Assembly (NCBI RefSeq): GCF_017052655.1
Contig: NZ_JAFIDC010000001.1
Location: 1,054,001-1,118,000, forward strand
Reading direction: 5' to 3'
Source of the DNA: Acholeplasma equirhinis
GTDB taxonomy: Bacteria; Bacillota_I; Bacilli_A; Acholeplasmatales; Acholeplasmataceae
Length of the DNA: 64,000 nucleotides
Shown here: positions 1-64,000 of the stretch, piece after piece
Numbering within the stretch: position 1 is the stretch's first letter
Layout: the number at the start of each line of letters is the position of its first letter
Translations under genes and position numbers: made by a program
Notes under the pieces: generated by a model
Told to the model about the DNA's origin: nothing
The model's input: the letters and a program-made list of their open reading frames with translations, nothing else
The model's database searches: none

Positions 1-175
1 CTATTTTAAAATCTTTTAATGTAGTTCTTAATTTAGATTCATAAAGTCTAATCAAATTTTTATCTGTAACAATAAAAATTCTATCGTTAGAATAGACCTT
101 CTTTATCTCTTCTGCTAGATTATCGATTAAATTATTTTCAATTTTAATTTCGTAAGCATTAAGATTTAAGATCAT
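1..175 (-). CDS. aroB: 3-dehydroquinate synthase, N-terminal part (runs off the window)
   Basis: Only the first 58 codons are present. The start is an ATG at 173-175, overlapping the end of tyrA by 17 bases. The translated segment has the N-terminal pattern of AroB-type sugar-phosphate cyclases: a short beta-strand region, then a strand ending IFIVTDKN near residues 34-41, which in this family begins the NAD-binding half. The enzyme converts DAHP to 3-dehydroquinate, the second step of the shikimate pathway, and fits the two upstream genes of the same operon. The identification rests on this short stretch plus context. Confidence 0.72.
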   Translation of the reverse strand, partial: MILNLNAYEIKIENNLIDNLAEEIKKVYSNDRIFIVTDKNLIRLYESKLRTTLKDFKI

Positions 176-989
176 CGAATGCTAACCTCTTTTCTTTTGA
201 AGTTCTCAATTCTTTCTTTAAAGTTTCAGCATCACTTTCGATAATGTCTCTTTTTAATTTTTGTAAAACTTCAATGAATTTATCCGTTTGTTTAACCAGT
301 GCTTCTTTATTATCAATAAACAATTCAGTCCACATATCTTCATTGATTTTGGCAATTCTAGTTAAATCTCTAAATGAATCACCGGTTGCAAATTTAGTAT
401 AGACTTCATCATCAGATAGCATCAACCCAACTGCAAGTAAATGGGTTAACTGAGAGGTATGTGCGATTAATTTATCGTGTGCTTCAGGTGTTAATTCAGT
501 GATTCTACCAAATCCCATTTGTTCCCCTAAATCTTTAATCATTTTGATATCTTCTTTTGTTGATTTTTCAGTTGTAACAACTAGAAAGTTCGCTTTATTA
601 AACATTGAGATATCACGGTTGAAATAACCCTTCTTTTCACGACCAGCCATTGGATGGTGTGAAACATAACGGATTGTTTCAGGTAGGATAGATAAAAGTT
701 CTTTAACTAAATGAGTTTTCGTTCCAGCAATATCAGTAATGAGTTGTTGATTAAATAACTTTTTATGTTTTTCAACGAAGTGAACATTTTCTTTTGGATA
801 GAGTGCCAAAATAACAAGTTCAGCATCTTTTAATTCATTTAAATTAGAAGACAAAATAACTCTATCTAATTTTGCTTGGAAGTTTACTTGTTCGTCTTGG
901 TCAAAACCATGAACTTCATGACCAAGCAAAGTTAATTTTTCAGCATAGCTTGCCCCCATCAAGCCAAGCCCGACGATAAAGATTTTCAT
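159..989 (-). CDS. tyrA: Prephenate dehydrogenase
   Basis: A 276-residue cytoplasmic enzyme that oxidises and decarboxylates prephenate to 4-hydroxyphenylpyruvate with NAD, the committed step to tyrosine. The Rossmann dinucleotide motif GLGLMG lies at residues 7-12. The family signature HHPMAGRE (residues 111-118) holds catalytic histidines, and a second conserved AHTSQLTHLLA stretch follows near residue 175. The length matches the monofunctional enzyme without an ACT domain, so allosteric tyrosine inhibition through such a domain is not expected. It overlaps the DAHP synthase gene by 4 bases (ATGA) and the aroB start by 17 bases, so the three are co-transcribed and probably controlled by the leader upstream of the operon. 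Confidence 0.93.
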   Translation of the reverse strand: MKIFIVGLGLMGASYAEKLTLLGHEVHGFDQDEQVNFQAKLDRVILSSNLNELKDAELVILALYPKENVHFVEKHKKLFNQQLITDIAGTKTHLVKELLSILPETIRYVSHHPMAGREKKGYFNRDISMFNKANFLVVTTEKSTKEDIKMIKDLGEQMGFGRITELTPEAHDKLIAHTSQLTHLLAVGLMLSDDEVYTKFATGDSFRDLTRIAKINEDMWTELFIDNKEALVKQTDKFIEVLQKLKRDIIESDAETLKKELRTSKEKRLAFDDLKS

Positions 990-2008
990 CTGACGATTTT
1001 CTTTTCAAGTACAGTAGACAGTTTTTCTAATTTGTCCATCATTGCACTGAATTGTTTAGGTTTTAAACTTTGTGGTCCATCAGAAAATGCACGTTCTGGA
1101 TCATGGTGCACTTCAACGATGATACCATCTGCACCAACAGCAAGTGATGCAAGTGATAAGGATTCAATCATTTCCCATTTACCAGCAGCATGTGATGGGT
1201 CTACAATCACTGGTAAGTGTGATAGTTCTCTGACTGCTAATACAGCAGAAATATCTAACGTATTTCTTGTATATTTTTCAAAGGTACGAATACCTCTTTC
1301 ACAAAGAATAACTTGTTCATTACCAGATGCCATAATGTATTCTGCACTCATTAACCATTCTTCAATGGTATTAGATAAACCACGTTTTAATAAAACTGGG
1401 ACATTGTATTTACCGATAGCTTTAAGTAAATCAAAGTTTTGCATATTACGTGCACCAATTTGGATGATATCCGTATATTTAACGAATTCCTCTAAATGTT
1501 CGGTACCCATAAGTTCAGTGACAATCGCCATGTCTAGTTTATCTGCGACTTTACGCATCATCTTTAATCCTTCGATACCTAAACCTTGGAATGCATATGG
1601 CGATGTTCTAGGTTTAAATACACCACCACGTAAGATTTTAGACCCAGCAGCTTTAACTGCTTCTGCAATAATGGTTAATTGTTCTTCAGATTCAACAGAG
1701 CATGGACCCGCCATAACAACAAATTCATCTGAACCAATTTTTACACCATTTTTTAAAGTGATAACTGTTGGTTCTTGACGGAATGCTTTACTTGCAAGTT
1801 TATATGGGCTAGAAATTCTAGTCACATTTTCAACACCTGCAAATACTTTGATTTGGTCAGGATCAAGTGATTTTGTATCACCTAAAATACCAAATAATAC
1901 GATTTCTGCTGATGAGGCATCTTTTATACCCAATCCTTTTTCTTTTAAGTAACTTTGGAGTTTCTCTAATTCCTCTTTAGTTACATTTTTCTTCATTTGA
2001 ACTATCAT
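986..2008 (-). CDS. aroF: 3-deoxy-7-phosphoheptulonate (DAHP) synthase
   Basis: A 340-residue enzyme condensing phosphoenolpyruvate and erythrose 4-phosphate, the entry reaction of aromatic biosynthesis. Residues 1-70 look like the ferredoxin-fold regulatory domain of the Thermotoga-type (class I beta) enzymes. The barrel follows, with GPCSVES at 101-107 (metal-binding Cys), the KPRTSPYAF substrate loop, IGARNMQNF and the DPSHAAG metal-histidine motif. The start is an ATG at 2006-2008, nine bases after AAAGGAG. The stop is UGA, which supports standard code usage. It is the first structural gene of the operon and lies 25 bases after an intrinsic terminator, so its expression is probably set by transcriptional attenuation. 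Confidence 0.93.
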   Translation of the reverse strand: MIVQMKKNVTKEELEKLQSYLKEKGLGIKDASSAEIVLFGILGDTKSLDPDQIKVFAGVENVTRISSPYKLASKAFRQEPTVITLKNGVKIGSDEFVVMAGPCSVESEEQLTIIAEAVKAAGSKILRGGVFKPRTSPYAFQGLGIEGLKMMRKVADKLDMAIVTELMGTEHLEEFVKYTDIIQIGARNMQNFDLLKAIGKYNVPVLLKRGLSNTIEEWLMSAEYIMASGNEQVILCERGIRTFEKYTRNTLDISAVLAVRELSHLPVIVDPSHAAGKWEMIESLSLASLAVGADGIIVEVHHDPERAFSDGPQSLKPKQFSAMMDKLEKLSTVLEKKIVR

Positions 2009-2032
2009 ACGTGTTCTCTCCTTTATTTGAAA

Positions 2033-2067
2033 TAAAAAACTCCTATAGGTATGTTCCTATCAGGAGT
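2033..2067 (-). terminator. Attenuator terminator before the DAHP synthase gene
   Basis: On the minus strand ACTCCT (2062-2067) pairs with AGGAGT (2039-2044), and inside it ATAGG pairs with CCTAT with one bulged G. The stem is followed by a run of six T. It lies in the 5' leader of the operon, 25 bases before the aroF start, so it can only act on transcripts entering the operon. This is the position expected for an attenuator. Confidence 0.8.
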
Positions 2068-2092
2068 CATCTTTTTTTGAAGTATGCTTCGA

Positions 2093-2215
2093 TTGGTAAC
2101 ATTCCTTATCTAACTAGTACCGCTAAAAAGGAATGCACATAATGCAAATCCTTTTACATTTGATAATAGTAATAATAAGCAAATGTATTTAAAAACATGA
2201 GTTACCAACTTCCTT
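2093..2215 (-). promoter_or_regulatory. Leader RNA with competing helices (attenuation region)
   Basis: Three helices can be drawn in the minus-strand RNA. Helix A pairs 2149-2155 with 2126-2132 (7 bp) with an inner TGCA/TGCA pair, starts at the leader stop codon and is followed by five T. Helix B pairs 2128-2135 with 2100-2107 (8 bp perfect) and excludes A. Helix D pairs 2201-2208, between the leader ribosome site and its ATG, with 2093-2100 (8 bp perfect). A ribosome held on the tyrosine codons (2163-2177) would cover the 5' arm of A and favour B. How B or D would affect the distal terminator at 2033-2067 is not clear from inspection. Confidence 0.6.
2154..2198 (-). CDS. Tyrosine-rich leader peptide of the aromatic operon
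   Basis: A 14-residue open frame reading MFLNTFAYYYYYQM, with five consecutive Tyr codons (TAT TAT TAC TAT TAT, 2163-2177) and two Phe codons, ending in TAA. It has its own ribosome site AAGGAAG (2209-2215) ten bases before the ATG. A promoter with a predicted start near 2221 lies just upstream. Position, composition and the terminator that follows match classical leader peptides of amino-acid biosynthetic operons such as pheA or trp. The inferred role is to sense charged tRNA-Tyr (and tRNA-Phe) through ribosome stalling. A peptide this short cannot be recognised by homology, so the call rests on architecture. Confidence 0.78.
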   Translation of the reverse strand: MFLNTFAYYYYYQM

Positions 2216-2227
2216 TTGTTTGTAAAT

Positions 2228-2256
2228 ATATTAACACACTGAAAATAAAATTACAA
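2228..2256 (-). promoter_or_regulatory. Sigma-A-type promoter of the aromatic operon
   Basis: Minus strand TTGTAA (2251-2256), a 17-base spacer, and TAATAT (2228-2233) preceded by TG one base upstream (extended -10). The transcript would begin near 2221, just ahead of the leader-peptide ribosome site. Confidence 0.72.
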
Positions 2257-2269
2257 TGAAATTATTTTG

Positions 2270-3118
2270 TTATTGTTTCTTAATATATCCAAGACCTAAT
2301 GCTTTAGGGCCAGTATGTGCACCAACAACTGGTGTTAAATACGTTACAACGATTTCACGTTCAGGATAAACTTCTTTAATTAATTCTTTAACTAAAGCAA
2401 CATTTTCATCTGCATGTGCATGTGAAATAAATGTAATAACATCTTGATCTTTAGTTTCTTCTAAGTAAAGTTCAACAACACGTTTTAAAGCTTTATTTGT
2501 TGTACGAATCTTTTCTAGAGTTTCAACTTTACCTTCTTTTGAGAAAGTTAAAACTGGTTTTAATGCAAGCATTGTACCTAAAGTACCTTGTAATTTAGAT
2601 AAACGTCCGTTCTTAACTAAATATAGTAATGTATCAACAGTGAAGTACATATGATTGTTGTCTCTAATGAAATCTAAAACTTGTAAGATTTCCTCAACAT
2701 TCGCACCATTTTCAACCATTGATTGGGCAGTTAATGCCATATACGCTTCTGGATATGCTAGAATTCTTGAATCATATGCAATCACATTTAATTTAGTTTC
2801 GCTTGAAAGTTGTTGAACAGCAGCACACATACCTGAGAGTGGTCTAGCAATTGTAATTACAATTGCATCAGTGTAACCTTCAGATTCTAACTTATTAAAA
2901 TACTCTAACATATGTCCAAGTGATGTATAGGATGTCTTTGGAATATCATTTGGATTCGCAGCAATACGATTATAAAAGTCCGCTGCTGGCATTTCAACAA
3001 AATCTTCATAAGACTCTGAACCAAAATGCAATTTACTTCTAAAAATTTCAATGTCTTTTGGATAATCTACGTAGTCAATAGCTGAGTTGGAACAAACGAT
3101 TATCTTAATTTTCCTCAT
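2270..3118 (-). CDS. DegV family fatty-acid-binding protein
   Basis: A 282-residue protein with the DegV two-domain pattern: an N-terminal domain opening with a short strand and SNSAIDY, followed by conserved [11 protein letters not shown] (about residues 58-70) and a central [10 protein letters not shown] segment, then the C-terminal [13 protein letters not shown] and [14 protein letters not shown] motifs. Family members bind fatty acids and present them to fatty-acid kinase FakA for phosphorylation and use in phospholipid synthesis. Such a role suits an organism that incorporates exogenous lipids, but no FakA gene is in this window. The start ATG overlaps the mscL stop by 4 bases. The start of the gene uses SN where many homologues have TDS. 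Confidence 0.88.
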
Positions 3119-3627
3119 TTTTTCTTTTCTCCTAATAAATCTCTAATTTCTCTTAGTAATTCGATTTCTTCATTCTTTTGAATTTTTTCATCAGCCGCTT
3201 TTTGATCATCAATCACTTGCTTAGCATCTGCTTTAACTTGTGCTTCTTTAGCTTTTTCTTCAGCTTCAAGTTTTAGCAGTTCAGCCTCAACCTGACGACG
3301 TTTAATAATGAAGAATAACGCCATATAAATAGAAAATGCAATGATTAAGAATTCAATAACAACCTGAATAAAATTACCATAATTGATTGTAACATTATTT
3401 GCTTCATTTATAACGACAACCAAGTCTTTAAAATCAACACCATTAAGTAAAACACCTATAGGTGGCAGAATAATGTCATTCACTAAACTTGTAATGATTT
3501 TACCGAAAGCACCACCAATGATGACCCCAACAGCCATATCAATGACATTACCCTTCATGATAAAATCTTTGAATCCCTGAACAAAACCTTTGACCTTAAC
3601 TTTTGTTGAAATCTTTTTCTCTTTCAT
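3115..3627 (-). CDS. mscL: Large-conductance mechanosensitive channel MscL
   Basis: A 170-residue inner-membrane channel that opens under membrane tension to release solutes during osmotic downshock, important for a wall-less cell. The first transmembrane segment holds the family signature [31 protein letters not shown]-like pattern (from about residue 20), then a short loop and a second helix (about 85-105). The charged C-terminal tail is long and lysine/glutamate-rich, probably a coiled coil. I place the start at the ATG at 3625-3627, ten bases after GGAG; an in-frame TTG at 3636 lies too close to that site. The gene overlaps the preceding HAD gene by 32 bases and degV by 4. Confidence 0.92.
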
Positions 3628-4252
3628 ACATTTCAATCTCCTTTTCTAAATCTTTGAAATGATCAATAGTCTTTAAATTACCAAAGCGATGTTTAGCTTG
3701 ATGACCTTTTGTATAAATGATCATATGGCAACCTAAAGATTCTGCAACTTCATGATCGTGTAATGTGTCACCAACCATAACAATTTCTTTAGGATTTAAA
3801 CTGTGTTTTTCAACGTATCGCTTTGCTACTTGCACTTTACTTTGTGCATAGATGTCTTCTATTCCTAATATATCATCAAATATAGATTTGATGTTAAAAT
3901 GTGATAACTGTTCGATTAGATTTTCATACTTGGAAGCAGAAAGTACAACCACCTTATGTCCTTTAGCTTTTAAATCTTCTACAGCCTCAATTAATCCTTC
4001 ATGAAGTTTACAATTCAAACTTGCTGGTTGATATCTTTGAATGAATCTAACTGCTAATTCTTCAAATGTATAGCCTTCAAAATTAAATCCTGCTAGTTTG
4101 TAATATTCAACAATTGGAAAGGTAAATATATCTAAATATCTTTCAAGTGTAATCGGTTGATGACCTTGTTCCTGAAGCATTTCATTTAAAAGGTCAAAAG
4201 ATAATTCTAAATCGTCTAATATCGTTCCGTTAAAGTCTAAAAATATTGTCAT
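3596..4252 (-). CDS. HAD-superfamily hydrolase (phosphoglycolate phosphatase-like)
   Basis: About 218 residues with HAD motifs: motif [10 protein letters not shown] near the N-terminus (nucleophile Asp in DxNGT, where DxDGT is usual), motif II VVLSAS, a conserved lysine (AKRYVEK) and motif [13 protein letters not shown]. The alpha-helical cap between motifs I and II is of the phosphoglycolate phosphatase/beta-phosphoglucomutase type. The substrate cannot be told. The start is chosen at 4252, seven bases after the rlmH stop with GAGG in front, because translation from the upstream in-frame Met would run through rlmH and add unrelated residues. The second motif-I aspartate is replaced by Asn, which occurs in some HAD subfamilies but may alter activity. 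Confidence 0.78.
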
Positions 4253-4259
4253 GATGTCC

Positions 4260-4703
4260 TCACTTGTGGTATGGATGATTCTTAAGGATTGCTTCTGCTC
4301 TATAAATTTGCTCAACTAAAACTAAACGCATCAATTGATGCGGAAATGTCATTTTAGAAAATGAGAGTAGAAGATCTGATTTTTGTTTAACTTCATTGGA
4401 TAATCCCCAAGAACCACCAATAATAAAGTTGATTGTAGATGTTTGATGACTAACAGTGTTATTTAAAAGTTCAGCAAACGCTTTGGAATCGAATTGCTTG
4501 CCCTCTATAGCTAAAGCTATAACAAAGGCATCTTTATCAATTTTAGATAGGATTTGTTGTCCTTCTTTTTCCATACCTGTTTCATCTTTTTCATCTGGAA
4601 TTTCAACAATTGAGATTGACTTCATTTGTTTTGTATACTTTCCGATTAAAGTTATAATTTCAGGTTGTTTAATTTTACCAACTGCAATGATTTTTACTTT
4701 CAT
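4260..4703 (-). CDS. rlmH: 23S rRNA (pseudouridine-1915-N3)-methyltransferase
   Basis: A 147-residue SPOUT methyltransferase that methylates pseudouridine 1915 in helix 69 of 23S rRNA on assembled 70S ribosomes. It opens with MKVKIIAVGKIK, typical of RlmH. The FIIGGSWGLS loop near residue 100 corresponds to the SAM-binding knot (GGSxG), and the C-terminal KMTFPHQLMRLVLVEQIYRAE and HPYHK are the most conserved part of the family. The length is close to the usual 155-160 residues. It overlaps the upstream metallo-hydrolase gene by 4 bases, the same order as yycJ and rlmH in Bacillus. Confidence 0.95.
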   Translation of the reverse strand: MKVKIIAVGKIKQPEIITLIGKYTKQMKSISIVEIPDEKDETGMEKEGQQILSKIDKDAFVIALAIEGKQFDSKAFAELLNNTVSHQTSTINFIIGGSWGLSNEVKQKSDLLLSFSKMTFPHQLMRLVLVEQIYRAEAILKNHPYHK

Positions 4704-5467
4704 AATTTAATCCTTGGTAATGAAGTTTGAGAAGCATAATAAATTGTTACTTTTGAAGGATCTTCAAATTGATCAACAACTGCTTTTTCAATATCAAAAA
4801 TGTCATTACAATCCTCACTGATGTGTGCAACAATCCAGATAGCTTCTTTTTCTATCAACTGATTCATAAGTCTTGCCGCATCTTCATTTGATAAATGACC
4901 GGTAATACCTAAAATTCTTTGTTTTAAATAAAATGGTCGTTTTGAATTTAATAGTTTTACCGGGTCATGATTTGACTCTAAAAGATAGCAGTCTGCATTT
5001 TTCAAGATGTCAACATAACTTTGATCAACATAACCTGTATCTGTTAAAAGTACAAATTTTTTATTTTTATCATCAAAAATAAATCCTACTGGTTCTTTCG
5101 CATCATGAGAAAGCAGTATTGGGGTAATCTCAAAGTCAAAATGATAGAATTTTTCATCTGCTCTAATGATTGTATATTCGGGTAAAAATGGTTTAATTTC
5201 ACCATTCAATGCATCTAATGTACCTTGGGTTAAATAAACTCTTTTTATTGACCCTGATTTTAGTAAACTTTTAAGTCCTAAGATATGGTCAGCGTGCTCG
5301 TGCGTGAGAAATAGTGTATCGATAGAATCAATATCCTCACCATATGCTTTCATTTTTGATTCAATTTTTTGATATGATATGCCCGCGTCAATAAAAAATG
5401 AAGTATTCTCATTTTTTACGAGCGTCATATTTCCTTTTGATCCTGATGCTAAAACAAAGATATCCAT
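4700..5467 (-). CDS. MBL-fold hydrolase, YycJ/WalJ type
   Basis: A 255-residue metallo-beta-lactamase-fold protein with the zinc signature THEHADHILGL (residues 56-66) and later HDA and DTGYVD metal-ligand motifs. The opening FVLASGSKGNMTLV is characteristic of YycJ/WalJ proteins, implicated in Bacillus and Streptococcus in coordinating cell-wall and replication functions and possessing 5'-3' exonuclease activity in some cases. This organism appears to lack the cell-wall context, so a nuclease role is more likely; that is inference. An extended -10 (TGCTACAAT) lies upstream near 5493. Confidence 0.85.
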   Translation of the reverse strand: MDIFVLASGSKGNMTLVKNENTSFFIDAGISYQKIESKMKAYGEDIDSIDTLFLTHEHADHILGLKSLLKSGSIKRVYLTQGTLDALNGEIKPFLPEYTIIRADEKFYHFDFEITPILLSHDAKEPVGFIFDDKNKKFVLLTDTGYVDQSYVDILKNADCYLLESNHDPVKLLNSKRPFYLKQRILGITGHLSNEDAARLMNQLIEKEAIWIVAHISEDCNDIFDIEKAVVDQFEDPSKVTIYYASQTSLPRIKL

Positions 5468-5561
5468 AATTTCACCTATACATATTGTAGCACATATGCC
5501 CTCAAATCTTAACCGCTTACATAATTCACATGATATTTATATCATTAAAAACAAAAACATG

Positions 5562-5590
5562 TTGCATTAAGAGTTGAAAAATGCTATATT
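5562..5590 (+). promoter_or_regulatory. Promoter of the large lipoprotein gene
   Basis: TTGCAT (5562-5567), a 17-base spacer and TATATT (5585-5590) with TG one base before the -10. The gene starts 46 bases downstream after AAGGAG at 5619-5624. Confidence 0.6.
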
Positions 5591-5635
5591 ATATATGCTG
5601 TATTTTTTAAACACATTTAAGGAGTGAACGCATAC

Positions 5636-8600
5636 ATGAAAATATTAAGAACGTTATTATCCGCAAAGAAACTCGCTATTTTTTTATTAGTCGGCTTTCT
5701 AGCACTTGCGCTAGTGGCGTGTGAGAACACCAGTGGGAATGTTCCATACGGCTCAATAAGCGACGGTAACTACTTAGAATTAGGTGGTTACACAGTTACA
5801 AACAAAGAACTATACAACAATCTAAGAACTTCTTCTTTAAGCAGATTAACATCTGTTATCGATAAACTCGTGTTTAAAGATGTTGAACTTGACACTGCAA
5901 ACCTCTCAGACTTTGAAGTTAAAGCATTTGAAACAGAAATCAATACAGCACTCTTCTCAAATGCAACTATTTCACCAAAAACAATTAGTGAAATGACTGA
6001 TGATCAACTTGCACAAAGAATTTTATCTTTTGCAGATTCATTTGTTATCACTAATCCGGGCACTGATAAAGCTCAATTAATCGCTTATCTTGAAGCAATT
6101 ATGGAAGATGCAGTTGCTTATTACGAAAGTGATGAATATGATGAAGAAGCTGATTATGAATTCGGTTATACTTCAATCGCTGGATTCAACACTATCGTTG
6201 CTGCAGTTATCCAACAATACACTTTACCAGTACTTAAACAAGTGTATGCAAAATCTCTATTAGGAGAGGTTGATGAACAGGGTAATCTTTCAGGCGAATT
6301 AGCAGATGAAGATTCAACTGCTTATATCTCTGAAGCTCAAGCTGTTACATACTACAAGAATAATATTGCTGGTCGTTATGATGTTAATGCATTAATTATT
6401 CAATTTGCTTCTGTTAAAGAAAATGAATTATTAAGATACAAATACGCTATCAAATCTAACTCACGTGGTGAATGGTATTTTATCCCTAACCTAAATGATC
6501 CTGCAGTCATTGCTGCAATTAAAGCAGATGACTATGATGCAAACTCATCATTAGGTAAAGCTAAGAAAATCATTACAGATTCTCTTGCAAATGGTGGATT
6601 AGGTATCGATTTAGCTGATTTAGATGTTATTGACTATCGTACACCTCAATTTGCAACTTACTACAATAAGTACACTCTACAATCTGCAGTAGACAACAAC
6701 TTCTACTCAAGAATTTTAGGTGACGAAGGTAATGAAAACGAAGTATTATACTACTTCTTAAAGATTTATGATGATCTAAACTCAACAAAATTTGCACCAG
6801 ATAACATTGCAGATCTTGCTGATGCTGGTGTCAGAGTTGATATCGAAGAAGCATTCAAAATGGCGTACTCAAACCCAGTATTTACTGGTAATACACAATT
6901 AAGAAACTACGTTTACGGTTTAGATAAAGAATCTTTATACTTAGAGACTAAAGATGGTCCAAACGAAGATGGTAAAACATATAATCGTCCATACTCACGT
7001 CAAGTACAAAACTTCAACAATAAATCATATTTAGTTTACTTATTAAATGACAACCGTGAAGATGATAAAGATGTTTTAAATGAAACTGATGCTGAAAACC
7101 CAGTATTCTGGACAACAGATGATAATGCAAATGCAGAAAATGCGAAAGCAATGTACATCAAATCTTTAAAAGCATTAGAAAAATCAAGATTAACTGCTGC
7201 TTACATCACTTCTAAAGTTAACGAAAAATACGAATCAGCTACAATTGATATCTTCGACCCAATCTTCCGCGAGTTCTATCGTGATGAAAAAGGTTATAAA
7301 GGCTCAGAAGGCTTTGAAGGTAACGATTTATTAGCAAGAGTAAACGGAGATGACATCCTTGTTGATGACTTCTTCGATGAATTAGATAATGTTTTAGGTT
7401 TGTCAACTGCACTTGATATTGTCTTAATGAAAAAATTAAGAGCAACTTATGGTGATCAAATCACTGATGAATTACATGCTGAATTCAGAGAAGACTTTGA
7501 AGCTCAATACGTAAATCCATTCTTAGCTAACCAATATGAAACTGCTGGATTCCCTGCAACTATGGGTATTGAGAAGTTCTTATTATTAGGCTTCGGTGCT
7601 TGGGATCGCGATGGTAAAGGTGCTATGCACGATGCAATCGACAGGGCATTCGTTCAATCTAAATTACGTGACTTATTCGAAGAAGATTTAACAAAACACT
7701 TCGCTACAAATGACGTAGATAAGCATATCTATACTAAATTTGCTGATTTATCATTAATTTACAGACAAAATGCTGTTGGAATTTCTGCTTCTCACTTATT
7801 AATCTATCTTGACTTAAACCAAGATGGTTCACCAGATAATCCAAACAATATTGACTTTGAAGAAGCTAACTTAGTTGACTTACAAGGCAACGATATTGAC
7901 AATATGGCTCAACTTGAAGCTGTTATTGCTGAATTCATTCAAAAGATCAACGAACGTGCTTCATTATCATCAAGCATGAGTGAAGGTTTAAATGCTGTTG
8001 TATCTGCTTATAACAGTGCAACTCGCGTTGAATTATCATTAATGACATTAGCTGACTTAGGTCCAAACCCAACTCCAGAACAAGTTCTTGAGTTCATTAA
8101 CAAATACAATCGTGAAGATGTATGGGTTCCATTTAAACGTTTAGGCTTACAACTTAAGTTCGAAACTTTAGGTGAAATCACAAATACTACAAACTTCCCT
8201 GGTGGTTCTTCTTCTTTAGATGCTGACTTCTTCAATTATGCGATGGCTCTTGCTGATCACTTAAAAGATGCAATCGAAGCAGATGACATTGAACCAAACC
8301 AAATCTTACCATTATATGCTCCATCATTAGGCGATTCAGAAGTTAACTTTGGTGCAGCAAACTTCTCAACATCTAAAACACGCTCAGGCTTTGGATGGCA
8401 CTTAATCTTAGTAACAGGATACACTCAACCATCATCAGCAAAAGCTGAAGGTGATGAAGGTTCATTCGAATCTAAGATTGATAATCCATATGTTGAAGGT
8501 GCTAAATTATCAGGATTAAACAATACTGATGATCTAACTTGGGAACAAATCTTAATCTACATTGAAGAGTCTAAAGAAGAAACTGGCGTAGTTACATTAC

Positions 8601-8893
8601 CAACTTCAGTTGTTACAGCAATCAATAAATACTTCACACCAATTCAAACTGCTTACAACAACTCATATGCTCAATTAGAAATTGCATTCAACTTCATTTT
8701 CAATGGCAATATCCAATTAGCTGATGCTTCACAAAATGCTAAATTACAAGCATTAAGAGAGGCTAACTTAAACCAATTCTTCAACTATGCATACTTTGCA
8801 CAAGCTAACGGAACTGATTCAATTTATGACCGCGCTACAAATGCACAATATGCAGCAATCTACTCACAATGGTATGACATTTTAAGAGGTTAA
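5636..8893 (+). CDS. Very large PrsA/SurA-like lipoprotein (putative foldase)
   Basis: About 1085 residues. The N-terminus has a hydrophobic segment ending in the lipobox LVAC near residue 29, so it is a surface lipoprotein. After it, GGYTVTNKELYNNLR resembles the start of SurA/PrsA N-domains. Far downstream ASHLLIYLD (about residue 717) and GFGWHLILV (about 917) resemble the first and last strands of a parvulin peptidyl-prolyl isomerase, separated by an unusually long acidic insert. It is three times the size of a usual PrsA (about 290). The ATG at 5636 is 11 bases after AAGGAG; an in-frame GTG inside that site is not used. Monocistronic, with its own promoter and terminator. The foldase role is inferred from weak motifs. 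Confidence 0.6.
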   Translation: MKILRTLLSAKKLAIFLLVGFLALALVACENTSGNVPYGSISDGNYLELGGYTVTNKELYNNLRTSSLSRLTSVIDKLVFKDVELDTANLSDFEVKAFETEINTALFSNATISPKTISEMTDDQLAQRILSFADSFVITNPGTDKAQLIAYLEAIMEDAVAYYESDEYDEEADYEFGYTSIAGFNTIVAAVIQQYTLPVLKQVYAKSLLGEVDEQGNLSGELADEDSTAYISEAQAVTYYKNNIAGRYDVNALIIQFASVKENELLRYKYAIKSNSRGEWYFIPNLNDPAVIAAIKADDYDANSSLGKAKKIITDSLANGGLGIDLADLDVIDYRTPQFATYYNKYTLQSAVDNNFYSRILGDEGNENEVLYYFLKIYDDLNSTKFAPDNIADLADAGVRVDIEEAFKMAYSNPVFTGNTQLRNYVYGLDKESLYLETKDGPNEDGKTYNRPYSRQVQNFNNKSYLVYLLNDNREDDKDVLNETDAENPVFWTTDDNANAENAKAMYIKSLKALEKSRLTAAYITSKVNEKYESATIDIFDPIFREFYRDEKGYKGSEGFEGNDLLARVNGDDILVDDFFDELDNVLGLSTALDIVLMKKLRATYGDQITDELHAEFREDFEAQYVNPFLANQYETAGFPATMGIEKFLLLGFGAWDRDGKGAMHDAIDRAFVQSKLRDLFEEDLTKHFATNDVDKHIYTKFADLSLIYRQNAVGISASHLLIYLDLNQDGSPDNPNNIDFEEANLVDLQGNDIDNMAQLEAVIAEFIQKINERASLSSSMSEGLNAVVSAYNSATRVELSLMTLADLGPNPTPEQVLEFINKYNREDVWVPFKRLGLQLKFETLGEITNTTNFPGGSSSLDADFFNYAMALADHLKDAIEADDIEPNQILPLYAPSLGDSEVNFGAANFSTSKTRSGFGWHLILVTGYTQPSSAKAEGDEGSFESKIDNPYVEGAKLSGLNNTDDLTWEQILIYIEESKEETGVVTLPTSVVTAINKYFTPIQTAYNNSYAQLEIAFNFIFNGNIQLADASQNAKLQALREANLNQFFNYAYFAQANGTDSIYDRATNAQYAAIYSQWYDILRG

Positions 8894-8910
8894 TTTTAAT
8901 TAATCAATAA

Positions 8911-8939
8911 AGGACACCAATTTACGGTGTCCTTTTTTT
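8911..8939 (+). terminator. Terminator of the large lipoprotein gene
   Basis: GGACACC pairs with GGTGTCC across a short loop, followed by seven T; 18 bases after the stop codon. Confidence 0.88.
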
Positions 8940-8956
8940 ATTTACTATTAAACATA

Positions 8957-8985
8957 AAAAAAAGAATAACTTTTGTTATTCTTTA
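8957..8985 (-). terminator. Terminator of the yhaM operon
   Basis: On the minus strand AAAGAATAAC pairs with GTTATTCTTT, followed by a T run. It overlaps the end of yhaM and converges with the lipoprotein terminator. Confidence 0.75.
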
Positions 8986-9890
8986 TCATTTTTAAGATTT
9001 GGTTTATAGAATCTCATCTTATCTAGTACGTTAATTGATTGTGTAAATTCACCTGGTTCAATTGAATTTAATGCAACACCAAGTTCTGTAAACTTAGAGT
9101 CAATCGAATCAATATACCATAATAGTAATGCTTCACCTGTTTGAGGTTTCTTAGGTGATCCAAAGTTTAACATACCATGATGTGAAATCATTAAGTGCTT
9201 TAATAACATCACTTCTTCAGATTCAGCAAGTCCTAATTTAACTGCTGCCTTGTCAATTTCTAAAGCACCCATGACAATATGACCTAAAAGTTGTCCTTCT
9301 TTAGTATATTCTCCATCAACACCTGTCATTTCATCAACTTTTGATACATCATGTAGGATTGTTGCTGCATATAATAAATCACGGTTTAAGAATGGGTAGA
9401 TATCAACCATTGGATCAATCATCTTTAACATTGAATATGTATGATATGATAATCCACCGAAATATGCATGATGGAATTTGGTTGCTGCTGGATGTAAATA
9501 AAATTGATTAATATACTTTTTATATACTTCTTCAGTAACTGCTTTTAATACAGGGTTTGAAATCTTCTTTAAAAAGGATTCAATTCCTTTTTTGATTTCT
9601 GAAATCTTAAGTGGTGCATGTTCATAAAATGCTTGAACAAGTTCAGCCATACGGTCACTATCAATACCAACCTCATCAATGGGTTTAATTGAAATAGCTT
9701 TATATTGTGTAACTTCTTCTCTTAAGAAAGATTCAATTTCAAATTGGAATATTTTTCCCATTTGAATTAAGACATCTTGACCTAATTCAAGTTTAATATT
9801 TAAATGTTTTTTATCTTCTAATAAAATCGTTGTATTGCAGTAGTTAGGTCCTTTATTAATGGACTCAATTTTACCAATAATTTTTTCCAT
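8976..9890 (-). CDS. yhaM: 3'-5' exoribonuclease YhaM
   Basis: A 304-residue protein with an N-terminal OB-fold-like region (about 1-90) and an HD phosphohydrolase domain, seen as FHHAYFGGLSYHTYSML, then the ILHDVSKVDEM metal motif and SHHGMLNFGSPK. This is the domain order of YhaM (Cbf1), a Mn-dependent exoribonuclease that shortens RNAs by one or a few bases and affects turnover in low-GC Gram-positives. It starts one base after the cca stop, so the pair forms an operon for tRNA and RNA 3'-end metabolism. Confidence 0.9.
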   Translation of the reverse strand: MEKIIGKIESINKGPNYCNTTILLEDKKHLNIKLELGQDVLIQMGKIFQFEIESFLREEVTQYKAISIKPIDEVGIDSDRMAELVQAFYEHAPLKISEIKKGIESFLKKISNPVLKAVTEEVYKKYINQFYLHPAATKFHHAYFGGLSYHTYSMLKMIDPMVDIYPFLNRDLLYAATILHDVSKVDEMTGVDGEYTKEGQLLGHIVMGALEIDKAAVKLGLAESEEVMLLKHLMISHHGMLNFGSPKKPQTGEALLLWYIDSIDSKFTELGVALNSIEPGEFTQSINVLDKMRFYKPNLKNDKE

Positions 9891-9891
9891 A

Positions 9892-11037
9892 TTATGCCTT
9901 ACTTTCTAAATACTTGTAGAGTGAGTTTTTATCATTTGAAACTTTTTTAAGTAAGATGTCTTCAATCATTTGTTTCTTTAAAATACCCAACCAAGCACCT
10001 GGTTTTTTATTTTTGAAATCTAATATTTCTTGGCTTGTTAATGCTAAATCAAGTTCTGATTTAACAGGTAATGCTTCATATGCTGCAATAATTTTTTTCT
10101 CAGCGTGTTTAGCAATACCACGGAATGCATTTACTTTATTTGCTAGAATTGAAATTTCAAGACCATAATGATAAAGATTCACATCATCAATAAACTCTTT
10201 CGTCTTAAGTGCAAGTTCTGCTGCTTTTTGATATTTATTTCGATGTATATTACTAAATGGCCATTCTGCTGGAACAATACCGTTGTTTAATGTAAATGCG
10301 AGAGCGAAGAAAGGATCCACATAAGGCATTAAATCGAGTGTAGCAGCGTATTTTATACCTTTTTCTAGTCCAGGTAGAACTTCATCTAGACCCGTTTCAA
10401 TCATTGATTCTAACGCTGTTTTTAAGTGTTCACCTTTAAGAATTTTAATCATTTCAGTGTGTACACGTTCCATTGGTAATTCTTGAATTAAATGTCTATT
10501 TCGGCGAATTGATCGTTTAGTTTCTTCTTCAATTATGAAGCCTAATTTTGATTGGAAATAGATTGCACGAAGCATTCTTAACGCATCTTCATTAAATCTT
10601 TGATCAGGATCTCCAATTGTACGAATGATCTTGTTGATAATATCTTGTTGACCACCAACATAATCATAAATGTTTTGGTAATCATCCATTAAGATACCAT
10701 TTATTGTAAAGTCTCGTCTTTGTACATCATCATTCACATTATCAGAATAAATAACTGAATCCGGATGACGGAAGTCAGATGTTGGTCCATCCTGTCTAAA
10801 TGTTGTTACTTCAAATTGTGCATTGTCATATAACACAGTAACTGTACCGTATTTTAATCCAGTTGGAACAGTTTTGAATAACTTCATTACTTCATATGGT
10901 TTAGCAGATGTTGTAATATCAATATCTGAAAATTTAGATTTCATCAAGAAGTCTCTCACAACGCCACCCACCATATAGGCTTGATGACCTTTTCTCTTAA
11001 GATCTTTTATTAACTTTTTAGCTGCGTTTAGACTCAT
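9892..11037 (-). CDS. cca: CCA tRNA nucleotidyltransferase
   Basis: A 381-residue class II nucleotidyltransferase that adds or repairs the CCA end of tRNA. The head contains GGVVRDFL (residues 24-31) and SDIDITT (the catalytic carboxylates), then RRDFTING and the RFNEDALRMLRAIYF motif that templates ATP/CTP choice. The remaining helical body is shorter and more divergent, as in other mollicutes. It starts at the ATG at 11035-11037 and is followed one base after its stop by yhaM. Confidence 0.94.
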   Translation of the reverse strand: MSLNAAKKLIKDLKRKGHQAYMVGGVVRDFLMKSKFSDIDITTSAKPYEVMKLFKTVPTGLKYGTVTVLYDNAQFEVTTFRQDGPTSDFRHPDSVIYSDNVNDDVQRRDFTINGILMDDYQNIYDYVGGQQDIINKIIRTIGDPDQRFNEDALRMLRAIYFQSKLGFIIEEETKRSIRRNRHLIQELPMERVHTEMIKILKGEHLKTALESMIETGLDEVLPGLEKGIKYAATLDLMPYVDPFFALAFTLNNGIVPAEWPFSNIHRNKYQKAAELALKTKEFIDDVNLYHYGLEISILANKVNAFRGIAKHAEKKIIAAYEALPVKSELDLALTSQEILDFKNKKPGAWLGILKKQMIEDILLKKVSNDKNSLYKYLESKA

Positions 11038-11152
11038 TTTGACTAATCCTTTCCAATTTTCAAAAGACGAAGATACCTTTAATATTATATCAAATTATGG
11101 TTAACATATAAAACAGTTTCTAAATTATGTTATACTTAATAACGGTGAAAAC

Positions 11153-11761
11153 ATGTTTTATTTAAAAGAAACGATTACAAATACAATCATAATTGAAAAA
11201 TCAGAATTTATTGGAATCATCACACCTGTTCAATCAACAGATGAGTTTCCTGATATTTTAAAAGATATTAAGAAAAAATATCCAAAAGCAACCCACTATT
11301 GTACTGCTTATGTCATTGAAAATACACAAGGTTCAAATGACGATGGTGAACCTTCAGGTACAGCTGGTATTCCAATTCTAGAAATATTAAACCACTATGG
11401 CTTAAAGAATGTCTATGCGGTTGTTGTTAGATACTTTGGTGGTATTAAACTTGGTGCAGGTGGCCTCATCCGTGCATATGCTAAGGCTACTAAAGAAGCT
11501 TTAAATCTTGCAACAATTGAAAAGAAAGAAACAACTTTAAACTATGAGGTTTCATTTTCATACGATAAAATTCATACCATTGATTCTATTTTCCAAGATC
11601 ATATTATCGATAAAACATTCTTAACAGATGTCACATACATGTTAAGTTTTATAGGTGATACATCACTACTTGATAAAAACAGTTACTTATTTTCTAAAAT
11701 AAAAAACCATGGTCCTAGAGAAATTCTAGTTCCATGGCATAAGATCAATGAAATCGATTAA
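11153..11761 (+). CDS. YigZ/IMPACT family protein
   Basis: A 202-residue protein with the UPF0029 signature: EFIGIITPVQSTDE, then HYCTAYVI, NDDGEPSGTAG (about residues 63-73) and RYFGGIKLGAGGLIRAY (about 92-108). Family members are thought to bind RNA or ribosomes (IMPACT regulates Gcn2 in eukaryotes), but the bacterial function is unsettled. The C-terminal half resembles an EF-G domain-V-like ferredoxin fold. It is one of the few plus-strand genes; its 3' end overlaps the convergent DUF1146 gene by 36 bases. Confidence 0.9.
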   Translation: MFYLKETITNTIIIEKSEFIGIITPVQSTDEFPDILKDIKKKYPKATHYCTAYVIENTQGSNDDGEPSGTAGIPILEILNHYGLKNVYAVVVRYFGGIKLGAGGLIRAYAKATKEALNLATIEKKETTLNYEVSFSYDKIHTIDSIFQDHIIDKTFLTDVTYMLSFIGDTSLLDKNSYLFSKIKNHGPREILVPWHKINEID

Positions 11762-11941
11762 AAATCTACCCATTAAATAACTACATAAAATTGTAATAAT
11801 AATGTATGCTGCTTGAATTTCAAACAAGCGGTATTTTTTAAATATGCGTTCAATTTGAATTGCTTGAAGGATTTTAAAGACCACGAAGAAAGTTGCGATA
11901 AAACCTGTCCAGAAAACAATATATCTAACAAACTCATTCAT
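11726..11941 (-). CDS. Small DUF1146-like membrane protein
   Basis: 71 residues with two hydrophobic helices (about 7-27 and 46-64) joined by a basic segment LQAIQIERIFKKYRLFEIQAAY. The LQAI-IDK-like motif and layout match the DUF1146 (YwzB) family of small Bacillus membrane proteins of unknown function. Its ATG overlaps the upp stop as TAATG, so it is translationally coupled to upp. The 3' end overlaps the convergent yigZ gene. Family assignment is by remembered pattern. Confidence 0.7.
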   Translation of the reverse strand: MNEFVRYIVFWTGFIATFFVVFKILQAIQIERIFKKYRLFEIQAAYIIITILCSYLMGRFLIDFIDLMPWN

Positions 11942-12567
11942 TATTTGGTTCCAAATAAACGATCTCCGCAGTCACCAAGACCTGGGACGATATAACTCTT
12001 TTCATTCAATCCTTCATCAAGTGCAGCTAAATAAATAGGGACATCTGGATGATCTTTTTGAAGTCGTGCTACACCTTCTGGACATCCCACTAAACCGACA
12101 TATCGAATGTCTTTAGCACCTTTGTCTTTGAGTGTTTGAATCGCATAACTTGCAGAACCACCCGTTGCAAGCATTGGGTCTAAGACAATGACACACCCTG
12201 TTAAAATATCATTTGGAAATTTAGCGTAATAAGTCACAGGTTTTAATGTTTCTTCATCACGATATAAACCGATATGTCCTACTTTTGCTGATGGTATAAG
12301 GTTTTGAATACCTTCAACCATACCAAGACCAGCTCTAAGAATTGGTACTAAGACAACTGGATTTTTAAGTTCTCTAGCAACCATTTTAGTGAGTGGAGTC
12401 TCAATTACTTTTTCGACTGTTTCTAAATCTTTTGTAAGTTCATAAACAAGTAACGCTGATACTTCAGAGACATTTTCTCTAAAGTTTTTTGTTGATGTAT
12501 TTTTATCACGAATAATTGACATCTTATGTTCAATTAATGGGTGTTTGTAAACGACTACTTTACTCAT
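11941..12567 (-). CDS. upp: Uracil phosphoribosyltransferase
   Basis: A 208-residue salvage enzyme making UMP from uracil and PRPP. It contains the PRPP-binding loop [12 protein letters not shown] (about residues 128-139), the RAGLGM segment that contacts PRPP, and the C-terminal [12 protein letters not shown] typical of Upp. The length matches the Bacillus enzyme. It sits between rpiB and the DUF1146 gene with TAATG overlaps on both sides, a compact operon linking pentose phosphate to nucleotide salvage, which mollicutes rely on. Confidence 0.96.
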
Positions 12568-13010
12568 TAGAGGTTTTCCTCTTCAATCTTAGCAATCTTT
12601 TCAATTCGACCTTCGTGACGTGATTCTTTATGCGCATTTAAATATGTATCTACAATCAGTTTAGCCTCACTCACTGTTTGAGTTCTACCACCGATTGCAA
12701 TAATATTTGCGTGGTTATGTTCTTTTGCAAGTCTTGCAGTTAGTTCATTATAAACAAGTGCTGCACGAATACCTTTAACTTTATTCGCTGCAATACTCAT
12801 TCCAATACCTGTACCACAAACTAAAATACCACATGCGATATGACCATTTACAACATCATTTGCTACAAGTTTAGCATAATCAGGGTAGTCCACACGATCA
12901 ATAGTGTGTGTGCCGAAGTCTTCAACTTCATATCCTTTTTCAACTAAATGTGTAACGAGTTGTTGTTTCATATCGAATCCAGCATGATCAGATGCAATGC
13001 CAATTTTCAT
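12567..13010 (-). CDS. rpiB: Ribose-5-phosphate isomerase B
   Basis: A 147-residue LacA/RpiB isomerase interconverting ribulose 5-phosphate and ribose 5-phosphate. SDHAGFDMK is at residues 7-15, and [13 protein letters not shown] (about 66-78) carries the catalytic cysteine. [11 protein letters not shown] follows as expected. It provides ribose 5-phosphate for PRPP, the co-substrate of Upp encoded next in the operon, whose start overlaps its stop. Confidence 0.94.
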
Positions 13011-13072
13011 TTTTATTCACCTTACCTTGTAAATTATTATAACATAATAAAACTGATAAAATTTCTAAAATA

Positions 13073-13097
13073 AGAGGGAGTCTTATTCTCCCTCAAA
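13073..13097 (-). terminator. Terminator of typA
   Basis: On the minus strand GAGGGAG and CTCCCTC form a 7-bp stem around the stop codon of typA, followed by TTATTTTA. Confidence 0.75.
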
Positions 13098-14891
13098 TTT
13101 GTTTGCACGTTTTCTTTCAATTAAAGTTAAGTACTTTTTACGAATTCTGATAGACTTTGGTGTGATTTCAATATATTCATCATCATTAATAAAGTCCATA
13201 CATGCTTCAAGTCCCATTTCAACTGGACGTTTAAGTACGGTTGTTGCATCTTTAGTTGCTGAACGCATATTCGTTAATTTCTTTTCTTCAACAACGTTAA
13301 CGACTAAATCGTTATCTTTATTGTTCATACCAACAATCATACCTTCATAAACTTGAACACGTGGTTCTACGAAAAACACACCGCGATCTTCAAGTTTACC
13401 AATCGCATAAGCAGTTGTCATACCTTCTTTCATAGAAATTAGGGCACCATTTTGTCTGTTACCAACAGATTCTTTGATGTATGGTCTAAATTCTAGGAAG
13501 ACGTGTGATAACACACCATATCCTTTAGTGACTGTTAAGAATTGAGTCATTAAACCGATAATACCACGTGATGGCATATGATAAATTAATCTTGATTCAT
13601 TCATGCCTTGTTCCATTTTAATGATGTTGCCAAAGCGTGAACCAATTAATTCCATCACTGAACCAACATAATCATTTGGTGCATCGACTTGAACTTCTTC
13701 ATATGGTTCATATAATTGTCCATCAATTTCCTTTAAGATAACTTTTGGACGAGATACTTGGAATTCATAACCTTCTCTACGCATAGATTCAATTAAGATC
13801 CCTAAGTGTAATTCACCGCGACCAGATACCATCCAAGACTCTGAACCTGCTGAATCTTGTACTTTAAGTGAGACATCTTTTTGAACTTCTTTATAAAGTC
13901 TATCTGAGATTTTAGATGCTGTAACAAATTTACCTTCTTTACCAGCAAATGGTGAGTTGTTTGTTAAGAATGTCATTTGAACTGTTGGTTCATCAATATG
14001 TAAACGAGGTAGGGCAACAGTATCACCAACTTCACAAATTGTGTCACCAACATGAATGTCAGCTAAACCTGCGATTGCAACGATGTCACCTTTTTCAGCT
14101 TTATCAACTTCAATCTTATTTAATCCAACATAACGGAATAATTTTTGAACTCTAAAACTTTCAATTCTACCATCTTCTCTGATACATGAAACCATTTGGT
14201 TTACTGATAATGTACCACGGAAGACTTTACCAATACCCATTCTACCAACGTATTCATTATAATCAATTAAAGCTGGTTGGAATTGTAGAGTACCTTCTGA
14301 TACTCTTGGGCTTGGTACATGTTTAATGATTGTATCTAAGATTGGTTTCATATCTTTAGCTTCCTTGATTTTATCATCATATGATGCTAAACCCATTAAA
14401 CCAGATGCATATAAAACAGGGAATTCTAATTGTTCTTCATCTGCACCTAAGTCGATAAATAAATCATAAACTTGGTTTAAGACTCTTGCAGGGTCTGCAA
14501 ATTGTCTGTCTAATTTGTTTAATACAACAATTGGTTTTAATTTCGCTTCTAAGGCTTTTCTTAAAACAAACTTTGTTTGTGGCATAACACCATCTTTAGC
14601 ATCAACAAGTAACATAACACCATCAACAAGTGACATGATACGTTCAACTTCACCACCAAAGTCAGCATGACCTGGAGTGTCCATAATATTAATACGATAG
14701 TTATCGTATGTTAATGAAGTTGCTTTTGCTAAGATTGTAATACCACGTTCTCTTTCAATATCATTACTGTCCATTGAACTTGACATTTTTTGAAAATCAT
14801 TCAAAATCAAAGTTTGTTGGAGTAACTTATCAACTAATGTAGTTTTACCATGATCGACGTGTGCGATGATGGCGACGTTTCTAATTTCCAT
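13083..14891 (-). CDS. typA: Ribosome-associated GTPase BipA/TypA
   Basis: A 602-residue translational GTPase related to EF-G, involved in 50S assembly and stress adaptation. G1 is AHVDHGKTT (residues 10-18), switch II is DTPGHADFGGEVER, and NKLD is G4. The C-terminal half has the TypA-specific elements ending in YIEITPKSIRIRKKYL. The length matches the family. It is preceded by a spacer from tsaC and has its own terminator, so it is probably monocistronic. Confidence 0.96.
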   Translation of the reverse strand: MEIRNVAIIAHVDHGKTTLVDKLLQQTLILNDFQKMSSSMDSNDIERERGITILAKATSLTYDNYRINIMDTPGHADFGGEVERIMSLVDGVMLLVDAKDGVMPQTKFVLRKALEAKLKPIVVLNKLDRQFADPARVLNQVYDLFIDLGADEEQLEFPVLYASGLMGLASYDDKIKEAKDMKPILDTIIKHVPSPRVSEGTLQFQPALIDYNEYVGRMGIGKVFRGTLSVNQMVSCIREDGRIESFRVQKLFRYVGLNKIEVDKAEKGDIVAIAGLADIHVGDTICEVGDTVALPRLHIDEPTVQMTFLTNNSPFAGKEGKFVTASKISDRLYKEVQKDVSLKVQDSAGSESWMVSGRGELHLGILIESMRREGYEFQVSRPKVILKEIDGQLYEPYEEVQVDAPNDYVGSVMELIGSRFGNIIKMEQGMNESRLIYHMPSRGIIGLMTQFLTVTKGYGVLSHVFLEFRPYIKESVGNRQNGALISMKEGMTTAYAIGKLEDRGVFFVEPRVQVYEGMIVGMNNKDNDLVVNVVEEKKLTNMRSATKDATTVLKRPVEMGLEACMDFINDDEYIEITPKSIRIRKKYLTLIERKRANKFEGE

Positions 14892-14950
14892 AAATAATAC
14901 TTCCTTTTTTTAGCCTCTCTAATTTTATCATAAATGCCCCATTAACTAAC

Positions 14951-14980
14951 AAAAAAGCACTACTTTTGTAGCACTTTTTT
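14951..14980 (-). terminator. Probable terminator of the prfA-prmC-tsaC operon
   Basis: AAAAAAG...CTAC-loop-GTAG...CTTTTTT: a stem with a two-base mismatch, overlapping the last codons of tsaC and followed by T. The symmetry could make it work on both strands. Confidence 0.55.
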
Positions 14981-15508
14981 AATATCTTCTAATGTTATAT
15001 CACCTAATCTTAGGATTTTAGGTTCATCTTGTGTTAAATCAACCACAGTTGAAGAAACTTCACTTAACTTTTGATCATTTGGATAGATATAATCTACTTT
15101 ATCTGCATATCTTTCCTTGATGATTGCGTAATCATTCAGTGGTGCTTCACCTGAATTATTGACTGAGGTTGTCTTCATTGGACCATGCATTGCAATAATT
15201 TTTAATGCAAGTGGATGATTAGGCATTCTAACACCAATTGTAACTTCACCAGATTCTTTTGCATAATCTGGTTTAGATTTTAAAATTAATGTGAGTGCAC
15301 CTGGCCAAAATGCTTTAGCAAGTTTAACTGCATCATCTGTAACATAACCAAATTCAGTCATTTGATCTAAGTTACTGCATAAGACTGCTAAAGGTTTATT
15401 GAAATCACGACCTTTGATTTCATAAATCTTTCTGATACCTTCTTTATCTAAAATTGGGGTCCCAATACCGTATACAGTATCTGTTGGGAAAATAATGACT
15501 TTATTCAT
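14960..15508 (-). CDS. tsaC: L-threonylcarbamoyladenylate synthase
   Basis: A 182-residue YrdC-fold enzyme making threonylcarbamoyl-AMP from Thr, bicarbonate and ATP, for the t6A37 modification of ANN-decoding tRNAs. IFPTDTVYGIGTP is at residues 6-18, KGRDFNKPLAVL carries the KxR/SxN active-site region, and TTSVNNSGEAP is the nucleotide loop. It is the short form, without the C-terminal Sua5 domain found in Bacillus YwlC. It overlaps the upstream prmC by 8 bases, the order seen in Bacillus (prfA-prmC-ywlC). Confidence 0.92.
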   Translation of the reverse strand: MNKVIIFPTDTVYGIGTPILDKEGIRKIYEIKGRDFNKPLAVLCSNLDQMTEFGYVTDDAVKLAKAFWPGALTLILKSKPDYAKESGEVTIGVRMPNHPLALKIIAMHGPMKTTSVNNSGEAPLNDYAIIKERYADKVDYIYPNDQKLSEVSSTVVDLTQDEPKILRLGDITLEDIKKVLQK

Positions 15509-16355
15509 TTTTTAATACACCGCCTATACCTACAAAGGTCATGCGATCTTTGCCTTGTAAATCTTTCTTTTGGTAAATCACTGCATCAGGGAAATAGTTT
15601 AATGCAATTGCTCTGATAGCATCTTTATGTTGATAGCCATGTTCAAAGGCAATCAACGCTTTTTTCTTTAAATGATTTTTAGCATTTCTTAAGATGATTT
15701 CATAAGGTTCTAAACCATCAATACCACCATAAAGTGCTAAACTTGGTTCTTTCTTAACAATTGCTTCAACAGCCTCACCATTTGGAATATATGGTGGATT
15801 TGCAACAATAATATCATATGTTTTCTTAACGTTTTTAAACCAGTCAGATTGGAAAAAGTTAACTGTTCCACCAAGTGTTTGATTATTTTCTTTAGCAACC
15901 TTTAGAGCCGCTTCTGATAAATCAACTGCATCGATTTTCATCTTGTCTTCTTCAACAGATAAGGTTACAGATATACAACCAGAACCTGTTCCAAGATCAA
16001 TAACTTCTACCTCATTGCCATTAAAATATTCATCATAAATCATTAAAACTTCTTCAACAAGTTCTTCCGTTTCACGACGTGGAATTAACACATCTTCATT
16101 TACTTTGAACCTGTATCCATAGAAGTATGAGAAACCAAGAATATGTTGAATAGGAACATCTTCAAAAACATATTTTTTAACTGCTTGATCAATTAGTTTT
16201 AAAACCGGTTCTGAAACTTGCTCATTTTGATTTAAATAAAATTGAGTAGGTGTTAAAAGAGATAACTCCATAATGAGCAGTTTAACTGCTTCACCTTCTT
16301 TATTGTTATCAATTGCTAATTTTTCATATGTTTTTAAAGTTTCTCTTAAGGTCAA
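15501..16355 (-). CDS. prmC: Release factor glutamine methyltransferase
   Basis: A 284-residue SAM-dependent enzyme that N5-methylates the Gln of the GGQ motif in release factors. The N-terminal helical domain contains IQHILGFSYFYG. VIDLGTGSGCISVTL (about residues 120-134) is the SAM-binding motif and NPPYIP (about 185-190) the catalytic loop. It lies between prfA, its substrate, and tsaC, overlapping them by 4 and 8 bases, so it is translationally coupled to RF1. Confidence 0.94.
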   Translation of the reverse strand: MTLRETLKTYEKLAIDNNKEGEAVKLLIMELSLLTPTQFYLNQNEQVSEPVLKLIDQAVKKYVFEDVPIQHILGFSYFYGYRFKVNEDVLIPRRETEELVEEVLMIYDEYFNGNEVEVIDLGTGSGCISVTLSVEEDKMKIDAVDLSEAALKVAKENNQTLGGTVNFFQSDWFKNVKKTYDIIVANPPYIPNGEAVEAIVKKEPSLALYGGIDGLEPYEIILRNAKNHLKKKALIAFEHGYQHKDAIRAIALNYFPDAVIYQKKDLQGKDRMTFVGIGGVLKNE

Positions 16356-17416
16356 TTCTTGTCACCTTCAAGTGCTTTCTTTTGATACTCATTAATAAGT
16401 GGTTCAATAATTAAATCAATACGACCCTCCATAATCACATCCAGTCTATTTAAAGTTAACCCGATTCTATGGTCTGTTACTCTATTTTGTGGATAGTTAT
16501 ATGTTCTAATTTTCTCAGAACGATCACCACGTCCTGCAAGTGCTTTACGGTTTGAACCTTCTTTTTCCATTTGTTCTTGCATGAGTTGGTCATAAATTCT
16601 TGAAACTAATAATTTATACGCTCTATCTTTATTTTCATGTTGGCTACGTTCTTCTTGTGATTGAACAACAACACCTGTTGGAATGTGTGTTAAACGGACA
16701 GCTGAATATGTTGTATTAACAGATTGTCCACCCGCACCTGATGATTGGAAAGTATCAAATCTAATATCTTCCCATTTAACATCATATTCAATTTCATCTT
16801 GTTCAGGTAATGCAAGTACCACCGCAGTTGATGTATGAATTCTACCTTGAGTTTCTGTTTCAGGTACACGTTGCACACGGTGTACACCTGATTCATATTT
16901 TAAGAATGAATAAACTCTATCACCTGAAACCATGAATTCAATTGAGGTAAATCCACCCATTGCACCATGTGATACGTTAATTAGTGAAATCTTCCATCCC
17001 ATAGCTTCTGCATATTTAGAATACATTCTAAATAAGTCTCCAGCAAAGATGTTACCTTCATCTCCACCTGCAGCACCTTTAATTTCCATAATAACGTTCT
17101 TATCATCATTAGGATCTTTAGGTAATAATAAAATCTTTAATTTTTCTTCTAAAGTTTCAATTTTTGCTTGTAAGGCTTTATATTCTTCTTTAGCAACCTC
17201 AAGCATTGTAGGATCTTCTTCGATTTCAAATAATTCATCGAGATCCTTTAATTCAGCTTCAGCTTTTAAGTAAATGTCATATGTCTCAACAGTTTCTTCT
17301 AAGCTTCTTGATTCTTTCATGAGTTTAGTTATTTCCTTGACATCTGTGATTCCAGACTCAAGACGCTCTTGAATTTTCATATAAGTTTCTTTAATTAATT
17401 TTAAACGATCAAACAT
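16352..17416 (-). CDS. prfA: Peptide chain release factor 1
   Basis: A 354-residue class I release factor reading UAA and UAG. The catalytic GGQ lies in SSGAGGQSVNTT (about residues 223-234). The decoding domain precedes and follows as expected, with VHRVQRVPETE and the RSEKIRTYNYPQNRVTDHR segment near the C-terminus. UGA stops are used in this window, so an RF2 gene must exist elsewhere. First gene of an overlapping operon with prmC and tsaC. Confidence 0.96.
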   Translation of the reverse strand: MFDRLKLIKETYMKIQERLESGITDVKEITKLMKESRSLEETVETYDIYLKAEAELKDLDELFEIEEDPTMLEVAKEEYKALQAKIETLEEKLKILLLPKDPNDDKNVIMEIKGAAGGDEGNIFAGDLFRMYSKYAEAMGWKISLINVSHGAMGGFTSIEFMVSGDRVYSFLKYESGVHRVQRVPETETQGRIHTSTAVVLALPEQDEIEYDVKWEDIRFDTFQSSGAGGQSVNTTYSAVRLTHIPTGVVVQSQEERSQHENKDRAYKLLVSRIYDQLMQEQMEKEGSNRKALAGRGDRSEKIRTYNYPQNRVTDHRIGLTLNRLDVIMEGRIDLIIEPLINEYQKKALEGDKN

Positions 17417-17427
17417 AATACATCTCC

Positions 17428-17994
17428 TTAGAATATGGCATATCCAATTAAACCTAAGATTGCTGAAATAAGAATCAATAATATTGGACTTATTTTCTTA
17501 CTTGTAAATGCAAGCACTAAAATCACACCAAAAATACCTAGTCCCACATAATCAACATCAAATCCTGGATCCCATGGATAAGCTTTGAATATTGCGTTAA
17601 CTGCAACAGAAATTGCAGCAGATAAGATTAAACCAATAGTCAGTGGATTGATCCATGCAAGCATCCCTCTGACTGGTTTTGTTTTTAAAATTTTTGCACT
17701 AAAATATGCAATAAGTAAAATGATAATAAAACTTGGTAAGACAACACCTAATGTGGCAAGTATTGCACCAAAGATACCATAGGAATTAAATCCAACAAAT
17801 GTTGCAATATTAATTGCAAACGGTCCAGGTGTAGATTCTGCAATACCAATGAATTGATCAACTTGAGTAATCGTTAAATACCCATTTGAAACAATTTCAC
17901 CTCTAATTAACGGAATCATCGCGTATCCACCACCAAAGGTAAATAATCCTATTTGGAAGAATATAAAGAAGAGTTTAAGTATTTCAATTAGCAT
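17428..17994 (-). CDS. Chromate transporter half, second subunit
   Basis: A 188-residue membrane protein of the CHR family, with GGGYAMIPLIRGEIV near residue 22 and ESTPGPFAINIATFVGFNSYG near residues 53-73, signatures of the ChrA repeat. About five or six hydrophobic helices are visible. Two short CHR proteins encoded as a pair form the active antiporter in Bacillus (YwrA/YwrB). It overlaps the other half by 11 bases. The actual substrate in this organism is unknown; many CHR proteins are not shown to move chromate. Confidence 0.85.
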   Translation of the reverse strand: MLIEILKLFFIFFQIGLFTFGGGYAMIPLIRGEIVSNGYLTITQVDQFIGIAESTPGPFAINIATFVGFNSYGIFGAILATLGVVLPSFIIILLIAYFSAKILKTKPVRGMLAWINPLTIGLILSAAISVAVNAIFKAYPWDPGFDVDYVGLGIFGVILVLAFTSKKISPILLILISAILGLIGYAIF

Positions 17995-18556
17995 CTTCTA
18001 ATTCCTCCTTTTTTTCTTTGACAAAAAAGGAAAGTATAAATCCAGTTAAACCAACAATAAAGATTAAATAAATAATACTAAATTGTGGAAACACTAAACT
18101 CACAATAATACCAACAAGCATTAATGCAATATTGAAGATATTGTGTCCAATTTGTTTGGATAACTTGAACCATGCTTTAAAGATTAAAACAGAAACACCT
18201 GCATTAATCCCTCTTAATGCATTTTGAATGTAGAGATTTGATTCAAAATTCACTAAAAATACTGAAACTAAAAGAATCACAAAGAAACTTGGTAACACAA
18301 CACCAAGTGTTGCAACGATTGATCCTAAGAATTTATGTAACTTGTAACCAATAAAGGTTGCCGCATTTACACTAAATGGTCCAGGTGTTGATTGTGATAT
18401 ACCGACTAAATCCAGCATATCTTCTTTAGTTAACCAATTTTTGTCTTCAACAATCTCTTTTTGCATAACAGATAACATGACATATCCACCACCAAAAGTG
18501 AATAGTCCCATCTTAAAGAAAGTGATGAAAAGACGCCACAATGTTGATTTTTTCAT
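17984..18556 (-). CDS. Chromate transporter half, first subunit
   Basis: A 190-residue CHR-family membrane protein homologous to the next gene: GGGYVMLSVMQKEIV and QSTPGPFSVNAATFIGYKLH align with the same motifs there. Two tandem short CHR genes usually form a hetero-oligomeric anion transporter. The C-terminus is Lys/Glu-rich. It shares a palindromic intergenic region with the divergent dps gene, so both may respond to the same redox or metal signal; this is inference. Confidence 0.85.
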   Translation of the reverse strand: MKKSTLWRLFITFFKMGLFTFGGGYVMLSVMQKEIVEDKNWLTKEDMLDLVGISQSTPGPFSVNAATFIGYKLHKFLGSIVATLGVVLPSFFVILLVSVFLVNFESNLYIQNALRGINAGVSVLIFKAWFKLSKQIGHNIFNIALMLVGIIVSLVFPQFSIIYLIFIVGLTGFILSFFVKEKKEELEDAN

Positions 18557-18579
18557 CTGCCTAATCCTTTCAATTTCGC

Positions 18580-18611
18580 CATACTATTTTACCATAAAAT
18601 AGGATAGTATG
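18580..18611. promoter_or_regulatory. Interrupted palindrome between chromate-transporter and dps genes
   Basis: CATAC-TATTTTA-CCA-TAAAATA-GGATA-GTATG. The inner 7-bp arms and outer 5-bp arms are perfect; a five-base insert interrupts one side. It overlaps a minus-strand TAAAAT -10 candidate. The position between divergent genes, one of them dps, suggests a binding site for a shared regulator. No known box is matched exactly. Confidence 0.45.
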
Positions 18612-18646
18612 ATAAGATAGAGGTACAGAAAGAGGGTGGAAATCTA

Positions 18647-19081
18647 ATGAAAAAAATATTAGATTCTAAATTAAACACAACCGTTGCTAACTTTGCAGTA
18701 TTTTTCACAAAGTTACATCACTTTCATTGGTTTGTGAAAGGTCCTAAGTTCTTCGAACTTCACAAACAGTTTGAAGCGTTATATGAAGAGGTTAATGAAC
18801 TTTATGATACCTTTGCAGAACGCTTGATTACAATTGGTGGTAAACCTGCATCAAGTTTAAAACAATATCTAGCCCTTACAACCTTAAAAGAATCAGAAAC
18901 ACTTGAACCTGCTTCGATGGTTTCTGAGGTCATCCTTGATTTGAAACAACTTGTTAAAGAAATGAAAGAAACAATCGAATTAACAAGTGAACTCAAAGAT
19001 GATGCAACTGAGGATTTACTCATTTCAACAATTCAATCATTTGAAAAGAAAATTTGGATGTTTGAAGCATACCAAGCATAA
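18647..19081 (+). CDS. dps: Dps-family ferritin-like protein
   Basis: 144 residues forming a four-helix ferritin-like subunit. LHHFHWFVKGPKFFELHKQFEALY (about residues 22-46) and LYDTFAERLITIGGKP match the Dps ferroxidase-site motifs (His, Asp, Glu at the dimer interface). Such dodecamers oxidise Fe(II) with peroxide, store iron and protect DNA. No lysine-rich N-terminal tail is present, so DNA binding is uncertain. The gene ends directly at an inserted IS200-type element, whose end hairpin may serve as its terminator. Confidence 0.9.
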   Translation: MKKILDSKLNTTVANFAVFFTKLHHFHWFVKGPKFFELHKQFEALYEEVNELYDTFAERLITIGGKPASSLKQYLALTTLKESETLEPASMVSEVILDLKQLVKEMKETIELTSELKDDATEDLLISTIQSFEKKIWMFEAYQA

Positions 19082-19190
19082 TAAAAATCCGCGTCTTCAA
19101 GGCGCGGTTTTTCTCACACGCCTACAAGGCTTTATTACTGGCGACCCCCATTTGAGGGTCTTTTTATTTGCCCAATTGCCTTTGACACTC

Positions 19191-19652
19191 TTACTTACCC
19201 GTAAACGGGTCTTTATACTCCTTGATGCTCTTCTTATCCGCTAGTTGATCATCTAACTCTTGGTTCCTGATATAATTTGCTACTGTTTGCTTGTTTAGAC
19301 CTACGGTCGAAACGTAGTATCCTTCTGACCAGAAGTGTCGAGATCCATAGTTGTATTTCAAATTAACATGCTCGTCAAAAATCATCAAACTACTTTTCCC
19401 TTTCAAATACCCCATGAATGAACTTAATGCTAGTTTTGGTGGTATCTTGACGAGCATGTGGATATGATCTGACATTGCATGTGCCTCGACTATTTCCACG
19501 CCTTTGTATTCACACAGGCGTCGAATGTACTTGCCAATATCACTTCTCAACTTTGCATAGATCGCTTTTCGTCGATACTTTGGTGTGAAGACTATGTGGT
19601 ATTGGCAGTTCCACCTTGTATGTGATAAACTACTTGTATCATCGTTCTTCAT
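19191..19652 (-). CDS. tnpA: IS200-type transposase TnpA
   Basis: A 153-residue Y1 HUH single-strand transposase. CQYHIVFTPKYRRKAIY is the usual N-terminal strand and substrate region, HIHMLVKIPP holds the metal-binding His-x-His, and the catalytic tyrosine is expected in VANYIRNQ near the C-terminus. The length is the family norm. The ATG lies at 19650-19652. AAGGAGG is 17 bases upstream, a loose spacing, and it can be hidden in a hairpin (see the regulatory entry). This copy appears intact. Confidence 0.93.
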   Translation of the reverse strand: MKNDDTSSLSHTRWNCQYHIVFTPKYRRKAIYAKLRSDIGKYIRRLCEYKGVEIVEAHAMSDHIHMLVKIPPKLALSSFMGYLKGKSSLMIFDEHVNLKYNYGSRHFWSEGYYVSTVGLNKQTVANYIRNQELDDQLADKKSIKEYKDPFTGK

Positions 19653-19665
19653 TGTTCTGATGATA

Positions 19666-19732
19666 GAATCCTCCTTGGTTTAATTTGGTGTAAGGCAATT
19701 GGTCATTACCATTATACCAACCAAGAGGATTC
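19666..19732 (-). promoter_or_regulatory. Hairpin covering the tnpA ribosome site
   Basis: On the minus strand GAATCCTCTTGGTT (19719-19732) pairs with AACCAAGGAGGATTC (19666-19680), 14 bp with one bulged G, hiding AAGGAGG. A TGGTATAAT extended -10 (TATAAT at 19711-19716) lies in the loop. Transcripts from it would lack the 5' arm, while transcripts entering from outside would include it. Protection against external transcription is known for IS200. The same structure is present in copy 2. Confidence 0.65.
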
Positions 19733-19810
19733 TTTTTGTTTATCCCTACTGCTCCTTTGATTCCACCCGCATAGCAGGTGGTTTTATGTTAGTCTACGAC
19801 CAACATAATA

Positions 19811-19835
19811 AAAAGTGGAGAGAAATCTCCACTTT
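19811..19835 (-). terminator. Terminator of dnaB, at the IS insertion boundary
   Basis: On the minus strand AAGTGGAGA and TCTCCACTT form a strong stem followed by TTTTATT, the last bases being shared with the IS end. Confidence 0.82.
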
Positions 19836-19840
19836 GTTTT

Positions 19841-21181
19841 TTAATTTGCTGTTTCTTCTAAATTTGAACGCTCTGCAAATCTTGAGTATTGTGTTTGGAA
19901 AATAAAGTTAATTGAACCAATTCGACCTTGACGGTTTTTAGCGATGATGATTTCAGCATCACCGGATGGTTCTTTATCTCTATTATAGTATTCATCTCTA
20001 TGAATAAACATAACAATATCGGCATCTTGTTCAATCGAACCAGATTCACGTAAATGGGCAAGTAATGGTTTTTTATCTTGTGTCTTTTCAACATCACGTG
20101 ATAATTGTGATAATGCAACAACTGGTACTTTTAATTCTTTAGCCATTTGTTTTAAGGCACGAGAAATCTTAGAAACCTCATCTTGACGACTTGCATTACC
20201 ACGCATATCTGCATGAATTAATTGCAGGTAGTCAATAACAATTAAATCGAGTTTACCTTCTTGTGCAAGTTTACGACACTTTGCACGAATTTCATTAATG
20301 TTACTTGATGTTGAGTCATCAAAGTAGACATTATGTGTTGTCATACGATCGGTAAACATTTCAAATTGTTTCCATTCTTGAGCAGTTAAATGACCTGTTC
20401 TTAATTTTGAGTTTTCAATATTACTTAAACTTGAAATCATACGGCTAACTAATTGTTCGTTACTCATTTCAAGTGAGAAAATTGCAACGCCAGCTTTACC
20501 GTCTTTATTATACATAGCAGCATTTAATGCTAAGTTCATAGCAAATGCTGATTTACCCATCGAAGGACGGGCAGCAATAATAATTAATGCTTCAGGTTCA
20601 AGTCCATTGATATAAGTATCTAATGTTGTAAATCCGGTTGATAAACCCGTAACACCTTTATTTGATGCAAGGAAATGCATCTTATCACGCACTTCTGTCA
20701 TAATCTCAGGGATTGGTTTAAATCCACCAACTTTTCTTCTTTGAGATAATGCTAGGACAGACTGTTCAACTTTATCTAGATACTGTAATGAATCAATATC
20801 AGATGTTAAACCATCTGCTGCTAAACTTTGTGTTACAGAGATGACATCACGTTTAAGTGAATAATCTCTAACAATATCCATATAAGTATCTAAATGTTCA
20901 ATCGATACAGTATAGTTTGATAATTCAATTAAATAACTGAGACCACCAACGGTTTCAAGTTGACCTTTGTGTGAAAGATGACTGGATAAAGACGTGTAAT
21001 CAATATCTTTTCTTTGATTAAAGAGGTCTTTCATCGCAATATAAATCAACTTATGATTTGGATCATAGAAATCTTCTTCTCTAATCCCATCAAATACAGC
21101 TGGTGCACAATTACCATCTAAAAAGATTGCCCCTAGGACAGACTTTTCAGCATCTACTGAATGTGGTAATTTGGTTGACAT
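19841..21181 (-). CDS. dnaB: Replicative DNA helicase
   Basis: A 446-residue hexameric helicase that unwinds DNA at the replication fork. The N-terminal domain opens with LPHSVDAEKSVLGAIFLD, typical of DnaB. Walker A is ARPSMGKSAFAMNLAL (about residues 205-220), Walker B is LIVIDYLQLIH, and the C-terminal RESGSIEQDADIVMFIHRDEYY and AKNRQGRIG motifs follow. There is no intein. It lies two bases after the gdpP-rplI gene, the same order as gdpP-rplI-dnaC in Bacillus. Confidence 0.97.
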   Translation of the reverse strand: MSTKLPHSVDAEKSVLGAIFLDGNCAPAVFDGIREEDFYDPNHKLIYIAMKDLFNQRKDIDYTSLSSHLSHKGQLETVGGLSYLIELSNYTVSIEHLDTYMDIVRDYSLKRDVISVTQSLAADGLTSDIDSLQYLDKVEQSVLALSQRRKVGGFKPIPEIMTEVRDKMHFLASNKGVTGLSTGFTTLDTYINGLEPEALIIIAARPSMGKSAFAMNLALNAAMYNKDGKAGVAIFSLEMSNEQLVSRMISSLSNIENSKLRTGHLTAQEWKQFEMFTDRMTTHNVYFDDSTSSNINEIRAKCRKLAQEGKLDLIVIDYLQLIHADMRGNASRQDEVSKISRALKQMAKELKVPVVALSQLSRDVEKTQDKKPLLAHLRESGSIEQDADIVMFIHRDEYYNRDKEPSGDAEIIIAKNRQGRIGSINFIFQTQYSRFAERSNLEETAN

Positions 21182-21183
21182 AC

Positions 21184-23643
21184 TTAATCCCTCTTTTCGA
21201 TAATGTTTACTTCGAAACTTGCTTTAACCCCTTTATCTAAATGCACAGTTACAGGATAAATACCTGCGGATGTAATATCTGTTGCTAAGTCAATTTTCTT
21301 TTTATCAATAACAACACCGTGTTTGCGTTCAAATTCTTCAACAATTTGTTTTGAAGTAATTGAACCAAAACGTTTACCATCTGCACCAACAGCAAGTGAT
21401 AATGTCACACTCTTACCTTCGATTTCAGATGCAATCTTCTTCATCAGATTTAAGTATTTAATTTCTTGTTGGCGTTCAATTTCTTTTTGTTCGCTTAATT
21501 TCTTAAGGTTTTCATCTGTAGCAGGCATTGCTTGTTTTGCTGTAATTAAGTAATTTGCATAACCACCAGCAACTTCAATGATTTGATCTTTCTTACCTTT
21601 TCCTTTAACATCCTCTAATAAAATAACTTTCATAGGTTCAGTTGTTCCTCCATGTTCTAATTCTATAATGTTCTTAAGTTGTAGATATGCATCATTTACT
21701 TTAACGTCTTTCATTTGGGTTGCAGCACTATTTAAGTGACCACCACCACCCATTTGTTCCATGATAACTTGGACGTTTACAGCACCGAAACTTCTTGCAG
21801 AAATACCAACTGTATTCATATCTATTTTTACGATAGCAAATGCTGCATCAATATTTTTGATATCAAGTAAAGCTTGCGAAACTTGTGCAATAAATGCACG
21901 GTCATGATAAATCTTCTCAGATTTAACAATTGCGAAACGGTCTAAGAAAATCTCAACTGATGCAAATAAATTGTTGAGTTCAACTGTCTTATTTAAATCA
22001 TTTCTTAACCATGTTTTAACAAGAATTGAGTCTGCACCAAAGTCTTTTAATCTTGCTGCGACATCAAACGTTCTTGCGGTTGTACGATATGTAAAGGTAT
22101 TGGTATCAACAACTAAGCCACCATACATAATGGATGCTTCGAGTGGATCAATTGAAATCTCACGATTAAAGAAGTTTATAAGTTCAATAATCAGTTCAAT
22201 TGTTGATGATGCACTTGAGTCAACAAATGAGTATTCACCTTCGATTGATTCTTCGTTACCTCTATGGTGATCAATGACACCTAATTTCATACCTTTTTGT
22301 AACAATTCAGGTGAATGTACGATACCTGGATTTTGTGTATCAACAATTAACATGAATGTATCTTCGTTTGCTTTTTCAAGCGCTTTTTCGGTAGAAATTA
22401 AATATTTTAAAATTGGATGATTGTTTTGTTTTAAAATCGATAGTACATAAGATGTTGATGGGTCTAATTTTTCTTCATCTACCACTAAATACGGTGTAAT
22501 ATCTGGAGCTGTTAATGCCATTTTTAAGGTTGCAATCATTGAACCAAATGAATCTAAATCTGTTTGATTATGACCTTGAATAAATAATGTTTCTGTTTTA
22601 TCTAAGATATCACGCAGTTCTAGTGCACTTTGACGCACATTCACTCTAGATGCTTTTGCAGTTGTTTCTTGTTTTGCACCAAAATATGCAATCTTTTGAT
22701 TTTGAATATTCACAACAGCTTGGTCACCACCGCGTTTTTCAGCAAGTTCAATCGCGTTTTGTGCATAGTCTGATAATTCATCATATTCTAAATCCCAGCT
22801 TGCAATACCGATTGAGACAGTAACTCTAATTTGATATTTTGATGAAATTGAACGAATACGTTCAAGAATATCAAACTTATTGGCCATCATTTCTTCTAAC
22901 TTTTTACGCTTTGTTAACATGATTAAACGGTTATCACCATAAGGTTTTAGATAACCATTGTATTCTTCTACCCAATCTGCAATAGTTGATAAATATTCAC
23001 CCTTAATGCTAGACTGTTCAGAAATATCAAAGTTCGAAATATTTTCTTCGAAGTTGTCTAAGTTGATAATACCAATTGCAGGTAAATTTTTAATGAATTC
23101 TAACTTAACGTTTTCACGTTCAGTAACATTAAATAGATAAATAACTTGAAGGTCTTTTTTATAATTTACTTCATATTTATCATTGTTAACAGCAATTGTA
23201 ATACGATCTTGACTGCCAGATTTAATATAATCTTCAAGTGCAGTATTGATTTCACCTAAATTTTTATCAATTAATTTAGTGCCAAAAATTTCTTTAGCAA
23301 AATTATTAACCCATTTAACTTCTGTTAATTCTTCATCTAAAACAATGATACCAATTGGTAGTCCTTGGAATGCATCATCACCAATTTGGTTGACACGTGG
23401 TGAAAGTTTACTCCAACGTGCTAAACGGTTTTGAAGATTTGTAATTTGATTTTTATATTTAATACGACTTAAGATTAAAGATGCAACATTAAAAATGATC
23501 GCTGAAACAAATGCAAGTCCGAATGCAATCATCATTAATTCATCAACTGAACCTTGTAAATCTTGATAAATAAGGATAGCTAAAAATGCAAATGAACCGA
23601 TAAATATTAAGATTGATATGAAAACAACTAGAAATCTTTTCAA
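21184..23643 (-). CDS. gdpP-rplI: Fusion of c-di-AMP phosphodiesterase GdpP and ribosomal protein L9
   Basis: One frame of about 819 residues. Residues 1-60 give two membrane helices, then a PAS-like part and a degenerate GGDEF domain (IGIASWDLEYDELSDYAQNAIELAEKRGG region). A DHH-DHHA1 phosphodiesterase follows, with DLDSFGSM, VDTQNPG and DHHRGN. Residues 671-819 are a complete ribosomal protein L9 (MKVILLEDVKGKG to the end). No stop separates them. The internal ATG at 21631-21633 has GGAGG 13 bases upstream, so free L9 could be made by internal initiation. The best start is a TTG at 23641-23643 after GAGGT; upstream in-frame codons lie over an extended -10 TGATATAAT (TATAAT at 23666-23671). 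I recall such fusions being annotated in phytoplasmas and relatives. Confidence 0.93.
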   Translation of the reverse strand: MKRFLVVFISILIFIGSFAFLAILIYQDLQGSVDELMMIAFGLAFVSAIIFNVASLILSRIKYKNQITNLQNRLARWSKLSPRVNQIGDDAFQGLPIGIIVLDEELTEVKWVNNFAKEIFGTKLIDKNLGEINTALEDYIKSGSQDRITIAVNNDKYEVNYKKDLQVIYLFNVTERENVKLEFIKNLPAIGIINLDNFEENISNFDISEQSSIKGEYLSTIADWVEEYNGYLKPYGDNRLIMLTKRKKLEEMMANKFDILERIRSISSKYQIRVTVSIGIASWDLEYDELSDYAQNAIELAEKRGGDQAVVNIQNQKIAYFGAKQETTAKASRVNVRQSALELRDILDKTETLFIQGHNQTDLDSFGSMIATLKMALTAPDITPYLVVDEEKLDPSTSYVLSILKQNNHPILKYLISTEKALEKANEDTFMLIVDTQNPGIVHSPELLQKGMKLGVIDHHRGNEESIEGEYSFVDSSASSTIELIIELINFFNREISIDPLEASIMYGGLVVDTNTFTYRTTARTFDVAARLKDFGADSILVKTWLRNDLNKTVELNNLFASVEIFLDRFAIVKSEKIYHDRAFIAQVSQALLDIKNIDAAFAIVKIDMNTVGISARSFGAVNVQVIMEQMGGGGHLNSAATQMKDVKVNDAYLQLKNIIELEHGGTTEPMKVILLEDVKGKGKKDQIIEVAGGYANYLITAKQAMPATDENLKKLSEQKEIERQQEIKYLNLMKKIASEIEGKSVTLSLAVGADGKRFGSITSKQIVEEFERKHGVVIDKKKIDLATDITSAGIYPVTVHLDKGVKASFEVNIIEKRD

Positions 23644-23699
23644 TTCGACTACCTCACTTATAAAAATTATATCATATATCAAGTATATGATAAAAAAAA

Positions 23700-23724
23700 T
23701 TTATCCCCAAAAATTGGGGATAAA
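23700..23724 (-). terminator. Terminator of the rpsF-ssb-rpsR operon
   Basis: An 11-bp perfect stem TTTATCCCCAA/TTGGGGATAAA with a three-base loop, followed by a T run on the minus strand; 12 bases after rpsR. Confidence 0.92.
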
Positions 23725-23736
23725 TGTATATTTTAA

Positions 23737-23976
23737 TTATTCTTTTACGAATGGGATTAATGCCATATGACGTGCTCTCTTGATAGCTACTGCTAATGGA
23801 CGTTGCCATTTAGCTGAAGTACCTGTTACACGTCTTGGTAAGATTTTACCGCGTTCTGTAATAAATTTCTTTAATAATTCAGTATCTTTAAAGTCAATAT
23901 GAGTGAATTTATTTGCTGTAAAATAACATACCTTTTTGCGCTTTTTAAAGCCACCACGTTTTGGTCTGTCTTGCAT
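23737..23976 (-). CDS. rpsR: 30S ribosomal protein S18
   Basis: A 79-residue S18, which binds S6 and 16S rRNA at the platform. [26 protein letters not shown] and [28 protein letters not shown] are the conserved S18 pattern. There is a single cysteine near residue 17, not a full zinc site. Third gene of the rpsF-ssb-rpsR operon. Confidence 0.97.
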
Positions 23977-23990
23977 TTTTTTAGTCCTTT

Positions 23991-24419
23991 CTAGAATGGT
24001 AGATCATCGTCTGCAACGAGTTGTTTAGATGTTTCATAGAATTCATCTTGTTCTTTTTCGTTGCTCTTAGCTTCGTATTCACCATTAGAATTAGAATCAC
24101 CTTTAGATTCTAAGAGTTGTACATTATCACATACAACTTCTGTTACATAAACGGTTCTACCGTTTGCGTCTTCATAAGTTCTGGTTTGAATACGACCTTC
24201 GATGCCTAATAAGGCACCTTTCTTCACGAATTTCTTCATGAATTCAGCTGTATTTCTCCAGGCAACACATGAAATGAAATCTGCTTGTCGCTCACCATTT
24301 GCAGATGTAAAATTACGATTTACAGCCAAGGTAAATTGAGTGACACTGCCACCACCTGCGACTGCTCTTAAATCTACTTCTTTGGTAATTCTTCCGACAA
24401 GAACGACTTTATTAATCAT
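23991..24419 (-). CDS. ssb: Single-stranded DNA-binding protein
   Basis: A 142-residue SSB: an N-terminal OB fold ([58 protein letters not shown]), an acidic, polar linker, and the C-terminal tip ADDDLPF that recruits replication and repair proteins. It lies one base after rpsF and 14 before rpsR, the usual Firmicute order. Confidence 0.97.
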
Positions 24420-24420
24420 G

Positions 24421-24708
24421 TTATTCCCCTTCTTTTACTTCGATGTGGCGAATCACTGTTTCAGTAATTTCAATCACACGTTTGTATTCAGCGATACCTG
24501 CAGGTGTAGTTTCCACTAACATCCATACATAGTAGCCTTTTCTATGATGATTGATTTCGTACGCTAAATCTTTTAAGCCGATTTCTTTAAGTTCTAAGAT
24601 GTTACCACCGTTTGATGTAACAACATTACTTAAATCAGCAACCAGACGTTTTAATGCTTCTGGATCTAACGTTGGATTCGCGATGTACATAAGTTCGTAC
24701 TTTCTCAT
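24421..24708 (-). CDS. rpsF: 30S ribosomal protein S6
   Basis: A 95-residue S6 (MRKYELMYIANPTLDPEA start, LAYEINHHRKGYYVWMLVE middle), partner of S18 on the 30S platform. The leader between its promoter and AAAGGAGG contains a GTCA-GAAA-TGAC hairpin. CCTT before it could pair with AAGG of the ribosome site, a plausible place for S6:S18 autoregulation, but I cannot match the known S6:S18 motif with confidence. Confidence 0.96.
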   Translation of the reverse strand: MRKYELMYIANPTLDPEALKRLVADLSNVVTSNGGNILELKEIGLKDLAYEINHHRKGYYVWMLVETTPAGIAEYKRVIEITETVIRHIEVKEGE

Positions 24709-24772
24709 TCTTTAACCTCCTTTTGGTCTCTGGTCATTTCTGACAAGGATCTGCATTTTTACATGCCTTTAA

Positions 24773-24801
24773 ATTATAACATGAAATGTTATTTAAAACA
24801 A
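24773..24801 (-). promoter_or_regulatory. Promoter of rpsF-ssb-rpsR
   Basis: Minus strand TTGTTT (24796-24801), 17-base spacer, TATAAT (24773-24778) with TG one base before. The transcript has a leader of about 60 bases. Confidence 0.7.
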
Positions 24802-25251
24802 CTAAATTTTCAATGTTTTTTTGATGAATTCTACAATGTATGAGACTGTGGTATCAATATTTTCTTCACGAGATTTTTGATCTTCAAATACTAATTTTTG
24901 AATATAAACCTCACCTTGATAATACATTCCAAAGTAACAAAGATTAGGATTTTTTCTTTCTGCATAACCTGTTGTTGCGATACAAAGTGTTCTATTTGTT
25001 AAAAGATGTAAGTTTCTTACCATCGCTTCACAAACTTCACTTGAAACAACATCATACATTTCAATAAGTTTAGGATCAATGTTTAAATATTTTTGTTTTG
25101 CCTCATTTGAATACACAACAAAACTTTCTTTTAAAGATAGACTTGCATTAGAGTTTTTAATAAAACTTGCTGCAAGTGCACCACCTGTCATTGATTCTGC
25201 AAAACTAATAGTTTCTTTTCGTTTTAATAAATACTCAAGAATTGCTCTCAT
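24802..25251 (-). CDS. pncC: CinA C-terminal domain protein, nicotinamide-nucleotide amidase
   Basis: A 149-residue stand-alone CinA C-terminal domain. SFAESMTGGALAASFIKNS (residues 17-35) is the family signature. PncC deamidates NMN to nicotinate mononucleotide for NAD recycling. The end is divergent: the usual strongly conserved GPGG segment appears as CIATTGYAERKNPN, so substrate activity is less certain. The start overlaps the protease gene upstream by 4 bases. Confidence 0.8.
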   Translation of the reverse strand: MRAILEYLLKRKETISFAESMTGGALAASFIKNSNASLSLKESFVVYSNEAKQKYLNIDPKLIEMYDVVSSEVCEAMVRNLHLLTNRTLCIATTGYAERKNPNLCYFGMYYQGEVYIQKLVFEDQKSREENIDTTVSYIVEFIKKTLKI

Positions 25252-26339
25252 GGAATTTCGACCGTAACAACGACGTTTTTGTATTGACCTAAATTCTGAT
25301 CAAATCTTCTCACTGTGAAATGATAAGTCATACCACTTTTCACCTCGCCAATTAAACCAATTAACTCTTCATTCTTAGTTACTGGTTGATTTTCAAAATG
25401 TGTAATCAAATCATAAATTTCAAATTGACCATAAGAAGGTCTGGTTGAATTGATATCAATAATAACGATACCTTCATAGTCAGTGTCAATTTTATCAGCT
25501 GCAATAAAATCTTGTGCACGTTCACCGAACCATTCAACATAATTTGTTGATAAAAAGTCAGTTGATGCAACTAAATGTACACCAAGTTTTGGTGTCACTG
25601 CATTTAATCTTGTTTCAATCATTTTAGCAACTTGATTTACATGAATAGCTTCAGCCATTAAATATACTGTTTCACCATAATACTTTTCAATTCTTTGTGT
25701 ATTAATACCAATAAATGTACCATCATATGAAAAGAGTGGTCCACCCGAATTACCTGGATTAATATTTGCAGTATGTCCAATAAACATTGAATCAATACCT
25801 GAAACGATACCTAAGTTTGTTACAAGGTTAAAATTTGCTTCATTAATTGGTGTCCCAATGCCAAAGACTGTCATACCCTTTGTAACTTGTATGCGCATAT
25901 TTTCTTCTTGAAGTGGAATTATATCAATCATTGGGTAGTCAAATTCACTCATAAATCTGACAATTGCGATATCTTCATGATCAGGAATCGATGTGCCTGT
26001 TGGATATGCATAAATGTCACCAAGTTCAATACGATCAAATGCCGTTTGAACCTTCACGTGTGTCACACCATCAACAACGTGATTATTCGTTACAACATAA
26101 TAAAGATAGCCACCAGGAACTTCTTCACGATGGAAAATACTGCCACTACCAAGTCCTAAATCAAATTCCATGTAATGACCTAGTAAAGCCACTGTAGAGG
26201 CTTTGAGGTTATTCGTCAATGTCTGAAATTGAAGTACTGTTGGATGTTCTCTTTCAGGATGTTCAATCGGTTTTGGAATACAACCTACAAGTAGAAAGAT
26301 AAAGCATCCTAAGTAAAATAAACTTAAGATTTTTTTCAT
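25248..26339 (-). CDS. Lipoprotein trypsin-like serine protease (HtrA-like)
   Basis: 363 residues. A lipobox LVGC near residue 19 anchors it outside the membrane. The S1C triad is complete: His in VTNNHVVDGV, Asp in HEDIAIVRF and Ser in NPGNSGGPLF. The C-terminal 110 residues (YEGIVIIDINSTRPSYG, then DLITHFENQPVTKNEELIGLI) resemble a PDZ domain, as in DegP/HtrA. Likely a surface protein quality-control or processing protease. It lies directly after a paralogue that has lost catalytic residues; the two are co-directional with a 3-base gap. Confidence 0.88.
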   Translation of the reverse strand: MKKILSLFYLGCFIFLLVGCIPKPIEHPEREHPTVLQFQTLTNNLKASTVALLGHYMEFDLGLGSGSIFHREEVPGGYLYYVVTNNHVVDGVTHVKVQTAFDRIELGDIYAYPTGTSIPDHEDIAIVRFMSEFDYPMIDIIPLQEENMRIQVTKGMTVFGIGTPINEANFNLVTNLGIVSGIDSMFIGHTANINPGNSGGPLFSYDGTFIGINTQRIEKYYGETVYLMAEAIHVNQVAKMIETRLNAVTPKLGVHLVASTDFLSTNYVEWFGERAQDFIAADKIDTDYEGIVIIDINSTRPSYGQFEIYDLITHFENQPVTKNEELIGLIGEVKSGMTYHFTVRRFDQNLGQYKNVVVTVEIP

Positions 26340-26342
26340 AGA

Positions 26343-27095
26343 TTATAAGTACCCTTCAACAAGTTCAATGACTCTATTTACAAATAGTGCATGGTTGATT
26401 AAAACCTCAGGACGTTGTTGGCTACCTGCAGTTGTTGAATATTTCGTATTAATACCAATCAACTGACCTGTTGATTTTAAGAATAGTGGTGAACCAATTT
26501 GACCATAATTAAGATTTGTTCCATGGATTAAAATATTGCCTTGATTACCCATGATTAATGCTTTATTTGTGACATAATTGAAATAACCTAAAGTAATTGG
26601 TGTACCAATTGAGAAGATTTCTCTTGTTTTGAGTAATTCAATTGAATCATCAAATTCATTTAATTCAATAACACCTAATTCTCTATTTGTTTCAAAAGTA
26701 ACCACTGCAATATCACTATTTGCATCGTATTCTGCCTGATAATTTAAAATAACACCTGGATAACTTTGAATGCTCGATACATAAACATTAAGAGATAATG
26801 CATCTTCTACAACCCATTGACTTGTAAGTACTGTATAAACATTTGTTAATAGTGCCGCTTCAACTTTGACAATAACACCACTACCACGACGTGATTGGTT
26901 GTTATCTTGTGTATTTTCAATCGCAACGACGGCGGTTTCTAATTCTTGAACCATTGCGATAAATTCAGCTTCTTCTTCTGTTACTGCTGGGGCATATACA
27001 TCTGGTCTTAAATTTGAAAGATATTCATCTAAATCACAACCTGCAAGTGTGAATACAAGCATTGAAATTAAAATGAGTGAAAGTATTTTTTTCAT
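26343..27095 (-). CDS. Lipoprotein pseudoprotease (trypsin-fold paralogue lacking His and Ser)
   Basis: 250 residues with a lipobox LAGC near residue 19 and a trypsin-like fold related to the next gene. Where the active paralogue has TNNHVV, this one has LTSQWVV, so the catalytic His is Trp. Where GNSGGPLF is expected it reads GQIGSPLF, so the Ser is Ile. The Asp position (SDIAVVTFE) is kept. There is no PDZ domain. The surrounding fold is well preserved, so it is probably expressed and functional as a binding or regulatory partner rather than decayed. The start overlaps tatD by 4 bases. Confidence 0.8.
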   Translation of the reverse strand: MKKILSLILISMLVFTLAGCDLDEYLSNLRPDVYAPAVTEEEAEFIAMVQELETAVVAIENTQDNNQSRRGSGVIVKVEAALLTNVYTVLTSQWVVEDALSLNVYVSSIQSYPGVILNYQAEYDANSDIAVVTFETNRELGVIELNEFDDSIELLKTREIFSIGTPITLGYFNYVTNKALIMGNQGNILIHGTNLNYGQIGSPLFLKSTGQLIGINTKYSTTAGSQQRPEVLINHALFVNRVIELVEGYL

Positions 27096-27853
27096 AAGTT
27101 CTCCAATCCAAAAAGGTTTGTCGCATTTAAAGTGGTGATTTTACATACCTCTTCAAATGAAACACCTTTTAATTCAGCGATTTTTTCTGCAATAAGTTTA
27201 TTATAGGCTGGTTCATTTCTTTTACCACGATAAGGATGTGGTGTTAAAAATGGACCGTCCGTTTCAATTAACATATGAGAAAGATCAATATGAGTTACAA
27301 TTTCTTGAAGTTCAAGTGCTTTTTTGAATGTAACAACACCACCAATACCAATATAAAATCCAGCATCTATACATTTTTTTGCATCTTCTAAATTAGAAGA
27401 AAATGAATGGAATACACCACGAAGGCGTCCAATATACGGTTTCACACATTCGAAAGCTTCATTAAATGAATTTCTAGTATGAATAATAATTGGTTTATCC
27501 AATTTAATCGCAAGTTCAATTTGTTTAATAAATTCTTGTTGTTGAAGTTCTAAATTATCCTTATTCCAATAAAGATCGATACCTGTTTCTCCAATTGCTA
27601 CAACCTTTTTATGGTTCACATAAGGCATCACATCATCTAAGGTGAGTTTACCAACATCAACCGGATGAATACCTACGGATGCATATAAATTCGGATATTT
27701 TTTAGATAGTTCTACTGCTTTTTTATTGTGATATTTATCCATACCAACAACAATCATTTTCTCAACACCAGCTAATTTTGCATTTTCTAGTAGTTGGTCT
27801 AAGTCATCATTATAATCTTTCATATTGAGATGGATATGTGTGTCTATGATCAT
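27092..27853 (-). CDS. tatD: TatD family metal-dependent deoxyribonuclease
   Basis: A 253-residue TIM-barrel hydrolase. Metal ligands appear in DTHIHLN (residues 4-10), GETGIDLY, IIHTRNS, VFHSFSS and ETDGPFLTP. TatD/YcfH proteins are 3'-5' exonucleases acting in DNA repair and quality control. It begins the group tatD, pseudoprotease, protease, pncC, with 4-base overlaps or short gaps between successive genes. Confidence 0.94.
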   Translation of the reverse strand: MIIDTHIHLNMKDYNDDLDQLLENAKLAGVEKMIVVGMDKYHNKKAVELSKKYPNLYASVGIHPVDVGKLTLDDVMPYVNHKKVVAIGETGIDLYWNKDNLELQQQEFIKQIELAIKLDKPIIIHTRNSFNEAFECVKPYIGRLRGVFHSFSSNLEDAKKCIDAGFYIGIGGVVTFKKALELQEIVTHIDLSHMLIETDGPFLTPHPYRGKRNEPAYNKLIAEKIAELKGVSFEEVCKITTLNATNLFGLENL

Positions 27854-27906
27854 AACTTTAAAATAATCCTTTATTTTTTATTTAATTATACCACTAAAGT
27901 AAAAAA

Positions 27907-27928
27907 AGAGACTTCCAAGGAAGTCTCT
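27907..27928 (-). terminator. Terminator of tuf
   Basis: AGAGACTTCC/GGAAGTCTCT perfect 10-bp stem followed by seven T on the minus strand, 15 bases after the tuf stop. Confidence 0.93.
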
Positions 27929-27942
27929 AATTTTTAAGTTAA

Positions 27943-29127
27943 TTATTCAATAACTTTAACTACTGAACCAGATGCAACAGTTCTTCCACCTTCACGGATT
28001 GAGAACTTTGTACCTTCTTCGATAGCGATTGGGTGAATTAATTCAACTGTAACTTCAGCGTTGTCACCAGGCATAATCATTTCAGTACCTTCGTTTAAGG
28101 TAATGATACCAGTGATGTCAGTTGTACGGAAGTAGAATTGAGGACGGTAGTTTGAGAAGAATGCAGTGTGACGACCACCTTCTTCTTTTGATAATACGTA
28201 GATTTGAGCTGTAAATTTGCTGTGTGGTTTAACTGAACCTGGCTTAGCTAATACTTGGCCACGTTCAACTTCTGAACGGTCAACACCACGTAATAAAGTA
28301 CCGATGTTGTCACCTGCTTCAGCTTGATCCATTAATTTACGGAACATTTCAACGCCAGTAACTGTAGTGTTCTTAGTATCACGGATACCAACGATTTCTA
28401 CTTGGTCACCAACTTTAACGATACCACGGTCAACACGACCTGTAGCAACTGTACCACGACCTGTAATTGTGAATACGTCTTCTACTGGCATCATGAATGG
28501 TTTGTCAGTAGCACGAACTGGAGTGTCGATGTAAGCATCAACAGCAGCCATTAATTCTTCTACTTTAGCAACCCATTGAGGTTCACCATTTAAAGCACCT
28601 AAAGCTGAACCACGGATAACTGGAATGTCATCTCCTGGGAAATCGTATTCTGAAAGTAATTCACGTACTTCCATTTCAACTAAGTCTAATAATTCAGCAT
28701 CTTCAACTAAGTCTGATTTGTTTAAGAAAACAACTAACTTAGGCACACCAACTTGGCGTGATAATAAGATGTGTTCGCGAGTTTGTGGCATTGGACCATC
28801 CGCTGCTGATACAACTAAGATAGCACCGTCCATTTGAGCGGCACCAGTAATCATATTTTTAACATAGTCAGCGTGTCCTGGGCAGTCTACGTGAGCGTAG
28901 TGTCTAGTTGCTGTTTCATATTCAACGTGAGCAGCATTAATTGTAATACCGCGTTCTCTTTCTTCTGGAGCAGCATCAATTTGTGTGTAGTCTCTCTTTT
29001 CAGCAAGACCTTTGCCAGCTAATACAGTAGTAATAGCAGCAGTTAAAGTAGTTTTACCATGGTCTACGTGGCCGATTGTACCAACGTTAACATGGGGTTT
29101 TGTTCTGTTAAACTTTTGTTTTGCCAT
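27943..29127 (-). CDS. tuf: Elongation factor Tu
   Basis: A 394-residue EF-Tu delivering aminoacyl-tRNA to the ribosome. G1 GHVDHGKTT (residues 19-27), [12 protein letters not shown] and the expected domain 2 and 3 sequences are present. It has the normal length and starts [19 protein letters not shown]. Strong AGGAGG lies upstream. A separate promoter between fusA and tuf allows extra expression. Confidence 0.98.
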
Positions 29128-29181
29128 GACTGCAAAATCCTCCTATAATTTTCGTTTTAAAATCATATTTTAATCATGATT

Positions 29182-29210
29182 ATTTTATCATAATACTAAT
29201 TTTTTGTGAA
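29182..29210 (-). promoter_or_regulatory. Internal promoter for tuf
   Basis: Minus strand TTCACA (29205-29210), 17-base spacer, TAAAAT (29182-29187), with TG one base before the -10. Confidence 0.62.
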
Positions 29211-29215
29211 GCGGA

Positions 29216-31288
29216 TTAGTTTGAACCGCGTTTTTTCATAATTTCTTCTTGAATTGATTTAGGTACACGTTCGTAGTGATCAAATTGCATTACGAATGTT
29301 GCACGTCCTTGAGTGTTTGAACGAAGTGACGTTGCATAACCAAACATTTCAGAAAGTGGAACGAATGCACGGATAGCGATTGCGTTACCACGGCCTTCTT
29401 GTGATTCAAGACGACCACGACGTGAAGTAATGTCACCGATGACGTTACCAACATAGTCGTTAGGTGTAACAACTTCGACATCCATGATAGGTTCTAAGAT
29501 CACAGCACCAGCTTTAGTCTTAGTATCTTTTAACGCCATAGACGCAGCAACTTTGAATGCCATTTCTGATGAGTCGACTTCATGGTATGAACCGAATGTT
29601 AATGTTGCTTTAAGGTCTACGATTGGGAAACCAGCAAGCACACCAGATTGTAAAGCTTCTTCTAAGCCTTTTTGAACTGATGGGATATATTCACGAGGGA
29701 TTACACCACCAACGATCTTATCTACGAATTCAAAGCCTTTACCAGGATTTGGTTCGAAGTTGATCACAACGTGACCATATTGACCACGTCCACCTGACTG
29801 ACGAACGAATTTCGCTTCAATTTGTGCAGCTTGAGTAATTGTTTCACGGTAAGAAACTTGAGGTTCTGCGACGTTTGCTTCAACTTTGAATTCACGTCTC
29901 ATACGGTCTACAATAATTTCTAAGTGTAATTCACCCATACCAGCAATAATTGTTTGGCCAGTTTCAGTGTTTGTATAAGTTCTGAAAGTTGGATCTTCTT
30001 CAGCAAGTTTTGCTAAAGCGTTACCCATCTTATCTTGGTCATTCTTAGTTTTTGGTTCAACCGCAACTTCGATAACCGGTTCAGGGAAGTTCATTGATTC
30101 TAAGATAATATCATCATTTTCTAAAGCTAAAGTGTTACCTGTTGTAGTGACTTTTAAACCAACTGCAGCAGCGATATCACCTGCGTAAATTTCAGAAATT
30201 TCTTGACGATTGTTCGCATGCATTTGTAGAATACGACCGAATCTTTCTCTTTCATCTTTAGTTGTATTCTTAACGTATGAACCTGAAGTAATTTTACCTG
30301 AGTACACACGGAAGAATGTTAACTTACCAACGAATGGGTCTGTCATAACTTTAAATGCTAATGCAGTAAATGGTTCTTCATCATCTGCGTGTCTAATAAT
30401 TTCAACACCGTCTGAATTGTGACCGATTACCGGTGGGATGTCAAGTGGTGAAGGTAGATAGTTGATAACGGCATCTAACACTTTCTTAACACCTTTATTT
30501 TTGAATGATGATCCACAAACGACTGGGAAGAATTGAACTGCTAGAACACCTGTGCGGATTGCACGTTTTAACATTTCAACTGTTACTTCTTCGCCTTCTA
30601 AATAAGACATCATTAATTCTTCATCGAATTCAGCAACAGCTTCGATTAAATCAGTTCTTGCTTTTTTAACTTCATCCATCATGTAAGCTGGGATTTCGAT
30701 TGATTTTGTTGTTTCATCAGCATCACCAGTATATTGAACTGCAGTCATTTCGACTAAGTCAACAATACCGTTGAAATCTGATTCTGATCCAATAGGTAAT
30801 TGGATTGCATTTGCTTTAACACCTAAGCGGTTTAAGATAGTCTTGATTGCATTCTTGAAGTCTGCACCAATTTTATCCATTTTATTAACGTAAACAATTC
30901 TTGGAACTTTATACTCAGTAGCTTGTCTCCAAACAGTTTCTGTTTGAGGTTCAACACCTGCTTGAGCATCAATAACTGTAACAGCACCATCTAATACGCG
31001 TAGTGATCTAGAAACTTCAACTGTAAAGTCGACGTGTCCTGGGGTGTCAATGATATTAACACGGTGATCTTTCCACACTGCAGTAGTTGCTGCTGATGTA
31101 ATTGTAATCCCACGTTCTTGTTCTTGTTCCATCCAGTCCATAGTTGCAGCTCCGTCATGAACTTCACCAATCTTATGGATTTTACCTGTATGGTATAAAA
31201 TACGTTCGGTAGTAGTCGTTTTACCCGCATCAATGTGAGCCATGATACCGATATTACGTGTTTTTTCTAATGAATATTGACGTGGCAT
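29216..31288 (-). CDS. fusA: Elongation factor G
   Basis: A 690-residue translocation GTPase. [15 protein letters not shown] (residues 17-31), DTPGHVDF and NKMD are the G motifs. Domains II-V follow with [15 protein letters not shown] and the C-terminal [20 protein letters not shown]. It lies 16 bases after rpsG, within the classic str operon rpsL-rpsG-fusA-tuf. Confidence 0.98.
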
Positions 31289-31303
31289 ATAGATATCTCC
31301 TTA

Positions 31304-31774
31304 TTACCAGCGGTAATGAGCAAACGCACGGTTTGCTTCCGCCATCTTATGCGTTTCTTCGCGTTTTTTCACAGAAGCACCTAAGCCTTGTGACGCATCG
31401 ATAATTTCTTTTGCTAATTTTTCTTCCATAGTTTTCTCATGGCGTTTTTTAGCGTATTGTGTTAACCATCTTAAAGCGAGCGCTTGTCTTCTTTCTGGTC
31501 TAACTTCAACTGGAACTTGATAGTTTTGACCGCCGATACGACGTGCTCTAACTTCTAAGATAGGTGAGATGTTATTCATTGCTTCAGTGAATACATCCAT
31601 TGGTTCGCGACCAGTTTGGTCTTTAATGCGATTGAATGCACCGTATAAAATACTTTGTGCAGTCCCTTTTTTACCTTCTTCCATAATACTATTGATTACT
31701 TTAGTGATGAGTTTTGAATTGTAAATAGGATCTGGTAATACATCGCGTTTAACAACATGTCCTTTACGTGGCAT
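31304..31774 (-). CDS. rpsG: 30S ribosomal protein S7
   Basis: A 156-residue S7, the primary binder of the 16S 3' major domain. The start is the ATG of MPRKGHVV (31772-31774), preceded by AAGG; a GTG three codons upstream overlaps the ribosome site. [27 protein letters not shown] is the conserved core. Confidence 0.97.
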
Positions 31775-31824
31775 CTTGTTCACCTTCTTCCTTTCGAATG
31801 ATTTTTTATTAGAGTTTTAAATTC

Positions 31825-32271
31825 TTATTTCTTTCCTGCTGGTTTTGCAGCTGCGCCAGCTTTAGGACGTTTAGCACCATATTTAGAACGACCTTGTTTA
31901 CGGTTAGCAACACCAGTCGCATCTAAAGTACCACGAACGATATGATATCTAACCCCTGGTAAGTCTTTAACACGTCCACCGCGTACTAATACGACGCTGT
32001 GTTCTTGTAATGAGTGTCCTACACCTGGGATATAAGCTGTTACTTCAGTTCCATTTGATAAACGAACACGGGCATATTTACGAAGTGCTGAGTTCGGTTT
32101 CTTTGGAGTCATTGTTGTAACACGAGTACAAACCCCACGTTTTTGTGGTGAAGCATAATTTGAATCAGCTTTCTTTAAAGTGTTGAAACCGTATTGTAAA
32201 GCTGGTGATTTACTCTTATACTTCTTATCTGTACGAATGTTCTTTGAGATAAGTTGTGATATAGTAGGCAT
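31825..32271 (-). CDS. rpsL: 30S ribosomal protein S12
   Basis: A 148-residue S12, a decoding-centre protein. The start is MPTISQLI at 32271, after [31 protein letters not shown] and [17 protein letters not shown] are the conserved loops; both lysines whose substitution gives streptomycin resistance (equivalents of K42 and K87) are unchanged. An Ala/Lys-rich C-terminal tail extends it slightly. Confidence 0.97.
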
Positions 32272-32382
32272 GAATACATTTCCTTTCCTGAAACACATAT
32301 CCAAGTGTTTCATTTTTCATATTTCGGCTTCGTGAAGCCATTTAGTTAATTTAGTTTGTGATGTTTCAATCACACCTTCTTT

Positions 32383-32411
32383 ATTATATATTTTATGTAT
32401 ACAAAAGTCAA
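32383..32411 (-). promoter_or_regulatory. Promoter of the str operon with structured leader
   Basis: Minus strand TTGACT (32406-32411), 17-base spacer, TATAAT (32383-32388). The leader of about 105 bases holds three hairpins in series: TGTGAT/ATCACA, GGCTT/GAAGCC-type, and GAAACAC/GTGTTTC just before the ribosome site. They could serve autoregulation by S12 or S7; this is inference. Confidence 0.78.
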
Positions 32412-32449
32412 CAAAATAATTTCTAAATTACACCAATTCTCACAAAAAA

Positions 32450-32468
32450 ACCACCATTTGTTGGTGGT
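32450..32468 (-). terminator. Terminator of the acetyltransferase-glyoxalase pair
   Basis: ACCACC/GGTGGT stem with AACAAAT loop followed by seven T on the minus strand, just after the stop at 32474. Confidence 0.85.
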
Positions 32469-32473
32469 CTATT

Positions 32474-32881
32474 TTATCTTCTAAAAGGCTTATTGAATGA
32501 ACCAATTTCGATTAAATTTCCTTCAGGATCTGCAAAGTAAAAGGTACGTTGCCCCCATGGCATGGTTTCTGGTTCTGTAACAATTTCAAAATCTGCTTTT
32601 AATAGTTTTTGATAATATAAATCTACATCGTCAAAAGTATCGACATAAAGTGCAATCTCCATATGTCCAGATATACCTTTTGCATAATTGAACTTAGACC
32701 TTGTCAAAGCTTCAATTGAGTTTCTTCCATAAAGTAAAAATAGTGTATCATCTTTAATTAAATAAACATGTTCTGTATCTATTGATTCTTTAATTTCAAA
32801 ACCAAGGACATCACGATAAAAAGTGATCATCTTTGCCATATCATTGACAAATAAACCAAAACCATCTAATCTAAGCATCAT
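32474..32881 (-). CDS. VOC (glyoxalase/bleomycin-resistance fold) protein
   Basis: A 135-residue protein with two beta-alpha-beta-beta-beta repeats. The first begins LDGFGLFVNDMAKMITFYRDVLGFEI; the second ends PWGQRTFYFADPEGNLIEIGSF, with the terminal Glu typical of the metal site. Members are glyoxalases, dioxygenases or resistance proteins; which one cannot be told. The ATG overlaps the acetyltransferase stop (ATGA), so they form a pair located between rpoC and rpsL, an unusual place. Confidence 0.85.
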   Translation of the reverse strand: MMLRLDGFGLFVNDMAKMITFYRDVLGFEIKESIDTEHVYLIKDDTLFLLYGRNSIEALTRSKFNYAKGISGHMEIALYVDTFDDVDLYYQKLLKADFEIVTEPETMPWGQRTFYFADPEGNLIEIGSFNKPFRR

Positions 32882-33156
32882 TCAGCTTTATGCCAAATAA
32901 AACTATACTTTGCTTCCATACGATTAAAGAGTTCAACAACGTATGGACAAATTGGTACAATCTTCTTTCCATTTTCTTTTGCAAGATCAACAAGTGCATC
33001 CACTAACTTCATAGCAAGCCCACCACCACGTAATGCTGGGTCTACAAAGGTATGGTCTGCATAATAAAGATCACCTTTTTCTTTATAGGTGATTTCTGCT
33101 TGCATTTTACCCTCACTATCGTTTTGGAAGATTCTTCCTTTTTCATATAAAAACAT
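32878..33156 (-). CDS. Small GNAT-fold N-acetyltransferase (YjdJ-like)
   Basis: About 92 residues, a minimal acetyltransferase of the COG2388 type. FVDPALRGGGLAMKLVDALVDLAKENGKKIVPICPYVVELF contains the pyrophosphate-binding loop RGGGLA and the conserved CPY motif of this subfamily. The substrate is unknown; such proteins are often called predicted N-acetyltransferases. The start chosen at 33156 has GGAG eight bases before it; the ATG at 33162 is too close. A promoter-RNA-terminator block lies immediately upstream. Confidence 0.82.
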   Translation of the reverse strand: MFLYEKGRIFQNDSEGKMQAEITYKEKGDLYYADHTFVDPALRGGGLAMKLVDALVDLAKENGKKIVPICPYVVELFNRMEAKYSFIWHKAE

Positions 33157-33192
33157 AAGCATTTCTCCTTTATATATATTATATAGAAAAAG

Positions 33193-33222
33193 AAAAGGAG
33201 CGATTCCCTAATCGCTCCTTTT
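33193..33222 (-). terminator. Strong terminator ending the candidate RNA
   Basis: A 13-bp perfect stem AAAAGGAGCGATT/AATCGCTCCTTTT with a four-base loop, followed by CTTTTTC on the minus strand. It lies before the acetyltransferase gene. Confidence 0.92.
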
Positions 33223-33286
33223 ATTGATATTCAGGCCGTAAGTATTCTCTCCCTGAATACTTCAACCCGACAATATAGATATGCCG
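33193..33286 (-). ncRNA. Candidate structured RNA or riboswitch-like leader
   Basis: A transcript of about 95-100 bases bounded by a promoter (33293-33321) and a strong terminator, without an open frame. Two overlapping helices compete: X pairs 33255-33262 with 33240-33247 (8 bp), Y pairs 33252-33259 with 33228-33235 (8 bp). The 5' part also contains GG-rich junction-like sequences (TTCGGCAT, TTGTCGGG, ACGGCC). The architecture suits a small RNA, or a switch controlling the acetyltransferase gene about 35 bases downstream. I could not match it to a known riboswitch class. Confidence 0.55.
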
Positions 33287-33292
33287 AACTAT

Positions 33293-33321
33293 ATTATATA
33301 CTTTTTCAATTGTTTTTTCAA
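33293..33321 (-). promoter_or_regulatory. Promoter of the candidate RNA
   Basis: Minus strand TTGAAA (33316-33321), 17-base spacer, TATAAT (33293-33298). It overlaps the 5' boundary of the membrane-protein gene ending at 33331, so it is aimed at the RNA only. Confidence 0.78.
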
Positions 33322-33330
33322 GTTTTGCAT

Positions 33331-33924
33331 CTATTTTCGAAGAATTAATGAACCTCTATACCAATCTTTACTTAAATAATAAATAGAGACTAACATTGAA
33401 GCTAAAATAATTTCAACATAACTATTGAGTTCTGAGATAAGTAACATGTTTTCAGGAATCTTAATATTCATTAAAATCACACTATACCAAATGACACTTA
33501 GTAAGATGAACAAGAGGTGTACAACTGTTTTTTTCTTGTCGACTCTTCTTAATAATCCAAGAACCAGCAACAAATCTAAGATGAACAATGGATAAAGATA
33601 GGTTTCTAACATTGCCAAATATGAAGCACCTTGATTTAGAAAAATTATAAAGTGGAAACCAATCATAAAGAGTCTTACTAAAACAGATATAAAACCTGTT
33701 GATAAAAAATAAAGATCACGTTTTTCACCAATTGTGAAAAACACACTCCCTAGCGCTGAAAAAATTAACGTCATAAACATCCAAAAAACTTGCAAGTTTG
33801 TAGGGTCTAGATTCTCAATACTTAAAAATCCTTCAGGAAACACAACAATCACTAAATTAAAAACTAAACTTGATATTGCAGCCAAAATGAAAAAAGTTAG
33901 GCCTGCTTTTTTGAAAAAATCCAT
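33331..33924 (-). CDS. Membrane protein of unknown function
   Basis: 197 residues with about six hydrophobic helices (near 10-30, 48-65, 76-96, 104-122, 130-148, 165-185) and short charged loops. I do not recognise a family. The start ATG at 33924 follows GAGGT. It sits alone between the candidate RNA and another small membrane protein gene in the insert that separates rpoC from rpsL. Confidence 0.75.
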   Translation of the reverse strand: MDFFKKAGLTFFILAAISSLVFNLVIVVFPEGFLSIENLDPTNLQVFWMFMTLIFSALGSVFFTIGEKRDLYFLSTGFISVLVRLFMIGFHFIIFLNQGASYLAMLETYLYPLFILDLLLVLGLLRRVDKKKTVVHLLFILLSVIWYSVILMNIKIPENMLLISELNSYVEIILASMLVSIYYLSKDWYRGSLILRK

Positions 33925-33971
33925 TTGATATACCTCGCGAGAGTTATTTTATCATAAAACGACAAAGAAAA

Positions 33972-33993
33972 AACCAATCGAAATCGATTGGTT
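33972..33993 (-). terminator. Terminator of the 34004 membrane-protein gene
   Basis: AACCAATCG/CGATTGGTT 9-bp stem with four-base loop, followed by TTTTC on the minus strand. Confidence 0.85.
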
Positions 33994-34003
33994 ATATGTC
34001 TTA

Positions 34004-34591
34004 TTAGAATTTCCACTTTGTATTTAGGAATTGATGGCTCTTGAATAAAATTGCTGCAAGTGTAAATGATATCGCAAATTTAACCATTGTATATAAATAG
34101 AAACCTACCTCACTAAAGCCTGGAATCACGTTATTTCCAAAGTAAAGAATTAAACTTGCAAAATATAAAATGTAATAGTAATTTACCCAGTTCTTACCTT
34201 GGTCATCTACTTTTTGTTTAAAGAGTGATCCAAATAAGAATGATGAAATAATAATTAAAACCGTTGTAACACTATAAATTGCCATATAAAGATTTAATGC
34301 AGTAGCGTAATAGTCAGCTGTAAAATTATATGTTTCTAAAACTAATGTAAATGCAAGCATGATCGATACATTTCTAAATTTTGTGTCTTTTCTTTGGCTT
34401 ACTGCAAGATAGATAAGACCTATGACTTCAAGTAAAGTTACACCAACTAAGAAATAGTCCCATATAAGTCCAAAAGGATAAAGGTGTACATCTGCTTCCC
34501 AGTTTGGTTCAAAAAATTGACTTAATTTAAATACCATATCTAATACAAGTGCTGCAAGTAAAAAATAAATACCAATTTTAGCTAATTTCAT
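34004..34591 (-). CDS. Membrane protein of unknown function
   Basis: 195 residues from the ATG at 34591, six bases after GGGGG. The translated product has about six transmembrane helices, with polar loops containing KQKVDDQGKNW near the middle, and ends FKSHQFLNTKWKF. I do not recognise a family. The size and layout resemble the neighbour at 33331, but the sequences are not obviously related. A promoter with a palindrome over the -10 and a terminator make it a monocistronic, probably regulated unit. Confidence 0.72.
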   Translation of the reverse strand: MKLAKIGIYFLLAALVLDMVFKLSQFFEPNWEADVHLYPFGLIWDYFLVGVTLLEVIGLIYLAVSQRKDTKFRNVSIMLAFTLVLETYNFTADYYATALNLYMAIYSVTTVLIIISSFLFGSLFKQKVDDQGKNWVNYYYILYFASLILYFGNNVIPGFSEVGFYLYTMVKFAISFTLAAILFKSHQFLNTKWKF

Positions 34592-34608
34592 TCCAATCCC
34601 CCTCTTTG

Positions 34609-34642
34609 GCCTCATTTTATCATGAGGCATTTTTATTTTCAA
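34609..34642 (-). promoter_or_regulatory. Promoter with overlapping palindromic operator
   Basis: Minus strand TTGAAA (34637-34642), 17-base spacer, TAAAAT (34614-34619). A perfect 7-bp inverted repeat GCCTCAT-6 nt-ATGAGGC (34609-34628) covers the -10, as expected for a repressor site. Confidence 0.6.
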
Positions 34643-34658
34643 AATAATAACAATAAAA

Positions 34659-34682
34659 AAGACCAATCTGTCGATTGATCTT
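34659..34682 (-). terminator. Terminator of rpoC
   Basis: AAGATCAATC/GATTGGTCTT 10-bp stem (one G-T pair) followed by TTTTTT on the minus strand, 12 bases after the rpoC stop. Confidence 0.87.
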
Positions 34683-34694
34683 ATTTAATATGTA

Positions 34695-37600
34695 TTAGTC
34701 TAATTCTTCGTATTCTTCGATAATTTGAGCAGGTTTGTCATAGAAGAAATCTTTTTCTTGGAGCACACCAGTACCAGCAGGGATTAAGCCACCAATAATG
34801 ACGTTTTCTTTAAGACCATGTAATTCATCTCTCTTACCTTTAATTGCAGCATCTGTTAAGATACGAGTTGTTTCTTGGAATGATGCAGCAGATAAGAATG
34901 AGTCACTACGTAAGGATGCACGTGTAATACCAAGTAGGATTGGACGACCAACAGCTAGACGGCCGCGTTTTTCCATAGCTTGTTTATTTGCATGCATGAA
35001 TTCAGCGATTGAAACTTCTGTACCTGGTAAGAGTTCAGTGTCACCTTCAACGACGACAACGATTCTTCTTAACATTTGACGGATGATAACCTCAACGTGT
35101 TTGTCAGAAATTTCTACCCCTTGTGCACGGTAAACTTTTTGAACTTCAGCTAAGATATACTTAGATGCAGCTTCAACGTCTGTTGCACGTAAGAGTTCTT
35201 TAGGATTGATAGAACCAGCTGATAGTTTTTGACCAGCTTTAATCTTATCACCTTTCTTAACAAGTGATTCAACGTTTGGATCAAGTGTATACTTGTGTTC
35301 CTTAGATGATTCATCTTGATTCTTACTTGCTTCATCAAGTACTGTAATGATGTATGAACCACCTTTACGAGATACTTCTTTAACTTTACCTGAAACTTCA
35401 GAGATAATTGCTTTACCTTTTGGATTACGTGCTTCAAATAACTCTTGAATACGTGGAAGACCTTGTGTAATATCGGCACCAGAGGCAACACCACCGGTGT
35501 GGAATGTACGCATGGTTAACTGAGTACCAGGTTCACCGATTGATTGAGCTGCGACAACCCCAACTGCTTCCCCAACTTCAACATATTGGTTAGTAGCAAG
35601 ATTGATACCGTAGTCTTTCGCACAGATACCATGTTTAGAGTTACATGAAAGTACTGATCTAATTTCAACTTTTTCAAATCCAGCTTTAACAATTTCATAT
35701 CCGATTTCATCAGTGATTAACTCATTACGTTTAACGAGTACTTCACCTGTATTTGGATTAATAATGTCTTTAGCTGAGAATCTACCATGGATTCTATCAT
35801 GTAGAGAAACAACTTCTTTACCTGATTCATCTTTGATAGCTTCAACATAAATACCATGTTCGCTACCACAATCGTCTTCAACAATGATGACATCTTGTGA
35901 TACGTCGACTAAACGACGTGTTAAGTAACCAGATTCCGCAGTCTTTAACGCAGTATCGGTAGAACCTTTACGGGCACCGTGGGTTGAGATGAAGAATTCT
36001 GATACGGTTAAACCTTCACGGAATGATGATTGAACTGGGACTTCAATAGTTTCCCCTTTAGGGTTACTCATCAGACCACGCATACCGACTAACTGTGTAA
36101 AGTTAGATACGTTACCACGGGCACCTGAGTCAGACATCATGAAGATGTTGTTGTCCTTATCAAATTCACTCATTAATCCAGATTGGATCTTACTGCGTAC
36201 TTCAGTCCATTTGTCGATAACAAGTTTTTTACGTTCTGATTCTGTTAAGAGACCATCTTCATACCATTCTTCAATTTGGTTTACTTGTTCTTCTGTGTCA
36301 TCAATTAAAGCTTTCTTCTTAGAATAAACATTGATGTCAGCAAATGAAATTGTAATACCAGCAACTGTTGAATACTTGAATCCTAAGTCTTTAAGTTTGT
36401 CTAACATCTTAGAAGTTTCTGAAATGTGGAATAACTTAAATACTCTGGCAATAACAAGTGATAAGAATTTCTTCTTAAATGGTTCTGGTGATGGAATTGA
36501 TTTTAATGCTTCTTTTGGATTTTCACCTTTTTTAATGAAGTAAACATCTGGTGTTTGAACTTCTAAGTTCTTAGATGTTGGTTCATTCACATAAGGGAAT
36601 GTTTCAGGTAAGATACTGTTAAAGATTAACTTACCTAATGTAGTGACTAAATACATGTTCATTTGCTCAGCAGTAAATGTATGTTTTACTGTTTCAGGGC
36701 GAAGAATGATACGTGTATGTAATGTAATTTCTTTGTGTTCGTAAGCAAGTTTAGCTTCTTCGATAGATGCGAAGAATTTACCTTCGTTTCTATGTAATTC
36801 ATCGTGTCTTGCTTGTTTAGCAGCATCAGTGAATTGACGATCTAATCTTTCTTCGATTGTTAAGTAATAGTTACCTAAAACCATGTCTTGAGATGGTGTA
36901 ACAACTGGTTTACCATCTTTAGGGTTTAAGATGTTGTTAGAAGCTAACATTAAAAGTCTTGCTTCTGCTTGTGCTTCTGGTGAAAGTGGTACGTGAACCG
37001 CCATTTGGTCACCGTCGAAGTCAGCATTGAACGCTGGTGTAACAAGTGGGTGAAGTCGGATCGCTTTACCATCAATTAATTTAGGTTCAAATGCTTGAAT
37101 ACCAAGTCTGTGAAGTGTTGGGGCACGGTTTAATAGCACTGGATGTTCACGAACAACCTTTTCTAATGCCTTCCAAGTATCTTCATCACGTTTTTCATAT
37201 TTAGCATTCGCATTTTTCTTTTCAGCACCAGTCATAATTTGTAATTCTCTTAAGATGAATGGTTTGAATAAGATTAATGCCATTTCACGTGGAATACCAC
37301 ATTGGTACATTTCTAAGTCTGGACCAACAATAATTACTGAACGTCCTGAGTAGTCAACACGTTTACCAAGTAAGTTTTGACGGAAACGACCTTGTTTACC
37401 ACGTAAAAGATCTGATAATGATTTTAAGTGACGATTTCTTTCAACAGCTGCTTTCTTACCACGTTTAGCGTTGTCAAATAAAGCATCAACTGCTTCTTGT
37501 AACATACGTTTTTCGTTCTTAGTAATTAAGCGAGGTGCATTTTGTTCTTTTTGTTTCTTTAAACGGTTATTACGGTTTAAGATACGACGATATAAGTCAT

Positions 37601-38843
37601 TAAGGTCAGTTGTTGCGAAACGACCACCATCAAGTGGAACCATCGGACGTAAATCTGGTGGGATGACAGGAATAACATCCATAACCATCCATTCAGGTTT
37701 ATTGTCTGATGCATTGAATGATTCAACAACTTCAAGTCTCTTAATGATACGATCGCGTTTTTGTTTAGACGCTGTCTTTAATCTTCTTCTTAATTGTTTA
37801 ACTTCTTTGTCTAAGTCTAACTCTTGAAGTAATTTTTTAACAGCTTCTGCACCAGTAAGTGCTGTAAATCTATTACCGTATTCTTCAACAAGCGCTGAAT
37901 AGTCTTGCTCTGTTAAGATTTGTTTCTTAGTTAATGGTGTGTTCGAACCTGGATCTGTAACAATATAAGCTGCATGGTAAACAACTTCTTCTAACGATTT
38001 TGCTTTAATACCTAAAAGGATTGCAAGGCGTGAAGGTGAGTTCTTTAAATACCAAGTGTGAACAACTGGAGCTTCTAAGTTAATGTGACCCATTCTTTCA
38101 CGACGTACTTTAGATTCAGTAATTTCAATACCACATTTTGGACAGATTTGACCTTTATTAACGGTTTGTTTCTTACCACATGCGCATTGATAATCTCTGG
38201 TTGGTCCAAAGATACGTTCATCGAATAATCCACCTGGTTCAGGTTTAGATGTACGATAGTTAATAGTTTCATGATTCACAACTTCACCATAAGACCAGTT
38301 TCTAATTTCTTCTGGAGAAGCTAATCTGATCTTGAAGTGTGTAAATGTTCTTGAACCATAACCTTTTCTAATAGGTTCTACATTAATATTAATTCTTGAT
38401 TCAACATCATCAACTAACACAACAGGAGCTACTTCTTCATGTTCACCATGTAGATGTTCAACTTCTGATAATGGTTCTTGTTGATAAAGTTCGAATAAGT
38501 CATTCATTTCCTTAAGTAGGAAATCATCTTTATCAAAGATATGATATAACGCATGGCGGTCATACTTTAATAAAGCTTCTAAGTCTCTAATACCAACAGT
38601 TTCTAAAACTGAAACTGCTTCAGAAGATAGTGATAAATCACTAACCTTTCTTGGTAATTTGTAAAAGACTAAAGTTGGTAAAACTTCTTCAAAAGAGTCG
38701 GATAGTAAAGATTGTAGTTCTTTAATATTGAACGTATTGAAATCTTCTAAACGGTCAATACCTGAGAGTTTTAATCTTTCTAAGGCCTTTTGGGAAAGTT
38801 TAAGTTGTTCTACTGGTAATGATAGAATTTCTTTGCTAGACAT
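34695..38843 (-). CDS. rpoC: RNA polymerase beta-prime subunit with two N-terminal alpha-CTD-like domains
   Basis: 1382 residues. The usual beta-prime sequence begins only near residue 170 ([20 protein letters not shown]), with the zinc cysteines in CACGK and CPKCG and the catalytic [12 protein letters not shown]. Before it lie two repeats of about 55 residues (8-63 and 66-120) that follow the alpha-subunit C-terminal pattern: [21 protein letters not shown] and [21 protein letters not shown], compared with [20 protein letters not shown]. An acidic linker (about 121-165) joins them. The ATG at 38843 has AAGGAGGG eight bases upstream and overlaps the rpoB stop as TAATG, so the extension is translated. 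No internal start precedes the core. Confidence 0.95.
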
Positions 38844-41800
38844 TATCTAAACCCTCCTTTGTTTAAGCCTTTCGTAGTGTCAACTAAGCTCTTAGTCGCT
38901 TCGTTTTCACCAGTTGTTGCATCAACTAATTCAACATATAATCCTAAAGCTTGTAATTCACGAGTTAATACTCGGAATGATTCAGGAATTGATGCTTTTG
39001 GAATTGGTTGACCGTGAGTGATTGCATAGTATACTTTATTTCTACCAAGCATATCATCTGATTTAACAGTTAACATTTCTTGTAATGTATGTGCAGCACC
39101 ATAAGCATATAATGCCCAAACTTCCATTTCCCCGAAACGTTGACCACCATTTTGAGCTTTACCACCCATTGGTTGTTGCGTTACTAAAGTATATGGACCG
39201 ACGTTTCTAGCATGAAGTTTATCGTCAACCATGTGTGACAGTTTGATCATATACATGACACCAACTGAAATACGGTTTTGATAAGCCTCACCAGTACGTC
39301 CATCATAAAGTGTTGTTTTACCGTCTGGTTCAATACCAGCATCCTTCATGATTTCTTTTAAGTCTTCGTCAGTAACACCATCGAAGACTGGTGTTGCAAC
39401 TTTGATACCTAAGCGTTTAGCTGAGATACCTAAGTGAATTTCTAAGATTTGTCCGATGTTCATACGAGATGGAACCCCTAATGGGTTTAACATGATGTCA
39501 ACTGGTGTACCATCTGCTAAGTATGGCATATCTTCTCTTGGTAAGATTTTAGAGATAACCCCTTTATTACCATGGCGACCTGCCATTTTGTCCCCTTCAG
39601 TAATCTTACGTTTCTTAGCGATATAAACACGAATTTGTTCATTTACGCCTGGAGGTAATTGATCTCCATTTTTCTTACTGAAATATTGAACAGATTGAAC
39701 AACACCACCGCCACCGTGTGGTACGCGTAGTGATGAATCACGGAATTCTTTTGCTTTATCTCCAATAACTGCATGGATAAGTTTTTCTTGTGGTGTTGGT
39801 TCAAATGCACCTTTTGGTGTAATCTTTCCAACTAAGATATCGCCTTCTTTTACTTCAGAACCAGGTACGATAATACCGCGTTCATCTAAGTATTTAACAG
39901 CTTCTTGTCCAACGTTTGGAATTTCTCTTGTAATTTCTTCTTTACCATTTGATTGTTTTAAATCACGTGTTTCAATTTCATATTCATCGATATGGATTGA
40001 AGTATACACGTCATTTTTAACTAAGTCTTCGCACATAATAACGGCGTCTTCATAGTTATAACCTTCCCAAGTCATGAAGGCAACAGTAACGTTACGACCA
40101 AGGGCAAGTTCACCTTTATCAGTAGATGGACCATCAGCGATAACATCGCCTTTATCAATCCACTCACCTTGTGCAACGATTGGTCTTTGTAAGATTAATG
40201 TGTCTTGGTTTGATCTTAAGAATTGGATTAATTCATAAGTTTCATTTTCACCTAGACCATAATCATATAATTTCTTAGCAATTGCGTAATTAAATTCACC
40301 ACCAACTGTATAAATTGGTTGACCAGCTACTTTAATATCTTCAATTGGTTCTTTAGTAATAATAATTTTCTTAGCATCAACATAAGTTACATAACCTGAT
40401 GTTTGAGCAACAACTACAGCACCTGAGTCTTTAGCAGCACGGTATTCAATACCAGTACCTACGATTGGTGATGTTGGTTGTAAAAGTGGCACTGCTTGAC
40501 GTTGCATGTTCGCACCCATTAAGGCACGTGATGCGTCGTCGTGTTCTAGGAACGGAATTGATGCAGTCGCAACAGATACTAACTGTTTAGGGCTGACGTC
40601 CATGTAAGTAACATTGCTTGCATCAAAGATCGCAGTTTCACCGTTAGATCTTGCAATCACGCGGTTTTCAATGAATGTACCGTCTTCATTAACTGGTGAA
40701 GCTGCAGACGCAATAACTTGATCTTGTTCTTCGTTTGCAGTTAGGTATACATATTCTTGCGTAACCATTGGTTCACCTTTTTCATTCTTAACAACTTTTA
40801 AGAATGGTGTTTGGATGAATCCATATTTGTCAACTTTAGCGTATGTTGCAAGTGATGAGATTAAACCGATTGATGGACCTTCTGGTGTTTCAATTGGACA
40901 TAGACGACCATAGTGTGAGTTGTGGACGTCACGGACTTCAACGCCGGCACGGTCTCTTGCGATACCACCCGTACCTAATGCTGATACTCTACGTTTTTGA
41001 GTTAATTCAGCAAGTGGGTTGATTTGATCCATGAATTGTGACAATTGAGATGAACCAAAGAAAGTCTTAATCGCACCAACAAGTGGTGTCATATTCATAA
41101 TGTTTGAAGGAGTTGCATCAGCAAAGTTTGTTGTAGACATTTTGTCTTTGATGTTCTTCTCAGCTCTTGCTAAACCAATTCTGAATTGGTTCTTTAAGAG
41201 TTCGCCGATTAAACGTAAACGACGGTTACCTAAGTGGTCGATGTCATCAATAGCACCTAAACCATCATAAAGGTTTAAGTAGTAAGAGATTGCTGCAACA
41301 ATATCTGATAAGACGATATGTTCTTTGTTTTCTGTTTGGTCATTACCAATTAAACGAATCACTGATGATTTATCACCATTGTCATCGTAAACATAAACAT
41401 CAAGAATTTCAGCGTAAACGCCACGTCTTGTTGATTCTTTCTTATAGATGTCTTCATTTAAGAAATATTTAATAACTTTTTCATCGATTGAATGTCTATT
41501 CTTGCGTAATGTAGATAAGACTTCATCAGTGATTGGTTCATTTTTCTTAACTAAAACTTCACCTGTTTTTAAGTTTGCAATATTTTCTTTAGCATATAGC
41601 ATGTCACCACCATCTGGTAATGTAACAGCTAAGATTTCTTCTGGAGTTTCATTTTCTAATGAATCTTCTTTAGCGATAACTTCGCGACGGAATGAATCAC
41701 GGTTTTGAGCGAGTAGATCAACGATATCTTTAGTGATTTCAGTATCTTTTTTGATAACTGTACCATCAGCAAGTAAGATATCTTGAGCTAAGAATGTACC

Positions 41801-42661
41801 TTGAGCACGCGCTAACACGTCAAGTTTTTTGTTGAATTTATAACGTCCAACAGCTGCAAGATCATATCTTCTACGATCGAATAGTCTTAAACGGATGAAT
41901 TCACGTGCAGCATCTGCTGGCACTTTTTCACCTTGGCGTAATTTAGCATATAAATCAATAACTGCATCATTTGGAGATTTAGCTTCATCTTTTTCAAATG
42001 TAGATGAAATTAAACTTGATTTACCAAATGTTTCTTCAATTTCTTTTTTAGTTGTAAATCCTAATGCTCTAATGAAAGTAGTCATTGGGACTTTTTTAGA
42101 TCTGTCTAATTTTGCATAGAGAATCTCTTTGGAGCCTTGTTCAAATTCAATCCAAGCACCACGTGTTGGAATGATTTGTGCTGCATATTTAATCGCGTTA
42201 ATTTTTTTATCAAGTTCAGAAGTATAATAAACACCACTTGAACGGACGATTTGAGATACCACAACACGTTCAGCACCATTAATAATGAATGTACCTGATG
42301 GAGTCATCATTGGTAAGTCACACATTAATACAGATGACTCACGTACCTCACCGGTAATCGCATTTTCAAGTTTCACACGAGCAGATAATTGTCTTGAGAA
42401 ATTAAGATCGCGACGTTTTGCGTCTCCGATTGAATATTTTGGTTCAGCTAAAGAGCTTTCTTCAAAATAAAGCTTTAAATCCCCATTATGACCTTCAATT
42501 GGGGAAATATCTTTTAATAACTCATTGATACCTGTTTCGATGAACTCTTGAAATGATGTGGTTTGGATCTCGATAAGATTTGGTAATTCTACCTGATGTA
42601 ACATTTTTGAGTAGTTACGACGCTCTGCTTTTTTTCCGTATGGAACGGTTTTATATCCCAT
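38843..42661 (-). CDS. rpoB: RNA polymerase beta subunit
   Basis: 1272 residues with the normal beta start region ([19 protein letters not shown]) and conserved blocks through [28 protein letters not shown]. The rifampicin pocket reads [18 protein letters not shown]: the position equal to E. coli His526 is Gln (residue 555, codon 40997-40999), and Asn518 is Ile. An enlarged central region (about residues 285-400) contains a repeated motif ([15 protein letters not shown].., [16 protein letters not shown]..). It has its own promoter and is translationally coupled to rpoC. Confidence 0.98.
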
Positions 42662-42753
42662 GAATTCACACTCCTATCGTTCTTTAAGGGAACATTTTTA
42701 ACCACTTTATATATTAAAATATATATAAAGAGACCATTTCTATGCATTTTATA

Positions 42754-42783
42754 ATTTTACCACAAATTTCTAAATGTAGTCAA
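42754..42783 (-). promoter_or_regulatory. Promoter of rpoBC
   Basis: Minus strand TTGACT (42778-42783), 18-base spacer, TAAAAT (42754-42759) with TG just upstream. The leader holds an AT-rich hairpin CTTTATATAT/ATATATAAAG (about 42704-42731). Confidence 0.68.
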
Positions 42784-42801
42784 TAAGAAAATGAAATACT
42801 G

Positions 42802-43392
42802 TTATTTTATCGCTTGAATAACATAAAATCCTTTATCTTTAGTGTGTACAAGCACTTCACGATAAATTGTCTTTAAATAATCAATGGTTGACTTCGCACC
42901 TTGCTGTTTTCTTACAACAATCCAAAGACTACCTTCATTATTTAAATGTTTGTATGCATCAGCGTATAAAGTGTAGATGACTTTCTTACCTGCTCTGATT
43001 GGTGGATTCGACATAATTAAATCAAACGAATCTTCAATTTGAGTGAAAAGATCAGAGGCTAAAATATTTGCTTCAACTTTGTTAGCCAAAGCGTTCTTTT
43101 TAGCTAACTCTACTGCTCTTAAATTGACATCTGACATTGTGAGTTTTAAGCTTGGATATTGTTTCTTTAAAACAATCCCCATCACGCCAACACCACATCC
43201 CATGTCTAAAAGTGAGGTTGTTTTTTCATCAATTTGGATTGCTTCAATTAGTGTTTTAGAACCATAATCTAACCCATCTCTCGAGAAGACACCTTTATCT
43301 GTGGTAAGCTTTAAATTCATCCCAAATAAAGTGAGGTTGTACGTAGATTCTTGATGGTCTAATTTATCATCATTAATGAAATAATGACTCAT
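42802..43392 (-). CDS. RsmC-like rRNA guanine-N2 methyltransferase (YbxB type)
   Basis: About 196 residues from the ATG at 43392, which follows AAGGAGGT; the longer frame would run back through the rplL terminator. SLLDMGCGVGVMGIVL is the SAM-binding motif and FDLIMSNPPIRAG the NPPF/Y-type catalytic loop. YbxB lies between rplL and rpoB in Bacillus, as here. It is a single-domain relative of RsmC/RsmD; the target base is inferred from family. Confidence 0.88.
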   Translation of the reverse strand: MSHYFINDDKLDHQESTYNLTLFGMNLKLTTDKGVFSRDGLDYGSKTLIEAIQIDEKTTSLLDMGCGVGVMGIVLKKQYPSLKLTMSDVNLRAVELAKKNALANKVEANILASDLFTQIEDSFDLIMSNPPIRAGKKVIYTLYADAYKHLNNEGSLWIVVRKQQGAKSTIDYLKTIYREVLVHTKDKGFYVIQAIK

Positions 43393-43415
43393 CTTTACCT
43401 CCTTATAAGATGTGA

Positions 43416-43445
43416 AAAAACCCAAGGGGGTTCCCTCAGGTTTTT
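43416..43445 (-). terminator. Terminator after rplL
   Basis: AACC-T-GAGGG/CCCTT-GGTT stem followed by TTTTTT on the minus strand. It may partly reduce read-through into the methyltransferase gene. Confidence 0.75.
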
Positions 43446-43466
43446 CACTCATGTTCGTTTTAGAAA

Positions 43467-43838
43467 TTAAACGATTGCAACTGTTGCACCAGCAGCTTCG
43501 AAGTCAGCCTTAATTTTTTCAGCTTCATCTTTCTTAGCTTTTTCTTTGATAACAGCATCAGCTGTTTCAACTAAAGCCTTAGCTTCTACTAAGCCTAAGC
43601 CTGTAACTGCGCGCATAACTTTGATAACTTCAATCTTCTTATCACCGAATGATTTTAAGATTACGTTGAATTCAGTTTTTTCTTCTACAGCGGCTGCAGC
43701 AGCTGGAGCTGCTGAAACTGCAACTGCAGTTGGGTCGATACCAAATTCTTCTTTTAAGCCATCAACTAATTCTTTGATTTCTAATAAAGACATTTCTTTT
43801 AAAGCTTCAACGAAAGCTTGTTTAGTTAATTTTGCCAT
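43467..43838 (-). CDS. rplL: 50S ribosomal protein L7/L12
   Basis: A 123-residue stalk protein. An N-terminal dimerisation part ([25 protein letters not shown]), an alanine-rich hinge ([14 protein letters not shown]) and the C-terminal factor-binding domain ([24 protein letters not shown]) are all present. It recruits translational GTPases to the ribosome. Confidence 0.98.
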
Positions 43839-43868
43839 ATTTTTAATTCTCCTTTGATTGATTTCTTA

Positions 43869-44357
43869 TTAATTTGAACCTTCAGCAAGCATATTTAAAC
43901 CTACTGATAATTCTTTTACTGGCATTAATAATCCAGCCGCTAATTGTGTTAATAAAGTTTCTCTTGATGGTAGGTTTGCAAGTGCATTAATGCCTGCTGA
44001 ACCAACAACTTCACCTTCAATAACACCTGATTTAATCACTACAGTTTTATTCTTCTTAGCAAAGTCTGCAATGCTCTTAGCTGGTGCAACAACATCTTCA
44101 TATGAGATAGCTACTGCTAATGGTCCAACTAACGACTCTGTTAATTGATTAAAACCTGCGATTTCAGCGGCACGACGTGTAATATTGTTTTTGTAAACTT
44201 TGACTTCAATATTTTGTTTATGAAGATCAATTCTTAAAGTTGTTAAGTCTGCTACAGATAAGCCTTTGTATTCAAAGACTACTACAGTTTTAGCTGATTT
44301 GAATTTCTCAACTAAAGTTTCGACTTCTTGAACTTTTTTAGCAATGATTTTGTTCAT
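43869..44357 (-). CDS. rplJ: 50S ribosomal protein L10
   Basis: A 162-residue L10, the stalk base that carries L7/L12 dimers. It opens with KKVQEVETLVEKFKSAKTVVVFEYKGLSVADLTTLR, typical of L10. It is preceded by an L10 leader RNA through which L10-L12 complexes are known to repress the operon. Confidence 0.97.
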   Translation of the reverse strand: MNKIIAKKVQEVETLVEKFKSAKTVVVFEYKGLSVADLTTLRIDLHKQNIEVKVYKNNITRRAAEIAGFNQLTESLVGPLAVAISYEDVVAPAKSIADFAKKNKTVVIKSGVIEGEVVGSAGINALANLPSRETLLTQLAAGLLMPVKELSVGLNMLAEGSN

Positions 44358-44374
44358 TTTGTGCCTCCTTTGTA

Positions 44375-44540
44375 AGGTGTATACTTTTTGATTTTATTTC
44401 GGTTAAAAAATAAAATCCCTCTTTTGAATATCCATAAGACATAAAAGAGAGAAAATAAGTTCCAGGTTTATTTTTCCTCGGTAGCAGATTAAGATCTTGC
44501 GATCGGCTACTGTCTTAGGTCAATATTTAATTTAAGTTAA
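44375..44540 (-). promoter_or_regulatory. L10 leader RNA of the rplJL operon
   Basis: The leader contains GACAGTAGCCGATCG...TCTGCTACCGAGG, matching the kink-turn-bearing L10-binding region upstream of rplJ in Firmicutes, then a second hairpin AGAGGGATTTTATTTTTTAACC that can act as terminator or attenuator. Confidence 0.75.
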
Positions 44541-44558
44541 TTTCTAAGTTGCGAATAA

Positions 44559-45251
44559 TTAGTTTTTGATTTTGTTTTCATCAACATGGATACCAGGTCC
44601 CATTGTTGTGGAAACAGTAATGTTTTTGATGTAAGTACCCTTAACAGTTGCTGGCTTAATACGCATTAATTGGTTGTATAAAGCTAACATGTTTTCGTGT
44701 AACTTAGCTGCATCGAATGAAGTTTTACCGATTGGGGCATGAATGTTACCAACTTTATCAGTACGGTATTCAATCTTACCTGCTTTGATTTCTTGTACAG
44801 CTTTAGCAACATCTAATGTGACAGTTCCGGTTTTAGGGTTTGGCATTAATCCTTTAGGACCAAGCACACGACCTAATTTACCTAGTTGAGCCATCATATC
44901 TGGAGTTGCAACCATAACGTCGAAATCTAACCAACCACCTGAGATCTTTTCGATTAACTCAGTATCACCAGCCGCATCTGCACCAGCTGCTAAAGCTTCT
45001 TTAGCTTTATCAGATTTTGCAACAACGATAACCTTAACTGATTTACCAGTACCATGAGGTAAGCTAATAGCACCTCTTAAGTTTTGGTCAGCTTTTCTTG
45101 GGTCAACGTTTAAGCGGAAGGCAACTTCAACGGTAGCATCAAACTTAGTAACTGAAGTTTTCTTAGCTAATTCAGTAGCTTCTAAACCACTGTATTTAAC
45201 TGTCTTATCGACTAACTTAGCAGCTTCTAAGTATCTCTTTCCTTTTTTCAT
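44559..45251 (-). CDS. rplA: 50S ribosomal protein L1
   Basis: A 230-residue L1, the mobile L1-stalk protein at the E site. [30 protein letters not shown] and [19 protein letters not shown] are signature segments. It follows rplK by 67 bases. Confidence 0.98.
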
Positions 45252-45318
45252 ATGTTCCTCCTAAATGTGGTATAACGGGATTTCCTCCCACAATTTAGAA
45301 AAGTCTTAACTTTCTAAA

Positions 45319-45747
45319 TTATTCTGCAATGACGATACCCATTTGCTTTGCAGTACCCGCAATAATATTCATTGCTGCTTCGACTGTGTATGCATTTAAG
45401 TCAGGCATCTTCATCTTTGCGATTTCTTCTAACTGAGCTTTAGTGATTGTAGCGACTTTATCTTTCTTAGCGTTTTTAGCGCCTGATTGTAAGCCAGCTG
45501 CTTTCTTAAGTAAGTCAGAAGCTGGTGGTGTTTTTGTAACAATTGAGAATGTTCTGTCTTCATAGACTGAAATCACAACTGGTACGATATAACCAACCAT
45601 GTTTTGTGTCATGTCGTTAAACATTTTGACAAATTGAGGAATATTAACTTGAGCTTGACCTAGTGCTGGACCAACTGGTGGCGCTGGAGTTGCTTTTCCT
45701 GCAGGAATTTGTAGCTTAACTTGTTTGACAACTTTTTTCTCTGCCAT
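45319..45747 (-). CDS. rplK: 50S ribosomal protein L11
   Basis: A 142-residue L11, part of the GTPase-associated centre. The start is [11 protein letters not shown] at 45747 after AGGAGGT; the open frame extends farther but those residues are not L11. [25 protein letters not shown] is the conserved N-domain. In most Firmicutes nusG lies just upstream; here about 15.5 kb of other genes intervene, and a strong promoter has been placed (or kept) directly before rplK. Confidence 0.97.
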
Positions 45748-45823
45748 AACACGACCTCCTTCTTCTAATAAGTATGTGGTACGAATCAAATTCTTCCACT
45801 CTGGTGTGTTTACACGCGTTATT

Positions 45824-45852
45824 ATTCTATCATTAATGATAGTGAGTGTCAA
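45824..45852 (-). promoter_or_regulatory. Strong rplK promoter with a 16-bp palindrome
   Basis: Minus strand TTGACA (45847-45852), 17-base spacer, TAGAAT (45824-45829). A perfect palindrome CTATCATTAATGATAG (45827-45842) covers the spacer and part of the -10, a likely operator. Confidence 0.82.
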
Positions 45853-45981
45853 TCATTTTTTTGACTAAAATTCTTTCACACAATTGCCTGTTTTAACAAT
45901 CGGGTGACTTGGTTACCCAAAGGTGCCTTCTTCCTTATGAATCACATAATTGATATAATGAAGTAAAGGAGAAAAAACTCT

Positions 45982-46824
45982 ATGGAAAACTTTCATTCAA
46001 ATGATATTATGCATATCAAAACCGTTACAATAATGGTCAAAGATATTAACCGCTCTTTAGCATTCTACCAAAACAGTTTAGGCTTAAAACTTATATCTAA
46101 ACAAGACAATTTATATACCTTAGGAACCTTTCAAGATCAACCACTCGTACACTTAATTTATAATCCGCTAGCAAGACCTAAAATGCGTACAACAGGACTC
46201 TATCATTTCGCAATTTTATTACCTAATAGGGCTTACCTAGGCCAAATTATTCAGCATTTCATTCATACAAGACAACCTGTTACTGGTGGTGCTGACCACG
46301 GTATAAGTGAAGCTTTATATTTAGACGATCCAGATGGTAATGGTATTGAAATCTATGCCGATAGAAAAGCATCTGATTGGCCACCATTTGACCAAGCAGT
46401 CAATGCACCGATGGATTATGAAGACTTAATTAAAAATCAAGTGAGAGAACCTTTCAAAAAAATTCCAGAAGGCACAATTATGGGACATCTGCATTTACAT
46501 GTTTCTAATATAAATAAAGGTATTCGTTTTTTTGAAGGTGTCCTTGGGTTCCAAGAAACAATGTCTTATGGACCAGCAGCACACTTCTCAAGTGATGCTG
46601 GATATCACCATCATTTAGGATTTAACGTATGGAATGGTTTAAATATTCCAAACAACCCTGATGATGTCGTTGGTTTAAAAGCGTATGAACTTTTTGTTCC
46701 AAAAGCTAGATTTGAAACTTTCAAAGAAAATTTAAAGAAAAATCTTTATGATCTTAAAGAAGATAAAGATGGTTTATATTTAATTGACATTAATAATGTC
46801 AAGATTACAGTAAAAATGGACTAA
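45982..46824 (+). CDS. Catechol-2,3-dioxygenase-like VOC protein (CatE type)
   Basis: 280 residues with two VOC domains. Conserved segments match CatE-like extradiol dioxygenases: TGLYHFAILLPNR, GGADHGISEALYLDDPDGNGIEIYADR, GHLHLHVSNINKGIRFFEGVLGF and GYHHHLGFNVWNG, which supply the metal-binding histidines. Catechol cleavage is the annotated function of relatives, but the mollicute substrate is unknown. It is the first gene of the island on the rplK side and one of the few on the plus strand. The ATG at 45982 is preceded by AAAGGAG. Confidence 0.85.
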   Translation: MENFHSNDIMHIKTVTIMVKDINRSLAFYQNSLGLKLISKQDNLYTLGTFQDQPLVHLIYNPLARPKMRTTGLYHFAILLPNRAYLGQIIQHFIHTRQPVTGGADHGISEALYLDDPDGNGIEIYADRKASDWPPFDQAVNAPMDYEDLIKNQVREPFKKIPEGTIMGHLHLHVSNINKGIRFFEGVLGFQETMSYGPAAHFSSDAGYHHHLGFNVWNGLNIPNNPDDVVGLKAYELFVPKARFETFKENLKKNLYDLKEDKDGLYLIDINNVKITVKMD

Positions 46825-46836
46825 GAAATTAGTCCA

Positions 46837-48213
46837 TTATTTTTTGATTGATATGAATCCCAAATATGTAATTGATTTAGAAGTACCATCTTGATTTTGG
46901 ATTTTACCTTCAAATCGATAGGTTAGAATAATGTTATCTCTTGCTGAATTTTCTTGGAATGTTCGAATGATGTACTCAACTTTGATGGTTAAGATACCAC
47001 CCTCAAATACATAATCAGTATCTTTAATACCATTACCTGATACCGATACAAATTCTGCCCCAAATAAATCAAATCCAAAGACAATATCATCATGGAAATT
47101 TGTTTTTATATTTTTATCAGAGTATATGTATGGTTTTTCATCATCTGATAAATTAATAGTGATTGTGTGTTGACCTGCATTTGTTTGTAATTCAAATGTG
47201 AACACACTTTGTTTATCCATTTTTTGGATACTCTTTAATATATTTAAATATTCTGATTTTAAATAAACTGTATTTTCTAAAATATATAAATATTTTGTAT
47301 CAACAGCTTCTTTTTTAATCTCTTCTGTTTCTTCATCTTCAATTAATCGATAAAACTCAAATTGATTTACAGAACGCATATAATACGTAAAGAGTGGTAA
47401 ATCAAAGTGTGAGAATAGACTATAGGTATAACTATGTGAAGTTTGAATTAGATCATTTTCATCAATAATGATATTAAGCATTTCTGAGAACTCAGAATCG
47501 ATATAAGTATCGCTCATCGATTTAATACGGATTGCATATTCTCCTGGTGTAAAAAGTGGTACAATTTGAGTTCTTGTATCGTATTCAACACCATTGATTT
47601 CAATGATATGATAGCTTGCATTTGGATCTTTAAGATAAGTTAATACACCATTCACCACATTAATTAAAGTTGGTGGATTTAAATATCGATACTTTAATTC
47701 AACAAGTTCACTATAATCTGAATCAATATAAACACTTGAAACTGCTTTAATTCTTACCATATATGTTCCAGGTTCTAGTTTTGGTAAATCATCCGTTTCA
47801 GAGTTATATTCAACACCATCAATTTCAATCACGAAACTATCTGCATCAGGATCACCTGAATAAATAATTTCATTGCCATCTAATTCAATATCTGTTGGAA
47901 CTGATAAATATTTAACAGTGACCTTAACCATATCTGAAAAAAGCGAATCTAAATATCCTTCACCTACTGCTTTGACTCTTACATTGTAGATTCCTTCTTC
48001 GGTCAATTCTAAGAAAGGTTCTTCTGTTTCAATGTTTATACCATTTGCATTAAAAATGTATTTATCTGCATTATAAATCGCTCCAAAAGAGATCGTATTT
48101 TTATAAACTGTTAAACCAATTGGTTTATCAAGTCTATCCAATCCGACACCTCTTGAACATGCAGAAAGTATGAGTGTAAATAGTAAAACTATAATTAAAA
48201 GTGATCGCTTCAT
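46837..48213 (-). CDS. Surface lipoprotein with three fibronectin III-like repeats
   Basis: About 458 residues from the ATG after GGGAG. The signal ends in lipobox LSAC (near residue 18). Three repeats of about 75 residues follow (up to residue 245), each containing an EINGVEY- or FNANGIN-like strand and ending SLFSDMVKVTVKYL, SDYSELVELKYRYL or SEFSEMLNIII, the layout of Ig/FN3-like domains. The last 200 residues are of unknown fold. A surface binding role is likely, but the ligand is unknown. It converges with catE, 12 bases apart. Confidence 0.75.
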   Translation of the reverse strand: MKRSLLIIVLLFTLILSACSRGVGLDRLDKPIGLTVYKNTISFGAIYNADKYIFNANGINIETEEPFLELTEEGIYNVRVKAVGEGYLDSLFSDMVKVTVKYLSVPTDIELDGNEIIYSGDPDADSFVIEIDGVEYNSETDDLPKLEPGTYMVRIKAVSSVYIDSDYSELVELKYRYLNPPTLINVVNGVLTYLKDPNASYHIIEINGVEYDTRTQIVPLFTPGEYAIRIKSMSDTYIDSEFSEMLNIIIDENDLIQTSHSYTYSLFSHFDLPLFTYYMRSVNQFEFYRLIEDEETEEIKKEAVDTKYLYILENTVYLKSEYLNILKSIQKMDKQSVFTFELQTNAGQHTITINLSDDEKPYIYSDKNIKTNFHDDIVFGFDLFGAEFVSVSGNGIKDTDYVFEGGILTIKVEYIIRTFQENSARDNIILTYRFEGKIQNQDGTSKSITYLGFISIKK

Positions 48214-48373
48214 AAGATCTCCCATTTTATGATACTCATATTATAACATTTTTTCGAATTGGAAATATTTAAATTGTAAGTGTTTTCTTTAAGAAAAAAA
48301 ACAAATAATCTTCAATTTCAATAAATTTGGTGTTTTCAATATATAAAACTCTTAATAAAGCCATTTATAAGTA

Positions 48374-48403
48374 AAAAGACCTCATCTTAGTGAAGGGTCT
48401 TTT
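48374..48403 (-). terminator. Terminator of the endonuclease I lipoprotein gene
   Basis: AAAAGACC/GGTCTTTT stem with a 14-base loop, followed by T on the minus strand. The remaining gap 48214-48373 is AT-rich and shows no gene. Confidence 0.72.
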
Positions 48404-48417
48404 ATTTAATACATTCT

Positions 48418-49845
48418 TTAAATTGTATAAGGTACTTCTGGGTCACCAAAGCTGAAGAATATTTCAGCAAAGTCACCATCATAATAGAAATCAATAAATG
48501 GATTTCTGTTACCTTGATTTTGATGAATCTTATTATTTCTTGCAACTTCTTCTGGTGACACTGGATCGAGTTTATTCCATTCTAATAATACATTTAAATA
48601 TCCATAATAAATTGAACCTTTAACTGCATTTGAGTCACCTTCATTAACAAGTGTTAAATGCGGATATGTTAACGTCATATAGAATAAGGCTCTAGCGATA
48701 TCACCAATATATTCATCCCCTGGATAGAATAATTGGCCATTTCTATTTGGATTACCGGTTGTACCAGTATTTCCAAAATAGTGGTCAGAGTGTAAGCTTT
48801 GATTAGCTGTACGTTCAGCATTCCACATATTATGTAAATCACTGTAATGTCCACGTTCAGTACCACTTGGTCTATCATCAAAACTTCCTGTGTTAATAAC
48901 AAAACTTGTAAACTTATCTAAGCGTCTTGCACTATTTTCTGGTCTAATTTGCATGTTATTTGCTGGCCAGATATGTTCTCTATCAACATTTACACCATTA
49001 GGTCCAGTACCATTTGTTACCCAACCTGTTGTAATCCATCCACCTTCAAATACATAATCAGTTATATCGTATAAGATATATTGTCCACCTTTTCTAGTGC
49101 TTAAGACCCAGTTATATTCTGTTGAAGTATTATAACCTTTATATGAAGTCAGTGTATTTCTTAAAATACCTGCAAATGTTGTAATCATTTGATTATCTGT
49201 CGTTGCCCCAGATAAAGCATTGTAATATCCATTAAATCCTGAATATTCAAAATCTAATAAACTTGGTTGTGATTCTACAACAATAATTGAAAGTTTTAAT
49301 GTAGCTGAATTACCAGCCTCATCTTCAACTGACCAAGTTACTTCGTATTCACCAACAATAGTGAATACATATTGATTGCCAACTAAATAACTTTGAATCA
49401 TTGAACCATCATATTCAACTTGATCTGTTAAATCGCCATCAACATTATCATTTGCAGTAACAGTTGGTAAACTCCAATTTGAATTCATTGAAACTGTCAC
49501 TGGATTTGTTGCTGGATTTAAACTAATTACTGGTGCTGTCGTATCTTCACCCAATGCATTCCATTTAGCATATAAAGTAAAATCAGCACTTACTGGAAAA
49601 TTAAAATTAAATGGCATATCTTCAGTTGTTGTATACCAATGAACAAATTCATAACCGGATCTGGTTGGATTTGCTGGTTCCACAACCTTCTCTCCAAATT
49701 CAAGTACTTGCGCAGGTACAGCTGAACCACCATTTGAATCAAATGTAACAGTATATGTTTCTACTGGTGTTATTGGTTGATTATTACATGCAACAAGAAT
49801 GAAAATTAGTAGTAAGCTTGATATAAAAGTAAATACTTTTTTCAT
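48418..49845 (-). CDS. Lipoprotein endonuclease I-type nuclease
   Basis: 475 residues. Lipobox LVAC near residue 20; then one InlB-type (Listeria-Bacteroides) repeat (TYTVTFDSNGGSAV to TLYAKW, about 30-95); an Ig-like DUF5011 domain (TAPVISLNPATNPVTVSM to WSVEDEAGN, about 100-190); and a C-terminal endonuclease I (EndA/Vvn) domain with REHIWPANNM, HYSDLHNMW and the conserved RNNKIHQNQGNRNPFID. The nuclease likely degrades external DNA or RNA for nucleotide uptake. A second protein with the same final domains lies at 51745-55349. Confidence 0.88.
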   Translation of the reverse strand: MKKVFTFISSLLLIFILVACNNQPITPVETYTVTFDSNGGSAVPAQVLEFGEKVVEPANPTRSGYEFVHWYTTTEDMPFNFNFPVSADFTLYAKWNALGEDTTAPVISLNPATNPVTVSMNSNWSLPTVTANDNVDGDLTDQVEYDGSMIQSYLVGNQYVFTIVGEYEVTWSVEDEAGNSATLKLSIIVVESQPSLLDFEYSGFNGYYNALSGATTDNQMITTFAGILRNTLTSYKGYNTSTEYNWVLSTRKGGQYILYDITDYVFEGGWITTGWVTNGTGPNGVNVDREHIWPANNMQIRPENSARRLDKFTSFVINTGSFDDRPSGTERGHYSDLHNMWNAERTANQSLHSDHYFGNTGTTGNPNRNGQLFYPGDEYIGDIARALFYMTLTYPHLTLVNEGDSNAVKGSIYYGYLNVLLEWNKLDPVSPEEVARNNKIHQNQGNRNPFIDFYYDGDFAEIFFSFGDPEVPYTI

Positions 49846-49981
49846 TTTTATCTCCTATCTAGGATTTAGATAACTTTATTTTAACATGGAATGTTAAGAT
49901 ATTTTTTATCTAATTACATAGATAAACAATATTTGTTATGTTTATCCATCTAATTTATAATGAAATTAAGAGGTGATTAAA

Positions 49982-50602
49982 ATGTTTTTTATTATATACG
50001 GATGGATATGTATTTCTATTAGTTTTCTGGACATAATTATATGTGCATTTATAAAACAATATAAACCCATCCTATTCTTTGTGTTCAGTTTACTGTTTGG
50101 TATTCTCATTTTAACAATGTTCTCAAGAGATACCATTTTTGATCTGAATTTATTTAGATACTTTGTTGATGTTTTTTCATCTTTATCACAGCAACTACCT
50201 TTATTACTCATTCTTATGAGCTTTATCTTAGTAATTGATTTTATTTTTTTACTCGGGTTCAATATTTTATTAATGATGGATTTAATTCATACAAAGATTA
50301 AAAGTTCCACTGATAAAATAAAACAAAGTTTCTCTTTACAGTTACTTTATTTTGCTATTATATCAATCCCAGCCACTTTATTTATACTTGCATTTATTGA
50401 TATAAATGATTATCCCACAGTTAATGGATATGTATATTCACAAGTATACAATTTTACTTTAAGTTTATCTTTAGCCTTAATCTTCATACTCTATGAAAAA
50501 CTTAACAAATTGAAGAATATGAAACCGCAAAATAAATCTCTATTACGCATTTACGAGATAAAACCAATTAAAAGGCGTAACAAAAACAACTTTCAATCGT
50601 GA
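49982..50602 (+). CDS. Membrane protein of unknown function
   Basis: 206 residues with five hydrophobic helices (about 5-22, 28-48, 75-105, 125-148, 160-180) and a basic C-terminal tail (KPIKRRNKNNFQS). I do not recognise a family. The ATG at 49982 follows AGAGGTG. It is flanked by the endonuclease gene (divergent) and the second IS copy, which ends 23 bases after its stop. A frame of 98 codons on the other strand over the same bases lacks these features. Confidence 0.65.
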   Translation: MFFIIYGWICISISFLDIIICAFIKQYKPILFFVFSLLFGILILTMFSRDTIFDLNLFRYFVDVFSSLSQQLPLLLILMSFILVIDFIFLLGFNILLMMDLIHTKIKSSTDKIKQSFSLQLLYFAIISIPATLFILAFIDINDYPTVNGYVYSQVYNFTLSLSLALIFILYEKLNKLKNMKPQNKSLLRIYEIKPIKRRNKNNFQS

Positions 50603-50624
50603 TTATTTAACTCACTATGAACAA

Positions 50625-51358
50625 AATAAAAATCCGCGTCTTCAAGGCGCGGTTTTTCTCACACGCCTACAAGGCTTTATTACTGGCGACCCCCATTTGA
50701 GGGTCTTTTTATTTGCCCAATTGCCTTTGACACTCTTACTTACCCGTAAACGGGTCTTTATACTCCTTGATGCTCTTCTTATCCGCTAGTTGATCATCTA
50801 ACTCTTGGTTCCTGATATAATTTGCTACTGTTTGCTTGTTTAGACCTACGGTCGAAACGTAGTATCCTTCTGACCAGAAGTGTCGAGATCCATAGTTGTA
50901 TTTCAAATTGGCATGCTCGTCAAAAATCATCAAACTACTTTTCCCTTTCAAATACCCCATGAATGAACTTAATGCTAGTTTTGGTGGTATCTTGACGAGC
51001 ATGTGGATATGATCTGACATTGCATGTGCCTCGACTATTTCCACGCCTTTGTATTCACACAGGCGTCGAATGTACTTGCCAATATCACTTCTCAACTTTG
51101 CATAGATCGCTTTTCGTCGATACTTTGGTGTGAAGACTATGTGGTATTGGCAGTTCCACCTTGTATGTGATAAACTACTTGTATCATCGTTCTTAATTGT
51201 TCTGATGATAGAATCCTCCTTGGTTTAATTTGGTGTAAGGCAATTGGTCATTACCATTATACCAACCAAGAGGATTCTTTTTGTTTATCCCTACTGCTCC
51301 TTTGATTCCACCCGCATAGCAGGTGGTTTTATGTTAGTCTACGACCAACATAATAAAA
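50625..51358 (-). mobile_element. IS200-type insertion sequence, copy 2
   Basis: Same 734-base unit as 19080-19813 with three differences: one changes the tnpA start codon and two adjacent ones change a Val codon to Ala. The end hairpins are intact. This copy also abuts the T-tract of a terminator (that of the zinc-ribbon gene at 51409). Confidence 0.9.
50736..51197 (-). pseudogene. tnpA: IS200-type transposase lacking its start codon
   Basis: The reading frame is intact and nearly identical to copy 1, but the start codon is ATT (51195-51197) instead of ATG. The next in-frame ATG (at 51095) would remove 34 residues, including the first strand QYHIVFTP of the HUH fold, though HIHMLV and the tyrosine region remain. 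ATT initiation is rare, so this copy is probably silent but its ends could still be mobilised by the intact transposase acting in trans. Confidence 0.75.
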
Positions 51359-51383
51359 CACCCCGATAGCAAATCGGAGTGTT
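51357..51383 (-). terminator. Terminator of the zinc-ribbon gene, at the IS boundary
   Basis: AACACTCCGAT/ATCGGGGTGTT stem followed by TTTTATT, whose T bases merge with the end of the IS copy. Confidence 0.75.
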
Positions 51384-51408
51384 AAACCTAAACAGCATAA
51401 TTATAATT

Positions 51409-51657
51409 TTAACTCATGACTCTAGTACAGTTTTCAAAATCTATATTATAAATTTCAAGATCTGCACCTTCTGGATATTCACTTGCCTCAATAACAATCT
51501 TAAGAACTTTACCACAAGCACAGTTAAGTTCTGCTTCTCCATAGTAAAATTGTTCCGGTCCCATTTCTCTTTCATCACTTCCTTGATAATCTAATTCAAC
51601 GTGCATATGATGAGTTTTACCACAAACTTTACATTTAACTTCATAATTAAATGGCAT
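51409..51657 (-). CDS. Small zinc-ribbon-like protein of unknown function
   Basis: 82 residues from the ATG at 51657, preceded by AAGGGGGTG. KCKVCGK near residue 10 and NCACGK near residue 49 provide four cysteines for a likely zinc site. The rest is acidic (DYQGSDEREMGPEQFYYGEAEL). I do not recognise a family. It lies between two terminators, so it is a short monocistronic unit just downstream of the nuclease gene. Confidence 0.6.
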   Translation of the reverse strand: MPFNYEVKCKVCGKTHHMHVELDYQGSDEREMGPEQFYYGEAELNCACGKVLKIVIEASEYPEGADLEIYNIDFENCTRVMS

Positions 51658-51712
51658 ATTTTCACCCCCTTTTAATTTTAATATTATCATTTTTTTAAAA
51701 TTCAAATTAAAA

Positions 51713-51742
51713 AACACTCCAAAGTAAATTGGAGTGTTTTAT
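51713..51742 (-). terminator. Terminator after the secreted nuclease
   Basis: AAAACACTCCAA/TTGGAGTGTTTT 12-bp stem followed by TT AA T on the minus strand, two bases after the stop codon. Confidence 0.88.
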
Positions 51743-51744
51743 TG

Positions 51745-52752
51745 TTAATTATAAATTCTTTGTACTAATTCAGGATGATCAATAAATGGATTTCTATTCC
51801 CTTGATATCCATAAATAACTTCATTTCTATGTAATTCAAAAGCATCTACTGGATCAGCTAAATGCCATGCAATGAAGGTATCTAAGAAACCAATTTTTGT
51901 AATATCCGTTAGATTACCCCATCTGATATCCATATAGAATATGATTCTAGCAACATCTCCACGGTGATTATCACCAGGATACCACATACTATTATATAAT
52001 CCAAATCCATCTACATGTGTAATTAAGTTAGTGAATTTGAAATTATTTCTAGTTGAGTTCACATTGGTATCAGCTGCACGAAGATTGTGCATATCTGCAT
52101 CAACACCTCGTGTATTATTATTTGGATCATATCCACCATTACCAATTAATGATTTAGCCCAAACATGTTCTCTATTCCATGTTGTAGATGAACCTTCCCA
52201 TGTTGGTATACCATATCCATCTAAAGGAAATCCATTACCTGATGAACCTCTTAAAGTATCAGAATAAATTAAATACATATAATCTGTATTTAATCCTACC
52301 CAAACATCTGATTCTTCCATGATATATCTAGAATCACCATATGTTGTTGAAACAGGACTAATATCATTAAGTAAAACATATAATGCATCAATTAATTCCT
52401 CATCATCAAGTCCATCTAAAGTAGCATAATAACCTGAATAAGAAGGATTAGGGTCTGAAGCGGTAACTTCAATAATTAAAGTAAATCTACCTTCATTACC
52501 AGCTTCATCATATACAAACCAACTTATTTCATATTCACCTTGTTCAGTAAATATATAGACTTGATTCATAGCATTATAAAATTGATTGATTATTGAAGTA
52601 TCTACTTCAATATAATTTGTTAAGTCACCGTCAATATTATCTACTGCGGTAGCAGTAGGTAATACAAATTCATCCCCTATTGACAGTTGAACCGGACTTA
52701 TGAGGTCCGGCTCAATTTCAATTATCGGTGATTCGTTATCTTCAATAGGGTT
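51745..52752 (-). pseudogene. 3' part of a large secreted nuclease: DUF5011 and endonuclease I domains
   Basis: An open frame of 335 codons with no usable start near its beginning. The first part (about 60 codons, INPIEDNESPIIEIEPD onward) is an Ig-like DUF5011 domain similar to that at 48418; next comes the endonuclease I domain with NREHVWAKSL, DADMHNLRAAD, RNNFKFTN and GYQGNRNPFID. It continues the upstream gene but is one base out of frame. One extra C in the CCCC run (GGGG at 52760-52763 on the plus strand) would join them. The first in-frame ATG (52569) would omit most of DUF5011 but keep the nuclease domain. Confidence 0.8.
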
Positions 52753-55349
52753 TATGACTGGGGAACTTCAACCATTTCAATAATAATTCCTGAAAGTCTA
52801 AATTGAGTTGTAGCAGATGTTGTATTTTGAATAATAAATTCTGTACTATTTACACCTGTGAAATTTGCATATATAAAATTCATCGAATTTGTAATTGCAT
52901 TATTTGTTGCAGAAATATTATTAATGAATGTTGCTGTGCCTGATTTTGCAGTTATATTTCCAGCTGTTTGTCCGCTTGATGGGAATAAGAGTGTAATACT
53001 TACAATCTCATAACCTTCTTTTGTTTTGATTTCGAATGAGTTACCATTTCCATTGTTCGCACCATAAAATCTTGCAGCACTTCCAGATGTAAAATATTTA
53101 GGACCTTGCGTGTTACTATTGTTTTGCTTTGCTGTAAACGTAAAGTATTCAGTGATATCGTAATTAAATACGGATCCGTTTAAAACAGTATCATTTCCTA
53201 CAACTGAGAAATTTGATGTGAATACATATGTTTGTTGAGCACTACCTGACCAACGAGCAAATAATGTGAATGAACTATTTACTGGTGAATTAAAATCATA
53301 TTCAGATCCACCAGTTGGAGCAGTATACCAACCTTCAAAATCAACTCCATCTTTAGTAGGATTATCAGGAATCTCTACTAAGAATCCAATATAATCGGTT
53401 TGTGGTTCAATTGATCCATTACCACCTTGTAAATCAAATGTAACTGTATATTTTGGCAATTCTTGATAGATAGCATATATTGTTATATCATGTAAAATTG
53501 GTGTGTTTATGAAAATGAACTCTTGTCCACCTTCTGGTGAAGTAAACCAACCTACAAAAGTATGATTGTCTGGAGCAGTCGGTGAGCCTGGATAAGGTGC
53601 ATAGTATCCATCAAATACATTTTGAGTAGGATACCAATTTAATGAATTAGATGTTCCGTCTCCAATTTCTAGTGTCACTTGATGTTGCTCTAAATCATCA
53701 AATTTAGCAAAAAGAACTAAATGTGAGTTTATTGCAGAGGATGTATTGAACTCAACATCATATTCTTGATCTTTAAATAATCCAATAAAGTATTTGCCAT
53801 GCGGTGGAACGAGTGTGTAACCTACTAAATTACTGTTCTTTACAACTTCTAATGTATCTATAATTTCTTTATTTTCACCCAATACAGTTATTTTATATAA
53901 TTTTGTATCTAAATTTGAACTTAAATTTATATCGTCTACATTTATTCTATCGCCACCAGATTTTGAGATTTTAACATTAACTAAAGTTGATGAACTTATT
54001 TCAAATTGTGTAGTTAAATCAAATGTAAATAATGCTAAAGTGGTAGAAGAAACTGTAATAGGTGTACCAACATTTTGCCATGCTCCACCATCAAGTTTAA
54101 CTTGAATGGTCATTGTTGCATTGTTATCAGAACCATATTTTGCATAGAAGAAAGAAATACTCGTTAAACCATAAATTCCATCTTTGAGTTCTAAATAACC
54201 TGTTGATTGAATACGTGCTGCTTTTGTACCATTTTTTCTATCATTGGCTGCGTTTCCAACAAGTGCATTATTTAATGTCCAATCTAATCCATTCATTTTT
54301 AAATCATCAGAAGCATACCCTGTCTTGTTGGCAGTTTCAAAATCAAATAGAATTGATGTGGATTGAATGATAAAGTTATTATCACTATAAACAGTTGTAC
54401 CATCACTAAACACTGCATAAGCTCTAAATGAAGTAAATTCATTTTCAAGAATTGATCTTAAGAATTCATTATTTGGTGACATAATAGTTGATGGTAAAAC
54501 TTCAACATCATCTGATTCTAAAGTCAGAACTTCAACTTTATTTGATGCTAACATACCAAATTCAACTAATGTTGCTTCTGTATTGTTTTCAACATAACCA
54601 ACAAATGATTGATAACCTTCACGAATACCTGATACATTGTATAGGTATACACTTGGACCTTCTGGAACATCTTCACCAAATACTGCTTGTAAAGTTACAG
54701 GTCTTAAAGCTGTAAATTTATAGTTAGGATTTGCTGATACGAATTGTCCATCTTCATCTACCCAATATGAGAAATCACCTTCAATAGGTGTTAATTCAAC
54801 GACTTCATTATATTTAGGGAATTCAGGATCAGCTGAACCACCTAAAATTTCGATTTCTACATCTGCAGTGCTTGCTTGATATTTTGCAACATAAACATCA
54901 TTTTTACCAAATGATTGTAATAATTGCCAACCATCAAATGCTAAACCTGGTTTAGATGGTGTTACACCATCATATTCAAGTTCCTCAGCATCACCATATG
55001 CATAATCTAATACTTTACCATTAGTATCAATCCATACAACAGAATCATCTGATGCATGTTCTAATACCATAGTTACATATGTTGATTTTGAATTGACAAA
55101 TTGTCTTGCTGAAGCATCACTTACTTGACCATTATAGATATGATAAACATATCCTGATAGTCCAAATGACACATTAGTTAATTCACCATATGTTCCATTA
55201 AACTCAACTGGATCCATTCCTTCACCAGGAGCAATAACTTGAACATAAAGTGTAGCTTCATCATCTTCAGCAGCAAATGCAGGTTGTGCATAAGTGCTAA
55301 CAAATAGAAGTGCAACTAAACTTAAAAATAAAATGCTTAATTTTTTCAT
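52752..55349 (-). CDS. Large secreted protein with InlB-type repeats (5' part of a split nuclease)
   Basis: 865 residues from the ATG at 55349. A cleavable signal peptide ends AQPAFA-AE. An N-terminal region (to about 250) has unusual beta-rich modules; a jelly-roll-like domain follows (about 330-480, STSILFDFETANKTG onward). Then there are InlB-type repeats (FVGWFTSPEGG, FEGWYTAPTGGSEYDF) and a final beta domain ending GIIIEMVEV. The frame stops shortly after, where the DUF5011-endonuclease domains continue in another frame. Translationally coupled to the 40-residue peptide gene 15 bases upstream. Confidence 0.75.
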   Translation of the reverse strand: MKKLSILFLSLVALLFVSTYAQPAFAAEDDEATLYVQVIAPGEGMDPVEFNGTYGELTNVSFGLSGYVYHIYNGQVSDASARQFVNSKSTYVTMVLEHASDDSVVWIDTNGKVLDYAYGDAEELEYDGVTPSKPGLAFDGWQLLQSFGKNDVYVAKYQASTADVEIEILGGSADPEFPKYNEVVELTPIEGDFSYWVDEDGQFVSANPNYKFTALRPVTLQAVFGEDVPEGPSVYLYNVSGIREGYQSFVGYVENNTEATLVEFGMLASNKVEVLTLESDDVEVLPSTIMSPNNEFLRSILENEFTSFRAYAVFSDGTTVYSDNNFIIQSTSILFDFETANKTGYASDDLKMNGLDWTLNNALVGNAANDRKNGTKAARIQSTGYLELKDGIYGLTSISFFYAKYGSDNNATMTIQVKLDGGAWQNVGTPITVSSTTLALFTFDLTTQFEISSSTLVNVKISKSGGDRINVDDINLSSNLDTKLYKITVLGENKEIIDTLEVVKNSNLVGYTLVPPHGKYFIGLFKDQEYDVEFNTSSAINSHLVLFAKFDDLEQHQVTLEIGDGTSNSLNWYPTQNVFDGYYAPYPGSPTAPDNHTFVGWFTSPEGGQEFIFINTPILHDITIYAIYQELPKYTVTFDLQGGNGSIEPQTDYIGFLVEIPDNPTKDGVDFEGWYTAPTGGSEYDFNSPVNSSFTLFARWSGSAQQTYVFTSNFSVVGNDTVLNGSVFNYDITEYFTFTAKQNNSNTQGPKYFTSGSAARFYGANNGNGNSFEIKTKEGYEIVSITLLFPSSGQTAGNITAKSGTATFINNISATNNAITNSMNFIYANFTGVNSTEFIIQNTTSATTQFRLSGIIIEMVEVPQS

Positions 55350-55363
55350 TTTACTTACCCCCA

Positions 55364-55486
55364 CTACATTTCTTCGAAGAAACCAGCACCGTGTTGGCCA
55401 ACTGACTCTGCGATTGAGTTCTTAGTATTGAACTCAATAATTTCAATCATGGGTACTTCATATTGTTTCTTGTTTTCAGTAGACAT
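55364..55486 (-). CDS. 40-residue peptide, possible RiPP precursor
   Basis: The peptide begins MSTENKKQYEVPMIEIIEF and ends VGQHGAGFFEEM. It has AAGGAG 11-12 bases before the ATG (55484-55486), a promoter and operator-like repeats upstream. The opening K-x-Y-x-x-P-x-I-E-I-I-E-F resembles leaders of many short Firmicute peptides found with PqqD-like and peptidase genes; the Gly/His/Phe tail would be the product part. Its TAG is 15 bases before the start of the large secreted protein. PqqD-like, kinase-like and peptidase genes lie 2.8-4.4 kb upstream on the same strand. The precursor role is inference. Confidence 0.6.
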   Translation of the reverse strand: MSTENKKQYEVPMIEIIEFNTKNSIAESVGQHGAGFFEEM

Positions 55487-55531
55487 GACAAAAAAATCTC
55501 CTTTTTTACATTTTTTCCCATCTTTATGCTT

Positions 55532-55581
55532 ATTCTATCATACATTACTTTAAAAGTAATGGTAATTAGTAATTAGTTACC
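55532..55581 (-). promoter_or_regulatory. Promoter and two inverted repeats before the peptide gene
   Basis: Minus strand TTACTT (55554-55559), 16-base spacer, TAGAAT (55532-55537) with TG before it. A 17-base inverted repeat ATTACTTTAAAAGTAAT (55544-55560) covers the -35, and GGTAA-11 nt-TTACC (55561-55581) adjoins it. The peptide-nuclease operon is probably regulated on its own. Confidence 0.6.
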
Positions 55582-55617
55582 TTGATTGTAAACATTTTCA
55601 TTTAATAAAAATGGATT

Positions 55618-56085
55618 TTATTTCATATTTTTGAAAACTTTGTATTCCTTGTATAGTTTTTTTAACTCATATATAGGATCTAATACACTTTCAACTGCTA
55701 AAACTATTGATACTAAGAAAATTACAACAACAAATGCTGTTGGTAAATCAAACCCTATTGCACTTAACCCAAGTAAAATGATAATCATCATTTTAGAAAC
55801 AAGATAAATTGGTTGAACAATAAAGTATATTTTTTTTTGCATACACCAATCATATGTTCTTTCAGAATATTTACCACTCTTCTCAAAAATAGGAGCACTC
55901 GAAGTTACGATAAAAAATATAATGGCATAGCCAATACATTTAGTTATTGAGTTTATCTCTGTACCATATGCTTGCACTAAATTAGGTGGAATAACACCAA
56001 TCATCGCCAATAGAAATAAAACCGGAGCACCTATAACCACTATCAAAAAGCCAAGTACAATCAGTGAAACTTTAATTTTTCTCAT
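55618..56085 (-). CDS. Membrane protein of unknown function
   Basis: About 155 residues from the ATG seven bases after GGAGG. Four hydrophobic helices (about 7-30, 45-65, 80-100, 108-128) and a lysine-rich end (YELKKLYKEYKVFKNMK). It lies between the proline-repeat lipoprotein and the peptide gene. I do not recognise the family; a transport or immunity role for the peptide is possible but unsupported by motif. Confidence 0.65.
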   Translation of the reverse strand: MRKIKVSLIVLGFLIVVIGAPVLFLLAMIGVIPPNLVQAYGTEINSITKCIGYAIIFFIVTSSAPIFEKSGKYSERTYDWCMQKKIYFIVQPIYLVSKMMIIILLGLSAIGFDLPTAFVVVIFLVSIVLAVESVLDPIYELKKLYKEYKVFKNMK

Positions 56086-56162
56086 ATGCATACCTCCATT
56101 CACTATAATTAATTATTCAACATATTTTAAATAAAAAAAAACAACATGCTTAATAAAAATAA

Positions 56163-56187
56163 AGGATGAGTTTTTTGACTCATCCTT
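56163..56187 (-). terminator. Terminator of the proline-repeat lipoprotein gene
   Basis: GGATGAGT/ACTCATCC 8-bp stem followed by TTTATTTTTATT on the minus strand. Confidence 0.85.
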
Positions 56188-56210
56188 CGTTTTTAATTGT
56201 TATTGATCAA

Positions 56211-58226
56211 TTATAACCATTCAATTGGAATATAATATCCACCAACATAGATTAATACGAATACGTCTGTACCAGGGTACATACCGTCTTCACCCCATGT
56301 AGCAGAGTAAGCTTGCATAACCGCAACATTGATTTGTAATTCGCCTGCAAGTTCTGCAAGTGTTTCGAACATACCTTCTAAGTATTCATTTCCAGCAAGT
56401 TCAGCATCGTTTGCGATTAACTCGATTGAAAGTAAGTTATCGAAATCACCTGAACCATATTCAATTGCATCAAATGCAGTTTCATATAATTCGATGTATT
56501 CAACAACTTCATATAATGAACCTGTTTTACCAACGAATAATACAAGTGGAATATCTTCTTCTGTTAAAACAACAAAAGCTTCCATTGTATCAACACCATA
56601 TGCATCAGCATAGTCAGCTAATGTATAATCAGCATACCATTCAGCATAAATAGCTGTATCAGCAGTTTTTGATAAGAATGTTAATTCAGCTTCTGCTAAG
56701 AATGCATCAATTGCTTCTTGTGCAGTTGCAGCACCTGTTGGTTCTGGTTGTTCATCACCACCACCACCGTTGCCACCTGAACCGTCGCCATTTGACCACT
56801 TGAAGTTGTCAAATACAGCTTGTTGGTTACCAGCATCACCTACTGCATAAATTTTAACTTTAACAGTACCTGATAATGCTTGACCTGGATATACGAAAGT
56901 ATAAACATTTGCTTGAACGCCTGAACCTTCACCGAAGTTAGGTAATGCATAAGTTGTTGTTGTACCATTAGCAGTTACATCAACTTTATAAGTTCTGATT
57001 CTTCCACCAGTATAACCTTTACGATATTCAAATGAGAATCCAGCTAAACCATTAGTGAATGTACCTTCTAATGAAGATGGTTCATCTGAACGTCTTAATA
57101 ATACTGATTTACCACTAATTGCATAGTTACCATCAGTACCTTGAGCAGCATTCATTGCATGAACCCAATTCCATGTTACACCTTGTGCAGTGTATGAACC
57201 ATCACCATAATTTGCTCCTAATGCAGTTGCACCATCAAAAGTTTCAGTGAATGCATAATTTACAGGATTTGGATCGCCTGGGTTTGGATCTCCAGGATTT
57301 GGATCCCCAGGGTTAGGGTCGCCTGGATTTGGGTCACCAGGATTTGGATTTTCACCAGGTACGCCATAAACTTTCATGTTGTCAACAACCATACGAGCTG
57401 AGTTAGAAACTGCAGCATCAGATGCAAGTTGAGTACCATTTACGAAGAATCTAAATTCATGACCTTCTTGTAATTCATCTAATTCAAATGTTACAAATGA
57501 AGCTGAACTATTTTGTTGTAAGAAGTCAACTAGAGTTACCCAGTTAGCTCCAACTTTAACTTCGAATTTAGCTTCTGTCATTTGTTCAACGTCTAATTCA
57601 GACCACATTCTTTGTTCGAACTCAATCTTAGTAACTTCTTCAGCGAATACAAACACTAAGTAAGCACCAGTATCTGATTTAGATGAACCTGATAAGACTA
57701 GGCCTTCGCCACCTTGAGCAGTGTTAACTCTCTTCTTAGCTACTGGGAAGTTTGAGTTATTCACTTGGTTCTTTAAGTTACCAGTAGGTGCAGCGTCTGA
57801 ATAGCCGTGGCTTAATTCTGAACCATCAAAGATGAATGAATATAATAATTCACCTTCAACTTGAGATGCTTCTTTAGCTTTTACAACTACTTGGAATGTT
57901 TTATTCTTTTGTTTGCCATCTAAAGAAACAATAGCAGTCACCGATACTGTAACATCTTCATCTTTTCTAGTTACATTGGCATTTGTACCAGTAATAGAAA
58001 TAATTGATGGATTAGATGTTAACCATGTAATGGTTGCTCCATCGACTTCAGTTACAACTGTAAAGTTCTTAGTAACTGAGTCCTTGTTATCACCTTCTGC
58101 AAATGTGAGTTGTAGATTAGCTACAATTGTATCCAGTGGAGATGTTTCTTCTTCTACTGGAGTATCACACGCAATAAGGATAAACGAAATTAAAAATAAC
58201 GCGATAAAACTTAGTAATTTCTTCAT
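56211..58226 (-). CDS. Surface lipoprotein with Ig-like, carbohydrate-binding-like and PNPGD-repeat regions
   Basis: 671 residues from the ATG after AAGGAAG. Lipobox LIAC near residue 20. Then an Ig-like BIG_2-type domain (ITWLTSNPSIISITG), a beta-rich domain with VVDNMKVYG, a PNPGD linker (five repeats), a second beta-sandwich-like domain (FTETFDGATALG to VFDNFKWSNGD), a Gly-rich hinge and a C-terminal module (AQEAIDAFLAEAELTF onward) with a DUF4358-like character, uncertain. The paired domains resemble the jelly-roll parts of the neighbouring nuclease. Likely cell-surface binding. It lies next to the peptidase-PqqD-kinase operon but has its own promoter region. Confidence 0.72.
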   Translation of the reverse strand: MKKLLSFIALFLISFILIACDTPVEEETSPLDTIVANLQLTFAEGDNKDSVTKNFTVVTEVDGATITWLTSNPSIISITGTNANVTRKDEDVTVSVTAIVSLDGKQKNKTFQVVVKAKEASQVEGELLYSFIFDGSELSHGYSDAAPTGNLKNQVNNSNFPVAKKRVNTAQGGEGLVLSGSSKSDTGAYLVFVFAEEVTKIEFEQRMWSELDVEQMTEAKFEVKVGANWVTLVDFLQQNSSASFVTFELDELQEGHEFRFFVNGTQLASDAAVSNSARMVVDNMKVYGVPGENPNPGDPNPGDPNPGDPNPGDPNPGDPNPVNYAFTETFDGATALGANYGDGSYTAQGVTWNWVHAMNAAQGTDGNYAISGKSVLLRRSDEPSSLEGTFTNGLAGFSFEYRKGYTGGRIRTYKVDVTANGTTTTYALPNFGEGSGVQANVYTFVYPGQALSGTVKVKIYAVGDAGNQQAVFDNFKWSNGDGSGGNGGGGDEQPEPTGAATAQEAIDAFLAEAELTFLSKTADTAIYAEWYADYTLADYADAYGVDTMEAFVVLTEEDIPLVLFVGKTGSLYEVVEYIELYETAFDAIEYGSGDFDNLLSIELIANDAELAGNEYLEGMFETLAELAGELQINVAVMQAYSATWGEDGMYPGTDVFVLIYVGGYYIPIEWL
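57261..57350 (-). repeat. Tandem 15-bp repeats coding for PNPGD
   Basis: Five PNPGD units and a partial sixth with variable third bases, so the unit is old enough to have diverged. A flexible inter-domain linker; unit number may vary between strains by slippage. Confidence 0.9.
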
Positions 58227-58300
58227 TTTTACTTCCTTTTTTATTTTATTGTGTTTGTGATTATAATAACATACATTTATGTATTTTTTCACAAAAAAAT

Positions 58301-58322
58301 ATACAAGTTTTCACTTGTATAC
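58301..58322 (-). terminator. Terminator of the kinase-PqqD-peptidase operon
   Basis: TATACAAG/CTTGTATA 8-bp stem with a six-base loop, followed by seven T, directly after the peptidase stop codon. Confidence 0.88.
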
Positions 58323-58739
58323 TCATTTTCGAATTAATTTAAGTAAAACACGTCTCAAAGGTGTAAAAAATAGCCAAACTTTAACCTTAAAGTTATAGTT
58401 TTTAGAATTTTTTCCAGGTGTTTCAAACCTGATAACTTTTGCAAATATCTTATCCTTAGTTACAATCTCTTTTCGGAATGCACCATCACCGCGGATAACA
58501 TAGTTATCACCTTTGATTTTAATGATTCTATGAAGGATAATTTGTCCTTCATATTCAAATAAAACAACATCTAGTTTTTGATAACTTTCTGCCTTTTTTA
58601 AAGTAACAATTGTTTGATCATGTTTATAAAAGGGTAGCATTGAGTTACCCATGACTTTTAGTTCAACTTCTTGACCTAAGTTAAGATGTTCTTTTGCTAG
58701 ATTAAACAGTTCATTATTGTCTACTTTAACAGTCTTCAA
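58323..58739 (-). CDS. S24/S26-family signal-peptidase-like protein
   Basis: 138 residues. VMGNSMLPFYKHDQTIV (residues 29-45) matches the nucleophile motif GxSMxP, with Ser33; DVVLFEYEGQIILHRII places His70 where SipW-type peptidases have His rather than Lys; YVIRGDGAFRK gives Asp85. The C-terminal KVWLFFTPLRRVLLKLI may lie on the membrane. Such proteins cleave signal or leader peptides; here the context (PqqD-like and kinase-like genes) suggests leader cleavage of a small peptide. It follows the PqqD-like gene by four bases. Confidence 0.8.
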   Translation of the reverse strand: MKTVKVDNNELFNLAKEHLNLGQEVELKVMGNSMLPFYKHDQTIVTLKKAESYQKLDVVLFEYEGQIILHRIIKIKGDNYVIRGDGAFRKEIVTKDKIFAKVIRFETPGKNSKNYNFKVKVWLFFTPLRRVLLKLIRK

Positions 58740-58743
58740 AAAA

Positions 58744-59007
58744 TTACTCCATGATATTTCTTTCTTTTAAAATATTCACAAATTTTAAAACATCTGCAGC
58801 AGCAACTTCTGCTGATACATCATATTCATCAACGAGTTTTTTCGTTAAATCTTCTAATGAAATTTCTTCTTTTAAATTTTCAAATAAAAACTTTCCAGTT
58901 TCATTTAAAGTTAACATACCATGAAACTTAACTGCTTCTTGTCCAATAGGTACAACAATAAATTGATCTCCTACTGTTTTTAATACATATTCACTTTTGA
59001 CTTTCAT
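58744..59007 (-). CDS. PqqD-like (RRE-domain) protein
   Basis: 87 residues from the ATG at 59007, one base after the kinase-like stop, with GGAG upstream. MLTLNETGKFLFENL followed by SLEDLTKKLVDEYDVSAEVAAADVLKFVNILKE is the PqqD winged-helix pattern. PqqD-type domains bind the leader of ribosomal precursor peptides and hand them to modifying enzymes. The cluster lacks a radical-SAM, cyclase or YcaO gene; the only potential modifier in the operon is the HPr-kinase-like protein. Confidence 0.88.
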   Translation of the reverse strand: MKVKSEYVLKTVGDQFIVVPIGQEAVKFHGMLTLNETGKFLFENLKEEISLEDLTKKLVDEYDVSAEVAAADVLKFVNILKERNIME

Positions 59008-59008
59008 G

Positions 59009-59812
59009 TTATTCTCCATAGATTGCTTTTTTAATTTGTCTTGCAGCATTGAGTGATAATGATGCATCTAAATGGTAAATAGGAACTTGTTTTAAGATAA
59101 CTTCAAATAATTTAAGCATGTTATCCCATAACGCTTCTTCCGTAGGACGAAGCGTATTGGTTACTAAGTTCTTTAATGCTTCTTTTTGATCTAACTTTGT
59201 AACTTCATCTGTAATACCTTGTTGAAGGAATACGATAGCCTTTAATGGTAATTTCTTATTAGTATTTGAACTGTATTGTCCACTGAATGGTGCACCATAT
59301 ACAAAGATACCATCTTCATTAATTTCTAAAATAGGTTTATCATCATTAACCCAAGTGACATCATCACCAAAGAGTTGTTTCCACATTCTTGCATGCGTAG
59401 ACTTACCTGTTCCACTTGGTGCTGAGAATAATATAACATCACCTTTATATGATATAGCTGATCCATGAAGTGGTAACAATCCATGACGTTGTGCAAGTTC
59501 TAAGAATACCATACCAGTATAGACATATTCAGCAGTTGCAACATCTTGGAAAGTATCTTCATCTATCCAGATTTCTATATTCTTATAACCTTCATCATAA
59601 GTCATGTATGATTTTAATCCAGATACACTCTTAGAGAAGATTCGATACATACCTGATTGAGGCATGTCTAGTGTTTCTTTATATTTAACAACAATGGTAT
59701 GATCTACAGGTTCATCACCATCATAACGATACGCTTCTATGTTGTTTTTAAAATACTTGTCGTAGGTATATTCAAACGCTATTTTGATACCTGCTATTAA
59801 ATACTTATTCAT
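59009..59812 (-). CDS. HPr-kinase-like P-loop protein
   Basis: 267 residues. HGSAI (116-120), the P-loop APSGTGKST (131-139) and WVNDDKPIL (154-162) match the HPr kinase/phosphorylase core. The N-terminal 110 residues are not the usual HPrK domain. Proteins of this kind occur beside PqqD-like and peptidase genes; in some lasso-peptide clusters the relative phosphorylates a precursor serine. Here the 40-residue peptide holds serines at 2, 24 and 28. The true HPr regulator role is less likely, given the missing N-terminal domain and the context. It has an extended -10 TGTTATAAT upstream. Confidence 0.8.
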   Translation of the reverse strand: MNKYLIAGIKIAFEYTYDKYFKNNIEAYRYDGDEPVDHTIVVKYKETLDMPQSGMYRIFSKSVSGLKSYMTYDEGYKNIEIWIDEDTFQDVATAEYVYTGMVFLELAQRHGLLPLHGSAISYKGDVILFSAPSGTGKSTHARMWKQLFGDDVTWVNDDKPILEINEDGIFVYGAPFSGQYSSNTNKKLPLKAIVFLQQGITDEVTKLDQKEALKNLVTNTLRPTEEALWDNMLKLFEVILKQVPIYHLDASLSLNAARQIKKAIYGE

Positions 59813-59902
59813 ATAGTCACCCACTTCTTTCTATATCAATTATAACATTTTAAGAATGTGAAAGATAATTAAAATTATTGTGCCAATTAACATGATAACT
59901 GA

Positions 59903-60766
59903 TTACTTTTTAAATCGTTCACGAATGTATGTTTCCAAATCTTTTTCATTATCAAACTTATTTCTATTAACTTGTTTTTCAAACAATTTTATGAATACTG
60001 GTATTATGATTGCTGTAAAAAGCATTTGTATTACTGAAACATTTCGATAGAATTGTTCTTTTAATAATTGATAATCATCAATATTGATATTTTGTAAGTA
60101 GATGATTCCTAATATTCCCGAAACTATAAATACAAATACTAACTCGATTAAAGTAATCGATATCTTTTTATTAAATATTATTATTAATCTCTTAATTAAA
60201 AAGTAACTGTTGGTTGCTAAAAGACTTAAAAATAAAACCGCAATTAAGTTTGCGAAAAACACATGATACCAAATATCATTACTTAAAAAGGAATAGATTA
60301 TATTATCTAGATTAATAAAATAATTTTGACTATCTAACAAATACAATTGGAAAAAAAACATAATAGTTATTCCTTCATTTAAAAAGAAATTGATTGGGAA
60401 TTTTATTTTTTTATTTTTTGTGTATTGATACAATAATATCAATGGAATTAATGATAATAAAGTATGCAAAATACTAAACCACAGTAATGAAGTATTTATA
60501 TTTGTAGTGAATAATAGAATTATCGGTACCCAAATCCAAGAAGTAACTGCAGCCAAATATATCGCACCTATAAGTATCAAAAAAATAAGCCCACCCCAAC
60601 CATATTTTTTTATGGTGGACTCATTTTTCCTTGCTGTTTCATTCCCTAACAATCTCATTTGTTTAAAGTATTCTCTAACTTTTTTGCTAGAAATATTAAA
60701 AATAACTTGAGAAATAAAAACTATAAAATTAAGAATAAACAATATATAAAACCATATATTTAGCAT
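59903..60766 (-). CDS. Membrane protein of unknown function (partner of the HEPN gene)
   Basis: 287 residues with about six or seven hydrophobic helices (near 4-24, 52-86, 92-112, 120-140, 165-195, 205-230, 245-262) and a charged C-terminal tail NKFDNEKDLETYIRERFKK. No family is recognised. It lies 24 bases after the HEPN-motif gene, on the same strand, so they are probably co-expressed. AT-rich even compared with its neighbours, as is the HEPN gene. Confidence 0.65.
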   Translation of the reverse strand: MLNIWFYILFILNFIVFISQVIFNISSKKVREYFKQMRLLGNETARKNESTIKKYGWGGLIFLILIGAIYLAAVTSWIWVPIILLFTTNINTSLLWFSILHTLLSLIPLILLYQYTKNKKIKFPINFFLNEGITIMFFFQLYLLDSQNYFINLDNIIYSFLSNDIWYHVFFANLIAVLFLSLLATNSYFLIKRLIIIFNKKISITLIELVFVFIVSGILGIIYLQNINIDDYQLLKEQFYRNVSVIQMLFTAIIIPVFIKLFEKQVNRNKFDNEKDLETYIRERFKK

Positions 60767-60790
60767 CTAATCACCAATTCTCTCGTTTAT

Positions 60791-61246
60791 TTAAATTAAA
60801 ATGACTTTCATCAAACTGCTCCAATTTTCAAAATCCTTCGCATAATTATCGACTAGTATCATCCATTTTTCATCATTTGGTAAGTCATACTTATTCAGTA
60901 AGAAATTATAAAGTTCTATTAAAATATCAAATATCTCAACAAAGGTATATTCCACACTTTTATCTGATTCCACATGTGATACTGTATTTCTAGACTTAAT
61001 TATTTTGCCCCATTTTTTATTGCTTAATCCAATTTTTCCATATAACTCATGGATTTTTCTTGCCGATATGACACTTAGTTGAAAAGCCGATTGTAACAGA
61101 ATAATAAAAGATGGATGTTTATCAATAAATTCTTTTCCTCTTTCAATACCGTATAAGTTTAAATTCTTTTCATATTGCGAATAGATAAATCTAGTTTGTA
61201 TAAATAAGATTAGGAAATCTAATTCCGTCATACTAATATTTTCCAT
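60791..61246 (-). CDS. Small helical protein with a HEPN-type RNxxxH motif
   Basis: 151 residues, almost wholly helical. KSRNTVSHVESDK near residues 83-95 contains RNTVSH, the R-(N/D)-x(3)-H arrangement of HEPN ribonucleases found in toxin-antitoxin, abortive-infection and defence proteins. No nucleotidyltransferase antitoxin gene lies beside it; its co-directional neighbour is a membrane protein. It has its own TATAAT and GAGGG upstream, after the nusG terminator. The motif is short, so the family call is tentative. Confidence 0.5.
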   Translation of the reverse strand: MENISMTELDFLILFIQTRFIYSQYEKNLNLYGIERGKEFIDKHPSFIILLQSAFQLSVISARKIHELYGKIGLSNKKWGKIIKSRNTVSHVESDKSVEYTFVEIFDILIELYNFLLNKYDLPNDEKWMILVDNYAKDFENWSSLMKVILI

Positions 61247-61304
61247 ATATACTTTCCCTCTAATGTTTAATTAAATTATACCATTCTACAAAATTCCAAC
61301 AAAA

Positions 61305-61327
61305 AACCACACCTTTTCAGTGTGGTT
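61305..61327 (-). terminator. Terminator of the sigH-rpmG-secE-nusG group
   Basis: AACCACAC/GTGTGGTT 8-bp stem followed by TTTTTT on the minus strand, right after nusG. It separates the core operon from the island. Confidence 0.92.
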
Positions 61328-61335
61328 TATCTCTT

Positions 61336-61881
61336 TTAAATTTCTTTAAATTGGTTGAAATCAATTTCAGTTGGGGTTGCTCTTCCGAAGAAGTCAATGT
61401 CCACAATTAATTTCTCTTGATCGTTATCTACTGCTGATACAACACCTGATTGACCTTCAAATGCACCAGAGATGATTTGAACTTGTTTACCAATAAGGTA
61501 ATCATAGTTAGGTTTAGACATAATACCAACTTTTAGAAGAATTGGTTTGATTTCTTCTTCTAATAATGGAACTGGTTTTGTACCACCACCAGATGAACCT
61601 AGGAAACCTGTAACACGTGGTGTATTACGTACAACGAACCATGAGTCATCTGTAACAATCATTTCAACAAAGACATATCCAGGATAGATTTGACGAATCT
61701 TTTCTTTATCCTTACCGTCTTTTGTTTTTTCAATATATTTTTCTTCTGGCACGATGATTTGATAAATGAAATCTTGCATGCCCATTGAATCAACACGTCT
61801 AGCTAAGTCTTCTTTAACAGCATTTTCATAGCCAGAATACGTTTGGATGACGTACCAACGTTTTCTTGGAGCTTGAGCCAT
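61336..61881 (-). CDS. nusG: Transcription termination/antitermination protein NusG
   Basis: 181 residues: the N-terminal NGN domain (KRWYVIQTYSGYENAVKEDL, YPGYVFVEM, RNTPRVTGFLG) and the C-terminal KOW domain (GKQVQIISGAFEGQSGVV). It binds RNA polymerase and couples it to ribosomes or Rho. The start overlaps the secE stop (TAATG). Confidence 0.97.
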   Translation of the reverse strand: MAQAPRKRWYVIQTYSGYENAVKEDLARRVDSMGMQDFIYQIIVPEEKYIEKTKDGKDKEKIRQIYPGYVFVEMIVTDDSWFVVRNTPRVTGFLGSSGGGTKPVPLLEEEIKPILLKVGIMSKPNYDYLIGKQVQIISGAFEGQSGVVSAVDNDQEKLIVDIDFFGRATPTEIDFNQFKEI

Positions 61882-62300
61882 TATCCTAATACCTGAATCA
61901 ATCTAATCATTGTCGCGTCAATCACTGATACGAATACAGTAAAGATTAATACGAAGATGATGACACGGATTGCATTATCAGCGAAATCATACCATCCAGC
62001 CCATGAAATTTTTCTTAATTCTGGGAATGCTGGTAAGAAGAATGGATAGATGACAAGTGATAAACCAAGGATCGCAATGACAAGTACTGTCCATGCGAAG
62101 ATCATATCATTAGGTGAACCACCTAATACTGGGAAATCTTCTGGAATATGGAACCCTTGTACACGTCCAATGATCATAACTGCTAATGCAGCAGTGATTG
62201 TTGCTAACACACCTAAGATTAAAGATTCACCTTTATACTCAGTTGTTAGAATTTCTAATAACTTATTTGATGGTTGAGCTTCTTTTTGTTTAATAGCCAT
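61881..62300 (-). CDS. secE: Protein translocase subunit SecE, extended form
   Basis: 139 residues; the C-terminal part FFLPAFPELRKISWAGWYDFADNAIRVIIFVLIFTVFVSVID is the conserved SecE amphipathic helix and membrane segment. Two extra hydrophobic helices precede it (about 26-46 and 68-90), so it has three membrane segments like E. coli SecE rather than the single one of Bacillus. It lies between rpmG and nusG, the conserved order. Confidence 0.93.
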   Translation of the reverse strand: MAIKQKEAQPSNKLLEILTTEYKGESLILGVLATITAALAVMIIGRVQGFHIPEDFPVLGGSPNDMIFAWTVLVIAILGLSLVIYPFFLPAFPELRKISWAGWYDFADNAIRVIIFVLIFTVFVSVIDATMIRLIQVLG

Positions 62301-62313
62301 AGTCTATATACTC

Positions 62314-62463
62314 CTATTTACTTTCTTTATGTAGTGTATGTTTATTACATTTTGGACAGTGACGATTGAATTGCAATCTGTCTTTTGTTGTCGCTTTATT
62401 TTTGGTAGTTGTGTAGTTTCTTGATAAACATTCGCTACAAACTAAAATTATTTTTTCTCTCAT
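62314..62463 (-). CDS. rpmG: 50S ribosomal protein L33
   Basis: 49 residues from [19 protein letters not shown]; the four cysteines in CSEC and CPKC show the zinc-binding form. The open frame extends upstream, but those residues lie over a strong hairpin-like leader and are not L33. The zinc form is usual where iron and zinc storage on ribosomes occurs. Confidence 0.95.
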
Positions 62464-62602
62464 TAAAAAACCACCCTTTGTAGTGGTCTTGTGATGTACT
62501 CTTATTGTACAACACTTATCCACTTTAAGTCAATGCTAAATCATTATATCATACTTAAGTATGTAATTTAAGAGTAAATTAAAATTTCTTTGATTACACA
62601 CA

Positions 62603-63118
62603 TTATTTTAGAATATTTTCGTTTTGTTCTTTCACTTTTATCTTAATTCTGTGTATTGCATTCCTTACAGACTTAAGATCTTTAGCTAAGTTTTCTGCAA
62701 TTGTTTCATCTGTTAAATGTTCTATATATTTAAGTTTATAAACCTCTTTTTCAAACGCACCAAACTCAATATCTTCTGCTAAATTATCAAACTCAGGCAT
62801 ATAGGTATCTTCAATTAATTCTACTTGATCGATTAAGACATATTTAGGTGTTTTATCTTTTAAGATAATAAATCTTCTAAATAGAATCATTTCATAGAAC
62901 TTAGTGAAGGTTTTTCCAACCTCAGGTTTAAAGACTTCGATCGCGTGTAATAGGAGTAAAATTGCTTCTTGATAAAAATCTTCTTGATCTTGTGTTTTAA
63001 CATAAAATTTATAGATATTTTTATAAATAAGGGGGCGGTATTTATCAATGATTTCTTGCAAAACCGAATCCTCCTTATTTTGTTTGTATAAGTAGATTAG
63101 TTCGTAATCATTGACCAT
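62603..63118 (-). CDS. Sigma-70 family factor, SigH-like
   Basis: 171 residues. Region 2 is seen in LLQEI-like IIDKYRPLIYKNIYKFYVKTQDQEDFYQEAILLLLHAIEVFKP (DNA melting and core binding); region 4 in FEKEVYKLKYIEHLTDETIAENLAKDLKSVRNAIHRIKIKVKE (helix-turn-helix). It takes the place of sigH in the Bacillus order rlmB-yacP-sigH-rpmG-secE-nusG, with yacP missing. Its targets are unknown; in Mollicutes alternative sigma factors are few, so this is a notable regulator. Confidence 0.87.
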   Translation of the reverse strand: MVNDYELIYLYKQNKEDSVLQEIIDKYRPLIYKNIYKFYVKTQDQEDFYQEAILLLLHAIEVFKPEVGKTFTKFYEMILFRRFIILKDKTPKYVLIDQVELIEDTYMPEFDNLAEDIEFGAFEKEVYKLKYIEHLTDETIAENLAKDLKSVRNAIHRIKIKVKEQNENILK

Positions 63119-63145
63119 GATAGCCGCCCCGCTTTATTTATTTTT

Positions 63146-63841
63146 TTAATTTATAAGTTCATATAACATCAGTGCACATGCAACTGATACGTTAAGTGAG
63201 TTTACTTTACCCTTCATAGGAATAGATACTAAAAGGTCACAACCTTTTTTAACGAGTGTACGAAGACCTTCACCTTCGTTGCCCATCACAATAACTAGTG
63301 GTACATCCTTTGGCATATTTTTATACGACTCTGTTGCCTCACCTGCAGTACCTACAATGGTAAAACCTTCTTCTTTAAGTTCTAACATTGCTTGATATAA
63401 ATTACCTACTAAGATCATCTTCACATGTTCAATTGCACCAGATGATGTTTTAGCAACAATACCTGTTAAAGGTACTTGGTGTTTTTTAGATACAATGACA
63501 CCATCAATCGCTGTTGCTTCAACAGAACGCAAGATTGCACCAAGGTTTTGTGGGTCTTGAATTTCATCAAGCATCAAGAACACTTGGCGTTTTGATCTGT
63601 CTAATACTTCATTTAAGTCAACATATTGGTAAGCTTTTGCATCCGCAACAACGCCATTATGTACACCATTTTGAGTTAAGTTATTGAGTTCGCCTTTATT
63701 GACTTTCTTATATGAAATATTGTTGTTTGTTAAAAATTCTAAGAATTTGATATCTTGGAATTTTTCATCCACATACATTGTATATATGGGCCTTTTATTT
63801 AAGACTGCTTCTCTTATGACGTTTTTTCCATAAATTATCAT
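63146..63841 (-). CDS. rlmB: 23S rRNA (guanosine-2'-O)-methyltransferase RlmB
   Basis: 231 residues of the TrmH/SpoU class. IIYGKNVIREAVLNKRPI is the N-terminal substrate-binding part; LMLDEIQDPQNLGAILRSVEATAIDGVI, VIVMGNEGEGLRTLV and MKGKVNSLNVSVACALMLYE are the three SpoU motifs that form the SAM knot. It methylates G2251 of 23S rRNA. Confidence 0.95.
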   Translation of the reverse strand: MIIYGKNVIREAVLNKRPIYTMYVDEKFQDIKFLEFLTNNNISYKKVNKGELNNLTQNGVHNGVVADAKAYQYVDLNEVLDRSKRQVFLMLDEIQDPQNLGAILRSVEATAIDGVIVSKKHQVPLTGIVAKTSSGAIEHVKMILVGNLYQAMLELKEEGFTIVGTAGEATESYKNMPKDVPLVIVMGNEGEGLRTLVKKGCDLLVSIPMKGKVNSLNVSVACALMLYELIN

Positions 63842-63862
63842 TTTTATAAAGCCTTTCTTGAT

Positions 63863-63887
63863 AAAAGCGCGTCTATATCGCGCTTTT
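63863..63887 (-). terminator. Terminator of the gene running off the right edge
   Basis: AAAAGCGCG/CGCGCTTTT 9-bp stem with a seven-base loop, five bases after the stop codon at 63892. Confidence 0.9.
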
Positions 63888-63891
63888 AATT

Positions 63892-64000
63892 TTATTTCAT
63901 ATCAGAGATGACGTTAACTGTCTTTCTTGCAACTGCTTTTAACCACTTGAGTAAATTCGTTAAGATAAACATCATTGGATAAGATGAATAGATTAGGACA
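63892..64000 (-). CDS. C-terminal end of an unidentified protein
   Basis: The last 35 codons read VLIYSSYPMMFILTNLLKW... and end VNVISDMK before TAA. The segment has a hydrophobic stretch followed by a basic amphipathic part, suggestive of a membrane protein end. The rest lies outside the window, so no function can be given; the neighbouring order in Bacillus would put cysS-mrnC upstream of rlmB, but this tail does not look like either. Confidence 0.55.
   Translation of the reverse strand, partial: VLIYSSYPMMFILTNLLKWLKAVARKTVNVISDMK

Follow-up and report, generated by a model that had tools for sequence, protein, structure and literature searches.

Among described systems, those closest to the locus considered here are the linear polyphosphorylated peptides (LPP), known from the lpp cluster of Paenibacillus alginolyticus (Popov et al., Nat Commun, May 2026; PMC13381572). 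There, the RRE LppB binds the YxxP leader of the precursor (its N33 and D70 holding the leader Tyr and Pro), the HprK-like kinase LppK phosphorylates Ser3 of the core, and the SpI-type peptidase LppS depends on the RRE to cut the leader. The leader consensus reads YxxPxVLxHQxIxFETxxS, with Ser3 at Y+18 and the cut between Thr and Ala of T-A-Q-S, and the cluster also encodes a nucleotidyltransferase (LppN) and an MsbA-like exporter (LppD). LPP clusters are often found in capsule loci, and the final products were not identified in that study. Kinase and nucleotidyltransferase are also present in paeninodin-type clusters (PMC13381572), and these phosphorylated lasso peptides have the RRE, the HPrK-like kinase, the nucleotidyltransferase and a [YW]xxP leader in common with the system described below.

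The window (i.e. the whole stretch of 64,000 nucleotides of Acholeplasma equirhinis DNA that was analysed) contains three genes that resemble the LPP core enzymes:

59009..59812, minus strand: HPrK/PEPCK-fold kinase, LppK-like, 267 aa (motifs, AlphaFold model)
58744..59007, minus strand: stand-alone RRE of the PqqD family, LppB-like, 87 aa (PF05402, RRE profile)
58323..58739, minus strand: putative leader peptidase of the S26/S24 fold, LppS-like, 138 aa, TTG start (PF00717, TIGR02228/02227)

The initial annotation had described these as a tightly packed HPr-kinase-like, PqqD-type and signal-peptidase-like trio, which is borne out: the genes run head to tail in the order kinase, RRE, peptidase, separated by 1 and 4 bases. 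The kinase carries the Walker A motif SAPSGTGKST, H116 and NDDK156-159, all kept in relatives, and its AlphaFold model (pLDDT 93) matches PEPCK as well as HPr kinase/phosphatase structures (1knx, 1jb1, 2qmh). The RRE reaches 57 bits against Pfam PqqD (PF05402), and a profile made from 18 relatives picks up TbiB1 and TfuB1 (both lasso RREs), PbaB1 of the paeninodin type and LppB of LPP (structures 5v1u, 6jx3, 9x90 and 9x8z, the last being LppB itself), with 34.8 bits for TbiB1 and 22.6 bits for LppB, which is a comparison of scores and not a tree. LppB is missed by phmmer with the single RRE sequence and found with the profile. Residues N35, D72 and F76 of the window RRE align to N33, D70 and F74 of LppB, and D72 is invariant in 18 homologues. 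The peptidase residues Ser33/His70/Asp85, already singled out by the initial annotation, are invariant across all 24 homologues; the structure model of the peptidase (pLDDT 91) matches the signal peptidase SpsB and LexA, and phmmer returned no solved relative. The kinase and the PqqD-like protein also resemble those of the SynChlorMet cassette (ScmC/ScmD, TIGR04249/TIGR04248), with sub-threshold matches that lie far under the curated cut-offs, and no radical SAM partner was noticed nearby.

The peptide presumed to be handled by these enzymes is encoded further along the same strand, in the following surroundings:

56211..58226, minus strand: lipoprotein with an atrophied Ig domain (Pfam aBig_2), 671-693 aa, between trio and peptide
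56161..56188, minus strand: terminator-like hairpin, an 11-bp stem followed by a T-rich tail
55364..55486, minus strand: precursor peptide, 40 aa, family conserved in RRE-carrying relatives
52752..55349, minus strand: secreted partner protein, 865 aa, starting 14 bases after the precursor stop
46837..48225, minus strand: lipoprotein; about 15 related loci have a homologue close to the trio (neighbourhood cluster 3; tblastn E 2e-55)

That the peptide lies downstream of the trio on the same strand is correct, yet two unrelated genes (for the aBig_2 lipoprotein and for a membrane protein of 157-161 aa) and the hairpin intervene. Because of these two genes and the strength of the terminator-like hairpin, the peptide gene probably forms a transcription unit separate from the trio. 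The aBig_2 lipoprotein, a singleton in neighbourhood clustering whose place is not conserved, is probably outside the machinery. Beyond the partner gene, two Endonuclease I (PF04231) proteins are encoded near the trio (48421-49845, with a lipoprotein-type N terminus, and 51748-52569, both on the minus strand), and roughly half of the trio loci in relatives show the motif too. The window also holds two IS200/IS605-type Y1 transposase copies on the minus strand (19194-19652 and 50739-51197; 98.7% identical), the latter of which has an open frame of 119 codons only and looks broken.

The precursor gene has an AAGGAG ribosome-binding site and encodes a leader with YEVPMIEIIEFNTKNSI, a predicted core AESVGQHGAGFFEEM and a candidate phosphoacceptor, Ser28. 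The leader is of the YxxPxI type (Tyr9, Pro12), i.e. the RRE-binding type, and a conserved serine stands where the LPP kinase acts; the start of the peptide was rightly recognised as leader-like. In the loci that were read, the leader common to the relatives' peptides is K/E-x-Y-x-x-P-x-[IL]-E-[IV]-x-E-F. Of 42 precursors, 31 have the serine at Y+19 and 9 have it at Y+18, the latter mostly belonging to a second precursor type (type B, as opposed to type A). The RRE is present in 24 of 61 related genomes, and the peptide profile (E <= 0.01) is found in 18 of these 24 relatives compared to none of the 37 without RRE (Fisher p ~1e-10; this and the other co-occurrence p-values given here overstate independence, the genomes being kin). 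Across the whole order (160 genomes), a precursor occurs in 44 of 56 RRE-positive genomes versus 5 of 104 others (Fisher p ~1e-22), there being five genomes with the peptide in which the RRE was undetected. The association is far beyond chance, and the peptide belongs with the trio. The two patterns named beforehand as speaking against this, namely a trio that is widespread without the peptide or a peptide lost where the trio is kept, are not what the relatives display. In G004, an RRE-positive relative (86% complete) that has the whole trio, no precursor was detected. In another (G005, locus L029, C14:61355-61468), which keeps RRE and peptidase, the precursor gene contains an in-frame TAA and is either decaying or affected by a sequencing error.

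A further regularity, which is a new observation, is that the precursors are paired with secreted proteins. For 30 of the 38 precursors with readable downstream sequence, the next gene starts at most 30 bases from the precursor stop, and 29 of these 30 close downstream genes encode a signal-peptide-like N terminus, compared to 35.5% of neighbouring genes (binomial p ~2e-12, signal peptides being called by our own hydrophobicity rule). Precursor type goes with partner type: proteins after type-A precursors have an N-terminal domain in common (FAFWVVNGVVRxDL ... VVFxDSNG), while those after type-B precursors mostly contain GASIRTxGxQGLRFYA. The 865-aa partner in the window has a signal peptide, the N-terminal domain common to other type-A partners and Listeria-Bacteroides repeats. 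No clear Pfam family was found for this N-terminal domain, which is weakly like divergent InlB B-repeats; matches to it above 50 bits come from 14 relatives, all of them RRE-positive (p ~9e-8). The pairing is not absolute, 4 of 21 strong type-A domain matches being without a YxxP peptide in front. In the window genome itself, a fifth type-A partner-domain protein (L213, G000 C1:554117 region) follows an unrelated 43-aa ORF without YxxP peptide, the stop of the ORF and the start of the protein nearly touching.

With the precursor stop overlapping or nearly touching the exoprotein gene start in 30 of 38 cases, it could be argued that the short ORF serves the secreted protein as a regulatory or coupling uORF and that the trio has another target. 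This seems quite unlikely, since it is the amino acids (Y, P, E, S) that are conserved, matching RRE-binding leaders, and since the peptide strictly co-occurs with the RRE; moreover, some relatives (loci L046, L050) have the peptide ahead of the kinase instead of an exoprotein, and Clostridia have similar peptides beside the core genes. The tight pairing of precursor type and exoprotein type could also mean that the enzymes modify the secreted proteins, with the peptide as a guide that brings them to the nascent exoprotein. The exoproteins, however, have signal peptides of the usual kind and lack a YxxP leader, and in the known relative LPP it is the peptide core that is phosphorylated and its leader that is cut (PMC13381572), which makes such a guide very improbable.

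Beyond the window, the genome contains five precursors in total (C1:15122, 510338, 605826, 953012 and 1109358), one of which has YxxS instead of YxxP, and a single RRE, which must therefore act in trans if all five are substrates. Each of the five precursor genes lies immediately before a secreted-protein gene. A nucleotidyltransferase of the LppN type (PF14907) is encoded at C1:97059-97706 (153.8 bits), unlinked to the trio, as is the case throughout this genus. Nevertheless unlinked, PF14907 (>100 bits) is found in 21 of 24 RRE-positive versus none of 37 RRE-negative relatives (p ~2e-13). Its neighbours in the window genome include Polysacc_synt_2 and bacterial sugar-transferase genes, a polysaccharide setting that fits the frequent location of LPP clusters in capsule loci (PMC13381572). 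At a second locus (L084), a type-B precursor and a secreted protein are encoded together with a fusion of kinase and S24/S26 peptidase (367 aa) and a GHL10 protein; this second kinase of the genome was confirmed. The GHL10 protein, glycosyl-hydrolase-like and secreted (L084:10136-12736), comes right after the fused kinase-peptidase, an order also seen in the relative G007; in G003 it comes after an unfused kinase. With an unlinked nucleotidyltransferase, a second kinase-peptidase locus and four more precursors in the genome, the system cannot be called minimal, as had been proposed.

The kinase-peptidase fusion occurs in the window genome and in G007, and four relatives have a fusion of kinase and RRE (in one of them with Pfam PqqD at the C terminus), which indicates that the parts belong to one pathway. 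In a distant genome from another family of Bacilli (L202), a single protein of 383 aa is matched by the kinase profile as well as by that of the S26 peptidase, so that the kinase-peptidase fusion is not limited to this genus. As to export, no LppD-type transporter is linked to the trio in the window, and genome-wide there are only 13 generic exporters (23-35% identity, with about 28% for the best match); in several relatives a transporter is linked to the trio.

Genome-wide searches also bear on the idea of a degenerate lasso-peptide pathway, in which RRE, kinase and nucleotidyltransferase were kept and the cyclase is encoded elsewhere. It would agree with the shared YxxP leader, with an RRE profile closest to lasso B1 proteins and with the paeninodin-type enzyme set, but it was rejected as hardly credible because the genome lacks the transglutaminase-like leader peptidase B2 (PF13471), having an S26-type peptidase instead, because its only match to an asparagine-synthetase-like cyclase (PF00733) is marginal and partial (21.4 bits over 63 positions), and because the cores lack an acidic residue at a constant position for ring closure.

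The comparison with LPP is thus the most informative one. As in LPP, a discrete RRE lies beside an SpI-type peptidase and an HprK-like kinase; the RRE residues N33/D70 correspond to N35/D72 in the window; leaders are of the form YxxPx[VI] with a conserved serine 18-19 residues after the tyrosine; and a PF14907-type nucleotidyltransferase (unlinked here) and an association with polysaccharide genes are present. On the other hand, the window-type leaders have YxxPx[IL] and the serine spacing but not HQxIxFET, the predicted core is about 15 residues compared to 45 in LPP, five dispersed precursors paired with secreted proteins are set against one RRE, enzymes are fused (kinase-peptidase and kinase-RRE), no transporter is linked in the window, and the host lineage is wall-less and absent from the main text of PMC13381572. 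Since the full leader consensus (HQxIxFET) and the linked transporter are missing, the system is, judged by its sequences, an LPP-like variant and not LPP sensu stricto. The kind of system is therefore already known (PMC13381572), and what is new is the use of one machine in trans, the dispersed precursors, the exoprotein partners and the fused enzymes.

Nor is the core set confined to this organism. Although it had been regarded as unusual in a mollicute, it was found again in Acholeplasmataceae, other Bacilli and Clostridia. One scan of a genome collection gave 80 named loci with the kinase, mostly from Clostridia of gut and rumen, with Peloplasma aerotolerans (Acholeplasmataceae) in addition. 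The kinase is accompanied by the RRE in 60 of these loci, by the peptidase in 48, by an exporter in 37 and by the nucleotidyltransferase in 24; in several, there are peptides such as MEKYETPVMEVIEFETEDVITTSDDDDITMPEI in which the spacing of the serine is unchanged. When 395 Bacilli were searched with an LppB segment of 56 residues, ten weak matches were obtained, most of them in loci that also have the kinase and/or the peptidase.

Given the homology to LPP and the co-inheritance of the parts, it is highly probable that trio and precursor form an LPP-like RiPP maturation system, the individual steps of which (binding, phosphorylation, cleavage and capping) are modelled on the homologous enzymes. 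The PqqD-type RRE would bind the precursor (40 residues) through its YxxPxI leader and present it to kinase and peptidase. The HPrK-like kinase would phosphorylate Ser28, which stands at Y+19, and the S26-type peptidase would remove the leader, most likely between Ile25 and Ala26; both positions are predicted because type A reads I-A-x-S where LPP has T-A-Q-S. The initial annotation had the peptide cleaved at export, but leader cleavage is RRE-dependent in the published LPP, so that here it probably takes place in the cytoplasm. The released linear core would carry one or more phosphates, probably capped by the unlinked LppN-family nucleotidyltransferase. The same RRE may serve the four other precursors in trans, including one that comes with a fused kinase-peptidase of its own. 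Precursor and secreted surface protein would be made together, and the mature peptide probably acts outside the cell, with the exoprotein or on surface glycan, although its role with the exoprotein is conjecture.

The most promising clue to the function of the peptide is its pairing with secreted proteins. One tentative possibility, somewhat less likely than its opposite, is that a RiPP machine acting in trans makes phosphopeptides, each of which is a dedicated partner (ligand, tag or anchor) of the exoprotein encoded by the next gene, possibly linked to glycan via the nucleotidyltransferase. If true, this would be the first functional context for LPP-type peptides, whose role PMC13381572 leaves open. 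The pairing and the strictly co-inherited, unlinked nucleotidyltransferase among polysaccharide genes give a testable context, in which the phosphopeptide would be joined to surface proteins or glycans. As these are the outermost layer in wall-less bacteria, the system would be open to study without a cell wall.
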